A DNA stretch of 63,279 bases. It comes from Caldilineae bacterium. Its GTDB lineage: Bacteria > Chloroflexota > Anaerolineae > DUEN01. The translations under genes were made by a program, and so were the position numbers. Under the pieces are notes generated by a model, which searched no databases, had not been told where the DNA came from, and was given only the letters and a program-made list of their open reading frames with translations. Numbering within the stretch: the stretch's first letter is position 1; every line of letters starts with the position of its first letter. Where the stretch lies: positions 26,843 to 90,121 of the forward strand of contig DUEN01000020.1 of assembly GCA_011176545.1 (NCBI GenBank), given 5' to 3'. Shown in pieces: positions 1 through 63,279 of this stretch.

Positions 1-365
1 TTGAGCACCCGCTGCGCGTGCTCCCGAGTCGCGTTGGTGAAGATCACCCGTCGCAGGGGGATGCGCATCAGCGCCTCGCGCAGCCGCGGGTTGGGGCTCA
101 GGAACGCGCTGGGCTCAAAATCATGCACGTAATGGAGGAAGTCGTTCGCGTCGATCTGGCGTTCCCGTAGCAGGCCAGCCATCGTCGTGCCGTATTCTCT
201 ATAGAGGCGCGCCCGCAGCCGGGTCGCCTCCTCGCGGCCGATGCCCAGCCGGCTGGCCATCCATTCGTCCATCAGCTCATGGACGCGCGCCATCAGGCCG
301 GCCTGACGTGGATACAGGGTGTCGTCGAGGTCGAAGAGGATGAACCGGTAGCATTTGCCATCCAT
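1..365 (-). CDS. HAD-superfamily hydrolase, pyrimidine 5'-nucleotidase-like (3' end outside window)
   Basis: The reading frame starts at the ATG at 365 and runs off the left edge without a stop, so only about 121 residues are visible. HAD motif I is intact near the start (FDLDDTLYP, nucleophile Asp12 and acid/base Asp14). A motif II-like segment FTNATREHA lies near the window edge. The FDLDDTLYP form followed by a helical cap is typical of the SDT1/pyrimidine 5'-nucleotidase branch of HAD phosphatases, which dephosphorylate nucleotides or small sugar phosphates in the cytoplasm. The start lies 6 bp after the stop of the upstream M55 peptidase gene, so the two are probably co-transcribed. Substrate cannot be told from this fragment. 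Confidence 0.8.
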   Translation of the reverse strand, partial: MDGKCYRFILFDLDDTLYPRQAGLMARVHELMDEWMASRLGIGREEATRLRARLYREYGTTMAGLLRERQIDANDFLHYVHDFEPSAFLSPNPRLREALMRIPLRRVIFTNATREHAQRVL

Positions 366-371
366 GAGACT

Positions 372-1196
372 TCACCGATCCACCAGGGAGGCGAGGGCGA
401 CCATGGCCCGGAAGGCCCGATAGACTACGAGGTAATCCTCGTGCGTAAACTCGATCCGGCGGGCGTCAACACGCTGGCTGCCGGGGATAAGCTCGGCCAT
501 GTCCGCGTATCCGCTGGTGGTGAACTCTACGGCCAGGTGCACGGGCGCCTCCAATCGCCACGGTTGTATGGAGGTCAGGCAGGCTCGCTCCGCGGCCTGC
601 CGGATGCGCCGTCTGGCCTCCTCCGGCACCAAGCATCGCGCCGCGTAACGGCTGTATCCTTCCTTCACCGCCACGGTGATCAGCTCATCGCCTAGTAAAG
701 CCCGGGCCTCCTCCGTCACGCGCTGATCCCCGGTCACCAGGGCGACCGGGACCCCGTAGTACCCGGCCAGCGCGGCGTTGAGGCCGACCTCTCCCACTTC
801 GGTGTCGTTGAGCCAGACCCTGAAGACGCTCCCGCTGAACGTGTGATCCAGCGTGCTGGCCTGTGTGCCAGCGCGGCTGTGGTATCCGACGAAGAACGCC
901 CGATCAAAGGAGCCATCCAATCCCTGCACCATGCTGTACGGCTTCGGGGTCCCCGTGATCAGCTCCACGGAGTCGCTGGCGTGAAGCTCCTCGATCAACA
1001 GGTTGCGCATCGGCCCGTGGGCGTCGTTTACCACGATCCGTTTCGCTCCAGCCTGGATCGCCCCCAGGATCGCCGCGTTGACCTCTTCCGTCATCAGGCG
1101 CCGGGCGCGATCGTATTCCCGCTCACCGATGCGCCCTTGCTGCGGATGAACGACGCCGGAGACGCCCTCGATATCTGCTGAGATGTAGATGTTCAT
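372..1196 (-). CDS. M55 family D-aminopeptidase (DppA-like)
   Basis: The 274-residue protein begins with ISADIEG, the hallmark of M55 zinc D-aminopeptidases, with metal ligands Asp8 and Glu10. His60 (NDAHG), a His near 106 (GYHSRAG) and a Glu near 133-136 match the remaining ligands known from Bacillus DppA. The family forms decamers and cleaves D-amino-acid peptides, for example from cell-wall turnover. I chose the ATG at 1196 because GGGAGG lies about 8 nt upstream; a longer frame from 1232 has no such site. It sits in a minus-strand run with the DUF47 gene upstream and a HAD phosphatase downstream. Confidence 0.9.
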   Translation of the reverse strand: MNIYISADIEGVSGVVHPQQGRIGEREYDRARRLMTEEVNAAILGAIQAGAKRIVVNDAHGPMRNLLIEELHASDSVELITGTPKPYSMVQGLDGSFDRAFFVGYHSRAGTQASTLDHTFSGSVFRVWLNDTEVGEVGLNAALAGYYGVPVALVTGDQRVTEEARALLGDELITVAVKEGYSRYAARCLVPEEARRRIRQAAERACLTSIQPWRLEAPVHLAVEFTTSGYADMAELIPGSQRVDARRIEFTHEDYLVVYRAFRAMVALASLVDR

Positions 1197-1240
1197 CGCG
1201 ACCGTCCTCCCGAGATCATCTGTGTGTGGCATCTGTTCGG

Positions 1241-1870
1241 TTAGGCCATCTTCACCACGATGTCGCCGATGACGTTGGCCGCCTCATCGCCCCGATCGGC
1301 CGCGTTGCTAAGGTGACGGTAGACTTCGCGATACTTCAGCATCTCCACGATGTGGTGGACATCTTCTGGCCCCTGGAACAGGGCGGCGATCGCCTCCCGA
1401 TACACTTGTTCCACCCGATTCTCCAGCGCCTTGGCTCGCTGCGCGTGTTCCGCGGCCACCCCAGGGTGTCCCTCCAGCCGGCACATGGCCAGGTAGATCT
1501 CGTTCGCCGCCTCGCGCAGCAGGGAGACCATGCGCTGGAGGTAGTTGTTGGGCTGGATGTTCAGGATCGTCATCTCATCCACAGTGGTGTAGGCGTAATC
1601 GATCACGTCGTCGATGGTGCGGGAAAGCGTGAAGATGTCCTCCCGATCGAAGGGCGTGACGAAGGTACGGTTCAACTCATCGATCAGGATACGGCGCAAC
1701 TCGTCGGCGTCTTTCTCCAGCTGCTCGACCGCGGCCGCCTCTTCAGGATCGCCGGTTTGCATGAACTTCTCCAGATGTTTCAACCCCTCCAGTGTCGCTG
1801 CCGATTGCTCGATGAGCAGGCGCACGAAGTTGCTCTGTCTGGGCTTCAGGAAGTTACGGATAAAGCTCAT
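1241..1870 (-). CDS. DUF47 / PhoU-like phosphate transport accessory protein
   Basis: A 209-residue all-helical protein with the N-terminal MSFIRNFLKPRQ and conserved acidic helices (EKDADELRR, DREDIFTLSRTIDDVIDY) of the DUF47 family (TIGR00153). Family members are distant PhoU relatives, often encoded beside the low-affinity phosphate transporter Pit and thought to regulate it. No pit gene is visible nearby, so the partner is elsewhere or different. GGAGGG precedes the ATG by about 6 nt. It is followed after 44 bp by the M55 peptidase gene on the same strand. Confidence 0.88.
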   Translation of the reverse strand: MSFIRNFLKPRQSNFVRLLIEQSAATLEGLKHLEKFMQTGDPEEAAAVEQLEKDADELRRILIDELNRTFVTPFDREDIFTLSRTIDDVIDYAYTTVDEMTILNIQPNNYLQRMVSLLREAANEIYLAMCRLEGHPGVAAEHAQRAKALENRVEQVYREAIAALFQGPEDVHHIVEMLKYREVYRHLSNAADRGDEAANVIGDIVVKMA

Positions 1871-1969
1871 GTCACGCCCTCCAACCTGGAATTCTGGTAC
1901 GGGGGAGTATACCTTTCCCTGGCCTGACTGACAAGGCCGCGTTTCATCTCCTCGCCGTGCATGCCGGCC

Positions 1970-2668
1970 TCAGCGTCCCATGGGCAGGCGCACCGGGATG
2001 GCGTGATCCAACACGATCTCCATCAGGCTGACCTGACACGTGAACGCCAGGATCTCCACGCCCGCCTCGGCCGCGGCACACAGCGTGCGAGCGAAGGTGG
2101 AATCGGCGGAGGCGTTCGGGGAGAAGGCGACGGCATCGGGGCGCTGGACGACAAAGATGACGGCCGCCCGCTCCTTTTCGCTCCGCAGCCGTATCAGCTC
2201 CTCAAGATGGCGGACGCCGCGAGACGTGGGCGCGTCGGGGAACAGCGCGAGGCCATTCTCGACCAGGGTGACCGACTTGGCCTCGATCCAGCAGGGTTCG
2301 CCCGAGCGCCAGAGGCGCAGATCCAGCCGGCTGTCGCCTGCTCTCACCTCTCGCTCCAGCGTCTCACAATCAGCGAACGGGGGCAACCTGCCCTCCTGCC
2401 ATGCCTCTGTCAACAGCGAGGCGGGTAGCCGGGCATCGATGGAAACCAAGACATCCCCATGAGCGACCAGCCGCAGGTCATAGGCGGTTTTGCGCCCAGA
2501 CGTCGAAGCGGGGCTCACCCAGACCAGCGCGCCGGGGACGAGCAGCTCTCCCAGGCGGCCTGAGTTGGGGACGTGGGCCGCGGCCGGACGCCCATCGATC
2601 TCGATGGTGGCCCGGAAGCGATTCTCCCGACGCAGGAAGCGGGCCGGGAGAAGCGTAGGGAACTTCAT
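1970..2668 (-). CDS. sfsA: DNA/RNA nuclease SfsA (sugar fermentation stimulation protein)
   Basis: The 232 residues match the SfsA family in length and motifs: N-terminal RFLRRENRF, then HVPNSGRLGELL (OB-fold part) and a C-terminal restriction-endonuclease-like core with WIEAKSVTL and FPDAPTSRGVRHL. The E-x-K in WIEAKS is the expected nuclease metal centre. E. coli SfsA was first described as a maltose-gene stimulator and later annotated as a nuclease; the physiological role is unsettled. The Shine-Dalgarno site is weak. It lies 50 bp downstream of the metallopeptidase gene on the same strand. Confidence 0.92.
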   Translation of the reverse strand: MKFPTLLPARFLRRENRFRATIEIDGRPAAAHVPNSGRLGELLVPGALVWVSPASTSGRKTAYDLRLVAHGDVLVSIDARLPASLLTEAWQEGRLPPFADCETLEREVRAGDSRLDLRLWRSGEPCWIEAKSVTLVENGLALFPDAPTSRGVRHLEELIRLRSEKERAAVIFVVQRPDAVAFSPNASADSTFARTLCAAAEAGVEILAFTCQVSLMEIVLDHAIPVRLPMGR

Positions 2669-2718
2669 CGTCAGATCAACCGTAGAAGATGTCCGAGATT
2701 GTCGCCCCCTTCGGGAGA

Positions 2719-4065
2719 TCAGGGAGCGGCTCCGTGGGCCTCCAGCATCGCGTCCAGCTCAGCCACCGAGGTGATGCGGGCGACGGAGCGCAGGAAGGCC
2801 GCCAGGGATGGGCTGAGCTCTCGTAATCTGATGAGCTTGGGGCCGATGGGATCGACCGCCCCTGGGCTAGTGGCGTAGCTCCCATGGAAGGCGAAGTACG
2901 CCTGGTTCAGGCGGCGAATGGCGTATCCATAGGAGAGAAATCGACGGCGCCGCGCTTCCATGAAGGCCTCCGCTTCATCGATGTAGCCCTTGGCCAGCAG
3001 GGCGTCCACGGCCAGCCGGGTCGCCCGCATCTCCTGGCCGAAGTCGAACTCCGGAGGTTCCACGGGGCGCTTCTGGCTGGGCGGCGTGCGCTCAGGTGGC
3101 ACGAGGTCGGGGTAAAAGCGTGCCAGCGCCTTAGCGCCGACCTCGTCGCCGACGATGGAGGCGACGGTCTCGTTCAGCGTGACGGTGTCGTTGCTATCGT
3201 AGTAGTGCCAGCCCAGGGGGTGGAAGGCCAGGTAGTTATGGGTCCACTCGTGGGCGATGGTGTTCAGGATCCAGTCAAGGCTAGCCCGATCGATCACCAT
3301 GGTGGGATAGGCGCCGAACCCGCCGACGCCCTCCACCAACGCCGACACGTTATCCAGGGATTCCACCTGGCTCTCCAGCAGCACGTGCTGGTTCAAGGGC
3401 AGATCCGGCTGCAGATATACCCCCATGTACAGCTCGATGCGAGCGCGCGGCGAGATGATCAGATAATACGGCGGCTCGGCGAAGGAGAACTTCACCGGCG
3501 GCCAGACCTGGCCCAGCAGGGTCAGCCCCTCCTCCCGCAGGACCGCGCTGATCTGGGCTTGCAGGATGGCCTCGGCTATGGGCCGCCGCCCCCTTTGGAG
3601 CTCTCGCAGCCTCGCGATTTCGGATCGCAGCGGGGCCGTCGCCGCATCCGGATCGACGACCGAGGAGTCCGCGTAGATGCGCTCGATACGTCCTTCCAGC
3701 GCGCCGATGCGGCGAGCAGCCGCCACGTATTCTCGCACGATCCGGGCTCGTTCGCCCGGAGGGATATCATCCGATGGGTCCGCGACCGTCTCCCAGGCCT
3801 TTTGGGCCAGCCCGCGGGCCTCCCATGCCCACAGACTAAATTCATATGGTCCGGTCAGCGTGCGCACCTGATATTTGAACCTCTCGTCCGGTGGGATGTG
3901 GTCGCCCGGGAGGCTCGTCAGGATGAACGCGATGAGCAGGATCGATAGCACCCAGCGTCTCCATCCCCGGGCCAACCGCTGGAGTGTGGCGCGAGCATAA
4001 AAGAGGCTGAGCGATAGGGACTCCTGGGCCAGGCCCGAGCGAACCGGCAGAGACGATTTGGACAT
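2719..4065 (-). CDS. Membrane-anchored zinc-metallopeptidase-like protein (HExxH)
   Basis: A 448-residue protein with one hydrophobic segment at about residues 41-54 (WVLSILLIAFILTSLPG), probably a signal anchor, then an outside domain. Around residue 270 it has AHEWTHNYL (HExxH) and, about 20 residues on, LNETVASIVGDE, which resembles the third zinc ligand Glu of gluzincins. This combination suggests an active extracellular zinc peptidase, but I do not recognise a named family. I chose the ATG at 4065, preceded by GAGGAT, over a longer frame from 4206 that would cover the promoter region. It is divergent from the tRNA/T-box locus. Confidence 0.72.
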   Translation of the reverse strand: MSKSSLPVRSGLAQESLSLSLFYARATLQRLARGWRRWVLSILLIAFILTSLPGDHIPPDERFKYQVRTLTGPYEFSLWAWEARGLAQKAWETVADPSDDIPPGERARIVREYVAAARRIGALEGRIERIYADSSVVDPDAATAPLRSEIARLRELQRGRRPIAEAILQAQISAVLREEGLTLLGQVWPPVKFSFAEPPYYLIISPRARIELYMGVYLQPDLPLNQHVLLESQVESLDNVSALVEGVGGFGAYPTMVIDRASLDWILNTIAHEWTHNYLAFHPLGWHYYDSNDTVTLNETVASIVGDEVGAKALARFYPDLVPPERTPPSQKRPVEPPEFDFGQEMRATRLAVDALLAKGYIDEAEAFMEARRRRFLSYGYAIRRLNQAYFAFHGSYATSPGAVDPIGPKLIRLRELSPSLAAFLRSVARITSVAELDAMLEAHGAAP

Positions 4066-4173
4066 GCCATGATCCTCGCGCGATGGACGAGAGCGGTCTG
4101 TAGCCAACACCCGCATTATAGCCGATGTTCGCGCGAGCGATAAGCGATAAGGGGCAGGCTGATGCTCAAAGAT

Positions 4174-4202
4174 TTGACAAACGGTAGCTTCTGGCCTATA
4201 CT
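4174..4202 (+). promoter_or_regulatory. Sigma70-type promoter for the tRNA-Ala / T-box / ilvE transcript
   Basis: TTGACA at 4174-4179 and TATACT at 4197-4202 are separated by exactly 17 bp, close to the consensus. Transcription would start near 4209, some 8 nt before the first tRNA-Ala. No other good promoter is visible between 4290 and 4540, so this is probably the promoter for both tRNAs and the T-box leader. Confidence 0.85.
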
Positions 4203-4216
4203 TCACAATGCTATAA

Positions 4217-4290
<74 letters not shown>

Positions 4291-4293
4291 TGG

Positions 4294-4345
4294 CTTATCG
4301 TCTGCGGCATGCCCTTCAGGCGAAGGGTATGCCACAGGTGATAAG
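4294..4345 (+). other. Two-tier RNA hairpin between tRNA-Ala(CGC) and the T-box
   Basis: A 12-bp stem (4306-4317 with 4322-4333, one G.U pair, loop AGGC) is enclosed by CTTATC at 4294-4299 and GATAAG at 4340-4345. No T tract follows, so it does not look like a terminator. It may isolate the tRNA from the T-box fold or serve as a processing site; that role is inference. Confidence 0.6.
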
Positions 4346-4539
4346 GGAAAGGCGGTGAACAGGAGTAGTAGGTCTACCCCCTAGCGAGTCGGGAAAGATC
4401 AGGTGGAAGCCCGACAGAGGTGGTTGGGGGTCCACCATGAAGGCCGAACTCGCCTGGGAGCTCTGGCCCTGAACATTTGAGATCAGTAGGGGACAGCGGG
4501 TGCGCCCGTTATCGCGCATAGAGTGGTCGGAGAAGATAT

Positions 4540-4612
4540 GGGGCTGTAGCTCAGCTGGGAGAGCGCCTCAATGGCATTGAGGAGGTCAGGGGTTCGACTC
4601 CCCTCAGCTCCA
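4540..4612 (+). tRNA. tRNA-Ala (anticodon GGC) inside T-box Stem III
   Basis: A complete cloverleaf with acceptor GGGGCTG/CAGCTCC (G3.U70), anticodon stem CCTCA/TGAGG around ATGGCAT (anticodon GGC, reads GCC), and T arm GGGG-TTCGACT-CCCC. Discriminator A; CCA not encoded (ACCTG follows). It is bracketed by the 7-bp T-box stem GTCGGAG/CTCCGAC and lies between the tRNA-reading Stem I and the antiterminator of that T-box. All arms are intact, so it looks functional rather than a remnant. Confidence 0.97.
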
Positions 4613-4652
4613 CCTGTTTGTGAGCTCCGACAAGCAGGGTGGTACCGCGGAG

Positions 4653-4690
4653 AACCCCTTCGTCCCTGAGAGGCGATGGGGTTTTCTTCT
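4653..4690 (+). terminator. T-box intrinsic terminator
   Basis: AACCCC (4653-4658) pairs with GGGGTT (4678-4683), extended inside by TCG/CGA and CCT/AGG, and is followed by a T-rich tail TTTTCTTCTT. In the alternative antiterminator, CAGGG at 4635-4639 can pair with CCCTG in 4664-4668 and display the TGGT bulge to uncharged tRNA. Confidence 0.9.
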
Positions 4691-4797
4691 TATATTGGGC
4701 GCTTGGATTCCTGACAACTCAAATGGTAGGAGTCCATGGACGCGCCTCGATCTTCCATGGTGCTCTGGCCCTAACGCCGTAGACAGGAGGAAACCTC

Positions 4798-5718
4798 ATG
4801 CCCATCAAGGAGTCGCAGTGGATCTGGTTTGATGGCGAGTTCGTGCCTTGGGCTGATGCTAAGGTCCATGTCCTATCCCACGCGTTGCATTACGGGAGCA
4901 GCGTCTTCGAGGGTATTCGTGCCTACGAGACGCCGCGAGGGGTGGCTATCTTCCGGTTGGAACCTCACGTGAAGCGGCTCTTCAACTCCTGCAAGATCGC
5001 CCGTATGCCGGTCCCCTATACACCGGAGCAGGTATCCGAGGCCATCATCGAGACGGTGCGTCGCAATGAGCTTCGCTCCTGCTACATCCGGCCTCTGGTC
5101 TTCCGGGGTTATGAGGTTCTCGGGGTTGACCCGCGCAAGTGCCCGGTGCATACCGTCATCGCCGCCTTTGAATGGGGCACTTACCTGGGCTCTGAGGCGC
5201 TGGAGCAGGGTGTGGACGTTGGTATCAGCTCATGGCGGCGGATGGCGCCCGATACCTTCCCCGCGCTGGCTAAGATCGGCGGCCATTACATCAACTCCCA
5301 ATTCATGGTGATGGAGGCGCGGGATCGCGGCTTCACCGAAGCCATCGCGCTGGATATTTATGGGTACGTATCGGAGGGCAGCGGCGAGAACCTGTTCGTC
5401 ATCCGCGATGGGGTTATCTATACGCCGCCGTTGGGCGCATCGATCCTGGGCGGTATCACCCGCGATAGCGTGATCACCATCGCCCGAGATCTGGGATACG
5501 AGGTGCGCGAGCAGTTGATCCCGCGGGAGATGTTGTACATCGCTGATGAGCTCTTCTTCACCGGCACAGCCGCGGAGGTCACGCCCATCCGCTCCGTAGA
5601 TGGGCAGCCGGTGGGCGAGGGACGCCGCGGCCCCATCACGGCGCGCATCCAGGAGCAGTTCTTCGGGATCACGCAGGGCAAGTTGCCCGATCGTTACGGA
5701 TGGCTGCATTACGTCTGA
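4798..5718 (+). CDS. ilvE: Branched-chain amino acid aminotransferase (class IV PLP enzyme)
   Basis: 306 residues, the usual length for IlvE (TIGR01122 type). Visible motifs are [28 protein letters not shown], a PLP-lysine region [22 protein letters not shown] and [10 protein letters not shown]. IlvE transfers amino groups between Leu/Ile/Val and 2-oxoglutarate in the cytoplasm. AGGAGG lies 8 nt before the ATG. It is the first gene after the T-box, so read-through depends on uncharged tRNA. The probable alanine specifier is unusual for this gene; an alanine-linked transaminase role is possible but not proven. A cupin gene follows after 21 bp. Confidence 0.93.
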
Positions 5719-5739
5719 CCAGCATGAGGAGGAGCGTCC

Positions 5740-6078
5740 ATGGCAGCGCCTGATATCGTTCGCTGGGCGGAGGTGGAACCGGTCGAGGTGGCGCCCGGCA
5801 TGTGGCGACGCACGCTGGGCACGGGCGAGCGTGGCATGTTGATCGAGGTCCGTGCGGAGCCTGGGGTGCAGCTGGAGGCCCATTCCCATCCGGCGGAGCA
5901 GATCGGCTACGTCGTCTCCGGCGAGGTGGAGCTCACCATCGATGGCACGCCCTATCGCTTCAGCCAGGGCGATAGCTACGCCATTCCTGGAAACGTGCCC
6001 CATTCAGCCCGTTTTTTGACCTCATGCGTGCTCGCGGAGTACTTCACGCCGGTGCGCGAAGAGTATCGGAGGAAATAA
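5740..6078 (+). CDS. Small single-domain cupin protein
   Basis: 112 residues forming one cupin fold: motif 1 G..HSHPAEQIGYVVSGEVEL and motif 2 GDSYAIPGNVPHSA, with candidate metal ligands His (HSH), Glu/Gln and His (PHS). Such proteins bind a metal and a small ligand or act as minor isomerases; no specific substrate can be assigned. A GGAGG site precedes the ATG. It lies between ilvE and a membrane-protein gene with tight spacing, so it is likely part of the T-box-controlled transcript. Confidence 0.85.
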   Translation: MAAPDIVRWAEVEPVEVAPGMWRRTLGTGERGMLIEVRAEPGVQLEAHSHPAEQIGYVVSGEVELTIDGTPYRFSQGDSYAIPGNVPHSARFLTSCVLAEYFTPVREEYRRK

Positions 6079-6079
6079 C

Positions 6080-6496
6080 GTGCGCAACCTGGCGCTGTTG
6101 CTTGCCCTGGTGGGCTTTCTGCGCCGGGGATGGACGTATTTTCGGGAGCGCATCGCGCCAGAGCTCTCATGCATGGCCCGCTCCCTAGCCGCGCTGGTTT
6201 ACGGCTACCTGGCGACCACCATGGCGGGCCTTCTGATCGCCAGTGGCTATCTGATCGCCACCCGCCTGGGCCTCTCCGACGGCGTGGAGGTTCGGCTCGG
6301 ATCTTACCTCGTCTTCGCCGTCACGCCGGGGGCGTTGGGCACGAACCTTCAGGGAGGGCCCGGGCTCATCATCCTCTCTGCCCTGGTAGGCTTCGCGGCC
6401 GCCATCGTCGTGCGGATCCGCTGCGCGCTCCAGATCCAACGGGATGCCCAGGACCGAGAGAAGCGGCGGGCGCAGGAGCGTGAAGCGAGGCGGTGA
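6080..6496 (+). CDS. Small membrane protein of unknown function
   Basis: 138 residues starting with GTG one base after the cupin stop and preceded by GGAGGAAATAAC. Two hydrophobic stretches (about residues 37-60 and 92-112) suggest two membrane segments, with a short N-terminal amphipathic part and a charged C-terminal tail rich in Arg, Glu and Gln. I do not recognise the family. Its position suggests co-expression with ilvE and the cupin gene. Confidence 0.68.
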   Translation: MRNLALLLALVGFLRRGWTYFRERIAPELSCMARSLAALVYGYLATTMAGLLIASGYLIATRLGLSDGVEVRLGSYLVFAVTPGALGTNLQGGPGLIILSALVGFAAAIVVRIRCALQIQRDAQDREKRRAQEREARR

Positions 6497-6678
6497 GCGT
6501 GGAGCGTAGAGCGGGGAGCGTAGGGCGTGGAGCGTAGAGCCACGGGCAACTCGTGTTTACGCCTTACGTTTTACGCTTTACTCATTAGCCTAGCACATTC
6601 TACCATACCCAATACGCACTACGCATTACGCAATACGTATTACGCATTACGTAATTACGTAATAGGGAGTGAACTCGG
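6497..6678 (+). repeat. Degenerate tandem repeats upstream of leuS
   Basis: The first part (about 6494-6540) holds three imperfect copies of a 14-15-nt unit with core GGAGCGTAGRGC. The second (about 6553-6665) is a run of variants of TACGCATTACG, ending in alternating TACGTAATTACGTAAT. Similar ACGTAAAACGTAAGGCGTA text recurs at 34436-34460 before a permease gene. No clear terminator is seen, so leuS may be read from upstream as well as from its own promoter. Confidence 0.6.
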
Positions 6679-9513
6679 ATGAGCGATCGTTACGTACCGC
6701 AGGAGATCGAGCCTAAGTGGCAGAAGAAGTGGGAGGAGGAGGGTCTGTATCGTACCGTCGAGGACCCCAACAAGCCGAAGTGGTATTTCCTGACCATGTT
6801 GCCGTATCCCAGCGGCGATCTTCATATCGGCCACTGGTACGCGATGACGCCATCCGATGCCGCGGCGCGATATAAGCGCATGCGGGGATACAATGTGTTC
6901 TTCCCCATCGGCTTCGACGCGTTCGGGTTGCCGGCCGAGAACGCGGCCATCCGACATGGCATCCATCCTGCCAAATGGACGTACCAGAACATCGAGCGCA
7001 TGCGCCGCCAGTTGAAGTCCATGGGGGCCATGTGGGCCTGGGATCGCGAGGTCATTACCTGTGACCCCCGCTATTACCGGTGGACGCAATGGTTCTTCCT
7101 GAAGTTCTATGAGAACGGCCTGGCCTACCGGGACTACGTCGCGGTGGATTTTTGCCCCACCTGTAACACCACGCTGGCCCGCGAGCAGGTGTGGGGCGAA
7201 GATCGCCACTGCGAGCGCTGCGGCACGCCGGTCATCCGTAAGAAGTTGAACCAGTGGCTGTTCCGCATCACCAAGTACGCGGATGAGCTGCTCGATTTCT
7301 CCAAGATCGACTGGCCGGAACGGGTCAAGCTCATGCAGACCAACTGGATCGGCCGCAGCGAGGGCGCTGAGGTGATCTTTAAGGTCGCGCCGGGGTTCCT
7401 GCCCGAGGATGCCGATCCGGCTGAGGGGGATATCGTGGTCTTCACCACCCGGCCCGACACGTTGTGGGGCGCCACCTTCATGGTGCTCTCCCCAGAGCAT
7501 CCGCTGGTGGAACGGATCACCACGCCGGAGTATCGGGCTGAGGTGGAGGCTTATCAGCAGCAGGCCGCCCGGCTGGACGAGATCACGCGTACCTCCACTG
7601 AAAGGGAGAAGACGGGCGTCTTCACCGGCGCGTATGCCATCAACCCGGTGAACGGCGAACGTATCCCCGTGTGGATCGCCGACTACGTGTTGATGACCTA
7701 TGGCACCGGCGCCATCATGGCCGTGCCCGCTCACGACGAACGCGACTATGAGTTCGCCCTGAAGTTCGGGCTGCCCATCATCCCGGTGATCGATCGCACG
7801 GATGGCCGGGCGAAGAGCCTGATCCGGCCGGGCGCCGTAGCTGACGGCTTCGTCGATCGCCTGCGGGAGGAGGGTTTCTCGCTCCAGGAGATGGACGAGG
7901 GTGTCCTGGTCACGCTGGAGGGGGATGAGCAGATCGATCGTTATGCGGCCTTGATCCGGGAGCACGTCCAGCCCGGGCATTGGTGCGAGATCGTGGGACG
8001 CCGCTGGCAGTTCATCTTCCCTGATGCCGTGCTGACGCTGGACTCCATCGCGGCGGATCGGGAGATCCTGAAGCGCTGCCAGGCGCTGGATCCCTCGCTG
8101 CAGGGCTATCGCACGACGATGGAGATGTTGAACGCCGTCCAGGGCTACAGGGACATCCTGTTCCATGACGAATACGGCGCGATGATCCATTCCGGCCCGT
8201 TCAGCGGCACGCCCGGCGATGTGGCGGTGAAGCGGGTCACCGAGTGGCTGGAGGAACAGGGCATCGGCAAGTTCGCCGTGAGTTACCGCCTGCGAGACTG
8301 GCTGATCAGCCGGCAGCGGATGTGGGGCGCGCCCATCCCCATCATCTACTGCCCGAAGTGCGGGACCGTGCCCGTGCCGTATGAGGATCTACCGGTGTTG
8401 CTGCCCGATGACGCGGAGTTCCTGCCCACCGGCGAGAGCCCGCTCAAATACCACGAGGGGTTCCGGTACGTGAAGTGTCCCAAGTGCGGCGCTGATGCCG
8501 AGCGCGAGACGGATACCATGGATACCTTCGTGTGTTCTTCATGGTACCACTACGCCTACGTGAGCCCTTACTACAAAGCGGGCGAGCCCATCGGCCCGGA
8601 CGACAAGCCGTTCGATCCGGAGAAGGGGAAGTACTGGCTGCCGGTGGATCAGTACACGGGCGGCATCGAGCACGCCACCATGCACCTGCTGTACACCCGG
8701 TTCTTCACCAAGGCCATGCGGGATATGGGCATCGTGGACTTCGACGAGCCTATGCTGCGCCTGTTCAACCAGGGCACGATCCTGGGCGAGGATGGCGAGA
8801 AGATGTCGAAGTCCCGCGGCAACGTCATCGCCCCGGATGATCTGGTGGAGCGCTACGGCGCGGACACCGTGCGGGCGTATTTAATGTTCATCGGCCCGTG
8901 GGATCAGGGTGGCCCGTGGAACTCACAGGGGATCGAGGGTGTGCGTCGGTTCCTGGACCGGGTGTGGAGCGTGGTGACGGAGCCGCCGGCCCATCCCGCC
9001 GACGGCGAGCCGACCGAGGAGGAGATCCGGGCGCTGAGGCGCAAGACCCATCAGACGATCCGCAAGGTGACGCACGACATCGAGAACTTCCGATTCAACA
9101 CGATGATCGCGGCGCTGATGGAGTTCAATAACTATCTGATTAAGGCCAAGGAGACGGCCGTCTATGGCACGCCGGCGTGGGATGAGGCCATCGACAGCCT
9201 GTTGCTGATGATGGCGCCCTCGACGCCGCACATCGCTGAGGAGCTGTGGCAGCGGCGGCATCCGGGTCCCAGCGTCCATCTGCAGTCCTGGCCGGAGTGG
9301 GACGAGGAGATCGCCAAGGAGGAGACGATCACGCTGGTCGTGCAGGTGAACGGTCGGGTGCGGGATCGGATCGAAGTGCCCGCCGACATTACGGAGGAGC
9401 AGGCCAAGGAGCTGGCGCTGGCCACGAAGGGCGCGCAGCGCCACACCGCTGGCAAGGAGATCGTGAAGATCATCTATGCGCCCCGTCGGCTGGTGAACAT
9501 CGTCGTGCGGTAG
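6679..9513 (+). CDS. leuS: Leucyl-tRNA synthetase
   Basis: 944-residue class Ia synthetase charging tRNA-Leu. It has the HIGH motif (DLHIGHW), zinc-binding CPTC...CERC and CPKC...CPKC pairs, the CP1 editing domain with TGTGAIMAVPAHDERD, YRLRDWLISRQRMWG, KMSKS (EKMSKSRGN near residue 709) and a C-terminal anticodon/tail region. It is longer than the usual 810-880 residues because about 115 residues (roughly 376-492) are inserted between the editing-domain core and LFHDEYGAMIHSG. GGGAGTG precedes the ATG. It lies 182 bp after the ilvE-cupin-membrane protein genes on the same strand and may share their T-box leader. Confidence 0.97.
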   Translation: MSDRYVPQEIEPKWQKKWEEEGLYRTVEDPNKPKWYFLTMLPYPSGDLHIGHWYAMTPSDAAARYKRMRGYNVFFPIGFDAFGLPAENAAIRHGIHPAKWTYQNIERMRRQLKSMGAMWAWDREVITCDPRYYRWTQWFFLKFYENGLAYRDYVAVDFCPTCNTTLAREQVWGEDRHCERCGTPVIRKKLNQWLFRITKYADELLDFSKIDWPERVKLMQTNWIGRSEGAEVIFKVAPGFLPEDADPAEGDIVVFTTRPDTLWGATFMVLSPEHPLVERITTPEYRAEVEAYQQQAARLDEITRTSTEREKTGVFTGAYAINPVNGERIPVWIADYVLMTYGTGAIMAVPAHDERDYEFALKFGLPIIPVIDRTDGRAKSLIRPGAVADGFVDRLREEGFSLQEMDEGVLVTLEGDEQIDRYAALIREHVQPGHWCEIVGRRWQFIFPDAVLTLDSIAADREILKRCQALDPSLQGYRTTMEMLNAVQGYRDILFHDEYGAMIHSGPFSGTPGDVAVKRVTEWLEEQGIGKFAVSYRLRDWLISRQRMWGAPIPIIYCPKCGTVPVPYEDLPVLLPDDAEFLPTGESPLKYHEGFRYVKCPKCGADAERETDTMDTFVCSSWYHYAYVSPYYKAGEPIGPDDKPFDPEKGKYWLPVDQYTGGIEHATMHLLYTRFFTKAMRDMGIVDFDEPMLRLFNQGTILGEDGEKMSKSRGNVIAPDDLVERYGADTVRAYLMFIGPWDQGGPWNSQGIEGVRRFLDRVWSVVTEPPAHPADGEPTEEEIRALRRKTHQTIRKVTHDIENFRFNTMIAALMEFNNYLIKAKETAVYGTPAWDEAIDSLLLMMAPSTPHIAEELWQRRHPGPSVHLQSWPEWDEEIAKEETITLVVQVNGRVRDRIEVPADITEEQAKELALATKGAQRHTAGKEIVKIIYAPRRLVNIVVR

Positions 9514-9534
9514 GCGTATGCGAGATCGAGGACG

Positions 9535-9567
9535 ATGAGGGGTTTTCATGCCCCTCATTTTCTTTTT
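9535..9567 (+). terminator. Rho-independent terminator after leuS
   Basis: ATGAGGGG (9535-9542) pairs with CCCCTCAT (9551-9558) around an 8-nt loop, followed by TTTTCTTTTT. It separates leuS from the RidA gene, which has its own promoter. Confidence 0.9.
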
Positions 9568-9592
9568 CTCCGAGATCAATCTGGGGCTCTCC

Positions 9593-9621
9593 TTGACAGC
9601 GTTTGATGGGCAACCTAGAAT
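9593..9621 (+). promoter_or_regulatory. Promoter for the RidA gene
   Basis: TTGACA (9593-9598), a 17-bp spacer and TAGAAT (9616-9621) lie just after the leuS terminator and 36 bp before the RidA ATG. Confidence 0.8.
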
Positions 9622-9657
9622 GCCGTTGAAAAATTCAGCGTGAAGGAGATGTGCACA

Positions 9658-10050
9658 ATGAAGCGCGAGATCATCGCCACCGATCGCGCGCCTGCCGCGG
9701 TGGGGCCTTACTCCCAGGCCGTGCGGGTGGGCGATCTCATCTTCACCGCTGGGCAGATCGGCATCGACCCGGCTACCGGTAAGCTGCGTGAGGGCCTGGA
9801 GGCGCAGACACGCCAAGTCCTGGATAACCTGCGGGCCATCCTGGAGGCCGCGGGGAGCAGCCTGGACGACGTTATCAAGGCGACCATCTTCCTCACGGAT
9901 ATCGCGAACTTCGCCACCGTGAACGCCATCTATGGCGCCGTCTTCTCGGGCCAGCCGCCCGCCCGTTCGACCGTTCAGGTCGCCGCGCTCCCCCTGGGCG
10001 CGGAGGTCGAGATCGAGGCCGTCGCCTTGGTGCGAGACGCACAATCCTGA
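9658..10050 (+). CDS. ridA: RidA family reactive intermediate deaminase
   Basis: 130 residues matching RidA/YER057c/UK114 in length and motifs: [45 protein letters not shown] and the terminal [24 protein letters not shown] with the substrate-binding Arg. RidA hydrolyses the enamine/imine products of PLP dehydratases and protects PLP enzymes, including branched-chain aminotransferases, from damage; an ilvE gene lies about 4 kb upstream. I chose the ATG at 9658, with GGAG 9 nt upstream, over the one at 9640. Confidence 0.94.
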
Positions 10051-10073
10051 GGGCCGCCTCGCTCGCCAGTTGT

Positions 10074-10102
10074 TTGCGTCTCATGAGGAAACAGGGTATA
10101 AT
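10074..10102 (+). promoter_or_regulatory. Promoter for the S1-domain protein gene
   Basis: TTGCGT (10074-10079), a 17-bp spacer and a perfect TATAAT (10097-10102). Transcription would start near 10109, giving a leader of about 27 nt. Confidence 0.78.
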
Positions 10103-10135
10103 GTTTTCACACCTCAGGAGGAGAAGCAGGCACGC

Positions 10136-11509
10136 ATGGAAAACGTGGAGAACGCCCAGCCCGCTATCGAGGAGCAGGGGAGCGGTGCTCCTCCCCCCAT
10201 GGAGGAGGAGACGCCCGCGGAGCAGCAAGACGTCCACCCCATGGCCGAATTGCTGGAGGCCGAGGACTTCAGTGACTTTCAACCCCAGGCAGGTGAGATC
10301 CGGGACGGTGTTATCGTCAGCATCAGCCCCACGGAGATCCTGATCGACATCGGAGCCAAGACGGAAGGCATCGTCTACGGCCGTGAACTGGAGCGGCTCG
10401 GCCCTGAATTGGAGAAGCTCAAACCGGGGGATCCCGTCGTCACCTATGTGGTCAGGCCCGAGGACAAGGATGGCAACATTGTCCTCTCGTTGACCCGGGC
10501 CCAGCAGGAGCGTGATTGGCGTCGCGCGGAGGAGCTGCTGCGCACCCAGGAGATCTTCGAGGGTGTGGTCAGCGGGTACAACCGTGGCGGCGTGATCGTC
10601 AAGCTGGGAAAGGTGCGGGGATTCGTCCCCAAATCGCAGCTCGCTAATGTGCATCGTACTGAGGCCGCATCGGAGGCGGGAGATAGCGAGCCCTGGTGGG
10701 CGAGTCTGGTAGGCACTAAGCTACAGCTCAAGGTCATTGAGCTGGACCGCCGACGGAACCGTCTGATCCTGTCCGAGCGTCAGGCCCTTCGTGAGTGGCG
10801 CAAACAGCAGAAGGAGCGCCTGCTGGAGACTCTAAAGAAGGGCGATCGCGTCAAGGGGAAGGTGAGCAGCCTGGCCAGCTTTGGCGCTTTCGTTGATCTG
10901 GGCGGCGCGGATGGCCTGATCCACCTCTCGGAGCTCTCCTGGAGCCGCGTCAACCATCCCAGCGAGGTGCTCCAGGTCGGGCAGGAGGTGGAGGTTGAGG
11001 TCATCAACGTCGATCGGGAGCGGAAGCGCATCGGGCTCAGCCTGCGTCGGCTACAGCCTGAGCCCTGGAGCGTGGTGCACGAGAAGTTCGCCGTCGGCCA
11101 GCTCGTCGAGGGCACCATCACAAAGTTGATGGATTTCGGGGCCTTCGCCCAGATCGATGATGGTATTGAGGGCCTGATTCACATCTCCGAGCTGTCCGAT
11201 GAGCGCATCAATCATCCCAGCGAGGTCGTCAAGGAAGGGGAGACGTATACGCTCCGTATCATCCGCATCGAGCCGCACCGGCGGCGTATCGGCTTGAGCC
11301 TGAAGCAGGTGGATGAGGACCGATACGCTGAGTACGACTGGCGCGAGGCGGATGAGGACGAAGAGGTGGAGTGGGCATCTGACGCTATAACGGAAGAGCC
11401 GGAAGAGGAAGATGTAGCAGCGGCCTTCGAGACACCGGATGTAGAAGAAGCAGAAGAAGAAGATGTAAGCGACGGCGAGGCCGCCGGGGAAGAGGATTAC
11501 GAGCTCTAA
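10136..11509 (+). CDS. rpsA: S1-domain RNA-binding protein (ribosomal protein S1-like, four S1 repeats)
   Basis: 457 residues with an acidic N-terminal extension and four S1/OB repeats: [42 protein letters not shown] and [17 protein letters not shown]. The last two carry the GLIHxSEL signature. The C-terminal 60 residues are very acidic (runs of Glu and Asp). Four-repeat S1 proteins occur in Gram-positive-type lineages, where they bind mRNA and assist translation initiation. The ATG at 10136 lies directly after the promoter at 10074-10102; a longer frame from 9932 would overlap ridA and is rejected. Confidence 0.9.
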
Positions 11510-11834
11510 CAATATCAAAGATCGACGGCTCTTGGCCCTGGGCTTGATCGGCACCCATGCGTGTTGTCGATGCCTATGGCCGTGTGAGCCGAGGAACTGA
11601 CACCACCCCGGATTCTGCATCAGACCGGGCTGCTACGACGACGTCGAGCGAGGGGGCGAGGGCCGGAAGGCACAGAGCCCCCTTGTGTTTATACGTTGTG
11701 AACCCTCCCTACAGTGCCTTGTGTCATGATCCATTGAATGGAACTCGGCTTACCACGGTCTTCGAACGTCCACGTTATACTTAGAATAGACCCGCTTGTG
11801 ATAATAATCCATTTTGAACTAAGGATGGAAGATC
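11510..11834 (+). other. Intergenic region before clpC with a possible terminator
   Basis: This 325-bp gap holds a possible terminator: GGGGGC (11652-11657) pairs with GCCCCC (11677-11682), followed by TTGTGTTT. It would end the rpsA transcript. A TATACT at 11776-11781 may be a -10 element for clpC but has no good -35. I see no CtsR heptad repeats, no CIRCE element and no convincing ORF. Confidence 0.4.
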
Positions 11835-14330
<2,496 letters not shown>

Positions 14331-14360
14331 TGGCCTCGTGAGCAGGTAAGCGTGGTCAGA

Positions 14361-14390
14361 GGGGGTGAGATCAGGTTCTCACCCCCTTTT
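14361..14390 (+). terminator. Rho-independent terminator after clpC
   Basis: GGGGGTGAGA (14361-14370) pairs with TCTCACCCCC (14377-14386) around a 6-nt loop, followed by TTTT. Confidence 0.88.
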
Positions 14391-14418
14391 CGCGTCAGGA
14401 AGCTTCGGGGGAGCCTCT

Positions 14419-14449
14419 CTTTGTGCCCTTCGTGCTCTTTGTGGTAAAA
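14419..14449 (+). repeat. Dispersed repeat of the CCTTCGTGCTCTTTGTGG type
   Basis: Short text ending TTTGTGGTAAAA directly before radA. It resembles other intergenic copies in this window that read CTTAGCGTCTTGGTGACTTC (49540s, 42080s). It may also supply -10-like sequence for radA. Confidence 0.45.
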
Positions 14450-14486
14450 TCCTCCTCGAACATTTGAGCGAATATGGGGGATCGCC

Positions 14487-15854
14487 ATGGCTAAGGTGAA
14501 AACGCGATATGTTTGCCAGCAATGTGGCAGCGCTCATATGAAGTGGATGGGACGCTGCCCCGACTGCGGGGAATGGAACACGCTGGTGGAGACGGTGATC
14601 GAGGAGGATCGTGGCCCGGCCAGGCGGGCGCGGGCGACCAGCGACGTGTCCCCTGTGCCGCTGCCGGATATCGCCGCGGATGGATTCGAACGCATCCCCG
14701 TCCCTATGGGTGAGCTGAGCCGCGTGTTGGGCGGCGGCATCGTCCCCGGCTCCGTCGTGCTTATCGGAGGGGACCCTGGCATTGGGAAATCCACCCTGCT
14801 TCTCCAGCTATGCGCGCTCCTGGCGGAGGATCAGGACGTCCTCTATATCTCGGGTGAGGAGTCGGCCACCCAGATTAAGATGCGCGCCGCCCGGCTTGGA
14901 ATCAACAACCCACACCTGTATATCCTCGCCGACACGCATTTGGAGACCATCCTGGCCCAGATCGAACACATGAACCCGCGCATCGCCGTGGTGGATTCCA
15001 TCCAGGCCATCTATACCGATGCACTCACATCGGCCGCAGGGTCCGTCAGCCAAGTCCGTGAGTGCGCGGCGCAGCTCCTGCGCCTGGCCAAGGCCCAGGC
15101 GATCCCCATCTTCCTGGTGGGGCATGTCACCAAGGAGGGCACTATCGCCGGGCCGCGGGTGCTGGAACACATGGTGGATACGGTGCTCTATCTGGAGGGG
15201 GAGCGATTCCACACGTATCGCATCCTGCGCTCAGTGAAGAACCGCTTCGGCTCCACTAACGAGGTGGGCGTCTTCGAGATGGTGGAATGCGGCATGCAGG
15301 AGGTGCCCAATCCCTCGGAGGCGTTCCTGGCCGAGCGCATGCCTAACGCGGCCGGGTCCGCCATTGCCGTCACATTAGAGGGCACCCGCCCGTTGCTGGT
15401 GGAGATTCAAGCCCTATCCTCCACGACGAGTTTCCCCTCGCCAAGGCGCACCGGTAATGGCGTCGATTTCAACCGCCTGCTGCTGCTGGTGGCCGTGTTG
15501 AGCAAGCGGGTGGGGCTGCGGCTGAGCGATCAGGATGTGTTCGTCAACGTAGTGGGTGGCCTTACCGTGCGGGAGCCGGCCGCCGATCTGGCGGTGGCGT
15601 GCGCTATCGCCTCCAGTGTGCGGAATGTCCCCGTCGCCGCTGACCTGGCTATCATAGGCGAAGTGGGGCTCTCAGGCGAGCTGCGCTCGGTGCATCAGCT
15701 GGCCAGGCGGTTGAGCGAGGCGGGGCAACTGGGGTTCCGCCGCTGTCTGGTGCCCAAGAGCGGGCTGCGCCGTCTGGATCCGCCGGTGGACGGGGTGGAG
15801 ATCATCGGGGTGCGCACCCTGGCCGACGCGTTGGAGGTGGCGTTAGGCGGGTAA
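14487..15854 (+). CDS. radA: DNA repair protein RadA/Sms
   Basis: 455 residues. It starts with a C4 zinc finger (CQQCGSAH...GRCPDCGEW), followed by a RecA-like ATPase with GGDPGIGKSTL, the RadA signature KNRFGST and a C-terminal Lon-protease-like domain (EPAADLAVACAIASS). RadA is a branch-migration helicase that processes recombination intermediates with RecA. GGGGGAT precedes the ATG. It is last in its direction and converges with the CoA-disulfide reductase gene. Confidence 0.96.
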   Translation: MAKVKTRYVCQQCGSAHMKWMGRCPDCGEWNTLVETVIEEDRGPARRARATSDVSPVPLPDIAADGFERIPVPMGELSRVLGGGIVPGSVVLIGGDPGIGKSTLLLQLCALLAEDQDVLYISGEESATQIKMRAARLGINNPHLYILADTHLETILAQIEHMNPRIAVVDSIQAIYTDALTSAAGSVSQVRECAAQLLRLAKAQAIPIFLVGHVTKEGTIAGPRVLEHMVDTVLYLEGERFHTYRILRSVKNRFGSTNEVGVFEMVECGMQEVPNPSEAFLAERMPNAAGSAIAVTLEGTRPLLVEIQALSSTTSFPSPRRTGNGVDFNRLLLLVAVLSKRVGLRLSDQDVFVNVVGGLTVREPAADLAVACAIASSVRNVPVAADLAIIGEVGLSGELRSVHQLARRLSEAGQLGFRRCLVPKSGLRRLDPPVDGVEIIGVRTLADALEVALGG

Positions 15855-15880
15855 AGCGGCGATTCTGCTGGATGAAATGA

Positions 15881-15916
15881 GAGGCGCCCAGAGGAGCTTA
15901 TCACCCTGGGCGTCTC
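15881..15916. terminator. Hairpin between convergent genes radA and CoADR
   Basis: GAGGCGCCCAG (15881-15891) pairs with CTGGGCGTCTC (15906-15916), one G.T pair. T tails are weak on both strands. Its place between two convergent stop codons suggests a bidirectional terminator. Confidence 0.6.
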
Positions 15917-15937
15917 TGTAACCCGGACAGGAGGCTA

Positions 15938-17638
15938 TCACGCTCCTTGCTTCAGTTCATACGGCCAGGCAACGATACCCCCGTCCATGAATCGCACATT
16001 GGTAAAGCCTGCCCCCTTTAGGATGCGATAGGCCTCATAGCCGCGCAGGCTGATCTTGCAGAAGGGGATGATCTCCTTGTCTCGCGGCAGATCATCCAGG
16101 CTGGGACGTAGCCGCCCCAGGGGGATAAGACGCACGCGTGGGTCCTCGATGCGTACCGCCTCATACTCAGCCGGGCTGCGAACATCGAGCAGGATGAAGT
16201 CGTCGCCGCGATCCATCTTGGCCTTGACCTCCTGTGGCGAGATGGATTCGGCCAGACCATCGATCTTGTTACGCACGATGTTCGCGGCGTGGATCAGGTT
16301 GTCCAACGCTTGTGAATACGGCGGAGCGTAGGTCAGGTCCAGCGTGGCCACGTCGTCCACGGTGGCCTTGAACCGTAGAGCGGTAGCCGCCACGTCTACA
16401 CGTTTATCGGCCTCACCCGGCCCCACGGCCTGGATACCCAACAATCGCCGTGTGTCCGCATCGGCGATGAGCTTGATTAGAAGGGTCTGAGCCGTCGGAT
16501 AGTAATGAGGTTTATCGGGCCCAGGAGCCAGGCAGGTCACGACGTTGTAGCCGCGCTGGCGGGCCTCCTGCTCCGTCAAGCCCGTGCGCCCCACGTTGTA
16601 ATCGAAGACCTTGACGATGGCCGTCCCTAAGATGCCTGGGAACACCTCATCGCCTCCCGCGATGTTGGTGCCGATGACGCGGCCATGTTTGTTAGCCGTA
16701 GAGCCCAGCGGCGCATACGCCCACTCACCAGTGATAAGGTGTTTGTTCTCCACGCAGTCACCGCCCGCATAGATATCCGGATCGCTCGTCTGCATCCACT
16801 CGTTGACCAGGATGCCGCCGTGGGGGCCGATCTCCAGGCCTGCCTCTCGAGCCAGATCGCTGCGCGGCCGGACGCCCACGGCGATCAAGACCATGTCCGC
16901 GGGCAGCTCACGTTTCTCGGTGATGACGCGGTTGACTGCCCCCAGGTCGCCCTCCAGGCGTATGACCTTCTCGCCGGTGTATACGTTGACACCTTTGGCT
17001 ACGATGTGTTTGGTGAGGAAAGCCGCTGTCTCCACATCCAGCAGTCCGGGGAGCACGTGGGGCATCATCTCCACTACGTCCACTTCTAGGCCACGCTCCA
17101 CCAGTGCCTCGCTCATCTCTAGTCCGATGAGCCCCCCTCCGACGATAACAACGCGCTTGATGCTGCCGGAGCTGATGGCATCGCGGATCGCGCTGGCGTT
17201 ACGCGGCTCTCGCAGACCGAAGACGTAATCCAACCGGATGCCAGGGATAGGCGGCATGACCGAGTAGCCGCCGGTTGCCAGGACTAGCTTGTCATACGGG
17301 AATTCGTACTGTTCGCCCGTCTCCAGGTTGACCGCCCGCACGAGCTTGTGCTCGCGGTCGATGGATACGGCGCGGGTTCGGGTGTAGACCTCGATGTTCT
17401 TCACGTTGCGGAAGAAGGAGGCATTGCGCGGCGTGCCCACTGGCGTGCACATCAGCTCGCGCATCTCCGACACGGTGCCTTTAATGTAGTACGGCATCCC
17501 GCAGCCGGCATACGAGAGGGCGCTTCCTTGTTCGATGATGGTGATCTCCGCGTTGGGATCCATACGCCGGGCACGCGCCGCGGCTTTTGGACCACAAGCT
17601 ACGCCACCAATTACGACGATGCGTTGGCGTTCACTCAT
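15938..17638 (-). CDS. CoA-disulfide reductase-type flavoprotein with C-terminal rhodanese domain
   Basis: 566 residues. The N-terminal FAD/NAD(P)H pyridine nucleotide-disulfide oxidoreductase part has GGVACGPKAAARARR, the single redox Cys46 in LSYAGCGMPYY, the NAD site VVIVGGGLIGLEMSEAL and the FAD motif DIYAGGDC. A rhodanese domain (about residues 465-566) follows, with a candidate catalytic Cys527 in PFCKISLRG. The fusion corresponds to the CoADR-RHD family, which reduces CoA disulfides/persulfides or polysulfide and moves sulfane sulfur. AAGGAGG lies 7 nt before the ATG and a TTGACT/TATGGT promoter lies upstream. It is divergent from an XRE-cupin regulator. Confidence 0.9.
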   Translation of the reverse strand: MSERQRIVVIGGVACGPKAAARARRMDPNAEITIIEQGSALSYAGCGMPYYIKGTVSEMRELMCTPVGTPRNASFFRNVKNIEVYTRTRAVSIDREHKLVRAVNLETGEQYEFPYDKLVLATGGYSVMPPIPGIRLDYVFGLREPRNASAIRDAISSGSIKRVVIVGGGLIGLEMSEALVERGLEVDVVEMMPHVLPGLLDVETAAFLTKHIVAKGVNVYTGEKVIRLEGDLGAVNRVITEKRELPADMVLIAVGVRPRSDLAREAGLEIGPHGGILVNEWMQTSDPDIYAGGDCVENKHLITGEWAYAPLGSTANKHGRVIGTNIAGGDEVFPGILGTAIVKVFDYNVGRTGLTEQEARQRGYNVVTCLAPGPDKPHYYPTAQTLLIKLIADADTRRLLGIQAVGPGEADKRVDVAATALRFKATVDDVATLDLTYAPPYSQALDNLIHAANIVRNKIDGLAESISPQEVKAKMDRGDDFILLDVRSPAEYEAVRIEDPRVRLIPLGRLRPSLDDLPRDKEIIPFCKISLRGYEAYRILKGAGFTNVRFMDGGIVAWPYELKQGA

Positions 17639-17687
17639 GAGGCAACCTCCTTAAAAGATGGTGACCAATAGGGGGCTGACTTTCATG

Positions 17688-17716
17688 ACCATAGCACGAA
17701 AGGGTGAGTTAGTCAA
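17688..17716 (-). promoter_or_regulatory. Promoter for the CoA-disulfide reductase gene
   Basis: On the minus strand TTGACT (17716-17711) and TATGGT (17693-17688) are 17 bp apart. Transcription would start near 17681, about 43 nt before the ATG. Confidence 0.75.
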
Positions 17717-17722
17717 ATATTT

Positions 17723-17738
17723 TGTGTATATAGGCACA
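17723..17738. promoter_or_regulatory. TGTG-N8-CACA dyad, possible CRP/FNR-type operator
   Basis: TGTGTATATAGGCACA has the half-site spacing of CRP/FNR-family operators and lies just upstream of the -35 box of the CoADR promoter. No such regulator is encoded in the window, so the identity is a guess. Confidence 0.35.
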
Positions 17739-17954
17739 TCCTATGGTATGATGTACTAGCATGATTGTACGAAGCGAGTTTCGCCCTATAAAAGGCCGTC
17801 AAGAGCACATCAGGGAATCCTTCCATATTCGGATGGGCTGTATCAAACAAGGGCTTCGAATCCCCCTGAGGAGAGAAATAAGGTATAATCTAGCCATCAA
17901 GATCTATACGGGAGGACAGTGTTTCGATAAGATTGGAGATCACGAGGGAGGAGG

Positions 17955-18530
17955 ATGGACGAATCAAGGGAGAGTCCGCCGGATGTAGGCGCACGGCTCA
18001 GGGAGCTACGGCGGGCGCGGGGGCTATCCCTGCGCGACCTGGCGGCGGCCAGCGGGGTGTCCGCCAATACGATCAGCCTAGTGGAGCGCGGTCGCAGTTC
18101 GCCGAGCGTGGCAACGCTGCATCGCCTGACCAGGGCTTTAGACGTGCCCATCACGGCGTTGTTCGAGGAGTCCAGTGCGAGCTCGGTAGTAGTCACCCGG
18201 GCGGGAGAGCGCCGACCGATTCGCGGGGGATGGGGGGATCTGGAAAGCCTGGGCGCTGGAGTGCCCCATCAGCAGATCTCGCCCTTCCTCCTCACGATCA
18301 AGCCTTCAAAGCGCTCGCGCGGTTTGGTCATCTCTCATTCAGGCGATGAGTTCATCTATTGCTTAAGCGGGCGAGTCGAATACGTGGTCGATGGTCGTTC
18401 CTACGTATTGGAGCCGGGGGATAGCCTGTTGTTCGAGGCTCGCTTGCCTCATCATTGGCGAGCGTTGGACGGGCAGCCCGCTCAGATCCTCCTGATCATG
18501 CAAGACGATCAGGCGCATCCACTGGAGTGA
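17955..18530 (+). CDS. XRE-family transcriptional regulator with C-terminal cupin sensor
   Basis: 191 residues: an HTH_3 domain (about residues 12-67, LRELRRARGLSLRDLAAASG...NTISLVERG) and a cupin_2 domain (about 110-180) with HSGDEFIYCLSGRVEY and LEPGDSLLFEARLPHHW. This is the MerR-unrelated XRE-cupin (SutR/PuuR-like) architecture, in which the cupin senses a small metabolite. E. coli SutR controls sulfur use; the divergent sulfur-redox CoADR gene here fits a similar role, but that is inference. GGGAGGAGG lies immediately before the ATG. cutA follows on the same strand. Confidence 0.88.
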   Translation: MDESRESPPDVGARLRELRRARGLSLRDLAAASGVSANTISLVERGRSSPSVATLHRLTRALDVPITALFEESSASSVVVTRAGERRPIRGGWGDLESLGAGVPHQQISPFLLTIKPSKRSRGLVISHSGDEFIYCLSGRVEYVVDGRSYVLEPGDSLLFEARLPHHWRALDGQPAQILLIMQDDQAHPLE

Positions 18531-18554
18531 GCCGATATGGGAGAGGGGGCGGCC

Positions 18555-18887
18555 ATGAGGGAGAACGACGAGATCGCATATCTCGTGTTGACGACAGCGC
18601 CTCCGGATGAGGCAGAGCACCTCGCGGAGACCCTGGTCCGGGAGCGCCTGGCGGCCGGGATCAACGTCATCCCGGGGATGAAGAGCTTCTATTGGTGGCA
18701 GGGTACCCTGCACATCGATGCGGAGAGTCAGCTTCTGGCACAGGTACCAGGCGAGCGACTGGAGGCCTTTATTCAGCGGCTGTTGGAGCTGCATTCCTAC
18801 GAGGTGCCGGAGGTCATGTGCTTCCAGATCGACACCGGTCACCCGGCTTATCTTCAATGGATCCACGATGAGGCTACTACGACGTGA
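18555..18887 (+). CDS. cutA: CutA family divalent-ion tolerance protein
   Basis: About 110 residues with the CutA1 signature: VLTTAPPDEAEHLAETLVRE, AAGINVIPGMKSFYWWQG, then LHSYEVPEVMCFQID and YLQWI. CutA forms very stable ferredoxin-like trimers linked to copper tolerance. I chose the ATG at 18555, with AGGGGGC upstream; an in-frame ATG at 18537, 6 nt after the regulator stop, is a possible alternative. Probably co-transcribed with the XRE-cupin gene. Confidence 0.9.
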   Translation: MRENDEIAYLVLTTAPPDEAEHLAETLVRERLAAGINVIPGMKSFYWWQGTLHIDAESQLLAQVPGERLEAFIQRLLELHSYEVPEVMCFQIDTGHPAYLQWIHDEATTT

Positions 18888-18896
18888 CGCCTTATG

Positions 18897-18931
18897 AGGT
18901 GACTGACTCCTCGAAGGTGCTGGTCACTTTT
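18897..18931. repeat. Palindromic element (copy 1) with TTCGA core
   Basis: AGGTGACTGACTCC-TCGA-AGGTGCTGGTCACTT is an imperfect dyad between the convergent cutA and murJ genes. A better-preserved copy is at 23275-23306. It may act as a bidirectional terminator. Confidence 0.5.
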
Positions 18932-20484
18932 CATTGAACTTTTCGCCGCCACAGGGCTTGTAACGCCTGAAGATCCTCGCGCGCGAAGATCAATAACGCC
19001 CCGCCATACGTGATGGCTCCCAGCGCGATCCCCGAGGTGCCCGTCCACCAGGGTGCGCCAGCGCCCCAGCCGTGCTGCCACCATTGCAGCAGGCCACCCA
19101 TGAAGAGGGCTGCCCCTCCCGCCTGGAGGGCGGTGCGGGCCAGCCGTGATCCCCCCAGGCCTCCAAGCTGACGCTGTATCAGGTAGACCAGCGTTCCCAT
19201 CTCTATCGTCGTCGCCAGCGTATTGGCCAGGGCTAGGCCCCCATGTGCCAGCGGCCGGACCAGGAGCAGGCTCAAGATCACGTTCAGCCCCATCGCGCTT
19301 AACCCCACCCATACGGGGGTCCACGTGTCATGCAGCGCGTAAAAGGAGCGACTGACGATCTCCACCACGCTATGGGCGACCAGCCCGGCCGCGTAGAAGG
19401 CCAGCGCCTGCGCGACGACCGCAGTCGAATGGGCGTCAAACGCGCCCCGTTCCAATAGCAGGCGGATTAACGGCACGCGCAGGATGATCAGGCCGACGCT
19501 GGCGGGGATGGTCAGCAGCAGGATGGCGCGCAGCGTCGCGTTTAAAGTGGCGCGCATCTCGCCGCGCTCCCCCCGCGCGATCTGAGCCGCAAAGGTGGGG
19601 AAGGCAGCGGTGGCTACCGCCTGCGCGATCACCCCCTGGGGGAGGAGCATCAGCAGCCACGCGTAGTTCAAGGCCGCTAGGCTGCCTTCAGGGAGACTGG
19701 AAGCCAGGATGGTGTTCACCAGGAAGTTGAGCTGGACGGCCGCGATGCCTAGCACGCGCGGGGCCATCAATCGGCCCACCTCGCGTACGGCCGGATCCCG
19801 CAGCCCCAGCGTGGGCACGTATCGAATCCCCTGCCGCAGGAGCGCGGGGACCTGGACGAGCAGATGGGCGAAGGCGCCCACGACGACACCGAAGACCAGG
19901 CCGCGCACGCCCCAGCGCGGCGCGAGGAACCACGCGCCAGCGATGATGGAGAGGTTGTACATGACCGGCGCCAGCGCGGGGAGCAGGAAATGCTGACACG
20001 CGTTCAGGACGCCCATCACGATGCCGCTGACGCCGAAGACGATGGTCGAGATCAGCATCCAGCGCATCAAGGTGGCCGTGAGCGCTTGTTGCTCCGGCGT
20101 AAAGCCCGGGGCGATCACCTGCTTCACCAATGGTTGGGCGAGCACAGCCGCTATTAACGCCAGCACGCTCATCAGGAGAAGCACCAGGTTGACCACGGCG
20201 CTGGCCATACGCCAGGCGGCCGCGCGATCCGCCTGAACCAGGCGCTCGGTGAACGCGGGGATGAAGGCGGATCCCAGGGCGCCCCCGGCCATAAGCTGGA
20301 ACAGGATGTCCGGCAGGCGAAACGCGGCCAGATAGGCGTCCAGGTCCGCGGAGGTGCCGAAGCGCGCGCCGATGATCATCTCTCGCACCAGGCCCGCGAT
20401 CCGGGAGAGCACGAACATCACCATGACGATCCCGGCCGCCCGCGCGATCTGTCGCAGACTCTGTGAGCTTATAGGCTGTATCAC
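18931..20484 (-). CDS. murJ: Lipid II flippase MurJ
   Basis: 517 residues of a MOP-superfamily membrane protein with about 14 hydrophobic segments. The conserved MurJ/MviN start is present (SRIAGLVREMIIGARFG...LDAYLAAFRLPDILFQL, AGGALGSAFIPAF). MurJ moves lipid II across the membrane for peptidoglycan synthesis. The GTG start at 20484 is preceded by GGGAGGAGC. The gene lies 25 bp after a LysM-M23 cell-wall peptidase gene, so the two form a cell-envelope unit. Confidence 0.95.
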   Translation of the reverse strand: MIQPISSQSLRQIARAAGIVMVMFVLSRIAGLVREMIIGARFGTSADLDAYLAAFRLPDILFQLMAGGALGSAFIPAFTERLVQADRAAAWRMASAVVNLVLLLMSVLALIAAVLAQPLVKQVIAPGFTPEQQALTATLMRWMLISTIVFGVSGIVMGVLNACQHFLLPALAPVMYNLSIIAGAWFLAPRWGVRGLVFGVVVGAFAHLLVQVPALLRQGIRYVPTLGLRDPAVREVGRLMAPRVLGIAAVQLNFLVNTILASSLPEGSLAALNYAWLLMLLPQGVIAQAVATAAFPTFAAQIARGERGEMRATLNATLRAILLLTIPASVGLIILRVPLIRLLLERGAFDAHSTAVVAQALAFYAAGLVAHSVVEIVSRSFYALHDTWTPVWVGLSAMGLNVILSLLLVRPLAHGGLALANTLATTIEMGTLVYLIQRQLGGLGGSRLARTALQAGGAALFMGGLLQWWQHGWGAGAPWWTGTSGIALGAITYGGALLIFAREDLQALQALWRRKVQ

Positions 20485-20509
20485 GCTCCTCCCAAACGTG
20501 GAGATAGGC

Positions 20510-21466
20510 TCATGGCTCGGGCGGGAGATAATCCAGGGGGTTCACGCGTTGGCCGTTGACGCGGATCTCGAAGTGCAGGTGGGGGCCCGTGCTACGGCCG
20601 GTGCTGCCCGCCTCGCCGATGAGCTGGCCGCGTTTGACCCGATCGCCTTTGTGGACCCATGCCCCCTTCAGGTGGCTGTATAGGGTCACCAGGCCGTTGC
20701 CGTGGGAGATGATGACCGTGTAGCCGTAGCCCGTTCTGGCCCATGCCGCGTGGATCACCACGCCGTCGCGCGCCGCGTACACTGGGGCCCCATACACGGT
20801 GCCAATATCGAGGGCGCGATGCCGCGCGGAGTAGCCCCGCGTGAGCACGCCCACCAGCGGCCAGGCGAAATCGTAGCCCGGCGCGAGGCTGGGCTTCCGC
20901 AGCCATCGGGTGAGATCCTTCCGCCCATTGGGGATAAACAGCCTCTGGCCGGGGGTGAGCTCGTACGGCCTCCTGAGGTGGTTTAACGGCTCGTAGATGA
21001 TGTCCTCGGGCGCCACGCCCCATTTTTGAGCGATGGACTCCAGCGTCTCACCGGGCTTGACGGTGTGTAAGGCCCCCCGCCTTGGCGGGATCAGGATTTC
21101 CTGCCCGACCCAGATGCGATCGGGGTTTCGCTCGATTTCCGGGTTGCACCAGCGCAACGTGTCGATGTCCAGATCGAATTGGCGGGCGATGCTCCACAGC
21201 GTATCGCCGGGTTGGACGGTGTAGGTGATGATCTCGGACCGGAACAGAAGCCCCATTTCCTTTTGGAGCTCGCGCCATGTATGCGACGTGAGGACGTCGT
21301 CCTCGGCGGGAGCGCCGAGCGGCCGGACATGGCCGGCCTCGGGAGGCGCGGGGTCCCTGGCCTGGACCTTTCCGGGGCTCAGGATCATGGCCAAAAGGGA
21401 TATCGCGAGGGCGAACGCCCACACCGTCCATCGCGGGATCCAGTAAGGGAATGCCGTCGTGCTCAT
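20510..21466 (-). CDS. LysM-domain M23 metallopeptidase (murein hydrolase)
   Basis: 318 residues. An N-terminal membrane anchor or signal (about residues 12-30) is followed by two LysM repeats ([36 protein letters not shown]) and a C-terminal M23/LytM domain. Zinc-site residues are visible as HRALD, YSHL and GPHLHFEI. The protein should bind peptidoglycan through LysM and cut its cross-bridges, or act as a NlpD/EnvC-like activator; the HxxxD and HxH residues suggest activity. The ATG at 21466 overlaps the deoA/pdp stop by ATGA, indicating translational coupling. Confidence 0.92.
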
Positions 21467-22788
21467 GACTCTCGAGGCCTCGCGCGTAGGATACGGTGGA
21501 TCAACGGCGGCGGCTCGACCGGCTCCGGCCCAATGGTGAAGGCACGGCGGAGGCGTGCCTCGGCCTGCGCCAGTCGGGCATCGTCGTTGGCATGGATCTC
21601 GCATAAGGGCTGGCCGGCCTCCACCCGATCCCCTATACGGGCGTGCATGATCACCCCCACGGCTGGGTCGATGGGATCTCCCTTCTTTTCCCGGCCACCA
21701 CCCAGATCCACCACGGCTATGCCTATCATCGCGGCGTCGATGGCCTGCACGTACCCGGCCGTGTCCGCCGTCAGAGGAGCGATGTACGCTGCCCGGGGCA
21801 GCCGCCTCGGATCCTCCACAGCGGCCACATCTCCCCCCTGCGCGGCTACGAACTCACGGAATTTCTCCCAGGCGGCGCCGTTACGCAGCGCCTCTTTGGC
21901 GCGTCTTCGCTCCTTATGTGACTCGTCCACGGCGTCGCGACGCATAGCCAGCATCTCCGCGGCCACGGTCAGCGCGTGCTCACGAAAGTCCTCCGGCCCG
22001 CCGCCGTGCAGCGTCTCGATGGCCTCGATGACCTCTAAGGCGTTGCCGACGGCGCGGCCTAATGGCTGTGACATATCGCTGATGATGGCAGTCATGCGGC
22101 GCCCTGATCGCGTGCCGATCTCCACCATCAATTGAGCCAGGCGCTCCGCCTCCTCCAGGGTCTTGATGAACGCTCCCGATCCCACCTTTACGTCCAGAAC
22201 GATGGCATCGGCGCCGGCCGCGATCTTCTTAGCCATGATGGACGAAGCGATGAGCGGGATGGCGGGCACCGTGCCGGTGACGTCTCGCAGGGCGTAGAGC
22301 TTTCCATCGGCCGGGGCCAGCTCATGGGTCTGTCCGGCGACCACCAGCCCCACCTCCTGCAGTTGCTTCCGGAATTGCTCAATGGTCAGGTCGGCCTGGA
22401 ACCCCGGGATGGATTCCAGCTTGTCCAGCGTGCCGCCGGAGAAGGCCAGGCCACGGCCGGACATCTTGCCCACGGGCAGCCCGCAGGCGGCGACGATGGG
22501 GCCGACAACCAACGTCGTTTTATCGCCCACGCCACCCGAGGAGTGCTTATCCACGATGAAGGGAGCGATATCATGCAGGTCCAGGGTGGCACCGGAGTGA
22601 GCCATGGCCAACGTGAGATCCGTCGTCTCCCGGGGGGTCATCCCTCGGAAGTAAATGGCCATGCATAGGGCGGCAGCCTGATAATCCGGGATCTCGCCGG
22701 CCGTGTAGCCGCGAATGAAGTATTCGATCTCAGCGGTCGTCAGCTCAGCGCCATCCCGCTTTCGCTCGATGATCTCTACGACGCGCAC
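21463..22788 (-). CDS. pdp: Pyrimidine-nucleoside (thymidine) phosphorylase
   Basis: 441 residues, the normal length for DeoA/Pdp. Motifs: N-terminal [29 protein letters not shown] (phosphate site), [22 protein letters not shown] (family signature) and [11 protein letters not shown]. It splits thymidine/uridine to base and (deoxy)ribose-1-phosphate. It overlaps the downstream LysM-M23 gene by 4 bp. Upstream by 42 bp lies a small Cys-rich gene on the same strand. Confidence 0.94.
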
Positions 22789-22830
22789 GGCGCGACCCTC
22801 ATAGCCTCAAAGCCTGAGCGCCTGGCGGGG

Positions 22831-23028
22831 TTAATCAGGCAGGAATTCAAAGCGATCCAACCGTGGATCGAAGGGTTCTGTGTCGGAAAGCTCATCGCAT
22901 CGGCAGGGCAGGCCCCGCGCACACGTCTTGCAACAGAAGATGCGATCCTTCTGTCGCACTGGAGCCCAGGTGATCTCCACGCCGCACCCATCACAGATCA
23001 GCATCCTTGAGCCCTCTATGCGAGCCAT
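22831..23028 (-). CDS. Small Cys-rich (zinc-binding) protein
   Basis: 65 residues with seven cysteines arranged CDGCG...FCCKTCARGLPCRC, consistent with a compact zinc ribbon or treble clef and perhaps a second site. The final CxC resembles metal-binding tails. GGAGGGAG lies 6 nt before the ATG, a strong sign that it is translated. I do not recognise a named family. It sits upstream of pdp and may be in the same transcript. Confidence 0.62.
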   Translation of the reverse strand: MARIEGSRMLICDGCGVEITWAPVRQKDRIFCCKTCARGLPCRCDELSDTEPFDPRLDRFEFLPD

Positions 23029-23274
23029 TTCGTCTCCCTCCGGGTGATTTCATAATCGTATCTCGCTCAACCGATGCGCTTACACTCCGCTTCCTATCCC
23101 TTGCGCTGATGTGTTCCCATCTTACCACAGGCCGATGATGGCGGGCAAGACGAAGTGCATACGGTGATCTACTTATGTCTCACCGCGGAGACGCTGAGAA
23201 CGCAGAGGGGGAAGAAAAACAAGAGAGGGATCCTGCGCCCTCGACGCTTTTGCGGTGAGCAATCATGGCGAAAA

Positions 23275-23306
23275 AGGTGACCGGCACTTCGAAGTGCCGG
23301 TTACCT
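23275..23306. repeat. Palindromic element (copy 2) with TTCGAA core
   Basis: CCGGCACTTCGAAGTGCCGG is a perfect 20-nt palindrome flanked by AGGTGA and TTACCT. It matches the degenerate copy at 18897-18931. Confidence 0.65.
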
Positions 23307-23326
23307 CACCCGAGTAGCTGCGCGCG

Positions 23327-23355
23327 TTGCCACGCGGCTCTGACGCGCTTATAAT
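23327..23355 (+). promoter_or_regulatory. Promoter for the two-component system genes
   Basis: TTGCCA (23327-23332), a 17-bp spacer and a perfect TATAAT (23350-23355). Confidence 0.78.
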
Positions 23356-23458
23356 AGGATATTAGCTCACCGAGAAGACGTGGACAGGTTTGACCGGGCG
23401 TCGTGGGGTAGTTAAGGGTGAGCGAGGATATTCATCGCGTGGGTGAATGCAGATAGAG

Positions 23459-24136
23459 ATGGCGGAACGGATTTTGATCATCGAGGACGAGGCGTATATC
23501 GCCGATTTCCTTCGCCGTGGCCTCCTCTATGAGGGTTACGCGGTGGAGGTGGCTTATGACGGGGAGACGGGCCTCGCAGCGGCGCGGGATCGTCCCCCTG
23601 ATCTCGTCATCCTGGACCTGATGCTCCCAGGCATCGATGGGATGGAGGTGTGCCGTCGGTTGCGCGCGGCGTCGGACGTCCCCATCCTGATGTTGACCGC
23701 CAAAGATGCCGTGCCGGATCGGGTCGCCGGGCTCGACGCGGGCGCTGATGACTACCTGGTGAAGCCGTTCGATTTCGAGGAGTTGCTCGCCCGGCTGCGC
23801 GCCATCCTGCGGCGCCGACGTCCTACGCCGACTCAGGAAGTCTTACGATTCGCCGATCTGACCCTGAACCCGGCCACGCGGGAGGTCAAGCGGGGTGATC
23901 GCGCCATCGAGCTGACGGCGAAAGAGTTCGATGTGTTGGAGCTGTTCATGCGTCACCCGCGTCAGGTCCTCACGCGGGATATCTTGTATGAGCGGATCTG
24001 GGGATACGACTTCAGCGGTGAATCCAACATTATCGAGGTGTACATTCGTTATCTGCGCACCAAGCTCGAGGCTGGTGGTGAGCCTCGCCTGCTCCATACA
24101 GTACGAGGGGTGGGCTACGTCCTTCGCGAGCCGTGA
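23459..24136 (+). CDS. OmpR/PhoB-family response regulator
   Basis: 225 residues: a receiver domain (IIEDE, phosphoacceptor Asp in [13 protein letters not shown], switch Thr in MLTAKD, Lys in VKPFDF) and a winged-helix DNA-binding domain ([26 protein letters not shown]...[12 protein letters not shown]). It is paired with the histidine kinase gene 20 bp downstream. The ATG at 23459 ([11 protein letters not shown]) fits the family start; an in-frame ATG at 23447 is possible, and neither has a strong ribosome-binding site. The signal is unknown. Confidence 0.94.
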
Positions 24137-24155
24137 AGCCCACCTGCGACGGTGA

Positions 24156-25592
24156 ATGCCCATGCCGATCCGCATCCGTTTAACGCTATGGTATACGGCC
24201 CTTCTCGCGGCCATCCTCTTCATCCTGAGTCTCAGCGTTTACTCCTTCCTCTACCGGGCGCTGCTGCAAGAGATCGATAACACGATTCACAGCCATGCAG
24301 ATGGCGTCGTCGCCCTCTTCAACGAAGAGAACGATCCCCTCACCGTGCTGATCTCGGGCCGGGCTCGCATCCCCGCGATCGACGTCTTCGCCACCCAGGT
24401 GTACGTGCAGATCCGGGGACGCGATGGCCGCGTGGTTCAGCGATCTGCTAACCTGGGCGAGTTCACGCTGCCCGGCAGTGAAGAGGCATTTCGCGCCAGC
24501 CTGGCCGGCCGACCGATGACGTATGAGACCCGCGAGGGCGGCCGGCATATCCGCATCTACAGCGCGCCCATCCGGCTCAGCAGCGGTCAGATCATCGGCG
24601 TCGTCGAGGTGGGACAGAGCATGGAGGGGCTTGACGCCACGTTGCGGACCTTACGCCTCTCGCTTCTCATCGGCTCCATCGCGGGGCTGCTCCTGGCCGC
24701 GCTGGGAGGAGCCTTCCTGGCCCGGACGGCCCTGCGTCCCGTGGACGAGATCACACGGACGGCTCGTCAGATCGCGGCCGGGCATGGCCCGGAGGAGCTC
24801 GGACGTCGCCTGCAGATCCGTCAACCCAACGACGAGGTCGGACGGCTGGCATCCACTTTTAATGAGATGCTGGAACGGCTGGAGCATCTCTTCCAGATGC
24901 AACAGAGATTGGTGGCGGATGTCTCTCATGAGCTGCGCACGCCCCTGACCACGCTGCGCGGCAACCTGGATCTGTTGCGTCGCGGGGCCATCGATGACCC
25001 CCAAATGCGTGAGGAGGCCCTCGCCGCCATGGAGGCGGAGGTCAACCGCATGAGCCGGATGTTGTCCGACCTGCTGCTCTTGGCGCAGGCGGACGCGGGC
25101 GTGCAGTTGCAGCTGAAGCCGGTCGAATTGGACACGCTCTTGCTGGAGGTCTATCGGCAGGCGTTGGTGATGGCGGGGGACCGCGTGAAGGTACATCTAG
25201 GCCACGAGGATCAGGCGCTGGTCATGGGCGATGCGGATCGCCTGCGGCAATTGCTCCTGAACCTGGTGGATAATGCCATCAAATATACGCCCCCGGGTGG
25301 GGAGGTCACCCTCTCACTGGCCCGGGAGCCTGGATGGGTCCGCGTGACCGTGGCGGATACGGGCATCGGCATAGCGCCTGAGGACCTACCCCACATCTTC
25401 GAGCGATTTTATCGGGCGGATAAGGCGCGAAGCCGGGCCATGGGTGGTACCGGGCTCGGCCTCTCCATCGTCCAGTGGATCGCCCAGGCCCACGGGGGGC
25501 AGATCACCGTGGAGAGCCGTCCCGGCGAGGGGAGCAAGTTCACGTTATGGCTCCCCGCGCACTCCACCCGTTCTTCCTCCACGGCATCATGA
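24156..25592 (+). CDS. Membrane sensor histidine kinase
   Basis: 478 residues. Two membrane helices (about 10-32 and 168-190) bracket a periplasmic sensor region of about 135 residues. A HAMP domain follows (ARTALRPVDEITRTARQIAAG), then the HisKA dimerisation domain with phosphoacceptor His in ADVSHELRTPLTTLRGN and a HATPase_c domain with N box LVDNAIKYTPPG, G1 DTGIGI and G2 GGTGLGLSIV. It should phosphorylate the response regulator encoded just upstream. The layout is of the PhoR/BaeS type; the stimulus cannot be predicted. Confidence 0.95.
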   Translation: MPMPIRIRLTLWYTALLAAILFILSLSVYSFLYRALLQEIDNTIHSHADGVVALFNEENDPLTVLISGRARIPAIDVFATQVYVQIRGRDGRVVQRSANLGEFTLPGSEEAFRASLAGRPMTYETREGGRHIRIYSAPIRLSSGQIIGVVEVGQSMEGLDATLRTLRLSLLIGSIAGLLLAALGGAFLARTALRPVDEITRTARQIAAGHGPEELGRRLQIRQPNDEVGRLASTFNEMLERLEHLFQMQQRLVADVSHELRTPLTTLRGNLDLLRRGAIDDPQMREEALAAMEAEVNRMSRMLSDLLLLAQADAGVQLQLKPVELDTLLLEVYRQALVMAGDRVKVHLGHEDQALVMGDADRLRQLLLNLVDNAIKYTPPGGEVTLSLAREPGWVRVTVADTGIGIAPEDLPHIFERFYRADKARSRAMGGTGLGLSIVQWIAQAHGGQITVESRPGEGSKFTLWLPAHSTRSSSTAS

Positions 25593-25691
25593 GGGGAACC
25601 GCGAGGGACGCGAAGCGCTTTTGAATCGCCTTTGCGGTTAGAAGGAAATTCCGTTTCATCTCGGCCCTGAGCCGTTAAAACGAGTGAGGAC

Positions 25692-26759
25692 ATGGCAGAC
25701 AAATTGAGAGTAGGGATCATCGGCTGTGGGGCGGGGCGTTTTCACGCGCGTGGATACGCCCGCCTCCCTGAGGTGGAGGTCGTGGCGCTGGCCGACGTGA
25801 ACCCGGAGCGGTTCCGTCACATCACCGAGGAGATCCCGGTGCCCCGCCTGTACACGTCGTATGAGGAGTTGCTCGCCCAGGATGACATCGACGCGGTGAG
25901 CATCGCTCTGCCCAACTTCCTGCACGCCCCGGCGACTTTGGCCGCGCTGGAGGCGGGCAAGCACGTCCTCGTCGAGAAGCCTTTGGCCACGAAGGTCGAG
26001 GACGGGGAGAAGATGGTGGAAGCGGCTCGTCGCACCGGCCGCAAGCTGATGATCTGCTTCAACTATCGCTTCCGGGGGGATAGCCAGGTCATCAAGCGCC
26101 AGATCGAGGCCGGGCGGCTGGGTGACATCTACTTCGCCCGGGCGGGATGGCTGCGCCAGAGCGGCATCCCCGGCATCGGGAGCTGGTTCACCGATAAGGA
26201 GCGATCTGGCGGCGGGCCGCTCATGGACCTGGGCGTCCACGTGTTGGACTTGGCCTTGTGGTTCATGGGGGCGCCGGAGCCCATAGCGGTCAGCGGCGCC
26301 ACATATGCCGCGTTCGGCCCGCGCGGCCGCGGCAGTTGGCGATTTGCCCGCTTCGAGCCGGGCTCCGACGGCTTCACCGTCGAGGACATGGCCACCGGCT
26401 ATGTCCGCTTCGCCAATGGCGCCACCCTCTCGCTGGAGGTGAGTTGGGCCAGCTATACCCGCCATCCTGATGACTATTACGTGCATCTCTTCGGCACCGA
26501 GGGAGGCGCCGAGCTAAACGTGCACCAGTATGGCTTCACGGACACCGTGCGGCTGTTCGGCGAGGCCGCGGGCACCTTCATGGAGATGAAGCCCCAGTAT
26601 ACCCCGGAGGGCGGACACGACAAGGCGATCGAGGAGTTCGTGCGCTGCATCCTGGAGGACCGGGAGCCCTCGCCGAGTGGCGAGGATGGGCTGCGCGTGT
26701 TGCGCATCGTAGACGCCCTGTATCGGTCAGCCGAGGTCGGGCACGAGGTCACCATTTAG
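25692..26759 (+). CDS. Gfo/Idh/MocA family NAD(P)-dependent oxidoreductase
   Basis: 355 residues with an N-terminal Rossmann fold (VGIIGCGAGRFHARGY), the family motif VEKPLATKVEDGEKM and a C-terminal alpha/beta domain with GGGPLMDLGVHVLDLALWFMG, where the His/Asp positions match catalytic residues of sugar dehydrogenases. It probably oxidises or reduces a sugar, inositol or related polyol; the substrate is unknown. GTGAGGACATGG precedes the start. It stands alone after the two-component system. Confidence 0.92.
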   Translation: MADKLRVGIIGCGAGRFHARGYARLPEVEVVALADVNPERFRHITEEIPVPRLYTSYEELLAQDDIDAVSIALPNFLHAPATLAALEAGKHVLVEKPLATKVEDGEKMVEAARRTGRKLMICFNYRFRGDSQVIKRQIEAGRLGDIYFARAGWLRQSGIPGIGSWFTDKERSGGGPLMDLGVHVLDLALWFMGAPEPIAVSGATYAAFGPRGRGSWRFARFEPGSDGFTVEDMATGYVRFANGATLSLEVSWASYTRHPDDYYVHLFGTEGGAELNVHQYGFTDTVRLFGEAAGTFMEMKPQYTPEGGHDKAIEEFVRCILEDREPSPSGEDGLRVLRIVDALYRSAEVGHEVTI

Positions 26760-27033
26760 CTATAAAAACTCACCACGGAGACGCAGAGAGCGCGGAGATT
26801 TTGAACTTGGGTTGAAGGCTCCCAACCTAAAGTAGGGGCACGGCGCCGCTGTGCCCCTACCAGAAACCGGGTCTCTTGAGCACTTTTGAAGCCTAGCAGC
26901 GGTTTAGGCAGCATCTCAGAGAATAGCTTCCTTCTCTGCGTCCTCGGCGTCTCTGCGGTTTTTCAGGATCCCCTTAGCCATCCGGTTGGGAGGGCGACTT
27001 GCGGGTTGCCCCCGACAACGCTGGATCGAGTAT
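26760..27033. repeat. Composite inverted-repeat element
   Basis: CACCACGGAGACGCAGAG (from 26771) and, about 160 bp on, its inverted relative CTCTGCGTCCTCGGCGTCTC (from 26934) flank a palindrome GTAGGGGCAC (26832-26841) / GTGCCCCTAC (26851-26860). The layout is MITE-like but encodes nothing. Confidence 0.6.
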
Positions 27034-28215
27034 ATGCACGAGGCGATCACGCTGGAGACGCTGGACTTCCTCCTGAGCGAGCGCGGCGCGGCTGTCCTGG
27101 CGACGCTCAAGCCCGACGACCTGCACGATCGGGCCATCCTGAGCACCCTCACCCGGCTGCGACGCACCTGTTCGCCTCAGGAGGCCGCCGCGGCCATGAC
27201 CCTGGCCCGGCTGCGTCTGCGCGGGAGGGCCAAATTCTCCCGCGCAGACGTGATGTTCTTCACCGAGGAGGCGCTCCAGCAGGCGTCGGGCGAGACGATC
27301 AGTCGCTATCGCGCTCGACGGTATGCCGCCTTCGGCCGCGTCGCCGATCTGGGTTGCGGCATCGGCGGGGATACGATCGGGCTGGCTGCCGCCAGCCATG
27401 AGGTGATCGCAGTGGACCGCGATCTGCTGCGAGCCCGCCTCGCCCGGGCCAACGTCCGTGTCCTCGGGCTGGGCGAGCGGGTGCACGTCGTCTGCGCGGA
27501 CCTGCGCCAGCAGCCGTGGGGCACGGACGCCGCGTTCATCGATCCCTCGCGGCGTGTGGAAGGGCGGCGCGTTTTCTCCGTGTATGAGATGGAGCCGCCC
27601 CTGGCGGATATCCTCGCCCTTCGCAGGTGGATGCCGCACATGGGGGTGAAGGTGCACCCCGGCGTGGAGGATCTGGGGCTTCCCTCCGATTGCGAGGTGG
27701 AGTTCATCTCCGAAAATGGGACTTGTAAGGAGGCGGTGCTCTGGTTCGGGGATCTGTCCACCGGGGTGCCGCGGCGGGCCACGCTTCTCCCGGGCGGACA
27801 CACGCTGGCCTGGGAGGAGGTGGAGCCCGTGCCGGTGGGCCCGCCAGGCGCCTATCTCTATGAGCCGGACCCGGCCGTCATCCGGGCCCATGTGGTCGAA
27901 CATCTGGCCTGGCAAATCGGCGCCCACAAGCTGGATGAGGAGATCGCCTACCTGACGGGCGATCGCGCCGTACAGACCCCCTTCGCCCGTTGTTATCCCA
28001 TCTGGGAGGCACTGCCTTTCAACCTCAAGGAGCTAAACCGGCGGCTGCGGGCGCTGGGTGTCGGTAGCGTGATCGTGAAGAAGCGCGGCTCGGCGGTCGA
28101 TCCAGAGGCGTTCCGCCGTCGATTGAAGACGGTCCCAGGAGGTCGGCCGGCGGTGGTCATCCTGACCCAGGCGGCCGATCGTCCCATCATGTTGATCTGT
28201 GGGGAGGCACTGTGA
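27034..28215 (+). CDS. Class I SAM-dependent methyltransferase-like protein with THUMP-like C-terminal domain
   Basis: 393 residues. A helical N-terminal part precedes a Rossmann methyltransferase core with [17 protein letters not shown] (SAM motif I), VIAVDRD (motif II) and AAFIDPSRR (motif IV-like). The C-terminal region (about 300-390, [20 protein letters not shown]...) corresponds to the THUMP-like domain found in this family, suggesting an RNA substrate. The family has no well-defined function. I chose the ATG at 27034; an upstream TTG at 26986 would add poorly conserved residues. Its stop overlaps the GTG of cinA/pncC. Confidence 0.83.
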
Positions 28216-28712
28216 GCGAGCGCGATGCGGCAAGGGCGTTGGCGGAGGCCGTAGGGCGATTATTGCGGGCGCAGGGAAAACGGGTGGCGCTGGCCGAATC
28301 GTGCACAGGCGGCCTCATCGGACACCTCATCACGAACGTGCCGGGGAGTTCCGACTATTTCTGGGGCAGCGCCGTGACGTACGCTTACGAGGCGAAGGAA
28401 CGCGTATTGGGCGTGCGGCGTGAGACGCTGGCGAAGTACGGCGCTGTGAGCCCGGAGACGGCCAGGGAGATGGCCCAGGGCGTGCGTCGGCTCTCCGGCG
28501 CGGATGTGGCCGTATCCGTGACAGGGATCGCTGGGCCGGGCGGCGGCAGCCCTGGCAAGCCCGTAGGGTTGGTCTATCTGCACCTCTCGGCGCCGGATGC
28601 GGAATGGGGCGAGCGACACGTGTGGTCATTCGATCGGGAAGGGAACAAATGGGCCTCCGCGAAGGCCGCGCTGCGCCTGCTCCTGCGGTATCTGGAACGC
28701 GCAACCCAGTAG
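28212..28712 (+). CDS. pncC: CinA-family nicotinamide-nucleotide amidohydrolase
   Basis: 166 residues, a stand-alone CinA C-terminal domain. Signatures are [22 protein letters not shown], the serine/lysine-type active-site region, and [11 protein letters not shown]...KPVGLVYL. PncC deamidates NMN to NaMN in NAD recycling. The start GTG overlaps the stop of the upstream methyltransferase gene (GTGA). Its stop codon TAG falls inside the palindromic repeat 28709-28736. Confidence 0.93.
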
Positions 28713-28736
28713 GGGCGACGCATGCGTCGCCCCTAC
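28709..28736. repeat. Perfect 28-bp palindrome providing both convergent stop codons
   Basis: GTAGGGGCGACGCA followed by its exact reverse complement. The TAG near the left end stops pncC (28710-28712) and the TAG near the right end, read on the other strand, stops the HAD gene (28733-28735). It probably also acts as a bidirectional terminator hairpin. Confidence 0.9.
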
Positions 28737-29443
28737 CTACATAACAGGTCCGGCAATTCCGTCAATGAATGGATGATGGGGACGTCCATGTCGTTATGGA
28801 GGCCGTGGCGGTCGATGAGCACGGCGGCGAGGCCAACCTGACGGGCGCCGCGCACGTCGGCCTCCGGATTGTCGCCCACGTGGAGGACGCGCTCCGGCGA
28901 TGTCCGAGCGTGGGCCAGGGCCGCCTGGAAGATCGCCGGATGGGGCTTCTCGGCGCCCACCCGAGCGGATGCCACGATGAAATCGACATACCTGTCCAGG
29001 CCTAGCGCCTGGCATAGGTCGGGGAGATACCAATCCCAGTTGGACACAATGCCTAGTTGGTAGCCCTGAGCACGCAGTCGCTCTAGGGTCTCTGGGACAT
29101 CGGGATAGAGGCGGTAGGTATTCGGATCACGGGTGATCTCTATTAGCCTGCGAACCAGGCGATCCAGGATCGCTTCATCGTCATATCCCAACCGAGCCAG
29201 GATGCGACGCTCGATCTCGCGTCGCCGTAGCCATGCCTGCTCCTCCTCAGGAGGATAAGTCAACGGTAACTTCAGGGCATCCTCTGTCCAGCCCGCGTAG
29301 GCTGCCATCAGCAGTTGCTCCGGAGGAGCGTGTATGCCGACCTCGGCATACACCTGTCGGTAGAAAGTCCCCCAATCAGGCCATGGATGGATCAGGGTCT
29401 CTCCGAAGTCGAGAGAGATCACTTCATATCGACGAGCACACAT
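28733..29443 (-). CDS. HAD-superfamily protein (class IA, REG-2-like) with altered motif I
   Basis: 236 residues with HAD-IA features: SLDFGETLIHPW (motif I, nucleophile Asp), SNWDWYLPDL (motif II Ser), a Lys region VGAEKPHPAIFQ (motif III) and HVGDNPEADVRGA (motif IV). The second Asp of the DxDxT motif is replaced by Gly (DFGET), which is seen in some REG-2/HDHD3-like members and may lower phosphatase activity. Substrate unknown. The stop codon lies in the palindrome 28709-28736; it is convergent with pncC. Confidence 0.87.
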   Translation of the reverse strand: MCARRYEVISLDFGETLIHPWPDWGTFYRQVYAEVGIHAPPEQLLMAAYAGWTEDALKLPLTYPPEEEQAWLRRREIERRILARLGYDDEAILDRLVRRLIEITRDPNTYRLYPDVPETLERLRAQGYQLGIVSNWDWYLPDLCQALGLDRYVDFIVASARVGAEKPHPAIFQAALAHARTSPERVLHVGDNPEADVRGARQVGLAAVLIDRHGLHNDMDVPIIHSLTELPDLLCR

Positions 29444-29467
29444 GAGTATCCTCGGAAAGATGGGATC

Positions 29468-29734
29468 ATGAGCGAAGAACGTTGGATCGATGAGCCGGTG
29501 ATGGTACAGGCCCGCTTCCTGCCTGACGGCCGGATCGTGCCGACCGCCTTCATCTGGGAGGGCCGCACCCGTTACGTGACGTCAGTAGGCCGCCAGTGGG
29601 CTGAGGACGGAAACCCCTCGATGCGCCACTTCCTGGTCCAGACCGCTGCTTTCGACACCTTCGAGCTGGTGTTGGACACCGAGAACCTGTGCTGGCGGCT
29701 GGTGCGGGCGTGGATCCGCCCCGCTACCGCATAG
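29468..29734 (+). CDS. Small DUF6504-like protein
   Basis: 88 residues with RWIDEPVMVQARFLPDGRI, TAFIWEGRTRYV and QWAEDG, a pattern reminiscent of the small beta-rich DUF6504 proteins of Actinobacteria and Chloroflexota; the assignment is from memory and tentative. It starts 24 bp from the divergent HAD gene and stops 8 bp from the convergent helicase gene. No ribosome-binding site is obvious, although AAGATGGG lies a few bases upstream. Confidence 0.65.
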   Translation: MSEERWIDEPVMVQARFLPDGRIVPTAFIWEGRTRYVTSVGRQWAEDGNPSMRHFLVQTAAFDTFELVLDTENLCWRLVRAWIRPATA

Positions 29735-29742
29735 ATGTCGCA

Positions 29743-31971
29743 TTATCGTGGTAGCTTCTCCAGCCGGGCGAAGGAGGCCAGCAGCTTTTTGACGCCGCGA
29801 CCGTCGAAGGCGACAGTGACCTCCTCGTCGTCGCCGGTGACCTGAGAGCTAACCACCACGCCCTCGCCGAATAGCTTGTGCCGCACCCGATCGCCGGGCG
29901 AGAATTGCGGTGGACGGGGCTCTTGGGGCTCGTCCTCCTCGAGTGTTAGGGATGAGATCTCCCATGTGGTTTCCCGGCGCAGGGCGGCGCGCGCGGCTGC
30001 CTGGCGCTCCCGTATGTTGCGCCCCTCGATCAATGAGGGAGGGATGTCGTCGAGGAAGCGAGAACGCTGGCTGATCTCGTCTGAGCCATAGACGCGCCGA
30101 CGGAAGGCGTGGGTCAGGAAGAGGTACTCCTTGGCGCGGGTAATGCCCACGTAGAAGAGTCGTCGTTCCTCCTCCATCTCCTCTGGGTCCTCCAGGGAGC
30201 GGGCGTGGGGCAGCAATCCCTCCTCCAGGCCAGTGATGAAGACGGCGCCGAACTCCAGGCCCTTGGCCATGTGCAACGTGAGCAACGTGGGGGCGTCGGT
30301 TTCCTCTGGCAGCGTGTCCACATCGGACACCAGCGCCACCTCCTGCAGGAACAGCCCCAGGGCGTCAGGCTCGTCCTCCTCGACGGGCAACGCGTCCTCT
30401 ACCTCGGGTACGAACGCGTCGTATTGAGAGGCCACGTTGCGGAGCTCCTGGATGTTGGCCCAGCGCTCCTCGCCTTCCTCCGTGCCATCGCGGATGTAAT
30501 CCTCGTAACCTGATTCTCGGAGCACGCGGTCTAGCAGTTGGGCGGGCGTCAGCTCTCGCCGCGCCGCGACCCACCCTTCCAGTTGATTCAGGAAATGCAG
30601 GAGCGCCTTACGGGCGCGGGCGCCGAACGGGCCAGGCTCTTCCCTCAAGCGGCGCAACGCCCCCACCTGTGACATCCCCATCTCCTGCGCCCACAAGGCC
30701 AGCTTCGTCATCGTCTTCTGCCCGATCCCCCGCGGGGGCACGTTGATGATGCGGCCCAGGCTGACGTCATCGTCGGGGTTGTAGATCAGGCGCAGGTACG
30801 CCAGCAGGTCTTTGATCTCCCGGCGCTCGTAGAAGCGAGTGGCGCCCACTAGCCGGTACGGCATGCCCGCTGCTACGAAGGCGTCCTCCAACGCGCGGGA
30901 TTGGGCGTTAGTCCGATACATCACGGCACAATCGCCCGGGCGGAGCCTGCCTGTCTCCGTCAGCCGCCGGATCTGATCTACGACGTAGGCGGCCTCGTCG
31001 CTCTCGTTGTACGCCTCGTACACGGTGATGTAAGGTCCTTCCTTGCGGTCCGTGTACAGGCGCTTGGGCGTGCGGTGCAGGTTATGGGCGATGACGGCGT
31101 TGGCAGCGTCCAGGATGATCTGAGTGGATCGGTAATTCTTCTCCAGGAGGAAGACCTGGGCTTCGGGGAAATCCTCACGGAAGCGCTGGACGTTGCGGTA
31201 GTCGGCGCCGCGGAACCGGTAGATGGATTGGTCCTCATCTCCCACCACGAAGAGATTACGCCAGCGTCCCGCCAGCAGCTTGACCAGCTCGTATTGGGCG
31301 CTGTTGGTATCCTGAAATTCATCGACCAGGATGTGCTGATAGCGCTCCTGATAGCGTTCGAGCACAGCAGATTCCTGTCGGAAGAGGAGGACGGTCTGCA
31401 TGAGGAGATCGTCGAAGTCCAGGGCGCTGTTAGCCTGCATGATCTCCTGATAGCGCTGGTAGACACGGCGGGCCACCTCTTCCCAGTACGTGCGCGCCTC
31501 GTACCTCTCCGGAGGGATGAGCTCGTTCTTGGCTCGGGAGATGAGAGAGCGCATGAATTGGGGGCGGAATCGTTTATCGTCCAGATTCAGGTCCTTCAAC
31601 GCCTGACGGACGACGGAGAGTTGGTCGCCTTCGTCGAAGATGGTGAAGTTGGGATCTAGGCCGATGTGCTGTCCCTCGCGACGGAGGATGCGGACGCAGA
31701 TGGCGTGGAAGGTGCCCAGGGTGAGGCCGCGAAGTTGCCCGCCCAGCAGTCCCTCTGTGCGGGCGCGCATCTCCCGGGCGGCCTTGTTCGTGAACGTGAC
31801 CGCCATGATGTACCAGGGGGCGACGCGGCGCTCGCCGACGAGCCAGGCGATGCGGTGGGTGAGGACGCGTGTCTTGCCGGATCCGGGGCCCGCGAGCACC
31901 AATGCCGGTCCGCCGGGCATGGTCACGGCAGCGCGCTGTTGCTCGTTCAGGGTATCTAACAATGCGTTCAT
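29743..31971 (-). CDS. pcrA: UvrD/Rep-type DNA helicase PcrA
   Basis: 742 residues of a superfamily 1A 3'-5' helicase: N-terminal LNEQQRAAVTMPGGPALVLAGPGSGKTRVL (Q motif and Walker A; only part quoted), motif II VDEFQDTN, motif III GDEDQSIYRFRGAD, motif IV NYRST, motif V TLHMAKGLEFGAVF and motif VI YVGITRAKEYL. A C-terminal Tudor-like tail (GDRVRHKLFGEGVV...VAFDGRGVKKL) is typical of PcrA, where it contacts RNA polymerase. Role: nucleotide excision repair and removal of RecA or transcription blocks. Confidence 0.96.
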   Translation of the reverse strand: MNALLDTLNEQQRAAVTMPGGPALVLAGPGSGKTRVLTHRIAWLVGERRVAPWYIMAVTFTNKAAREMRARTEGLLGGQLRGLTLGTFHAICVRILRREGQHIGLDPNFTIFDEGDQLSVVRQALKDLNLDDKRFRPQFMRSLISRAKNELIPPERYEARTYWEEVARRVYQRYQEIMQANSALDFDDLLMQTVLLFRQESAVLERYQERYQHILVDEFQDTNSAQYELVKLLAGRWRNLFVVGDEDQSIYRFRGADYRNVQRFREDFPEAQVFLLEKNYRSTQIILDAANAVIAHNLHRTPKRLYTDRKEGPYITVYEAYNESDEAAYVVDQIRRLTETGRLRPGDCAVMYRTNAQSRALEDAFVAAGMPYRLVGATRFYERREIKDLLAYLRLIYNPDDDVSLGRIINVPPRGIGQKTMTKLALWAQEMGMSQVGALRRLREEPGPFGARARKALLHFLNQLEGWVAARRELTPAQLLDRVLRESGYEDYIRDGTEEGEERWANIQELRNVASQYDAFVPEVEDALPVEEDEPDALGLFLQEVALVSDVDTLPEETDAPTLLTLHMAKGLEFGAVFITGLEEGLLPHARSLEDPEEMEEERRLFYVGITRAKEYLFLTHAFRRRVYGSDEISQRSRFLDDIPPSLIEGRNIRERQAAARAALRRETTWEISSLTLEEDEPQEPRPPQFSPGDRVRHKLFGEGVVVSSQVTGDDEEVTVAFDGRGVKKLLASFARLEKLPR

Positions 31972-32548
31972 CTTCTGATCACATCATATGCCTGAATGGT
32001 CGCTGAAGCGCTTCCCCTCGCAGGTCGGAGGGCAAGCTCAGCGTAGCCCATTGTATCATCGATTGATCACAGCGACCAACCTTGGGCGCCCACAAGCGCG
32101 CGACGGTGGATAATCCGAAGCGATTGACAAGCTGAGCGCTTCCAGGTATAGTATAGGTGTCCTTTTCCCCTCAGAGCCTGCCAGAAGCGGCTCATTATTG
32201 AGACACCCCAGGCGTTGGACCTGATGTCCCGCTTGTGGATCCTATGCTCATTTTTCGGCAATGGGGCCGATTTGATGCTTGATCCTATCCCGCTGTCTCC
32301 CTCTATCAAGGGTTTGAGCGCCCATAGAATATTGGGAGATAGCTCCTATCCTGGATAATGGTAGAGCCCTCTTTATTTCACTGTAGCGTTGCGTAGCCCT
32401 TTACCAGGACATCGTGCCCTAATCTCCCCCGTTTGGTCGATATCTCACTGAAGAAATCCACTAGAAAGGAGGGTTGTGCTTCAAAGGGCTCTTCCAACCT
32501 GCGTGTCTGAGCGCGTCTTCAACTCTTTCACATTAGGGAGGAAAAGTG
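31972..32548 (+). other. Long leader of the peptide-transporter operon
   Basis: 577 bp without a gene. A promoter at 32124-32152 would give a leader of about 390 nt. The leader begins with a two-step hairpin: GGTGTC (32156-32161)/GACACC (32202-32207) outside and GAGCC (32174-32178)/GGCTC (32189-32193) inside. I recognise no known riboswitch. AGGGAGG lies before the ATG at 32549. Confidence 0.55.
32124..32152 (+). promoter_or_regulatory. Promoter of the peptide-transporter operon
   Basis: TTGACA (32124-32129), a 17-bp spacer and TATAGT (32147-32152), near consensus. The start site would be near 32159, about 390 nt before the start codon. Confidence 0.83.
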
Positions 32549-34309
32549 ATGCGCGTACCCTGGTTGTTCAAACTGTTCAGCCTCTTGGTCGTCCTGAGCG
32601 TTGTCCTGGTCGCCTGCGCGCCGGCCGCGCCTGCCCCGGCCGAGGAAGGGGCGGCTCCGGCGGCCGAAGAGGCGGCTCCTCCGGCCGAGGAAGGCCCGAA
32701 GCGAGGCGGCACCATTACTTTCGCGTTGTATCAGGAACCGGAGATCCTCAATCCGCATATCTGCACCCAGACGGCGTGCGATGAGGTGAACGAGTTCATC
32801 CTGGAGGCGCCACTGGGCGTGGATCCCGACGGCAACTTCTTCCCCATCCTGGCGAAGGAGGTCCCGACCCGGGAGAACGGCGGCGTCTCCGAGGATGGCC
32901 TGACGATCACCGTCCGTTTCAAGGAGGGGATCAAGTGGTCCGACGGCGAGCCGTTCACCGCGGATGACTTCAAGTTCACCTGGGAAGCCATCATGCATCC
33001 CGAGAGCGGCGCCGTCAGCACCACCGGCTGGCGGGATATCGAGAGCATTGAGACGCCCGATGACTACACGGCCGTCATCAAGTTCAAGCAGTTCTATGCT
33101 CCCTATCTCGCCCTCCTCACCGCGGAGATCCTCCCGCGACACGCCACCGGCGATCCGGCCAACATGCCCAAGTGGGACTTCAACTGGCATCCCATCGGCA
33201 CGGGCCCCTTCATGATGACCGAGTGGGTGTCCGGTGACCACATCACGCTGGTGCGCAACCCCAATTATCGGGAGGCCCCGGAGAAGCCCTATCTGGACGG
33301 CATCAACATCATCATCACGCCCAGCCGCGAGGTGGGCAAGGCGATGATCAAGACCGGAGACATCGACATCCTCTGGGATCTGGTCGAGGCCGATATCCCC
33401 GAGTTCGAGAACATGGAGGGGGTCGTGCTCTCGGCGCCGCCGGATACGGGCACGGAGCGCCTGCTGCTCAACCTGGCCGATCCGACCATCGACGCCACGG
33501 ATGATCCCCTGAACAACCCGCACTGGGCTCTGGGCGATCTGCGGGTGCGCCAGGCCATCCAATATGGCATCGATAAGGCCAAGATCAACGATGAGCTGCT
33601 GTACGGCAAGGCCACCCTGGGTACCTCCGAGCTCAACCTCGGCTGGGCCAAGTGCGATATCCCGGTCAGCGAGTACAACCCGGAGAAGGCCCGGCAGCTC
33701 CTGGAGGAGGCCGGTTGGATCGATCAGGACGGCGATGGGATCCGCGAGTGCCACGGCTGTCCTTATGCCGAGGAGGGTCGTCCGCTGCGCCTGAAGATCC
33801 AGACGACCAGCGGCAACAAGCTGCGTGAGCAGGTCGAGCAGCTCTTGGTCGAAATGATGCGGGACATCGGTATCGATCTCTACATCGAGAACGTGCCCTC
33901 CTCCGTGCTGTTCGGCTCCTGGGCCAGCGGTGCCTTCCGCAAGCACGGCCACTTCGACATCCTGATGTACACCACCTCCTATGGCATCGATCCGCAGGCC
34001 CATATGGAGGGGTACTTCGCCTCATGGAACATGCCTACGGAGGCGAACGGCGGCCGCGGGTTCAACTACTCCCGTTGGGTGGACGAGGAGGCTGACGCCG
34101 CTATCAAGGAAGCTGGCACCAGCCCGGATCTCGAGGTGCGTAAGGCGGCCTACCAGCGGCTGTGCGAGCGCATCGCGGCCGGCCTGCCGCACATCTATCT
34201 GTACGACCGGCTGGAGCTGAACGCCTACCGAACCCGGCTCCACGGCTGGATCGACAACAACTGGATGGACATCGGCTGGAACGCCGAGGATTGGTGGGTA
34301 TCTGAATAA
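32549..34309 (+). CDS. Peptide/oligopeptide ABC transporter substrate-binding lipoprotein (SBP family 5)
   Basis: 586 residues. A lipoprotein signal (hydrophobic stretch, lipobox LVAC, Cys near residue 23) is followed by an Ala/Pro/Glu-rich linker and an SBP_bac_5 domain: LYQEPEILNPH, VRFKEGIKWSDGEPFTADDF, GTGPFMMTEWVSGD, NPNYREAPEKPYLDGI and VRQAIQYGIDK. It should bind peptides (or similar ligands) outside the cell and deliver them to the two permeases encoded next. AGGGAGG precedes the ATG; an in-frame GTG at 32546 is the only nearby alternative. Confidence 0.94.
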   Translation: MRVPWLFKLFSLLVVLSVVLVACAPAAPAPAEEGAAPAAEEAAPPAEEGPKRGGTITFALYQEPEILNPHICTQTACDEVNEFILEAPLGVDPDGNFFPILAKEVPTRENGGVSEDGLTITVRFKEGIKWSDGEPFTADDFKFTWEAIMHPESGAVSTTGWRDIESIETPDDYTAVIKFKQFYAPYLALLTAEILPRHATGDPANMPKWDFNWHPIGTGPFMMTEWVSGDHITLVRNPNYREAPEKPYLDGINIIITPSREVGKAMIKTGDIDILWDLVEADIPEFENMEGVVLSAPPDTGTERLLLNLADPTIDATDDPLNNPHWALGDLRVRQAIQYGIDKAKINDELLYGKATLGTSELNLGWAKCDIPVSEYNPEKARQLLEEAGWIDQDGDGIRECHGCPYAEEGRPLRLKIQTTSGNKLREQVEQLLVEMMRDIGIDLYIENVPSSVLFGSWASGAFRKHGHFDILMYTTSYGIDPQAHMEGYFASWNMPTEANGGRGFNYSRWVDEEADAAIKEAGTSPDLEVRKAAYQRLCERIAAGLPHIYLYDRLELNAYRTRLHGWIDNNWMDIGWNAEDWWVSE

Positions 34310-34321
34310 GGCGGCTGACCT

Positions 34322-34348
34322 GTCCCTCGCGCGCTTGTGACGAGGGAC
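34322..34348 (+). other. Intercistronic hairpin after the binding-protein gene
   Basis: GTCCCTCG (34322-34329) pairs with CGAGGGAC (34341-34348), without a T tract. Such hairpins often protect the mRNA 3' end of a binding protein and lower permease expression. ACGTAAAACGTAAGGCGTA-type repeat text follows at 34436-34460. Confidence 0.6.
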
Positions 34349-34474
34349 GGTCCGACGAGGCGGGCCTCTTCCCTGTCCCTGGCTCTCTACGGGCGAGAGC
34401 GCAAGGATGGGGAGAGGTCCGCCCGCATAACATGCAATACGTAAAACGTAAGGCGTAGTAAGAGGTGAAGGGTC

Positions 34475-35449
34475 GTGACCAAATACATCATACGTCGCAC
34501 GTTGCAGGCGATCCCTTTGCTGTGGGTGATCAGCGTCATCGTCTTCCTGCTCTTGCAGATCATCCCCGGCGGTCCGATGGCCGCGTATGAACAGAACCCC
34601 GATCTCTCCGCTGAAGATCTGGCCCGACTGGAGGAGCAACTGGGGCTAAACGATCCCATCCACATCAAGTACCTCAAGTGGTTCGGCAACATCCTCCGCG
34701 GCGATTGGGGATATTCCCTGGCGACCAAGCGGCCCGTGCTGGTGGAGATCGGCGATCGGCTGCCCAACACGTTATTACTCATGGGCGTCTCCTTTATCAC
34801 GACGATCATCTTTTCCCTGCCGATCGGGATCTTCTCCGCCCTTCGTCAATACTCGATCTTCGACCACGTCGTCACTACCATCGCCTTCATGGGGCAATCC
34901 ATCCCGATCTTCTGGTTCGGCCTCATCCTGATCATCATTTTCCATGTGACCCTGGAGAACCCCTTCACGGGGAAACCCCTCTTCCCGGCGCGCGGGATGA
35001 CCACGCTGGGAAAGCCCTTCTCCATCGGCGATCTCATCTGGCACATGGTGCTACCTGTCACCATGCTCACCCTCTTCAGCGCGGGCACGTACACGCGCTA
35101 CATGCGATCCAGTATGCTGGAGGTCATCCACCTTGATTACATCCGCACCGCCCGCGCCAAGGGACTCTCTGAACGGGCCGTGATCTATGGCCACGCCCTG
35201 AAGAACGCGGCGCTTCCCGTGGTCACCATCATGGCCTTGGATCTGCCCAGCCTCTTCGGAGGGGCGCTCTTCACGGAGACGATCTTCTCTTGGCCGGGCA
35301 TGGGGCGGCTGTTCTATCGCTCCGCCGAGCGGGTGGATTACGCTATGTTGATGGCCATCATCATGATCAATGCCGCCCTGATCGTCTTCTTCAACCTGCT
35401 CGCGGACATCGCGTACGCTTACCTGGATCCGCGCATCCGTTACGATTAA
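34475..35449 (+). CDS. Peptide ABC transporter permease, DppB/OppB family
   Basis: 324 residues with about six membrane helices. The N-terminal start is typical (TKYIIRRTLQAIPLLWVISVIVFLL), and the BPD_transp_1 EAA loop (YIRTARAKGLSERAVIYGHALKNA) contacts the ATPase. It forms a heterodimer with the next permease. The GTG start follows AAGAGGTGAAGGGTC. No ATPase genes follow in this cluster; ATPase genes of the same type are encoded at 60489-62653 on the other strand. Confidence 0.94.
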   Translation: MTKYIIRRTLQAIPLLWVISVIVFLLLQIIPGGPMAAYEQNPDLSAEDLARLEEQLGLNDPIHIKYLKWFGNILRGDWGYSLATKRPVLVEIGDRLPNTLLLMGVSFITTIIFSLPIGIFSALRQYSIFDHVVTTIAFMGQSIPIFWFGLILIIIFHVTLENPFTGKPLFPARGMTTLGKPFSIGDLIWHMVLPVTMLTLFSAGTYTRYMRSSMLEVIHLDYIRTARAKGLSERAVIYGHALKNAALPVVTIMALDLPSLFGGALFTETIFSWPGMGRLFYRSAERVDYAMLMAIIMINAALIVFFNLLADIAYAYLDPRIRYD

Positions 35450-35470
35450 GACCACGGTGTTGGAGAGCGT

Positions 35471-36415
35471 ATGGCCACACAAAGCGACACTGCCGTACCG
35501 ACGATCTCCTTTACCGGTGAGATCCCCAAAGAGTACAGGGCCGAGTCGATGGCTCAGATGGCATGGCGCCAGTTTAAACGCCATCGCATGGCCGTTATCG
35601 GGCTCATCGTGGTCGGCATCCTGGCGATCGCCTCCATCATTGGCCCGATGATCTCGCCGTATGATGTCTACCGGTCTAACTTCTCGGAGCGTTACCAGCC
35701 GCCATCGTGGCGACATCCCATGGGCACAGATGATCTGGGGCGGGATATGCTCACCCGCATCCTGCAGGGAGGGCGTATCTCGCTCTCCATCGGCGTCATG
35801 GCGATGACGCTGGCGCTGGTCATCGGGACGACGGTGGGAGCGCTGGCCGGCTTCTACGGCGGCATCGTGGATAATCTCCTCATGCGCTTCACGGACCTGA
35901 TGTTGTCCCTGCCCCAGCTTTTCGTGCTGATCCTGATGACCCTGCTGTTGCGCAGCGCCAACATCCCGTTCCTGCAGGCGGGGGGCGGCGTCTTCGCCAT
36001 CGTCTTCGTCATCGCCCTGCTCTCCTGGATGACCGTGGCGCGGCTGGTGCGTAGCGCCTTTCTCTCCCTGCGCGAGAAGGAGTTCGTGGAGGCGGCGCGG
36101 GCTTTGGGGGTCAGCAACCGACGCATCATCATCCGCCATATCCTGCCTAACTCGCTTAGCCCGGTCATCGTGGCCGGGACGCTGCGGGTGGCCTCATCCA
36201 TCATCACTGAGTCCGGCTTGAGCTTCCTGGGCTTCGGCGTTCAGCCGCCTACTCCCACGTGGGGCAATATGTTGAAGAACGCCCAGGATGAGATGATGCG
36301 CGGCAATTTGTGGATGGCCATCTTCCCCGGCCTGATGATCTTCATCACGGTCATCGCCATTAATTACATCGGCGACGGGCTGAGGGACGCCCTAGATCCG
36401 TACAAGATCCGCTGA
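35471..36415 (+). CDS. Peptide ABC transporter permease, DppC/OppC family
   Basis: 314 residues: an N-terminal OppC_N segment (AWRQFKRHRMAVIGLIVVGIL), the loop HPMGTDDLGRDMLTRILQGGRISLSIG and an EAA motif (FVEAARALGVSNRRIIIRHILPNS). It lies 21 bp downstream of the DppB-type gene and is the last gene of the cluster, followed by a strong hairpin. The transporter must borrow ATPases encoded elsewhere. Confidence 0.94.
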   Translation: MATQSDTAVPTISFTGEIPKEYRAESMAQMAWRQFKRHRMAVIGLIVVGILAIASIIGPMISPYDVYRSNFSERYQPPSWRHPMGTDDLGRDMLTRILQGGRISLSIGVMAMTLALVIGTTVGALAGFYGGIVDNLLMRFTDLMLSLPQLFVLILMTLLLRSANIPFLQAGGGVFAIVFVIALLSWMTVARLVRSAFLSLREKEFVEAARALGVSNRRIIIRHILPNSLSPVIVAGTLRVASSIITESGLSFLGFGVQPPTPTWGNMLKNAQDEMMRGNLWMAIFPGLMIFITVIAINYIGDGLRDALDPYKIR

Positions 36416-36442
36416 CCCTCGCGTGAGAGGCTGATCTCTGTC

Positions 36443-36478
36443 CCCTCGCGCCGGTCATAACCGGCGCGAGGGCCGTTT
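36443..36478 (+). terminator. Terminator hairpin of the peptide-transporter operon
   Basis: CCCTCGCGCCGG (36443-36454) pairs perfectly with CCGGCGCGAGGG (36461-36472) around TCATAA, followed by CCGTTT. The T tail is short. Confidence 0.75.
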
Positions 36479-36814
36479 CAGGGCTTTATCATGTATGCCA
36501 ATATGATTGGGCTTTGGACAACTTGCTTTTCTTACCGCAAAGGGCGCAGAGGCATGCCTCGCCCCCTACCAGAACGGCCGAATTGTAGGGGCGCAACGGC
36601 GCTGCGTCTCTACAAAACACGCCTTTAAGGGAGCGAGTGTTGCCTATCCCAATATGGGTGCACCACAGAAATATGTGGACAACGCATGTGTTGGCTTCTA
36701 CACAATGTAGGGGCGACCGGCCGGTCGCCCCTACAGAGGCTCGTGTGTCTATTCCAATATGAGCGGAGACTTTTTGTCCAAAGTCCAGAACATGGGCGAT
36801 GGAGATAAATCGTG
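36479..36814. repeat. Cluster of dispersed intergenic repeats
   Basis: Holds GCTTTGGACAAC (36511-36522), ACCGCAAAGGGCGCAGAGG (36534-36552), a degenerate GTAGGGGCGC palindrome (about 36580-36615), a perfect one (36706-36735), three CAATATG motifs and an inverted TTTGTCCAAAGTCCAG (36773-36788). The TTTGGACAA motifs at both ends face each other, suggesting one composite element. No gene is seen. Confidence 0.65.
36706..36735. repeat. Perfect 30-bp palindrome, GTAGGGGCGACCGG family
   Basis: TGTAGGGGCGACCGG followed by its exact reverse complement. Best-preserved member of the family seen also at 28709, 39518, 44675, 53658 and 55654. Confidence 0.88.
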
Positions 36815-38191
36815 ATGCTCGATCTATATGACGAAGAGAAGCGGCTGATCGGAGAGGCGTGGACCTCGCAGACGTTGTACGCCAACCTGGCGACGCTCTG
36901 TGACTTCGGAAGCCGTTTCGCGGGCACGGAGAGCGAGGCCAAGGCCCGTGAATGGTTGCGGGATCAATTCGTTCGATTGGGGCTGGCTAATGTGCGCTTG
37001 GAGCCCTTTACCTTCACGGCCTGGTCGCGCGGCGCCTGCCAGGTGCGGGTCCTGGCGCCTAAGGAGATTCCCTTGACTTCCGCGATCTCGCTAGTCTATT
37101 CCCCCTCCACCCCGCCTGATGGGATCCAGGCCGAACTCGTCGATGTGGGCATGGGCACAGAGGAGGAGTTCGCCACCCACGCTGGTCGTCTGGAGGGCAA
37201 GATCGTGATGGTCAGCAGCGCCAGTCCTGAAGGCGGAAGGTGGGTCCATCGCCGCGAGAAGTATGGCCGGGCCGTGGCGGCTGGCGCGGCCGGCTTCCTC
37301 TTCGTCAACCACCTTCCCGGGCGTTTAGCGCCAACTGGCTCGCTGCGCTCTGGCCGGATGGCTGAGATCCCCGCGGCTGGATTGTGTTGGGAGGACGGCT
37401 TCCTGCTGGCACGTCGGGCCAGGGAGGATCAGGTCCTGGTGGAGATGCGTATTCAGAACGATGCCCGATCCACCGAGACGGCTCATGTCGTCGGGGAGGT
37501 GCCAGGGAATCCGGGCCAGGAGACGATCATCATCGGCGCGCATTACGATGGACATGATATCGCCCAGGGGGCGATGGATGATGGCTCCGGCGTGGCGTTG
37601 GTGCTGGAGATGGCGCGCCTGTTCGCTCCATTGGCGGGCCGTCTGCCCCGAACCCTTCGGTTCATCTGCTTCACAGCCGAGGAGTTGGGACTGTTAGGAT
37701 CCACAAAGTATGTCCGACAGCACGCGGCTGAGCTGGATCGCGTGGCCCTGATGGTGAACATCGATGGAGGAGTGACTGGAGGCTTTGGCGGATTCAGCTT
37801 CTCCGGGTTCTCGGAGTTGCGCCCCATCCTCCAGGACTGGGCGGAAGAGATGGAGATGGATTGGAAGATCGAGGACACCATCGGCACGGCCACGGACGCG
37901 TTCCCGTTCATCCTAGCTGGCGTCCCCGCGGTCAACTTGCTGGCACGCGGCCGTGATCCCAGGCTGGGTCGGGGCTTCGGCCATACCGCGGCGGATACAC
38001 TGGACAAAGTGGATCGACATGATCTCCATGACGCGGCCATGACCCTGGCGCGTGTGCTATTGCGCATGGCCACCTATGAGGGTCCATTGGGGCGGCGTCG
38101 CACGCGTGACGAGGTGAAACAGATCTTGATCGATCACGATCTGGAGCGCCCATTGCGGGCCCAGGATGGATGGCCATTTGATGAGGGATGA
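36815..38191 (+). CDS. M28 family zinc aminopeptidase with PA domain
   Basis: 458 residues. An N-terminal region is followed by a protease-associated insert (about residues 95-200, with GRLEGKIVMVSSA and GAAGFLFVNHLPG) and an M28 catalytic core. The co-catalytic zinc ligands are visible as His (GAHYDGHD), Asp (AMDDGSG), Glu-Glu (TAEELGLLGS), Asp (VNIDGG) and His (GFGHTAADT). No signal peptide is seen, so it appears cytoplasmic. ATG at 36815 is preferred over the in-frame GTG at 36812. Its stop overlaps the ATG of the M20 gene (ATGA). Confidence 0.92.
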   Translation: MLDLYDEEKRLIGEAWTSQTLYANLATLCDFGSRFAGTESEAKAREWLRDQFVRLGLANVRLEPFTFTAWSRGACQVRVLAPKEIPLTSAISLVYSPSTPPDGIQAELVDVGMGTEEEFATHAGRLEGKIVMVSSASPEGGRWVHRREKYGRAVAAGAAGFLFVNHLPGRLAPTGSLRSGRMAEIPAAGLCWEDGFLLARRAREDQVLVEMRIQNDARSTETAHVVGEVPGNPGQETIIIGAHYDGHDIAQGAMDDGSGVALVLEMARLFAPLAGRLPRTLRFICFTAEELGLLGSTKYVRQHAAELDRVALMVNIDGGVTGGFGGFSFSGFSELRPILQDWAEEMEMDWKIEDTIGTATDAFPFILAGVPAVNLLARGRDPRLGRGFGHTAADTLDKVDRHDLHDAAMTLARVLLRMATYEGPLGRRRTRDEVKQILIDHDLERPLRAQDGWPFDEG

Positions 38192-39438
38192 GTCAGTTCG
38201 TGAAGGGGCGGATCGATGTGAGTCCGAGCGAGGATGAGGCAATGTCTGCGAACGTCTCCGTTGAAGCACTGAAACGGAAGGTCATAGCGACCATTGATGA
38301 GCTGCGCGATGAGCTGATCCAGGTCAGCGAGACCATCCACGCGAATCCAGAGGTAGCTTTTGAGGAATACCGGGCCATGCAGCTCCTGACCGACACGGCG
38401 GAGCGGTATGGCCTGACCGTGGAGCGGGGTATTGCAGGGCTGCCCACGGCCTTTCGGGCGTGGCGATCTAGCAGCAGCCCGGGGCCCACCATCGCCTTCC
38501 TGGCGGAATATGACGCGCTTCCCGGCTTGGGCCATGCTTGTGGACATAACATCATCGCCGCCGCCGCCCTGGGAGCCGCGTTGGCCTTGAGCCGTGTGCT
38601 TGACTCGCTCCCCGGCAGGGTGATGCTCATGGGGACCCCCGCCGAGGAGAGAGGGGGCGGGAAGATGCTGTTGGTGGATCGCGGCGCGTTTCAAGATGTC
38701 GATGTGGCGATGATGATCCATCCCTCGGTGTATAACATGACGCGGCGACGTTCCCTGGCGTCGTATAACCTCTTCTTCGAGTTCTTCGGGAAGGCCGCTC
38801 ACGCGGCGGCGTCCCCGGATGATGGGATCAACGCGTTGAACGGCGTCATCCTCCTGTTCAATAACATCAACGCGCTGCGTGGGCATGTCCCCGATGGCGT
38901 CCGCATCCACGGGATCATACCCAACGGCGGGGAGGCGCATAACATCGTCCCAGAGTATGCGACGGCGCAGTTTAGCGTGCGCGCGCCGACCCGCGCCATG
39001 GCTCAGGAGATCGTGGCCAAGGTGATCGCCTGTGCCGAGGCGGCCGCCCTGGCTACGGGGACGCGCCTCCAGACGAAGGAGTTGTATCATTACGACAACA
39101 TGATCCCCAACCCGGTGTTGGCGGATCTCTTCGAGGCGAACATGCGGCTATTGGGGAGGGAAGTGCAGGAGCCGAACGCCAACGAGCGCATGGGCTCCAC
39201 GGACATGGGGAATGTCAGCCATGTGGTCCCCGCGCTGCACTCGTACGTGGCCATTGCCGATGAGAAGGTGGCGGGGCATACCGCCGAATTTCGAGAGGCG
39301 GCCGTCTCCCCGCGTGGGCACGAGGGGCTTCTGGTGGGGGCCAAAGCGATGGCCATGACGGGCGTGGACCTGCTAGCCGATCCGGAGGCGTTCCGCCGCG
39401 CGCGACAGGTGTTCCAGCAAGCTATCCAGGAGGAGTGA
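38188..39438 (+). CDS. M20D family amidohydrolase/aminoacyl hydrolase
   Basis: 416 residues of the AbgB/carboxypeptidase-type M20 family: ETIHANPEVAFEEYRA, AEYDALPGLGHACGHNIIAAAALGAA (metal ligands in CGHN), GTPAEERGGGK and a dimerisation domain with FFEFFGKAAHAAASPDDGINALNGV. It probably hydrolyses N-acyl amino acids or p-aminobenzoyl-glutamate-like substrates. The ATG at 38188 overlaps the upstream stop; an internal ATG at 38242 with AGGATGAGGC upstream is possible. It forms an operon with the M28 peptidase. Confidence 0.92.
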   Translation: MSQFVKGRIDVSPSEDEAMSANVSVEALKRKVIATIDELRDELIQVSETIHANPEVAFEEYRAMQLLTDTAERYGLTVERGIAGLPTAFRAWRSSSSPGPTIAFLAEYDALPGLGHACGHNIIAAAALGAALALSRVLDSLPGRVMLMGTPAEERGGGKMLLVDRGAFQDVDVAMMIHPSVYNMTRRRSLASYNLFFEFFGKAAHAAASPDDGINALNGVILLFNNINALRGHVPDGVRIHGIIPNGGEAHNIVPEYATAQFSVRAPTRAMAQEIVAKVIACAEAAALATGTRLQTKELYHYDNMIPNPVLADLFEANMRLLGREVQEPNANERMGSTDMGNVSHVVPALHSYVAIADEKVAGHTAEFREAAVSPRGHEGLLVGAKAMAMTGVDLLADPEAFRRARQVFQQAIQEE

Positions 39439-39517
39439 AGGTTTCGCTCCTATTGGCATACACGGCGAAAACGTAGGACGACGTATGCGTTGTCCCTATC
39501 CTACGGATGAGATGAAA

Positions 39518-39545
39518 GTGAGGGCGACCGGCTGGTCGCCCTCAC
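39518..39545. repeat. Palindrome between convergent genes (terminator-like)
   Basis: GTGAGGGCGACC (39518-39529) pairs with GGTCGCCCTCAC (39534-39545) around GGCT. It belongs to the GGGCGACCGG family and lies between the M20 gene and the convergent gene at 39573. Confidence 0.8.
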
Positions 39546-39572
39546 TGCTTTGCGAGGCGAGCGTCTTGTATC

Positions 39573-40982
39573 TCACCGGGAAACCCTGCGGTAGGCTCGC
39601 CATCCGGCCTGAAATGCTTGTTGATCCAGGGTGAGCGATTGGCTGAGCGCGTCGTCCAGGTTCGTCTCCGCCGCGAGCGCGTCCAGGAGCCGCGCGAGCG
39701 CCCCCGGCCCCCATCTCGTCGCGATATAAGTGGCCGCGTCTCGGGCCTGACGGCGGCCTAGATCGGCCTGTCCCGCTCGGATCCTTCGCCCTATGTCCTC
39801 CAGGGGGCTCCAGGGAAGCGAGATATCGGGAAAACTCTGGGGGACAGCCAGCCACTCCGCTACACCGATAGCCAACGCCCATGCCCCGTTGACGTATGAG
39901 TGCGTCCCCATCAGAGGCCCCAGGCGCTGACGCACCATCGCCTCGGCGATATGACGCCGCGCCAGCGTCATCCAGGCTTCGGAGGGGCCGCCTTGATCGG
40001 CCACCCCGACCCAAGTCGGCGAGGGTAGCCGTATGAGCGGATCGCCATCCTCTAAGTCGAAGGTTCGCACCGCGCGAGGCCAGGTTTCCCTTTGTTGAAG
40101 GAGTCCCTGCTGCGGCCACGAAGCGTCCTCATCCGCCGGGTAGCGCGCTTGCAGCCGCTCCCGGATGGCTTCCTGAGCCAGATTGAGGGGTACGGGGCTG
40201 AGGACGTAGATAGAGGCTCCGTCCGGTAAGCCAAGCTGGAACAACGTGGGCGGTGCGAACCCCGGCTCGTATAATCGCATACGGGCCACGCCCGAGGGAG
40301 GCCCCAGCTCTCGGGGGTCCGGAGATAGCTGCAGGACGACGTGGCATTTTGAGTCCCCCAACAGGCGACAGACCTCCTCCGTGAACGCGTCGAGCGCCGA
40401 CAGTGCCTGGCGAACCACAGGCACATCCCTGGCTCGACAGCGGATGGCCAGATGAGGCGCATCCAGCCGGGTGCGGTCTCCCCAATCGACCGGATCAGGC
40501 CGCGCAAGAAACCATTCCCCTTGCCGAGAGATGAAGTCCAGGCGAGCTACGACTGGACCAGATCTCCCGTACATCGTCACACGAGCCCACGCGCGCTCGC
40601 CGCGAAGCCTGGCCTCCACGATTTTCCCTGGCCTCATCGGCCTCGGGCGATGTCGCTGCATCTCGTCGAACCAGGCCGCCTGATACGCGCGCCATGTCGC
40701 GTCCGCGGGATCGATCAGCATCATGAACGCGGTGCGGTCCTCTATGTCGATATATGTGTACAGCTCCGCGATCAGGGCTTCCAGATCGATTTGCAGGGCT
40801 CTCTGGACCTGTACATATCGCCAGCCGATGCCGGCGACCATCCCCAGCGCGAACGCCAGGAACACCAGCGGGATCATCAACGTCCAGCCCAGCCTCGACC
40901 CTCGCCGTGGAGGCCGGGAACGGACCGCGATCGAAGATCGTTCTTCGTCCTCCCCTATGTTCCATTCGAGTTGAATGCCCAT
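39573..40982 (-). CDS. Single-pass membrane protein with degenerate peptidase-MA-like C-terminus
   Basis: 469 residues. An acidic, Arg-rich cytoplasmic start is followed by one membrane segment (about residues 33-53, LMIPLVFLAFALGMVAGIGW) and a large outside region. The C-terminal third (LARRHIAEAMVRQRLG...WALAIGVAEWLA...ATYIATRWGPGALARLLDAL...W) follows the layout of peptidase MA-like gluzincins, but the HExxH is replaced by RHIAEA, so it is probably inactive. This resemblance is from pattern reading only. Upstream on the same strand, 77 bp away, is birA. Confidence 0.68.
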   Translation of the reverse strand: MGIQLEWNIGEDEERSSIAVRSRPPRRGSRLGWTLMIPLVFLAFALGMVAGIGWRYVQVQRALQIDLEALIAELYTYIDIEDRTAFMMLIDPADATWRAYQAAWFDEMQRHRPRPMRPGKIVEARLRGERAWARVTMYGRSGPVVARLDFISRQGEWFLARPDPVDWGDRTRLDAPHLAIRCRARDVPVVRQALSALDAFTEEVCRLLGDSKCHVVLQLSPDPRELGPPSGVARMRLYEPGFAPPTLFQLGLPDGASIYVLSPVPLNLAQEAIRERLQARYPADEDASWPQQGLLQQRETWPRAVRTFDLEDGDPLIRLPSPTWVGVADQGGPSEAWMTLARRHIAEAMVRQRLGPLMGTHSYVNGAWALAIGVAEWLAVPQSFPDISLPWSPLEDIGRRIRAGQADLGRRQARDAATYIATRWGPGALARLLDALAAETNLDDALSQSLTLDQQAFQAGWRAYRRVSR

Positions 40983-41059
40983 GATGTGTGCCCGTCGGTT
41001 CAGGATGTCTGAGAAGGGGTGGACTGGGGATCCACCGTGAGGGGCATAAAAGGCATAGA

Positions 41060-41878
41060 TCAGGTGCTCAGACCAGCCGCGCTCTGGTCCTCCCGACGCA
41101 GGGATAGGTCGCCGGCCAGGATCCTTTCTATCTGTCCTTCCGCGGTCTGCACCAACAGCGCGCCCTCATCGTCAACGCCTTGAGCGATGCCCGTGAGAGT
41201 TCCGTCTGGCAGAGTGACCCGCACCTCCTCGCCGATCCAAAGCAGACGCCTCGCCCACGCCGTGTGGTCGAAGCAGCCGTCGAGTATCTCTTGGTAGCGC
41301 TGTTCGAAGCAGCCTAGCAGCGCGACCAGCAGAGCGCCGCGATCCACCCGGCATTCGGCCACCGTGTGAAGCGAGATAGCGCTTACCTGTAGCTCGGGAT
41401 GTTGAGCGAAGTCCACTGTGACGTTGATCCCGATCCCGACGATCGCCGACTCCAGCAAGCCCCCATCGGGCGTCAGCCGGGCTTCCACCAGGATGCCCCC
41501 CGCTTTACGCCCCTGCACGTAGATGTCATTGGGCCACTTGAGCGCCACCGGGATCTCATAGCTTATCTCGATGGCCTCAGCGGCCGCCAGGCTGGCCGCC
41601 ATGACCAGCCGTTGCGAGAGGTGGGGGGGCCATCGAGGGCGGAGGAGGAGGGAGAGCAGGAGAGCCTGGGCGTAGGGGGACCACCACGTACGCCCCAGGC
41701 GGCCGCGTCCGGCCGTCTGCTCCTCCGCCAGCACTGTGGTCCCCTCCGGCCAGCCAAGATCGGCCAGCCGGCCAGCCAACGCCTGGGTCGAGCTTAAGCG
41801 CGGCGCGTAGACCAGCGGATGCCCGATCCGCCGGGTGTCCAATCGTGAAGCCAGGGTCCTGAGATCGAGTTGATCCAT
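41060..41878 (-). CDS. birA: Biotin--[acetyl-CoA carboxylase] ligase (class I BirA)
   Basis: 272 residues. The biotin-binding signature TAGRGRLGRTWWSP, the LKWPNDIYVQGRKAGGILVE segment (ends of the motif only approximate) and GIGINV are all present, with a C-terminal SH3-like domain (RVTLPDGTLTGIAQGVDDEGALLV). The N-terminal HTH of bifunctional BirA is missing, so it is a monofunctional ligase that attaches biotin to carboxylase carrier proteins. I chose the ATG at 41878 over a GTG at 41887; the ribosome-binding site is weak. Confidence 0.93.
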   Translation of the reverse strand: MDQLDLRTLASRLDTRRIGHPLVYAPRLSSTQALAGRLADLGWPEGTTVLAEEQTAGRGRLGRTWWSPYAQALLLSLLLRPRWPPHLSQRLVMAASLAAAEAIEISYEIPVALKWPNDIYVQGRKAGGILVEARLTPDGGLLESAIVGIGINVTVDFAQHPELQVSAISLHTVAECRVDRGALLVALLGCFEQRYQEILDGCFDHTAWARRLLWIGEEVRVTLPDGTLTGIAQGVDDEGALLVQTAEGQIERILAGDLSLRREDQSAAGLST

Positions 41879-41919
41879 GCCAATCACAGAATGGTCGAGG
41901 TGGGGCGATTCATTTTCCT

Positions 41920-42109
41920 AACCGCAAAGGGCGCAAAGAACGCAAAGACGATTCAAGAAAGCCCTCCTGGCGTCAAAGCTCTTAAAAGCTATCTTAAAAA
42001 CCTTGGCGCTCTTTGCGTTCTTTGCGGTTCCTCTCCCCTTTATCATGGCAATAGAAGCTTTTGTCCAAAGTCCAGTTCCTTAGCGCCTTGATGACTTCGT
42101 GGTGTATCT
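41920..42109. repeat. Composite inverted-repeat element between birA and the YigZ gene
   Basis: AACCGCAAAGGGCGCAAAG (from 41920) faces its inverse CTTTGCGTTCTTTGCGGTT (from 42010). TTTTGTCCAAAGTCCAG (42060-42076) and CTTAGCGCCTTGATGACTTC (from 42078) follow. The same parts recur at 61519-61609 and 36511-36552. No coding capacity. Confidence 0.65.
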
Positions 42110-42111
42110 CC

Positions 42112-42735
42112 TCAGGGCGTATCTCTGAAGGAGAACGCCGCCTGGCCGCGGGACATCTCCCTGACGTGAGCGGTGAAGCGCTCTATGTTCTCCGTGGGCA
42201 ACCGGACCTCCAGGGTTACCGCCTCGGCGAACCGCTGGTTCGTGATCTCCGCTTCATAGTCCGGCAGGATGTGCTGCACCGGCTCGAAGAGCGCATAGGG
42301 GATCCTGACCTGTACGGTCGTCCGCTCCACCTTCTCTGTCAGCGGCAGGGCCTCCAATATGGCTTTGACTCCGCCCGCGTAGGCCCGCACTAGCCCACCC
42401 GTACCCAGCTTCGTGCCGCCGAAGTATCGGGTGACCACCACAACGATGTCGCCTATGCCGCTGCCCTGAAGCACAGCCAGCATAGGACGTCCCGCGGTTC
42501 CTGAGGGCTCGCCATCATCGCTCATACCGACGTGGGCCGTGCTCCCCGGCGGGCCGACGAGATAGGCCCAACAGTTGTGGCTGGCGTCGGCGAACTCCGC
42601 GCGGATCTCCTGGATGAACCGCCGCGCCGCCTCCACCGTGGGCGCGTAATCGGCCGTAGTGATGAATCGCGATCGTCGAATGACCTCTTCCACTCGCGCG
42701 CGGCCGGCGGGAATGGGATAACGTCGCGCCATCAT
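42112..42735 (-). CDS. yigZ: YigZ/IMPACT family protein
   Basis: 207 residues with an N-terminal UPF0029/IMPACT domain: RSRFITTADY, ASHNCWAYLVG, SDDGEPSGTAGRPMLAVLQGSG and VVVVTRYFGGTKLGTGGLVRAYAGG. A C-terminal ferredoxin-like DUF1949-type domain (YEAEITNQRFAEAVTLEVRLP) follows. The function is unclear; homologues bind nucleic acid or ribosomes. Its start ATG overlaps the guaB stop by ATGA, so it is translationally coupled to guaB. A longer upstream frame reading to 43212 is only the guaB shadow. Confidence 0.92.
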   Translation of the reverse strand: MMARRYPIPAGRARVEEVIRRSRFITTADYAPTVEAARRFIQEIRAEFADASHNCWAYLVGPPGSTAHVGMSDDGEPSGTAGRPMLAVLQGSGIGDIVVVVTRYFGGTKLGTGGLVRAYAGGVKAILEALPLTEKVERTTVQVRIPYALFEPVQHILPDYEAEITNQRFAEAVTLEVRLPTENIERFTAHVREMSRGQAAFSFRDTP

Positions 42736-44171
42736 AGCAGCTCCACGTCGTGTGGGCCTGACTCCCGTTGCCCGGCTGACGTGATGCGGATGAACTCCGC
42801 GTTGGCCTGAAGCTCCTCGATGGTGAAGGCCCCCGCGTAGCTGAGGGCCGAACGGAGGCCGCCTATCAGTTGGGCCAGCACGTCGCTGACCGGGCCCTGA
42901 TAGGGGACGGCCGCCTCCACGCCCTCCGGTACGACCTTCTCCCAGTCGATCTCCTGTCCTGTCTCGGCGTATTCTCCCTCCGCCCGCTGGCGGCTGAAGG
43001 CCGCGCCCAGGGAGGCCATCCCGCGTACGACCTTGTAGCGACGGCCGCCGCGGATGACGATGATGCCGGGGCTCTCCGTGGTCCCCGCCAGCAGGCTCCC
43101 GACCATGACGGACGAGGCCCCAGCCGCCAACGCCTTCGTCAGATCGCCGGAGTTGCGGATGCCGCCGTCGGCGATGATGGGGACGCCCGTGCCTCGCGCG
43201 GCCTGGGCACACTCCATAATGGCGGAAAGTTGAGGTACGCCGAATCCGGTGACCAGGCGCGTGATGCAGATCGAGCCGGGGCCGACGCCCACCTTGACAG
43301 CGTCCACGCCGGCCTCGATCAGATCACGGACGCCTTGGGCCGTAGCCACGTTCCCGGCGACCAGCTCCACATCGCCGAACTCGCGGCGGATCTCGCGGAT
43401 GGCCCGGATCGCGTTGTCCGAATGCCCATGAGCGATGTCGATGACGAGGAGGTCCGCGCCGGCTTCTAAGAGCAATCGCGCCCGTTCCAGGAAGCCAGGG
43501 CGCACGCCTATAGCCGCTCCGACCCGTAGCCGGCCCTTGCTATCTCGCGTCGCGTGGGGATATTTCTCCCGCTTGACGATATCTTTGCTGGTGATCAACC
43601 CGTGGACAGTCCCGTCCTCGTTGAGCAGCGGGAGCTTCTCGATCCGATGTTCGCGCAGGATGCGTTTGGCCTCCTCGATGCTGGTCCCAACCGGCGCCGT
43701 GATCAACCGCTCTTGAGGCGTCATCGCCGTGGTGACCGGCTGTTCCAGATCCTCGGCGAAGAGGACATCGCGGGTGGTCAGGATCCCGACGAGCTTGCGC
43801 TCGCCGTCCACGATGAGGATGCCGCCGATGCCCTGTTCCTCCATGAGCTGTTGCGCTTGGCGGAGCGTCGCCGTCGGCGGGAGCGTCAGCGGGTTCTCCA
43901 CGACATAGCTCTCACCTCGTTTGACGCGAGCCACCTCGGCCGCCTGGCGCTGAGGCGACATGAAGCGATGGATGATGCCGATGCCGCCTTCGCGGGCCAT
44001 GGCGATCGCCATATCCGATTCGGTGACGGTGTCCATGTTGGCGCTGACGATGGGGATGTGGAGGGTGATGTGGCGCGTCAGCCTGGTGGCTGTGCTGACG
44101 TCGCGCCGCGAGGCGACGGCCGATCGCTTGGGGACCAGCAACACGTCATCGAACGTCAGGCCTTCTCTCAT
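42732..44171 (-). CDS. guaB: Inosine-5'-monophosphate dehydrogenase
   Basis: 479 residues, the usual length. It starts with [17 protein letters not shown]. Two CBS domains occupy about residues 90-205, the phosphate/NAD region has DIAHGHSD, and the catalytic loop reads [11 protein letters not shown] with the nucleophilic Cys. IMPDH converts IMP to XMP, the committed step to GTP. GAGAGG precedes the ATG at 44171; an upstream ATG at 44219 would overlap the next gene. It is followed by the overlapping yigZ gene. Confidence 0.96.
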
Positions 44172-44209
44172 CTGTTTTCGCCTCTCGCGTCGAGTGGGGC
44201 CTGCGCACC

Positions 44210-44488
44210 TCAGCTCCACTCTCCAACGACGCGCAGCACACCGATGATGCGGCCATCTGGCGTGATCGACTGGTATTGAAGGCGTACGGATGTCTCCCGG
44301 CCGTCCTCAAGACGCAGACGCAGGGGAGTATCCTTGTGTAACTCGATCATCTTCTTCCCCCGCTCCTGATAGGTATAGGTGATCCGGATGCTGTGGTCCG
44401 GATCTCCAGGCTTCCGATATTCGGCGATCTTGCAATCGAGCACGGCTGCTGGCTTATCGCTTTCCGGGAGGAAGAGTTCACCTTTCAT
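44210..44488 (-). CDS. Small hypothetical protein
   Basis: 92 residues, mostly predicted beta strands ([59 protein letters not shown]). AAGGAG lies 7 nt before the ATG, which supports translation. No family is recognised. It is 38 bp upstream of guaB on the same strand and may be co-transcribed. The frame extends upstream to 44896, but that part reads through repeats and lacks a start signal. Confidence 0.62.
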
Positions 44489-44674
44489 CGACGAGCTCCT
44501 TGTGATGGTGATGATAGAGATCGGCAGTGTTCTGCGGCGCGATTGTACCAGAGCAGGCAATGGGAGGCAAGCGCATCCATCCGAACGCCGGTTGGGAGGC
44601 GGCAGATTCTGTGCTACAATCGATTGGCATACATGACAAAAACGGAGGGACAACGCGCGTGTTGTTTTACATAA

Positions 44675-44704
44675 TGTAGGAGCGACCGGCCGATCGCCTC
44701 CACA
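44675..44704. repeat. Palindrome of the GTAGGGGCGACCGG family (degenerate)
   Basis: TGTAGGAGCGACCGG faces CCGATCGCCTCCACA, two mismatches from perfect symmetry. Confidence 0.8.
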
Positions 44705-44783
44705 AGGGACCGTTTCCTTACATTTGCTTATTGAAGTCAAATTACGACATTGTCGGTAGCACCACATTAAATCGTGGAGAGTA

Positions 44784-44839
44784 TGTAGGGCGGGTTTCTT
44801 ACCCGCCATCTTGTGGCCGGTATGGAAACCGGCCCTACA
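44784..44839. repeat. Compound repeat able to form a three-way junction
   Basis: Outer arms TGTAGGG (44784-44790) and CCCTACA (44833-44839) enclose two hairpins, CGGGT-ttctt-ACCCG (44791-44805) and GGCCGGT-atggaa-ACCGGCC. It looks like two family elements nested in one. Confidence 0.65.
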
Positions 44840-44955
44840 CATTTGTTTCTTATATGGCGCTTTTGCAATAACCATGGTTAAGGGTGAAGCTACCACATTG
44901 CCGAAGGTTGTCCTCTATGCCAATACAGGAGTCACAACTTTCTAAGGAGGGGATG

Positions 44956-45456
44956 ATGCGGATCGCTGTCGTCTCGGATATCCATGATCACATCTGGCAT
45001 TTGGAGAAGGCGCTTGAACATATCAAAGGAACGGGCGCGGAGGCGCTCATCTGTTGTGGCGATCTGTGTGCTCCTTTCAGCTTGAAGCAGATGGCTGACG
45101 AGTTTGATGGCCCCATCCATGTGGTCTTCGGGAACAACGATGGCGACCCCCTGCTGTTATCTCAGGTCGCCGGTCAGTATGGGGGGCGGGTCACGTTGCA
45201 CGGCATCTACGCCGAGTTGGAGCTGGGAGGGCGGCAGATCGCCTTCATGCATTATCCTCAGCCGGCGCGTCGGATCGCCCAGGCGGGCGTGTTCGATCTG
45301 GTGCTTTACGGTCACGATCATCGGTGGCATCATGAGCTGGTGGGATGCACCTTGCTGGCCAACCCGGGCGAGGTGATGGGGCGCCTGGGGATCTCGACGC
45401 TGGGTATCTACGACACCGAGAGCGGGGAGTTCCAGCGCGTGGAGATCCCAAGGTAG
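44956..45456 (+). CDS. YfcE/MJ0936-type metallophosphodiesterase
   Basis: 166 residues with a calcineurin-like core: VVSDIHDH, CCGDLC, FGNNDGD, MHYP and GHDHRWH give the full set of metal-binding Asp, His and Asn residues. Members of this small family hydrolyse phosphodiesters such as bis-pNPP; the natural substrate is usually unknown. AAGGAGG lies 5 nt before the ATG at 44956 (a tandem ATG at 44953 is possible). It ends 2 bp from the convergent kinase gene. Confidence 0.9.
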   Translation: MRIAVVSDIHDHIWHLEKALEHIKGTGAEALICCGDLCAPFSLKQMADEFDGPIHVVFGNNDGDPLLLSQVAGQYGGRVTLHGIYAELELGGRQIAFMHYPQPARRIAQAGVFDLVLYGHDHRWHHELVGCTLLANPGEVMGRLGISTLGIYDTESGEFQRVEIPR

Positions 45457-45458
45457 CC

Positions 45459-46496
45459 CTATCGATCCGGGCGCGGCCATGTGCGCCGCCAGTTCTTCTC
45501 CATCTTCTCCACGTAGGCGGCCTCCAGGTCGATCCCGGCGGCGTTGGCGATCTTAAGGAGGAAGGCGAGGATATCCGCCAGCTCCTCCCGCAGTTGGGGT
45601 AATCGGGCCTGGATGGCCGCCTCCTGGGCCTGTTGGCGTCGTATCCCCTGTTCGGACCGCGCCTCCTCTTCGATCCATATGTGCTTCAGCTCCCGACCGA
45701 GCTCGCCCACTTCCTCTGTAAGGCAGATGAAGTTGAGGTACAGGTCGGAGATGAACCCCTTCTCGCGGTCCAACGCCTCGTGGAAGCGCTGGAAATCGCC
45801 CAGGCGGCGTCGGCCCTCCGCCAGGACTGGCGGCCCGGCCGTCGGCATGGAGGAGGGCATCTCCGGTAGCGGGGGCTGGTATGTGCCCTCTTCCAGCGCG
45901 GCCCGAATCCGACCGATGACTCTGGCTCGATCCTCTGCGTTCTGCGCGAAATCCATGTGGTCCGTATCGATGGCCAGAAAGGGAGCCTCGTCATACGCGC
46001 TGAAGAACCGCTCATAGGCCTGACGCACGTCCTCGATGTAATCTCGGGAGATCCCCCGCTCATAGGGACGGTCCCGCTGGGCGATGCGGCGCATGAGCAC
46101 ATCCGTGCTGGCGCGCAGATAGATCACCAGGTCTGGTGTCGGGATGCGTTCGCTCAGTGTGGCGTAGAGCTCCTCGTAGACGACCAGCTCATCGCCGCGA
46201 AGGTTTAGGCGGGCGAACAGGCGATCCTTGGCGAAGAGGTAGTCGCTGACCAGTGAGGAGCGCGTCAGAACATCGGAAACGATGCGGCTCTGTTGACGAT
46301 ATCGGCTGAGCAGGAAGAAGATCTGCGTTTGAAAGGCGTAACGCTCGCGGTCCGCGTAGAAATCGCTGAGAAAGGGGTTCTCCTCGAAGGCTTCCAGGAG
46401 GATCTCCGCCTTAAAGGCCTCTCCTAGAATGCGTGCGAGCGTCGTCTTGCCGACCCCGATGGGACCTTCGATGGCGATATATAGGTTGTGCTTCAC
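45459..46496 (-). CDS. Deoxynucleoside kinase fused to a MazG-like NTP pyrophosphohydrolase
   Basis: 345 residues in two parts. Residues 1-205 are a dNK/dGK-dAK-type kinase: P loop EGPIGVGKTTL (10-20), SDYLFAKDRLF (84-94) and a lid region RDRPYERG (141-148). After a Pro-rich linker (208-224), residues 235-345 form an all-helical MazG-like domain with EEVGE (261-265) and EELAD (304-308), the EExxE...ExxD metal motif of dNTP pyrophosphatases. One half would phosphorylate deoxynucleosides and the other would hydrolyse nucleoside triphosphates. It converges with the phosphodiesterase gene, leaving 2 bp between them. Confidence 0.87.
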   Translation of the reverse strand: MKHNLYIAIEGPIGVGKTTLARILGEAFKAEILLEAFEENPFLSDFYADRERYAFQTQIFFLLSRYRQQSRIVSDVLTRSSLVSDYLFAKDRLFARLNLRGDELVVYEELYATLSERIPTPDLVIYLRASTDVLMRRIAQRDRPYERGISRDYIEDVRQAYERFFSAYDEAPFLAIDTDHMDFAQNAEDRARVIGRIRAALEEGTYQPPLPEMPSSMPTAGPPVLAEGRRRLGDFQRFHEALDREKGFISDLYLNFICLTEEVGELGRELKHIWIEEEARSEQGIRRQQAQEAAIQARLPQLREELADILAFLLKIANAAGIDLEAAYVEKMEKNWRRTWPRPDR

Positions 46497-46806
46497 CGTT
46501 TACTCCCGTCACTTTTCTCGCGTCGAAGCTTATCCCTCTCCCAGGGGAAAGTCAAGGCGTATTGGGAGCGATTCACAATCGCCATACAGATCGCCCTCGT
46601 GAGAACAATTTCTCTCTGGTTTGCCTCATTTAAGTAGAAGAATTTGCTCTTGAGATATCGTTCTGCTATAATCCCCAAGCGTGTCAATGTGAGGGTTTGA
46701 GATCCCCCTTATGAGGTAATATCCAGCCAGCGATCATCATTGCCTGGGAGGTTTGCGCCTCTGATCGTGTTCGGATCTCTATCCGACGAGGGAATGTGAT
46801 GCGAAC
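46497..46806 (+). other. Upstream region of the atp operon
   Basis: 310 bp containing the promoter at 46644-46672 and a leader of about 125 nt. No riboswitch, repeat or small gene is evident. Confidence 0.5.
46644..46672 (+). promoter_or_regulatory. Promoter of the atp operon
   Basis: TTGCTC (46644-46649), a 17-bp spacer and a perfect TATAAT (46667-46672). Confidence 0.78.
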
Positions 46807-47049
46807 ATGAACATGCATCGGTATCCCCTCCTAGTTCGCATCATACTTTTGGGCACAGTCGTGATCGCTTCACTAGGCATCCCTCTGGTCGTTGGTATCT
46901 GGGCGGATCGTCGATGGGAGATGTATCCCTGGCTCACCTTGGCGGGAATGGTAGTTGGGGTGACCATCGCGACGGGTAATCTCTGGTGGCTTATCCGGCG
47001 CACTTACGCAGAGCTCGCCGGGTTGGATAACTATAAAGACGAAGAGTGA
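46807..47049 (+). CDS. atpI: AtpI/AtpZ-type accessory protein of the F1F0 ATP synthase
   Basis: 80 residues with two membrane helices (about 10-31 and 42-65) and the AtpZ-like WADRRWEMYPWLTLAGMVVG segment. It is the first gene of the atp operon, 9 bp before atpB. AtpI/AtpZ help c-ring assembly and may carry Mg2+. A second in-frame ATG (46813) is possible. Confidence 0.82.
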   Translation: MNMHRYPLLVRIILLGTVVIASLGIPLVVGIWADRRWEMYPWLTLAGMVVGVTIATGNLWWLIRRTYAELAGLDNYKDEE

Positions 47050-47058
47050 GGAGGTCGT

Positions 47059-48335
<1,277 letters not shown>

Positions 48336-48394
48336 GCCATGGTCGATACCTGTATATGGTTTCGAAAGCTAGAGCGGAAGAGGGAGGGGGCGCA

Positions 48395-48889
48395 TTGGAG
48401 AAGCTTGGCATCAATCTCAATTTCCTGATTGCCCAGCTCGTCAACTTTGGCATCATGCTGTTCCTGCTGAAGCAGTTCCTGTACCAGCCTGTGCTCAACA
48501 TGCTGGAGACCCGCCGGGAGAAGATACGGGAGAGCCTGGCCGAAGCGGATCGCGTGCGCCAGGAAGCCGCGGCGGAGCGGGAGCGCTATCAAAGGGAACT
48601 GGAGGCCGCGCGGCGCGAGAGCCAGGAGGCCATCCAGAAGGCCATGCAGGCCAGCGAGCGCCTCCGGGAGGAGATCCTGGAGCAGGCCCGCAAGGAGGCA
48701 GAGGAGATCCGGGCACGAGCTCGGGAGGAGGCCGAGCGCGAGCGCGCGCAGATTCTCGAACAGGCGCGAGAACAGGTCGCCGAGCTCGTGATCCTGGCTA
48801 CGGAGAAATTGATCAACCACACGGTGGACGAGAAGGTCCAGCGTAAGCTGATTCAGGACTTCTTGAACGAGCTTGAGGTGGCATCGTGA
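48395..48889 (+). CDS. atpF: ATP synthase F0 subunit b
   Basis: About 164 residues: one N-terminal membrane helix (LNFLIAQLVNFGIMLFLLKQFL) and a long charged coiled coil rich in Glu, Arg and Ala, as in all b subunits. I prefer the TTG at 48395 (giving M-E-K-L-G-I-N), because AGGGAGGGGG is just upstream and b subunits usually begin there; an ATG at 48356 in frame would add 13 residues. Its stop overlaps the atpH GTG. Confidence 0.9.
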   Translation: MEKLGINLNFLIAQLVNFGIMLFLLKQFLYQPVLNMLETRREKIRESLAEADRVRQEAAAERERYQRELEAARRESQEAIQKAMQASERLREEILEQARKEAEEIRARAREEAERERAQILEQAREQVAELVILATEKLINHTVDEKVQRKLIQDFLNELEVAS

Positions 48890-49425
48890 GCCGTCCCGCG
48901 TTTGAGCGCACGGAGACAGCGCATAAGTACGCTCAGGCCCTTTATGAATCTGCGCTCAGCTCGTGGCTGCGTCAGTTGAGCGTGGTGCGACAGGCGCTGG
49001 CCACGCATCCGGATGTGCGCGAGAGGCTCAATTCCAACGCGACCTTCGTCGAGCGCCAACAGGCGTTGGACGAGATCCTCCCCCAAGACCTCGACGAAGA
49101 GGTGCGCAATTTCCTCTATGTGTTGCTCAAGGATAATCGCCTTGATCTGTTAGATGACGTGATCGTGGAGTTCGAGCATATCCTCCGGCGCGGGCCGGAA
49201 GCGCGTATCGCGCGCGTCATCAGCGCCGTCCCGCTCACGGAAGAGGAGAAAGCGCGGCTACGGGAGCGTCTCATTAAGCGGTTCGGTGGCGATTTGGAAT
49301 TTGACTTTCGCGTGGATCCGAGCATCTTAGGCGGAGTGATCGTCAAGGTCGGCGATGAGGTGATCGATGGTAGCCTGGCGAGCAAGTTGGCCGCCATGCG
49401 GGCCCAGCTCGCCAGCGCGCTTTGA
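48886..49425 (+). CDS. atpH: ATP synthase F1 subunit delta
   Basis: 179 residues matching the OSCP/delta family: an N-terminal helical domain (HKYAQALYESALSSW) and the C-terminal signature DPSILGGVIVKVGDEVIDGSLASKL. It connects F1 to the b-subunit stalk. The GTG overlaps the atpF stop (GTGA). A 205-bp gap with repeats separates it from atpA. Confidence 0.94.
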   Translation: MSRPAFERTETAHKYAQALYESALSSWLRQLSVVRQALATHPDVRERLNSNATFVERQQALDEILPQDLDEEVRNFLYVLLKDNRLDLLDDVIVEFEHILRRGPEARIARVISAVPLTEEEKARLRERLIKRFGGDLEFDFRVDPSILGGVIVKVGDEVIDGSLASKLAAMRAQLASAL

Positions 49426-49630
49426 GGAGGCGTGTCTGAAAAGCGCGATAAGGAACTACCAGGGCACTAAAACCCCGAGATGGAGAAGACAGAGGCGCGC
49501 TAAGGAGAAAGAGGGAGCCTCGATTCACTCCTTTTGATACTCTCCTTAGCGTCTTGGTGACTTCGTGGTATATTTTCAGACACACTTATGCCCTGAACTT
49601 GGCGCGGCTGGTCAGGTGGGGGAGGTGCAT
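49426..49630. repeat. Inverted-repeat insertion between atpH and atpA
   Basis: GCGCTAAGGAGA (from 49496) faces TCTCCTTAGCGTCTTGG (from 49541). The second arm continues as TGACTTCGTGGTAT, the same text as at 42078-42109. The rest of the operon is tightly packed, so this looks like an acquired element. Confidence 0.6.
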
Positions 49631-51157
49631 ATGGCGATTCGGTTTGAGGATCTTACGGAACAACTAAAGCGACAGATCGAGGCCTTCCAGGCGCCCGTAG
49701 AGACGGTGGACGTCGGCTACGTCCTGGAGGTCGGCGATGGGATCGCGCGCGCGTCGGGTCTGGCTGGCGTGATGTCCAGCGAGTTGGTGGAGTTCCCGCC
49801 TACGTCCGTCCGGCCATATAGCGTGATGGGCATGGCCCTAAACCTGGAGGCTGACCAGGTCGGCATCGTCATCCTGGGCGATTACACGGGCATTGAGGAA
49901 GGCGATGAGGTCCGCACGACCGGTCGGATCGCCTCCGTGCCCGTCGGCGAGGCCCTGCTCGGCCGCGTGGTGAACGCGCTGGGCGAGCCCATCGATGGCA
50001 AGGGCCCCATCGATACGCAGGAGTATCGTCCGATCGAGCGCATCGCGCCCGGCGTCATCTATCGGGCCAACGTAGACACGCCGGTACAGACGGGCATTAA
50101 GGCCATCGACTCGATGATCCCCATCGGCCGCGGCCAGCGTGAGCTGATCATCGGCGATCGGCAGACCGGCAAGACAGCCATCGCCATCGATACCATCATC
50201 AACCAAAAGGGGCAGGACTTATACTGCATCTACGTCGCCATCGGCCAGAAGCGCGCGGCCATCGCCCAAGTCGTCGCCACCCTGGAGCGCTACGGGGCCA
50301 TGGAGTATACCACGGTCGTGGTGGCTTCGGCCTCCGAGCCCGCCGCGCTCCAGTACATCGCCCCCTACGCTGGCTGTGCCATCGGCGAGTATTTCATGGA
50401 GCAGGGGAAGGACGCCCTGGTCGTCTACGATGACCTGACCAAGCACGCCTGGGCTTATCGCCAGATCTCGCTGCTGCTACGTCGTCCGCCGGGTCGGGAG
50501 GCGTATCCTGGGGACATCTTCTACCTGCACTCACGCCTGCTGGAGCGCGCGGCGCGCATGCATCCGAAGTACGGTGGCGGCTCGCTTACCGCCCTGCCCA
50601 TCATCGAGACGCAAGCCGGTGATGTGTCCGCTTATATCCCCACCAACGTCATCTCCATCACCGACGGACAGATCTACCTGGAGCCGGATCTGTTCTACGC
50701 TGGTCAGCGCCCGGCCATCAACGCGGGCATCTCCGTCTCTCGCGTCGGCGGCGACGCGCAGACGAGAGCCATGAAGCAGGTCGCCGGGCGACTGCGACTG
50801 GAGCTGGCGCAGTATCGCGAGCTGGCCGCCTTCGCGCTCTTCAGCTCTGATCTGGATCCGGCCACCCGACGCCAGCTAGAGCGTGGCCAGCGGCTCAGCG
50901 AGATCCTGAAGCAGCCGCAGTACGAGCCGATGTCGCTAGATCACCAGGTGATGATCATCTTCGCCGCGGTGAACGATTACCTGGACGACGTGCCGGTGGA
51001 GAAGATCCAGGCATGGGAGAAAGCCTTCCATCAGTTCATGGACACCCGGCATCCGGAGATCGGTCGCGCCATCATGCGGGATAAGGAGCTCACGGAGGAG
51101 ACGATCGCCATGCTACGCGCGGCGATCGAGGAATTCAAGGCGACGGTCCAGATATAA
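49631..51157 (+). CDS. atpA: ATP synthase F1 subunit alpha
   Basis: 508 residues. P loop [26 protein letters not shown], the region [29 protein letters not shown] (only partly diagnostic here) and the alpha signature [14 protein letters not shown] are all present. It holds the non-catalytic nucleotide sites. The ATG at 49631 follows GGGGGAGG; the frame upstream to 49565 lies in the repeat and is not coding. Confidence 0.97.
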
Positions 51158-51224
51158 GAGCTTGTCTGGAGTTGTGTTTTTGCAAGCTCGTCTGAATCGG
51201 GCGAGGTAGAGAGGGGAGAAAGTC

Positions 51225-52139
51225 GTGGCCACTCTGCGAGAGATTCGGCGCCGCATCAGGGGTATCCGTAACGTCGCTCAGGTGACGCGGGCGATGCAGA
51301 TGGTGGCCGCGTCCAAGATGCGGCGCGCACAGGCCCAGGTGTTGGGCACGCGCCCCTACGCCGAGAAGACCTGGGAGGTGCTCAAGGATCTGGCGGCCCA
51401 ACAGGGCGCGGGCGGCGCGTTACATCCGTTGCTGGAGGTCCGGCCGGAGATCAAAGCGATAGGTTTGCTGTTGATCACGGCGGACAAGGGGCTGTGTGGC
51501 GCTTATAACGCGAACATGCTGCGCGTGGCCTCGCGCTTCATCCTGGAAGCCGAGAAGCCGGTTCGCGTCATCGCCGTAGGGCGGCGGGGGGCCGTATTCA
51601 TGGCCCACCACCGACAGGAGCTGATCGCTGAGTTCACCAAGCTTCCGTCTCAGCCGCGTATCATGGATGTCACGCCCATCGCCCACGTGGCGATGAACGC
51701 CTTCCTCAGCGGCGAGGTTGACGAGCTTTACCTGGGTTACACCCGGTTCATCAACACGCTGACGCAACGGCCGGTGATCCGGCGTCTGTTGCCTCTGCCC
51801 ACTAAGCAGGCGAACAGCCATCTGGGTGTGCTGAGCCCGGTCGTGCAGAAGGATGCCCCGCCGCCGAGGATCGGGGACTTCATCTACGAGCCGGATCCGC
51901 AGAGCGTCTTGAACACCATATTGCCGAGGTTCACAGAGATTCAGATTTACCAGGCCATCCTGGAAGCATTGGCCAGCGAGCACTCGGCCAGGATGGTGGC
52001 CATGCGCTCGGCAACGGACAATGCGAACGCGCTCTTGGCGGAGCTGACGTTGAGCTACCATCGGGCGCGGCAGAGCTCGATCACGCGCGAGATGTTGGAC
52101 ATCGCGGGCGGCGTGGAGGCGATGAGACAGCGGCGATAG
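51225..52139 (+). CDS. atpG: ATP synthase F1 subunit gamma
   Basis: 304 residues with N-terminal EIRRRIRGIRNVAQVTRAMQMVAASKMRRAQ (shown here only as the family start) and the C-terminal signature ASEHSARMVAMRSATDNANAL. This is the rotor shaft. GTG start, with GAGGGGAG just upstream. It is 67 bp downstream of atpA. Confidence 0.96.
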   Translation: MATLREIRRRIRGIRNVAQVTRAMQMVAASKMRRAQAQVLGTRPYAEKTWEVLKDLAAQQGAGGALHPLLEVRPEIKAIGLLLITADKGLCGAYNANMLRVASRFILEAEKPVRVIAVGRRGAVFMAHHRQELIAEFTKLPSQPRIMDVTPIAHVAMNAFLSGEVDELYLGYTRFINTLTQRPVIRRLLPLPTKQANSHLGVLSPVVQKDAPPPRIGDFIYEPDPQSVLNTILPRFTEIQIYQAILEALASEHSARMVAMRSATDNANALLAELTLSYHRARQSSITREMLDIAGGVEAMRQRR

Positions 52140-52166
52140 CCGGATCTGGGTATTGGGGAGGGATAG

Positions 52167-53597
<1,431 letters not shown>

Positions 53598-53739
53598 TTG
53601 CAAGATTCACCGCGGAGACGCAGAGGACGCGGAGCTTTCACTTAAGTTGATGCGAATGGAGCGACCGGCCGGTCGCCCCTATTATGTTGTCTATTCCTGT
53701 GAGCGTTTCAGTGCGTGATGAGGTAAGGGGACACGGCTT
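53598..53739. repeat. Repeat insertion between atpD and atpC
   Basis: CACCGCGGAGACGCAGAG (from 53608) is followed by a GGAGCGACCGG palindrome (53658-53681) and TATTATGTTGTCTATTCC. Both parts recur elsewhere in the window (26771, 36706). A leader with AAGGGG precedes atpC. Confidence 0.68.
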
Positions 53740-54195
53740 ATGGCCACAATCCGCTGCGAGGTCGTGACGCCAGAGCGGGTCGTCTACACCGGTGACGTGA
53801 ATATGGTTATCGCTCCTGGCATCGAGGGAGAACTGGGCATCCTCCCCAAGCACGCGCCGCTGGTCACGCCCCTGACTTATGGGGAGTTAGTCATTCGCAA
53901 GGAAGGAGAAGAGGATGTACTGATCGCCATCGGGGGCGGGTTCATGGAGGTGCGCGGCGATCAGGTGACCATCCTGGCTGACGTGGCCGAGCGGGCGGAG
54001 GAAATTGATATCGCCCGCGCGGAGGCGGCGCGTCGGCGGGCGGAGGAACGTCTGAGACAGCGGCATCGTGAGGCCGTTGACCTCGCCAGAGCAGAGGCGG
54101 CCCTGCGTCGCTCCCTTGTCCGACTTCGAGTGGCTGAGAAGGTGCGCCAACGCCGCCAGCGGCCGATGAGGTCCGAACACTCCGAAGGACAGTAG
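53740..54195 (+). CDS. atpC: ATP synthase F1 subunit epsilon
   Basis: 151 residues: an N-terminal beta sandwich (CEVVTPERVVYTGDV, GELGILPKHAPLVTPL, IGGGFMEVRGDQVTILAD) and a C-terminal helical hairpin rich in Ala, Arg and Glu. It couples rotation and inhibits ATP hydrolysis. It is separated from atpD by an unusual 142-bp repeat-containing gap. A terminator follows the stop. Confidence 0.94.
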   Translation: MATIRCEVVTPERVVYTGDVNMVIAPGIEGELGILPKHAPLVTPLTYGELVIRKEGEEDVLIAIGGGFMEVRGDQVTILADVAERAEEIDIARAEAARRRAEERLRQRHREAVDLARAEAALRRSLVRLRVAEKVRQRRQRPMRSEHSEGQ

Positions 54196-54212
54196 CGCCA
54201 CCGGAATGGCGG

Positions 54213-54252
54213 GGGGCTGGTGAGGTCGTCGCGGACCTATCAGCCCCTTTCT
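54213..54252 (+). terminator. Terminator of the atp operon
   Basis: GGGGCTG (54213-54219) pairs with CAGCCCC (54241-54247), with further pairing inside (AGGTC/GACCT), followed by TTTCTT. Confidence 0.85.
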
Positions 54253-54556
54253 TAATCGCTCATATTGACATGCGCAACAAGAGGTAGGAGAGAGGCGGCG
54301 CCTCGCCCCTACAAAGGCAGGGAAGACTTCTTCCTGCATAGCATAGTTCTAACCTACATTGACGTACACGTAGTAGAGGCACGGCACGCCATGCCCCTAC
54401 TACTACCGAGAGGACCATATCAGAAGTTTGTATCCTGAGTAGTCTCCCTCATGGGTGTTGTTGGGCAGGAGCAATTCATGAATCGTCTCTGCCCGCAGGA
54501 TGGACAGGGAGACCACCTATATCCAGAATTCAGTATTTACTCTAGAGAGAACGAGT
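54253..54556. other. Repeat-containing region upstream of mreB
   Basis: About 304 bp without a gene. It holds CTCATATTGACATGCGC (54257-54273), a half element CGCCTCGCCCCTAC (54299-54312), a longer inverted repeat GTAGTAGAGGCA/TGCCCCTACTAC (54370-54404) and AT-rich text before the mreB start. No clear promoter. Confidence 0.55.
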
Positions 54557-55561
54557 ATGTTTGAGAAGCTGATCGGCATTGATCTGGGAACAGTTAACGT
54601 GCTGGTGTACGTTCAGGGCCAGGGCATCGTCATGCAGGAGCCGTCCGTGGTCGCGATATCCACGCGGGATAACAAGATCGTGGCGGTAGGGCATGAGGCT
54701 CGCGACATGTTGGGGCGCTCACCTGACTCGATCGAGGTGGCTCGGCCCCTGCGCAATGGCGTCGTCGCCGACTACGTGGTCACGGAGGCCATGCTTCGAT
54801 ATTTCATCCGACGGGTATGTGGCCGCAACCCGCTGTTTAAGCCGCGCGTCATGGTGAGCACGCCCAGAGGGGTGACCAGCGTGGAAGCTCGCGCCGTGCG
54901 TGATGCGGCCCTGGAAGCGGGGGCTCGCGAGGCGTACCTTATCCCCGAGCCGTTGGCGGCGGCATATGGCGCTGGCCTGCCTATCGGCACGCCCACCGGC
55001 AACATGGTCGTGGATGTAGGGGGAGGGACTACCGAGGCCGCCGTGGTTTCCATGTACGACATCGTCGTGTGGAGCTCGGTGCGCGTCGGCGGCAACCGGA
55101 TCGACGAGGCTATCCAAGCTTACATCCGCAAGAAGTACAACCTGATGATCGGCGAGCAGACGGCGGAGGAGATCAAGATCAAGATCGGAAGCGCGTTACC
55201 GATCGATCCCGACCTCTCCTTGGAGGTCAAGGGGCGCGACCAGGTCTCCGGGTTGCCCAAGACCATTGAGGTGACGGCCGGGGAGGTGACGGAGGCCATC
55301 GCCGAGCCGCTGAATGCCATCGTGAGCACGGTGCGGGCGACGTTGGAGAAGACGCCGCCTGAGCTGGCGGCTGATATCATCGATCGCGGCATGGTGCTGA
55401 CGGGCGGTAGCGCTCAACTGCGCTACCTTGATCAACTGTTGACTCAGGAAACAGGCGTGCCCTGCTACGTAGCGGAGAACCCCATGGCCTGCGTGGCCCT
55501 GGGGGCCGGGAAGGCGCTGGAGAATTATGACCTAATGCGGCGCAGCCTGCCACAGGTGTAA
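54557..55561 (+). CDS. mreB: Rod shape-determining protein MreB
   Basis: 334 residues of a bacterial actin: phosphate-1 motif [13 protein letters not shown], connect-1 and phosphate-2 [15 protein letters not shown], adenosine motif [15 protein letters not shown]. MreB filaments guide elongation-phase peptidoglycan synthesis, which links it to murJ in this window. ATG at 54557 with AGAGAG upstream; a frame to 54500 is not family-like. mreC and mreD do not follow; the gene stands alone, convergent with the kinase-like gene. Confidence 0.95.
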
Positions 55562-55700
55562 CCGTCCCTCGCTTATCAGATGACGTATCCTCTCGCAGGG
55601 GCGCACGGCCGTGCGCCTTATGCGTATAGACTTGTCGCTTAAATTGATATCTAAGGGGCGACCAGCCAGTCGCCCCTATATTAGTGTATGAGCGATACGT
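55562..55700. repeat. Two palindromes between convergent mreB and kinase-like gene
   Basis: GGCGCACGGCCGTGCGCC (55600-55617) is a perfect palindrome; AGGGGCGAC/GTCGCCCCT (55654-55677) is a second with core CAGCCA. TTAAATTGATATC lies between. They may terminate both genes. Confidence 0.75.
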
Positions 55701-58700
55701 TCATGAAGCGATCTCTGTATCCCGTCGAACGATCACGGGGATGCGCAGGAGACGGTCGGCCTCCCTGATCTCGATCTCCGTCTCCAACTTGGGTTCTGGC
55801 GGGAGTTGCTCCTCCCTCACGTTTATCTTCACGCGGACGCCTCGTCCCCTCTTAACCACCAACCGATCGTGGCTGACCTCAAGCCATGGCGCCTGAGGCT
55901 GGACGGTGACCGTCACCGGGGCATACCCGGCGTTACGCAATCGCAACGTCGGGGCCTGCCGTCCTAGAGTCCACTCCAACCGCTGGGGCTCCACCATCAA
56001 CTCACCGGTGAGCCGTACCTCGAGCCGTATATCGACCTGCTCCTGGCCGGCGTTGCTGGTCACCACCAGCGCGCCCTCTACGAACGTCTCACCTTCGCGC
56101 AGACCCTCGGGGAGTGCCTTTACGGTAATGGGCTGCTGTCCACCGGTAGGGATCTGGAATTCGCCAGGCTCCACGGTGAGCCAAGGCACGGTCGCCTCCA
56201 CGACGCCGGTCAGCTCGCCTATCCCACGGTTGAATAGGCTGAGGATCCCCTCCACCGGGGCGTAATTCTGGCTGGTGCCCAGGTCCATCGAGAGGGGCGC
56301 GACCGAGAGCTGCGGTCGGGCGATCGTTACGCTTCCCTGGATGACGTGCTCTCCCGCGTTGCTCTCGATGGTCAGCGTCATCTGCGCCTCATCTTGATCC
56401 GCAGGGACGGCCAACCCGTAGGCGTACAGATGGACCTGGGATGTCTCCCCGGGCGGCGTCACCCCGCGAGGCGTCGTGATCTCCAGCCATAGCGCCTCGC
56501 TGGATAGGGACCACACCAGCGGCGCGGTGCCCGGATTGCTGATATAGAGGACGGCCTGGCCGACCCCCTGGCGCGGGACGATCCCAAAGTTCACGAACTC
56601 CGGCTCGACCTGAAGCTCCGGCTTATAAACCAGGAGCGAGATGGGGATATCTCGGGGGCCAGCGTTGCTTTCGATATGGATCCCTGGGACAGCGCGCCAG
56701 TCGCCCCCGTGCAGCATCTCCTCCGTGTGTGCCTCCACGGCCACGCGTGCCGATTCACCCGGGGAGCAGACCAGGTCAGTCGGCTCCACATGTAACCAGG
56801 GGAATCGGCTGGTCAGGTGGACGACCAATGGCGCCGTCCCGTTGTCCTTCACGCGCAGGCTCCCCCGCCGCACCTCACCCCATTCGGCCTCGCCCAGATC
56901 CAGCGATAAGGGCCTGACCTGGATCTCCGGGGCCAGGATATCAATGGACGTCGGTATGGTGTGGCGCCCGGCGTTACTTTCGATGACCAGGGCCTCGCCC
57001 AGTGTGATGCGCCCCGCTGGCAGCTCATCCAATCGGGCGCGCACCGTGATGGAGCACGATTCGCCCGGGGCGCAGGTGAATCGATCAGGCACGACGCTCA
57101 ACCATTCGCAGCGGGAGAGCACGCGTCCCTCCAATGGGGCGGTGCCCGTGTTGGTGATGATCAGCGCCATCTCCGCCTGGGTGCCCCGCTCTCGCTCGCC
57201 CCAGGATAGCCTGGCCGGCGCGATCTCTAGCTCCGGCTCGGCCCAACGCCAGCGCACGGAGATCCTGGCCTGCCCATAGTCGCTATCGATGGCCAGGACA
57301 TCGGCGACTTCCTCCGTTTGCGATGGCGCCAAGTCGCTGTGAAAGCGGATCTGGATCTTTTGTTGGCTCTCCGGCCCTACCCGGAATTGACGGGGGGCGA
57401 CCGAGAGCCAGGTGACGGTGCTCTTCACCGTGCCTTGGATCTCTCCACCACCACGGTTGGCGATGGTGAGCTCGGCATGGGCTTCCTCCCCATGCTGAAC
57501 GCGGCCGAAGTCGAGCACGGTCGGATGGACGGCCAGTGAGGGGACGATGAGGCTGGCCAGGGCTGGCACCCATATGATCCCTCGGTTGGTGACCACTCGG
57601 AGCGCTCGCCTGGCTCGCTCTCCCTCTAAGGGTAACTGACGGCCGTGGGCGACAATGATGACGCGCGCTTCCTCGCCCGGCCGACAGCTAAAGCGCCCCT
57701 CCCGCACCTCAAGCCAGGGTAGGGTGCTCTCGACCTGGCCGACCAGAGGGGTGTCTCCTGTATTGTGGATGCGTAACGCGGTCCGTTTCGCCACACGCCG
57801 CGAGAGCCCGCCGAAGGCCAGCCGTCGCGGGCGCACCGCGAAGTCAGGCTCGGGGGGGACAGCCCCGATCTCCGCCAGCCAGCGGGCGAAGATGACCTGA
57901 CGTCCTAGGGCATCTTCCATCTCCCCCTGAGGCAGCCACGCCTCCGCTTTCTCGATGGCGGACCGCACCTTCTGGGCCAGGTCCAACCGTTGTGCTGCCA
58001 TCAGCCGGTCGGCCTCGCCTCGGAGCCAGTTGAGCGTCTGCTCTCCATAGAACCGTCGCATGGCCCGCATCCAGTCGGCTTTGACCTGCTCCACCAGGCG
58101 TCCTCGTATCTCCTCCCAGGGATCGATGGACGGTGTCTCCTCGACGCTCATGGGCGCTTGTATGGTCGCGAAAGGAGTGGGCTCGATAACTTCTTCCTCG
58201 CGCGGTGGGCGCGGTGATACGGATACATCAGGTGCGGCCTTTAGCAGCTCGCGCCTCATGGCACGGGCCGAGGAGAAGCGCCGTTCCGGGGAGCGCTGGC
58301 GTGCTCTTCGGATGATCCGCGCCAGCGCGGGCGGTAGCTCGTTCAAACGAATGGGCGGCTGGTTAGGGGCCTGACGGGTGAGCAGGTGGTATAACAGCCC
58401 GCCCAGGGCATAGAGGTCGCTGCGCTCATCAGCTTCCCCTCGCTCTCGCTGCTCAGGGGCCGCGTATCCGGGGCTGCCGCGATATCGTGGTGGCCCCTGG
58501 TCCCACGGGGCGAACCAGGCGCTCAGCCCGAAATCGACCAGCTTGACTTGCCCTTCAGTGGTGATCATCACATGGCGCGGGTGCAAATCGCCGAAGATGA
58601 GGGGAGGACGTCGGCTATGAAGGAACGCGAGCGCCTCGCAGATCTGCAGCACCCACGCCACCGCTGTCATCTCATCGATCTCCGTCCCCGGGGAGGTGAT

Positions 58701-59189
58701 GAGGCGCCGAAGGCTGTGGCCTCGAACCCATTCCATCACCAGGTAGGAGCGTCCTGCCTGGACGAACAGGTCCTGAATGCGGGCCAGGCGCGGGTGGCGT
58801 ATCTGAGCCCAACGGGCTGCCTCCATGTGTAGTGATCGCTGGGCCTCGTCCCGCTCGAAATCGTCGGGGAGGCCGCGCGGGTTGAACTCTTTGATCACAC
58901 AGCGCCGTCCTAACGCTTCATCGCGCGCCAGGTAGACGGCGGTCGCATACCCGCGCCTCAGCCGCTTCTCGATGGTATAGCGTCCCTGAAGGGTTGTGGG
59001 CGCGCCGAACAGCTCCTCGAAGGGGAGAGGAGCGGAAAGCCGCATGCCGCATCGGATGCACACCCGAGCGCCTGCCCGGGCGATGGCCCCGCAGTGGGGG
59101 CAGCGGGTTCGCAGGGGCAACCCGCACGAGAGGCAGAAGTCGGTTTCATAAGGTTGGGGCGTACCGCATTTAGGACACTCCAGTCTCAT
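55701..59189 (-). CDS. Zinc-ribbon / Ser-Thr kinase-like / HYDIN-repeat protein
   Basis: 1162 residues. Two zinc ribbons (Cys5, 8, 19, 22 and 30, 33, 44, 47) are followed by a protein-kinase fold (about 71-330) with Lys100 (CVIKEF), Asp201, DFG (219-221) and APE (244-246). The glycine loop is poor (RRGYATAV) and the catalytic loop reads FGDLHPRHVM, so the usual Lys and Asn of DxKxxN are His203 and His206. A linker (330-440) precedes seven repeats of about 100 residues (pattern LxFG...NxGxxPL...WLxVxPxxF...GE), like HYDIN/ASPM or choice-of-anchor-D domains. No membrane segment or signal is seen. GAGGG precedes the ATG, 13 nt after a terminator-like hairpin. Confidence 0.85.
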   Translation of the reverse strand: MRLECPKCGTPQPYETDFCLSCGLPLRTRCPHCGAIARAGARVCIRCGMRLSAPLPFEELFGAPTTLQGRYTIEKRLRRGYATAVYLARDEALGRRCVIKEFNPRGLPDDFERDEAQRSLHMEAARWAQIRHPRLARIQDLFVQAGRSYLVMEWVRGHSLRRLITSPGTEIDEMTAVAWVLQICEALAFLHSRRPPLIFGDLHPRHVMITTEGQVKLVDFGLSAWFAPWDQGPPRYRGSPGYAAPEQRERGEADERSDLYALGGLLYHLLTRQAPNQPPIRLNELPPALARIIRRARQRSPERRFSSARAMRRELLKAAPDVSVSPRPPREEEVIEPTPFATIQAPMSVEETPSIDPWEEIRGRLVEQVKADWMRAMRRFYGEQTLNWLRGEADRLMAAQRLDLAQKVRSAIEKAEAWLPQGEMEDALGRQVIFARWLAEIGAVPPEPDFAVRPRRLAFGGLSRRVAKRTALRIHNTGDTPLVGQVESTLPWLEVREGRFSCRPGEEARVIIVAHGRQLPLEGERARRALRVVTNRGIIWVPALASLIVPSLAVHPTVLDFGRVQHGEEAHAELTIANRGGGEIQGTVKSTVTWLSVAPRQFRVGPESQQKIQIRFHSDLAPSQTEEVADVLAIDSDYGQARISVRWRWAEPELEIAPARLSWGERERGTQAEMALIITNTGTAPLEGRVLSRCEWLSVVPDRFTCAPGESCSITVRARLDELPAGRITLGEALVIESNAGRHTIPTSIDILAPEIQVRPLSLDLGEAEWGEVRRGSLRVKDNGTAPLVVHLTSRFPWLHVEPTDLVCSPGESARVAVEAHTEEMLHGGDWRAVPGIHIESNAGPRDIPISLLVYKPELQVEPEFVNFGIVPRQGVGQAVLYISNPGTAPLVWSLSSEALWLEITTPRGVTPPGETSQVHLYAYGLAVPADQDEAQMTLTIESNAGEHVIQGSVTIARPQLSVAPLSMDLGTSQNYAPVEGILSLFNRGIGELTGVVEATVPWLTVEPGEFQIPTGGQQPITVKALPEGLREGETFVEGALVVTSNAGQEQVDIRLEVRLTGELMVEPQRLEWTLGRQAPTLRLRNAGYAPVTVTVQPQAPWLEVSHDRLVVKRGRGVRVKINVREEQLPPEPKLETEIEIREADRLLRIPVIVRRDTEIAS

Positions 59190-59202
59190 GACTTTCCCTC
59201 AT

Positions 59203-59232
59203 AAAAAGCCGCCGGGCTATCAGACCGGCGGC
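59203..59232 (-). terminator. Terminator/attenuator between the PfkB gene and the kinase-like gene
   Basis: On the minus strand GCCGCCGG (59232-59225) pairs with CCGGCGGC (59215-59208) around a 9-nt loop, then TTTTT (59207-59203). It ends the PfkB transcript and lies 13 bp before the ATG at 59189, so it would sit in the leader of any read-through mRNA. Confidence 0.85.
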
Positions 59233-59351
59233 ACTCATTGAGCGTTGCTTGGGGTCGGCCCTCATTTTCGTCCTCTGATCACGTTCGAAGCTCCGTTCCT
59301 TTTATCCTATCGCTTCGCTCGGCGCCGCCTGGGCGAAATCGGGGATATCTG

Positions 59352-60344
59352 CTATCCCTCCGGCTTCAGCTCCGTCTCCTGCATGAAGGCCAGCGTCTCG
59401 GAGAGGCCACGCACGCCGCTGGTCGCGCCGATGGAAGTCACACACATGGCGCCCACCGCGTTGGCGAAGCGCGCCGTGCGCTCAAGGTCCCATCCTTGGA
59501 TAAGGCCAGCCAGGAACCCTGCCGCGAAGCAATCGCCCGCCCCAGTGGTGTCTATCGGCTGCACATCATAAACGGGCATCCTGACCGATCGCTCGCCGTC
59601 GGTCACATAACAGCCGGCCTCGCCCATCTTCAAAGCCACGATCTTGACCCCGTAATCCAGGAAGAAACGAGCGATCTCCGCGGGGTCTTCACGGCCCGCG
59701 ATCATGCGAGCCTCTTCGATGCTGGGCACGAAGTAATCGATGTGGGGGAGACATGGCTCGATGAGTTGGAACCAGCGCCCCGTGGCATCCCAGGCCGTAT
59801 CCAGCGAGGTCTCCACGCCCAAGCGGTGGGCAGCCTCCAGCACAGCCGCGGCATCCGGGCCGTCAAATCTGGACATGAGGTTGTGTCCGGCGATGTGGAG
59901 AATGCGGCCGCGTTGAACGACCTCCAGATCGACGTCTTCCTGGCGTAGTTCCGCGTTCGCGCCAAGATAGTGGATGAAGCTTCGCTCGCCGTCAGGATCG
60001 ATCATGACCATGGTCGCCGAGGTGTTGGCGACGTGATCGCGGACGACGCCCGTCGTGTCGATCCCATGGCGCTCCAGGGTGTGGATGATGAAATCGCCGA
60101 AGCCATCCATGCCGACCTTGCCCATGACCGCGGTGCGAACGCCCAACTTGGCCAGCGCGATGCCGGTGTTCACCGCGCAGCCGCCCGTATGCAGCTCGAT
60201 CCGATCGACCAGATCGAGCTTACCGCGCTCCGGGAGCCGGCTGACCGGCCGGGCCAGCACGTCGGCCACCATGATGCCCAAACAGACCACATCGAGGGAA
60301 CGATTAACCTGGGCCTTCTCAGCCAATGCTCCAACCCCTTTCAT
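59352..60344 (-). CDS. PfkB-family carbohydrate kinase
   Basis: 330 residues with ribokinase-fold signatures: N-terminal ELHTGGCAVNTGIALAKLG, GKVGMDGFGDFI and the C-terminal active-site motif DTTGAGDCFAAGFLAGL (Asp base in GAGD). It phosphorylates a sugar or nucleoside; which one is unclear. The ATG at 60344 lacks a good ribosome-binding site. A TTG six codons downstream (60326) is preceded by AGGGG and GGAG and could be the true start. It lies 144 bp after the ABC transporter genes on the same strand. Confidence 0.92.
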   Translation of the reverse strand: MKGVGALAEKAQVNRSLDVVCLGIMVADVLARPVSRLPERGKLDLVDRIELHTGGCAVNTGIALAKLGVRTAVMGKVGMDGFGDFIIHTLERHGIDTTGVVRDHVANTSATMVMIDPDGERSFIHYLGANAELRQEDVDLEVVQRGRILHIAGHNLMSRFDGPDAAAVLEAAHRLGVETSLDTAWDATGRWFQLIEPCLPHIDYFVPSIEEARMIAGREDPAEIARFFLDYGVKIVALKMGEAGCYVTDGERSVRMPVYDVQPIDTTGAGDCFAAGFLAGLIQGWDLERTARFANAVGAMCVTSIGATSGVRGLSETLAFMQETELKPEG

Positions 60345-60418
60345 GGATATATGAACGCTAGCTCATTTTACCGCAAAAAGAGGAATTGATAAAGGCGATC
60401 GGCCCCCCTGATGCGCAA

Positions 60419-60449
60419 CGGGGGCGCATCGCCCCGCGACACGCCCCCG
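60419..60449 (-). terminator. Hairpin after the oppF-type gene
   Basis: CGGGGGCG (60419-60426) and CGCCCCCG (60442-60449) form an 8-bp stem. No T tract follows on the minus strand, so it may slow decay rather than terminate. Confidence 0.45.
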
Positions 60450-60488
60450 CATCCAACGCCAGAAGCCGTATGTCCCATCAGCAGCGCA

Positions 60489-61475
60489 TCAGGATTCCTC
60501 ATACAGGAAGCAGGCGGCCTCGTGTCGCTCGCCGTTCACGCTGTATAACGGCGGTTGCTCCGTTAGACAGCGATCCATCCGCTGTGGACAGCGCGGGTAG
60601 AACCGACAGCCGGTGGTCACCTCGCCGCGCATCTGCTCGTCGTCCAGGGAGATCACCGTCTCGCTTCCCCATCGCACCTTGGGATCCGGCACCGGGATGG
60701 AATCGATGAGTAATTGCACGTAGGGATGCTTGGGGTTCTCGATGACTTCGACCGTGTCTCCGCGCTCGGCGATGGTCCCCTGATACAGGAGGTAGATCCG
60801 ATCGCCGATCTGATACGCGGTGCTCAGATCATGGGTGATGTAGAGGAAGGAGATGTTGTGCTCATCCCGCAGGCGAAGCATGATGTCCAGGATCATCGCT
60901 CGTAGGGAGGCGTCTACCATGGAGACAGGCTCATCCGCGACGATCAACCGCGGCTTGAGGAGGTAGGCCCGGGCCACCATCATGCGCTGGCGCTGTCCAC
61001 CGCTAAGCTGATGGGGATACTTCTCCAGCACCTCCTCGCCGCGCAGCCCGACGACATTTAACGCCTCCTCGATCAGGTCACGAGCCTCCTGTTTATTGCG
61101 CGCCAGCTTGAAGTTCTTGATGGCCAGATCGAAGATATGCTTCACCCGGTAGAAGGGGTTATATACGGCATACGGGTCCTGGAAGACGGCTTGAACCTCG
61201 CGGCGGTAGGCGATGCGCTGCTGGGCGTTCATTTGAGTGATATCGACGCCCTTGTAGAGGATCTGGCCGGAGGTGGGAGTAATGAATCCCAGGACGAGAT
61301 TGGCGAGCGTGGTCTTCCCGCTCCCGCTCTCGCCCGCGATGGTGGTGATGGTGGCCGGACGCTCCTCGATCGTCATGTTGAAGTTCTGAAGCGCCACCGT
61401 CACCGATTTAGAGGCGAACAGTCCCCCGCCATAGATTTTGGTTAGATCTCGAATCTCCAGAAGTGGTTGAGACAT
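60489..61475 (-). CDS. Peptide ABC transporter ATP-binding protein, DppF/OppF type
   Basis: 328 residues: Walker A GESGSGKTTLANLVLG, ABC signature LSGGQRQRMMVARAYLL, Walker B LIVADEPVSMVDA, H loop THD and the C-terminal oligopeptide-transporter domain with CRFYPRCP...C, a Cys cluster typical of these ATPases. I chose the ATG at 61475; an upstream start at 61529 is inside a repeat. It pairs with the D-type ATPase encoded 170 bp upstream. Confidence 0.93.
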   Translation of the reverse strand: MSQPLLEIRDLTKIYGGGLFASKSVTVALQNFNMTIEERPATITTIAGESGSGKTTLANLVLGFITPTSGQILYKGVDITQMNAQQRIAYRREVQAVFQDPYAVYNPFYRVKHIFDLAIKNFKLARNKQEARDLIEEALNVVGLRGEEVLEKYPHQLSGGQRQRMMVARAYLLKPRLIVADEPVSMVDASLRAMILDIMLRLRDEHNISFLYITHDLSTAYQIGDRIYLLYQGTIAERGDTVEVIENPKHPYVQLLIDSIPVPDPKVRWGSETVISLDDEQMRGEVTTGCRFYPRCPQRMDRCLTEQPPLYSVNGERHEAACFLYEES

Positions 61476-61509
61476 CGGAGTCACACCTACCATTGTTCTA
61501 GAGCATCTC

Positions 61510-61612
61510 TGAAATTGGACTTTGGACAACCCGCTCTTCTAACCGCAAAGAGCGCGAAGGACGCAAAGGCTTTTTCAAAATCTTAGCGCTCTTTGCGGCC
61601 TTTGCGGTTCAT
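61510..61612. repeat. Composite inverted-repeat element between the two ATPase genes
   Basis: ACTTTGGACAAC (61518-61529), then AACCGCAAAGAGCGCGAAGG (61541-61560) facing GCGCTCTTTGCGGCCTTTGC (61586-61605). Closely related to the elements at 36511 and 41920. Confidence 0.68.
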
Positions 61613-61645
61613 CTCTCCTTAGTCACTAGCGAGGTATCCTCGCCG

Positions 61646-62653
61646 CTATTCTTCGTAGAGATAACACGCGACCTCGTGCCTGGATTCCAGCTCCAACAGC
61701 TTTGGTCTTTCCTCTCGACAGATGTCCATAACATGCGGGCAGCGAAGCTGGAAGATGCAACCAGGCGGCGGATTCCGCAGGTCGTGGGTGAGCCCCTCCG
61801 TTAGCTTAAGGGGCTTGCGTTCCTTGATGGATGGGATGGCCTCGATGAGAAGCTGGGTGTAGGGATGCAGCGGCCTCTCAAAGATGGTGTCCACAGGGGC
61901 CACCTCGACGATATGTCCCGCGTACATGACGGCGATGCGATCGACCAGCTGCGCCTGCAGACCCATGTCGTGGCCGATGAGGATCATGGAGAGGCCGAAG
62001 CGCTCCTTCACATCGAGCAAGGTTTGCCCCACGACGCGTTGAACGACCACGTCCAGCGCGCTGGTGGGCTCGTCGGCGATGATGAGAGGGGGATTCAGCG
62101 CGATGGCCATGGCGATGCACACGCGCTGCTTCATGCCGCCGCTCAGCTCATGGGGATACAGGTCGTAAACCCGGCTGGGCAAGCCCACCACGCTCAGCAG
62201 GTTCAGGATACGTTCCCTTAACACGCTCCGCGGTTGCTTGCCCTCATGGGTCTCGATAGCATCGGCGATCTGATCCTTGATCTTCATCACCGGGTTCAGG
62301 GAGTTCATCGCGCCCTGGGGGATCAACGCCAGCTTGCGCCAGCGGATGCGCCTGAGCTGCCGTTCGTTCAGCGAGGTCATCTCGATGCCATCCAGGAGCA
62401 CCTGTCCCCCTACGATACGGCCGGGCGGCTGCACCAAGCGCAGGATCGCCATGGCTGCTGTCGTCTTGCCACAGCCCGACTCCCCCACCAGGCCGAGGAT
62501 CTCCTTGTGGCGAACCTGAAAGTTGATCCCATCCACCGCGCGTACGTCACCCAGGGGGGTGGCGTAATACACCCGCAAGTCCTGGACTTCCAGGACGGCC
62601 TTCTCGTCAGAGATCTCGCTTGACATATCCTTGACTTCCCAAGTCACTGTCAT
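61646..62653 (-). CDS. Peptide ABC transporter ATP-binding protein, DppD/OppD type
   Basis: 335 residues: Walker A GESGCGKTTAAMAILR, signature LSGGMKQRVCIAMAIAL, Walker B LIIADEPTSALDV, H loop GHD and a C-terminal oligopeptide-transporter domain (CIFQLRCP...C). The ATG overlaps the stop of the upstream permease gene (ATGA) and is preceded by GAGGAGC. It works with the F-type ATPase and the C-type permease beside it. Confidence 0.94.
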   Translation of the reverse strand: MTVTWEVKDMSSEISDEKAVLEVQDLRVYYATPLGDVRAVDGINFQVRHKEILGLVGESGCGKTTAAMAILRLVQPPGRIVGGQVLLDGIEMTSLNERQLRRIRWRKLALIPQGAMNSLNPVMKIKDQIADAIETHEGKQPRSVLRERILNLLSVVGLPSRVYDLYPHELSGGMKQRVCIAMAIALNPPLIIADEPTSALDVVVQRVVGQTLLDVKERFGLSMILIGHDMGLQAQLVDRIAVMYAGHIVEVAPVDTIFERPLHPYTQLLIEAIPSIKERKPLKLTEGLTHDLRNPPPGCIFQLRCPHVMDICREERPKLLELESRHEVACYLYEE

Positions 62654-63279
62654 TGCGGCCGAGCTCCTCTCAGCCTTGGATTGGCGATCTCATCCAGTCC
62701 GATCGTCATCAGGAACAGACCACTAAAGATCACGATCAGCGCCGCGATGGGGACGCCCCACCACCACCACATGCCACGGATGATGGCGGCCGCCCGAATG
62801 GCGTAGAAGATGGTCATACCCAGGGTGGGGATCCGGGTGGGTCCCAATCCCAGCACCTCGAGCCCGGTGGCAGCCAAGATGGCGCCGGAGACGTTGCCGG
62901 TCAGGCTGGCTGCCAGATAAGGTAGCAGGTTGGGCATCATCTCCTTGAACATGATATCGAAGGTCGAGGCGCCGGACAACCGCGCCATCTGCACGTAGCC
63001 ATGCTCGCGCATACTGAGCACCTGGGCGCGGATGAGCCGGGTGGGACCAGGCCAGGCGAAAAGAGCCAGCAGCAAGCCCATGTTCTCCACGCTGACCTGG
63101 CGCACATAGGCGGAGATCACGATCAGCACGGCCAGAGACGGGATCGTGATCACCGAGTCGGAGATGGTGCGGATCACACTATCTATCCATCCGCCCATAA
63201 AGCCAGCCGTGAACCCGAGGGCGATGCCGACCGCCATGCCAATACCTGCCGCGATCAGACCGACGCGCAGCGAGCGCGG
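62650..63279 (-). CDS. Peptide ABC transporter permease, DppC type (5' end outside window)
   Basis: The frame is open to the right edge, giving about 209 C-terminal residues. Membrane helices and the EAA loop (YVQMARLSGASTFDIMFKEMMPNLLPY) identify a BPD_transp_1 permease of the DppC type. The visible upstream text (SLRVGLIAAGIG) is coding, so the ATG at 63237 is internal. It is translationally coupled to the DppD-type gene. The matching B-type permease and binding protein are presumably just beyond the window. Confidence 0.92.
   Translation of the reverse strand, partial: PRSLRVGLIAAGIGMAVGIALGFTAGFMGGWIDSVIRTISDSVITIPSLAVLIVISAYVRQVSVENMGLLLALFAWPGPTRLIRAQVLSMREHGYVQMARLSGASTFDIMFKEMMPNLLPYLAASLTGNVSGAILAATGLEVLGLGPTRIPTLGMTIFYAIRAAAIIRGMWWWWGVPIAALIVIFSGLFLMTIGLDEIANPRLRGARPQ

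Follow-up and report, generated by a model that had tools for sequence, protein, structure and literature searches.

T-box leaders of the leuS type (Rfam family RF00230, specifier CUC) are built from a Stem I with its specifier loop, an RRRNG-Stem III-AA motif, the T-box sequence, an antiterminator and a terminator ahead of leuS, and the loop that closes Stem III in ordinary T-boxes is short. Transcripts that join a tRNA to protein genes are known from bacterial operons such as tRNA-tufB of Escherichia coli, from which the tRNA is cut out by processing, and in Bacillus subtilis the leader of the thrS T-box is cleaved by a general ribonuclease after the regulatory decision has been made. The locus presented here has the layout of a leuS-type T-box, whereas its Stem III loop houses a whole tRNA gene for a different amino acid; it would resemble tRNA-tufB in its shared transcript and its processing, although there the tRNA lies outside any regulatory fold. 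A T-box and tRNA-Ala also occur together in Clostridium acetobutylicum, where, according to the accessible part of PMC4695836, tRNA-Ala is the ligand of the alaS T-box, whereas here tRNA-Ala is the cargo of a Leu T-box. The open literature searched holds no description of a tRNA gene inside a T-box, in agreement with the original prediction, which knew of no such case, with the reservation that absence from this literature is not absence from print. In their accessible parts, PMC2494555 uses neither “tRNA gene” nor “stem III”, and PMC7778990, PMC8509007 and PMC9433436 do not describe a tRNA gene inside a T-box.

The window, by which we mean the whole stretch of 63,279 nucleotides that was analysed, carries all features discussed below on its forward strand. 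Run against the 501 bases given to it, the RF00230 covariance model aligned to positions 4346–4670 over its entire length (model positions 1–219 of 219) with 82 bits and an E value of 2.6e-18, which describes a single T-box leader with a 90-nt insert in its Stem III loop. The alignment places this insert between a 5' arm GUCGGAG (4526–4532), immediately 3' of GAGUG, and a 3' arm CUCCGAC (4625–4631) followed by AA, and so the window matches the RRRNG-Stem III-AA motif as given in the accessible part of PMC7778990. The original prediction had proposed a complete T-box with a tRNA in its Stem III loop, named the same two arms and suggested a covariance-model run to see whether the parts on either side of the tRNA align as one T-box, which they do. 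Stem I spans 4360–4456 (base CAGG/CCUG, AGUA at 4367–4370 and GAA at 4446–4448) and presents the Leu specifier CUC at 4449–4451. The antiterminator, AGGG-UGGUACC-GCG ... CGUCCCU with its UGGU bulge at 4640–4643, occupies 4636–4667, and the intrinsic terminator GAGAACCCC ... GGGGUUUUCUUC follows at 4650–4690, so that AGGGUGGNACCGCG, the antiterminator and the competing terminator are all present at 4636–4690. Terminator prediction found one site, at 4664–4681, against a shuffle mean of 0.8, which is weak on its own. Plain minimum-energy folding of 4346–4690 gave a structure other than the T-box fold, a common outcome with T-boxes.

The insert contains an intact tRNA-Ala(GGC) gene, as had been predicted, which ARAGORN places at 4540–4614 and RF00005 at 4540–4612 (64.4 bits). 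Read as 4540–4612, it forms a cloverleaf with the anticodon GGC at 4573–4575, carries A73 and the G3:U70 pair that gives a tRNA its alanine identity, and has no encoded CCA. It lies 5' of the terminator, again as predicted. A second gene, tRNA-Ala(CGC) (4217–4290 by ARAGORN; 4217–4289 by RF00005, at 65.9 bits), is the first element of the predicted leader transcript. Rfam sets the gathering score at 93 bits and the T-box reaches 82, so that a routine scan of the window misses it and reports the two tRNAs only; this is a warning for annotation, since T-box and tRNA calls overlap here and the T-box of the window's class lies below the cut-off. The tRNA-Ala genes found in the window genome have the anticodons UGC, CGC and GGC, one of each. 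A pattern search of 50 carrier genomes gave a single GGC-anticodon match, at the T-box, in 38 of the 38 that are fully listed, these being mostly draft genomes in which a divergent copy could escape the pattern. As the only copy found, the nested tRNA-Ala(GGC) is presumably matured and aminoacylated in the cell.

A DNA search with positions 4330–4700 gave a match in all 41 relatives, often through the tRNA alone. RF00230 was present in 23 of the 30 relative loci fetched (E up to 0.01), and none of these 23 T-boxes reaches 93 bits, including the four without a nested tRNA (best 91.9 bits). A complete tRNA-Ala(GGC) stands between the Stem III arms in 18 of the 23, which is the outcome of the search of related genomes that had been suggested along with the prediction. 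One more (L026) has only the start of tRNA-Ala(GGC), at a contig end, and four (L016, L020, L024 and L030) have nothing nested and instead a tandem of tRNA-Ala(CGC) and tRNA-Ala(GGC) 5' of Stem I. We also observed a second tRNA-Ala(CGC) at G007:C326:11963-12094 (L229) whose similarity extends into the T-box part of the query.

Named genomes were scanned with a pattern consisting of a T-arm and, about 15–76 nt further on, a T-box sequence; it admits any tRNA and any T-box and covers the common spellings of both rather than all, so rarer pairings could be missed. At least 119 stretches matched. Among the 119 matches listed, ARAGORN found tRNA-Ala(GGC) in 113, tRNA-Ala(CGC) in one (L096) and no tRNA in five, of which two are chance matches (L035 and L039), one is a Leu T-box (L128) and two are truncated at the locus edge (L043 and L122). 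The 115 loci kept exclude L035, L039, L096 and L128, which lack tRNA-Ala(GGC), and the phylum tally, made from submitters' labels, also excludes L126; the resulting 114 kept loci among the matches listed divide into Bacillota (52), Chloroflexota (42), Thermomicrobiota (8), Atribacterota (3), Coprothermobacterota (2), Armatimonadota (2), Caldisericota (1), Thermodesulfobacteriota (1) and unnamed (3). A wider set of 130 loci excludes L043 and L122, in which the locus edge cuts the tRNA, and L006, whose T-box motif is spelled CGGGGUGG; it comprises 118 distinct tRNA-to-T-box stretches because some relatives are in both collections.

A strict form of the pattern matched in 28 of 400 genomes of the window's phylum and in 40 of 398 genomes of the phylum of Syntrophomonas palmitatica, with no match for the reversed control pattern in either, and a looser form matched in 46 of 396 genomes with one control match. 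Thirty of these 46 matches were fetched, and ARAGORN found tRNA-Ala(GGC) in 25, one tRNA cut at a contig end and none in four; judged from the matched letters, 15 of the other 16 end in TCCACCA, as the fetched ones do, and one is without a tRNA. The looser set thus holds no other kind of tRNA (41 of 46 tRNA-Ala, 5 of 46 none). In all 18 Bacillota loci scanned, out of 52, RF00230 scores above its gathering score (94.2–133.2 bits, model positions 1–219), and cmscan places an RF00005 tRNA inside the RF00230 match of each. Carriers include isolates (Syntrophomonas palmitatica, Thermosyntropha lipolytica, Desulfofundulus and Dictyobacter) as well as single-contig genomes. The original prediction was right about the arrangement in the window and fell short on its reach, having missed both this wide spread and the leuS gene downstream.

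The two arms of Stem III were compared across loci by measuring the longest uninterrupted helix between the stretch 5' of the tRNA and the arm 5' of AA. Over 126 loci its mean is 5.95, against 4.22 with shuffled partners (sd 0.11, maximum 4.48 in 200). At fixed positions, 72.5% of the cells of 69 distinct rows are paired against 51.8% (sd 2.0) under within-column shuffling, and five or six pair types occur at each Stem III position. When the helix is required directly behind RRRNG, 87 of 126 rows have at least five pairs against 19.1 with swapped partners (sd 3.6, maximum 31 in 500), and a strict test finds an uninterrupted helix in 77 of 126 rows, the others having bulged or weak stems. These pairings are not independent events, since the rows are related. 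The Stem III arms covary around the tRNA, and the nested arrangement, which recurs in relatives and in other phyla and whose arms pair much better with their own partners than with swapped ones, is far beyond chance.

The specifier in the window is read from GAA-CUC at 4446–4451, with ilvE and leuS 3' of it, and AACTC stands 5' of the tRNA in 127 of the 130 loci; of the three exceptions, two (L113 and L136) lack upstream DNA and the third, L126, has lost its Stem I. The same reading was checked on the other T-boxes of the window genome, in which RF00230 finds eight T-boxes and ARAGORN a tRNA inside that of the window alone. It fits six of the seven others, with Val ahead of valS, Thr ahead of thrS, Ser ahead of serS, Phe ahead of pheS and Trp ahead of trpE and of a TrpB-like gene, where the Val, Thr and Phe T-boxes are read with one base between GAA and the specifier triplet. 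The seventh has the specifier UGG (Trp) and lies 5' of a transporter gene without a known substrate. For the Trp T-box at L152 (G000:C36), the best NCBIfam match of the following gene, below that model's cut-off, is to a branched-chain amino acid ABC transporter substrate-binding protein. A tRNA-Leu(GAG) gene is encoded elsewhere in the window genome (G000:C165:29844-29929, L276); it was found by pattern search, the whole-genome RF00005 search and DNA similarity having missed it, a miss that is a caveat for the single-copy finding on tRNA-Ala(GGC) as well. From its specifier, we predict tRNA-Leu(GAG) to be the ligand of the T-box. The proposal that the leader encodes the tRNA it senses is not supported, given a CUC (Leu) specifier, leuS downstream and a tRNA-Leu(GAG) encoded elsewhere.

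Downstream of the leader lie ilvE, for a branched-chain amino acid transaminase (4798–5718; TIGR01122, 440 bits against a cut-off of 245.55), two short frames, and leuS, for leucyl-tRNA synthetase (6679–9513; TIGR00396, 973.6 bits against a cut-off of 548.4). Their strand and order suggest that leuS is likely in the same operon as the T-box leader and ilvE. With the window LeuS as the tblastn query, leuS was found downstream in 104 of the 115 kept loci, in 90 of them at most 460 nt away; of the 11 loci without a match, eight have less than 400 nt of DNA, L073 has ilvE, and L034 and L082 have 1.1–1.7 kb without a match. A sigma-70-type promoter, TTGACA-17-TATACT, is predicted at 4174–4202 and is the sole promoter-like site reported in 3900–5000 (one found against a shuffle mean of 0.3, sd 0.7). 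Promoter-like sites (9 of 12 or better) were counted in 110 of the 130 loci, with 20 skipped, and occur about 130 nt or less 5' of Stem I in 68 and within 300 nt in 104; in Bacillota such a site lies 5' of Stem I in 39 of 41 loci and inside the T-box in 4 of 41.

With these data several other accounts of the locus can be weighed. It could be supposed that the T-box does read tRNA-Ala(GGC), taking the GCC after CUC as its codon, since GCC is cognate to GGC and stands behind CUC in 91 of 127 tRNA-bearing loci, and since tRNA-Ala and tRNA-Leu both have an A73 that suits UGGU. We regard this as very unlikely: CUC occupies the specifier place of the genome's other T-boxes, the downstream gene is leuS and not alaS, and the CC of GCC is taken up by pairing with the GG in the Stem I base. 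Nor is GCC a second, alanine codon, because GTC, ACC, ATC or another triplet replaces it in 36 of the 127 loci and because the Val T-box and the three Trp T-boxes of the window genome have GCC behind their specifiers as well, so that GCC is unspecific and the specifier remains CUC; both forms of the idea were rejected on these grounds. A separate tRNA gene under a promoter of its own, set beside T-box fragments, is a shade less probable again. A promoter-like site does occur inside the T-box, ahead of the tRNA, in 11 of the 110 loci, but shuffles alone give 10 in this equal-size window, and the window itself has no such site inside its T-box, with 3900–5000 examined. The tRNA is therefore most likely without a promoter of its own, and the full RF00230 match that bridges both halves, together with the covarying arms, led us to dismiss the division into two units. 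An error of assembly or binning comes to mind because the window genome is a draft of 239 contigs (92.72% complete, 5.64% contaminated), yet independent assemblies, isolates and single-contig genomes among them, carry the same arrangement, which leaves this explanation a negligible chance, and it too was discarded.

Somewhat more room, though still little, is left for an effect in cis, by which the ACC or ACCA that ends the nested tRNA would compete for UGGU before processing and so tune antitermination. In its favour stand A73 in 130 of 130 loci, the UGGU bulge in 124 of 130 and an encoded CCA in 83 of 130, and the tRNA 3' end lies 8–86 nt 5' of the T-box sequence. This distance is not conserved, however, and the 47 of 130 loci without an encoded CCA, the window included, rule out cis pairing of an encoded CCA as a general feature. 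(G3:U70, too, holds in 130 of 130 loci, and the base just 5' of the tRNA is T in 97 of the 129 loci that have a base there.) A far more serious contender, to which we give a sizeable minority chance, is that the tRNA gene landed in a permissive loop and stays there as the only copy, nesting bringing no advantage. It agrees with the one tRNA-Ala(GGC) in each of the 38 fully listed genomes, which cannot then be lost, and with L126, which keeps its tRNA in the absence of Stem I and Stem II. It also agrees with the four of 23 relative T-boxes that have the tRNA upstream, the three placeable ones of which represent three changes in the LeuS tree (98 rows), where they fall in three places. It accounts less well for the finding of tRNA-Ala(GGC) only, and in Leu T-boxes only, although the pattern admits others, and for the looser pattern, whose matches are tRNA-Ala or tRNA-less. 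The occurrence in several phyla and in both halves of the LeuS tree likewise implies one pairing that was long retained or repeatedly transferred.

A LeuS tree of 89 rows, built with FastTree, separates Bacillota, Atribacterota and Coprothermobacterota from Chloroflexota, Thermomicrobiota and Armatimonadota with few exceptions. This fits a long vertical keeping of the arrangement, with old transfers possible; the single Thermodesulfobacteriota row and one Bacillota row, which stand among other phyla, may be misnamed bins. Two loci show reduced layouts. L126 (Atribacteria) has lost Stem I and Stem II and kept tRNA-Ala(GGC), the antiterminator and leuS, while in L096 (an Anaerolineales bin) tRNA-Ala(CGC) is followed directly by the antiterminator, without Stem I, Stem II or tRNA-Ala(GGC), as recombination between two tRNA-Ala copies would leave it.

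Our preferred reading, which we consider probable, is of a Leu T-box whose leader is at once the switch for the ilvE...leuS genes and the precursor of the only tRNA-Ala(GGC) found in the genome. RNA polymerase would start 5' of tRNA-Ala(CGC) and transcribe, in order, Stem I, Stem II, the 5' arm of Stem III, the nested tRNA, the 3' arm and the antiterminator/terminator region, while the tRNA folds into a compact domain carried on the end of Stem III. In T-box structures Stem III points away from the tRNA-binding faces, and the sensor would for this reason still be able to close. Contact of uncharged tRNA-Leu(GAG) with UGGU would stabilise the antiterminator, so that ilvE and leuS are made, and with charged tRNA-Leu the terminator would stay. 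Since the nested gene precedes the terminator, tRNA-Ala(GGC) would be made whatever the T-box decides. After the decision, RNase P, a 3' processing enzyme and the CCA-adding enzyme would free the tRNA, and its release would sever Stem I and Stem II from the antiterminator; the earlier suggestion that cleavage by RNase P and RNase Z parts the sensor from the antiterminator seems reasonable from the position of the tRNA. After a cut at this stage the mRNA would begin with a short structured segment, as in the thrS leader of B. subtilis, except that there a general ribonuclease acts and here the cut would be the maturation of the nested tRNA.

The terminator in such a unit would allow a strong tRNA promoter to be shared with a less-expressed synthetase gene. 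Both the nested and the tandem-upstream layouts put tRNA-Ala before the terminator of a leuS transcript, an order that points to shared transcription with attenuation rather than to cross-talk between alanine and leucine. Four relatives carry the tRNA upstream, so shared transcription does not depend on placing it in Stem III, and our model accordingly leaves the frequent use of Stem III unexplained. The nested layout may have been kept either because a single copy cannot be lost or because excision of the tRNA stops sensing and defines where the mRNA begins. The latter can be carried further to a riboswitch that is split in several phyla, an extension we put forward tentatively and rate slightly below the possibility of a merely permissive loop. 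In it the maturation of the cell's only tRNA-Ala(GGC) would be part of the life cycle of the Leu T-box: RNase P and the 3' enzyme would cut every leader into sensor, tRNA and antiterminator-mRNA, the cut would end sensing and set the 5' end and the stability of the leuS mRNA, and the halves might stay joined by Stem III. If this is true, the supply of an alanine tRNA and the control of a leucine enzyme are bound into one RNA.

The locus nests a regulatory RNA and a tRNA gene in one fold, which means that Stem III tolerates a whole folded domain. With the nested tRNA apparently in single copy, every carrier cell must mature a tRNA out of a riboswitch, and the timing of co-transcriptional sensing relative to RNA processing becomes testable. 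The arrangement also offers a way to ask why several phyla have kept tRNA-Ala paired with leuS. Elsewhere in the window genome, a tRNA-Val(GAC) gene ends 39 nt 5' of the thrS T-box (L151, G000:C120:6285-6622), and from this adjacency the co-transcription of tRNAs with T-boxes may be commoner.
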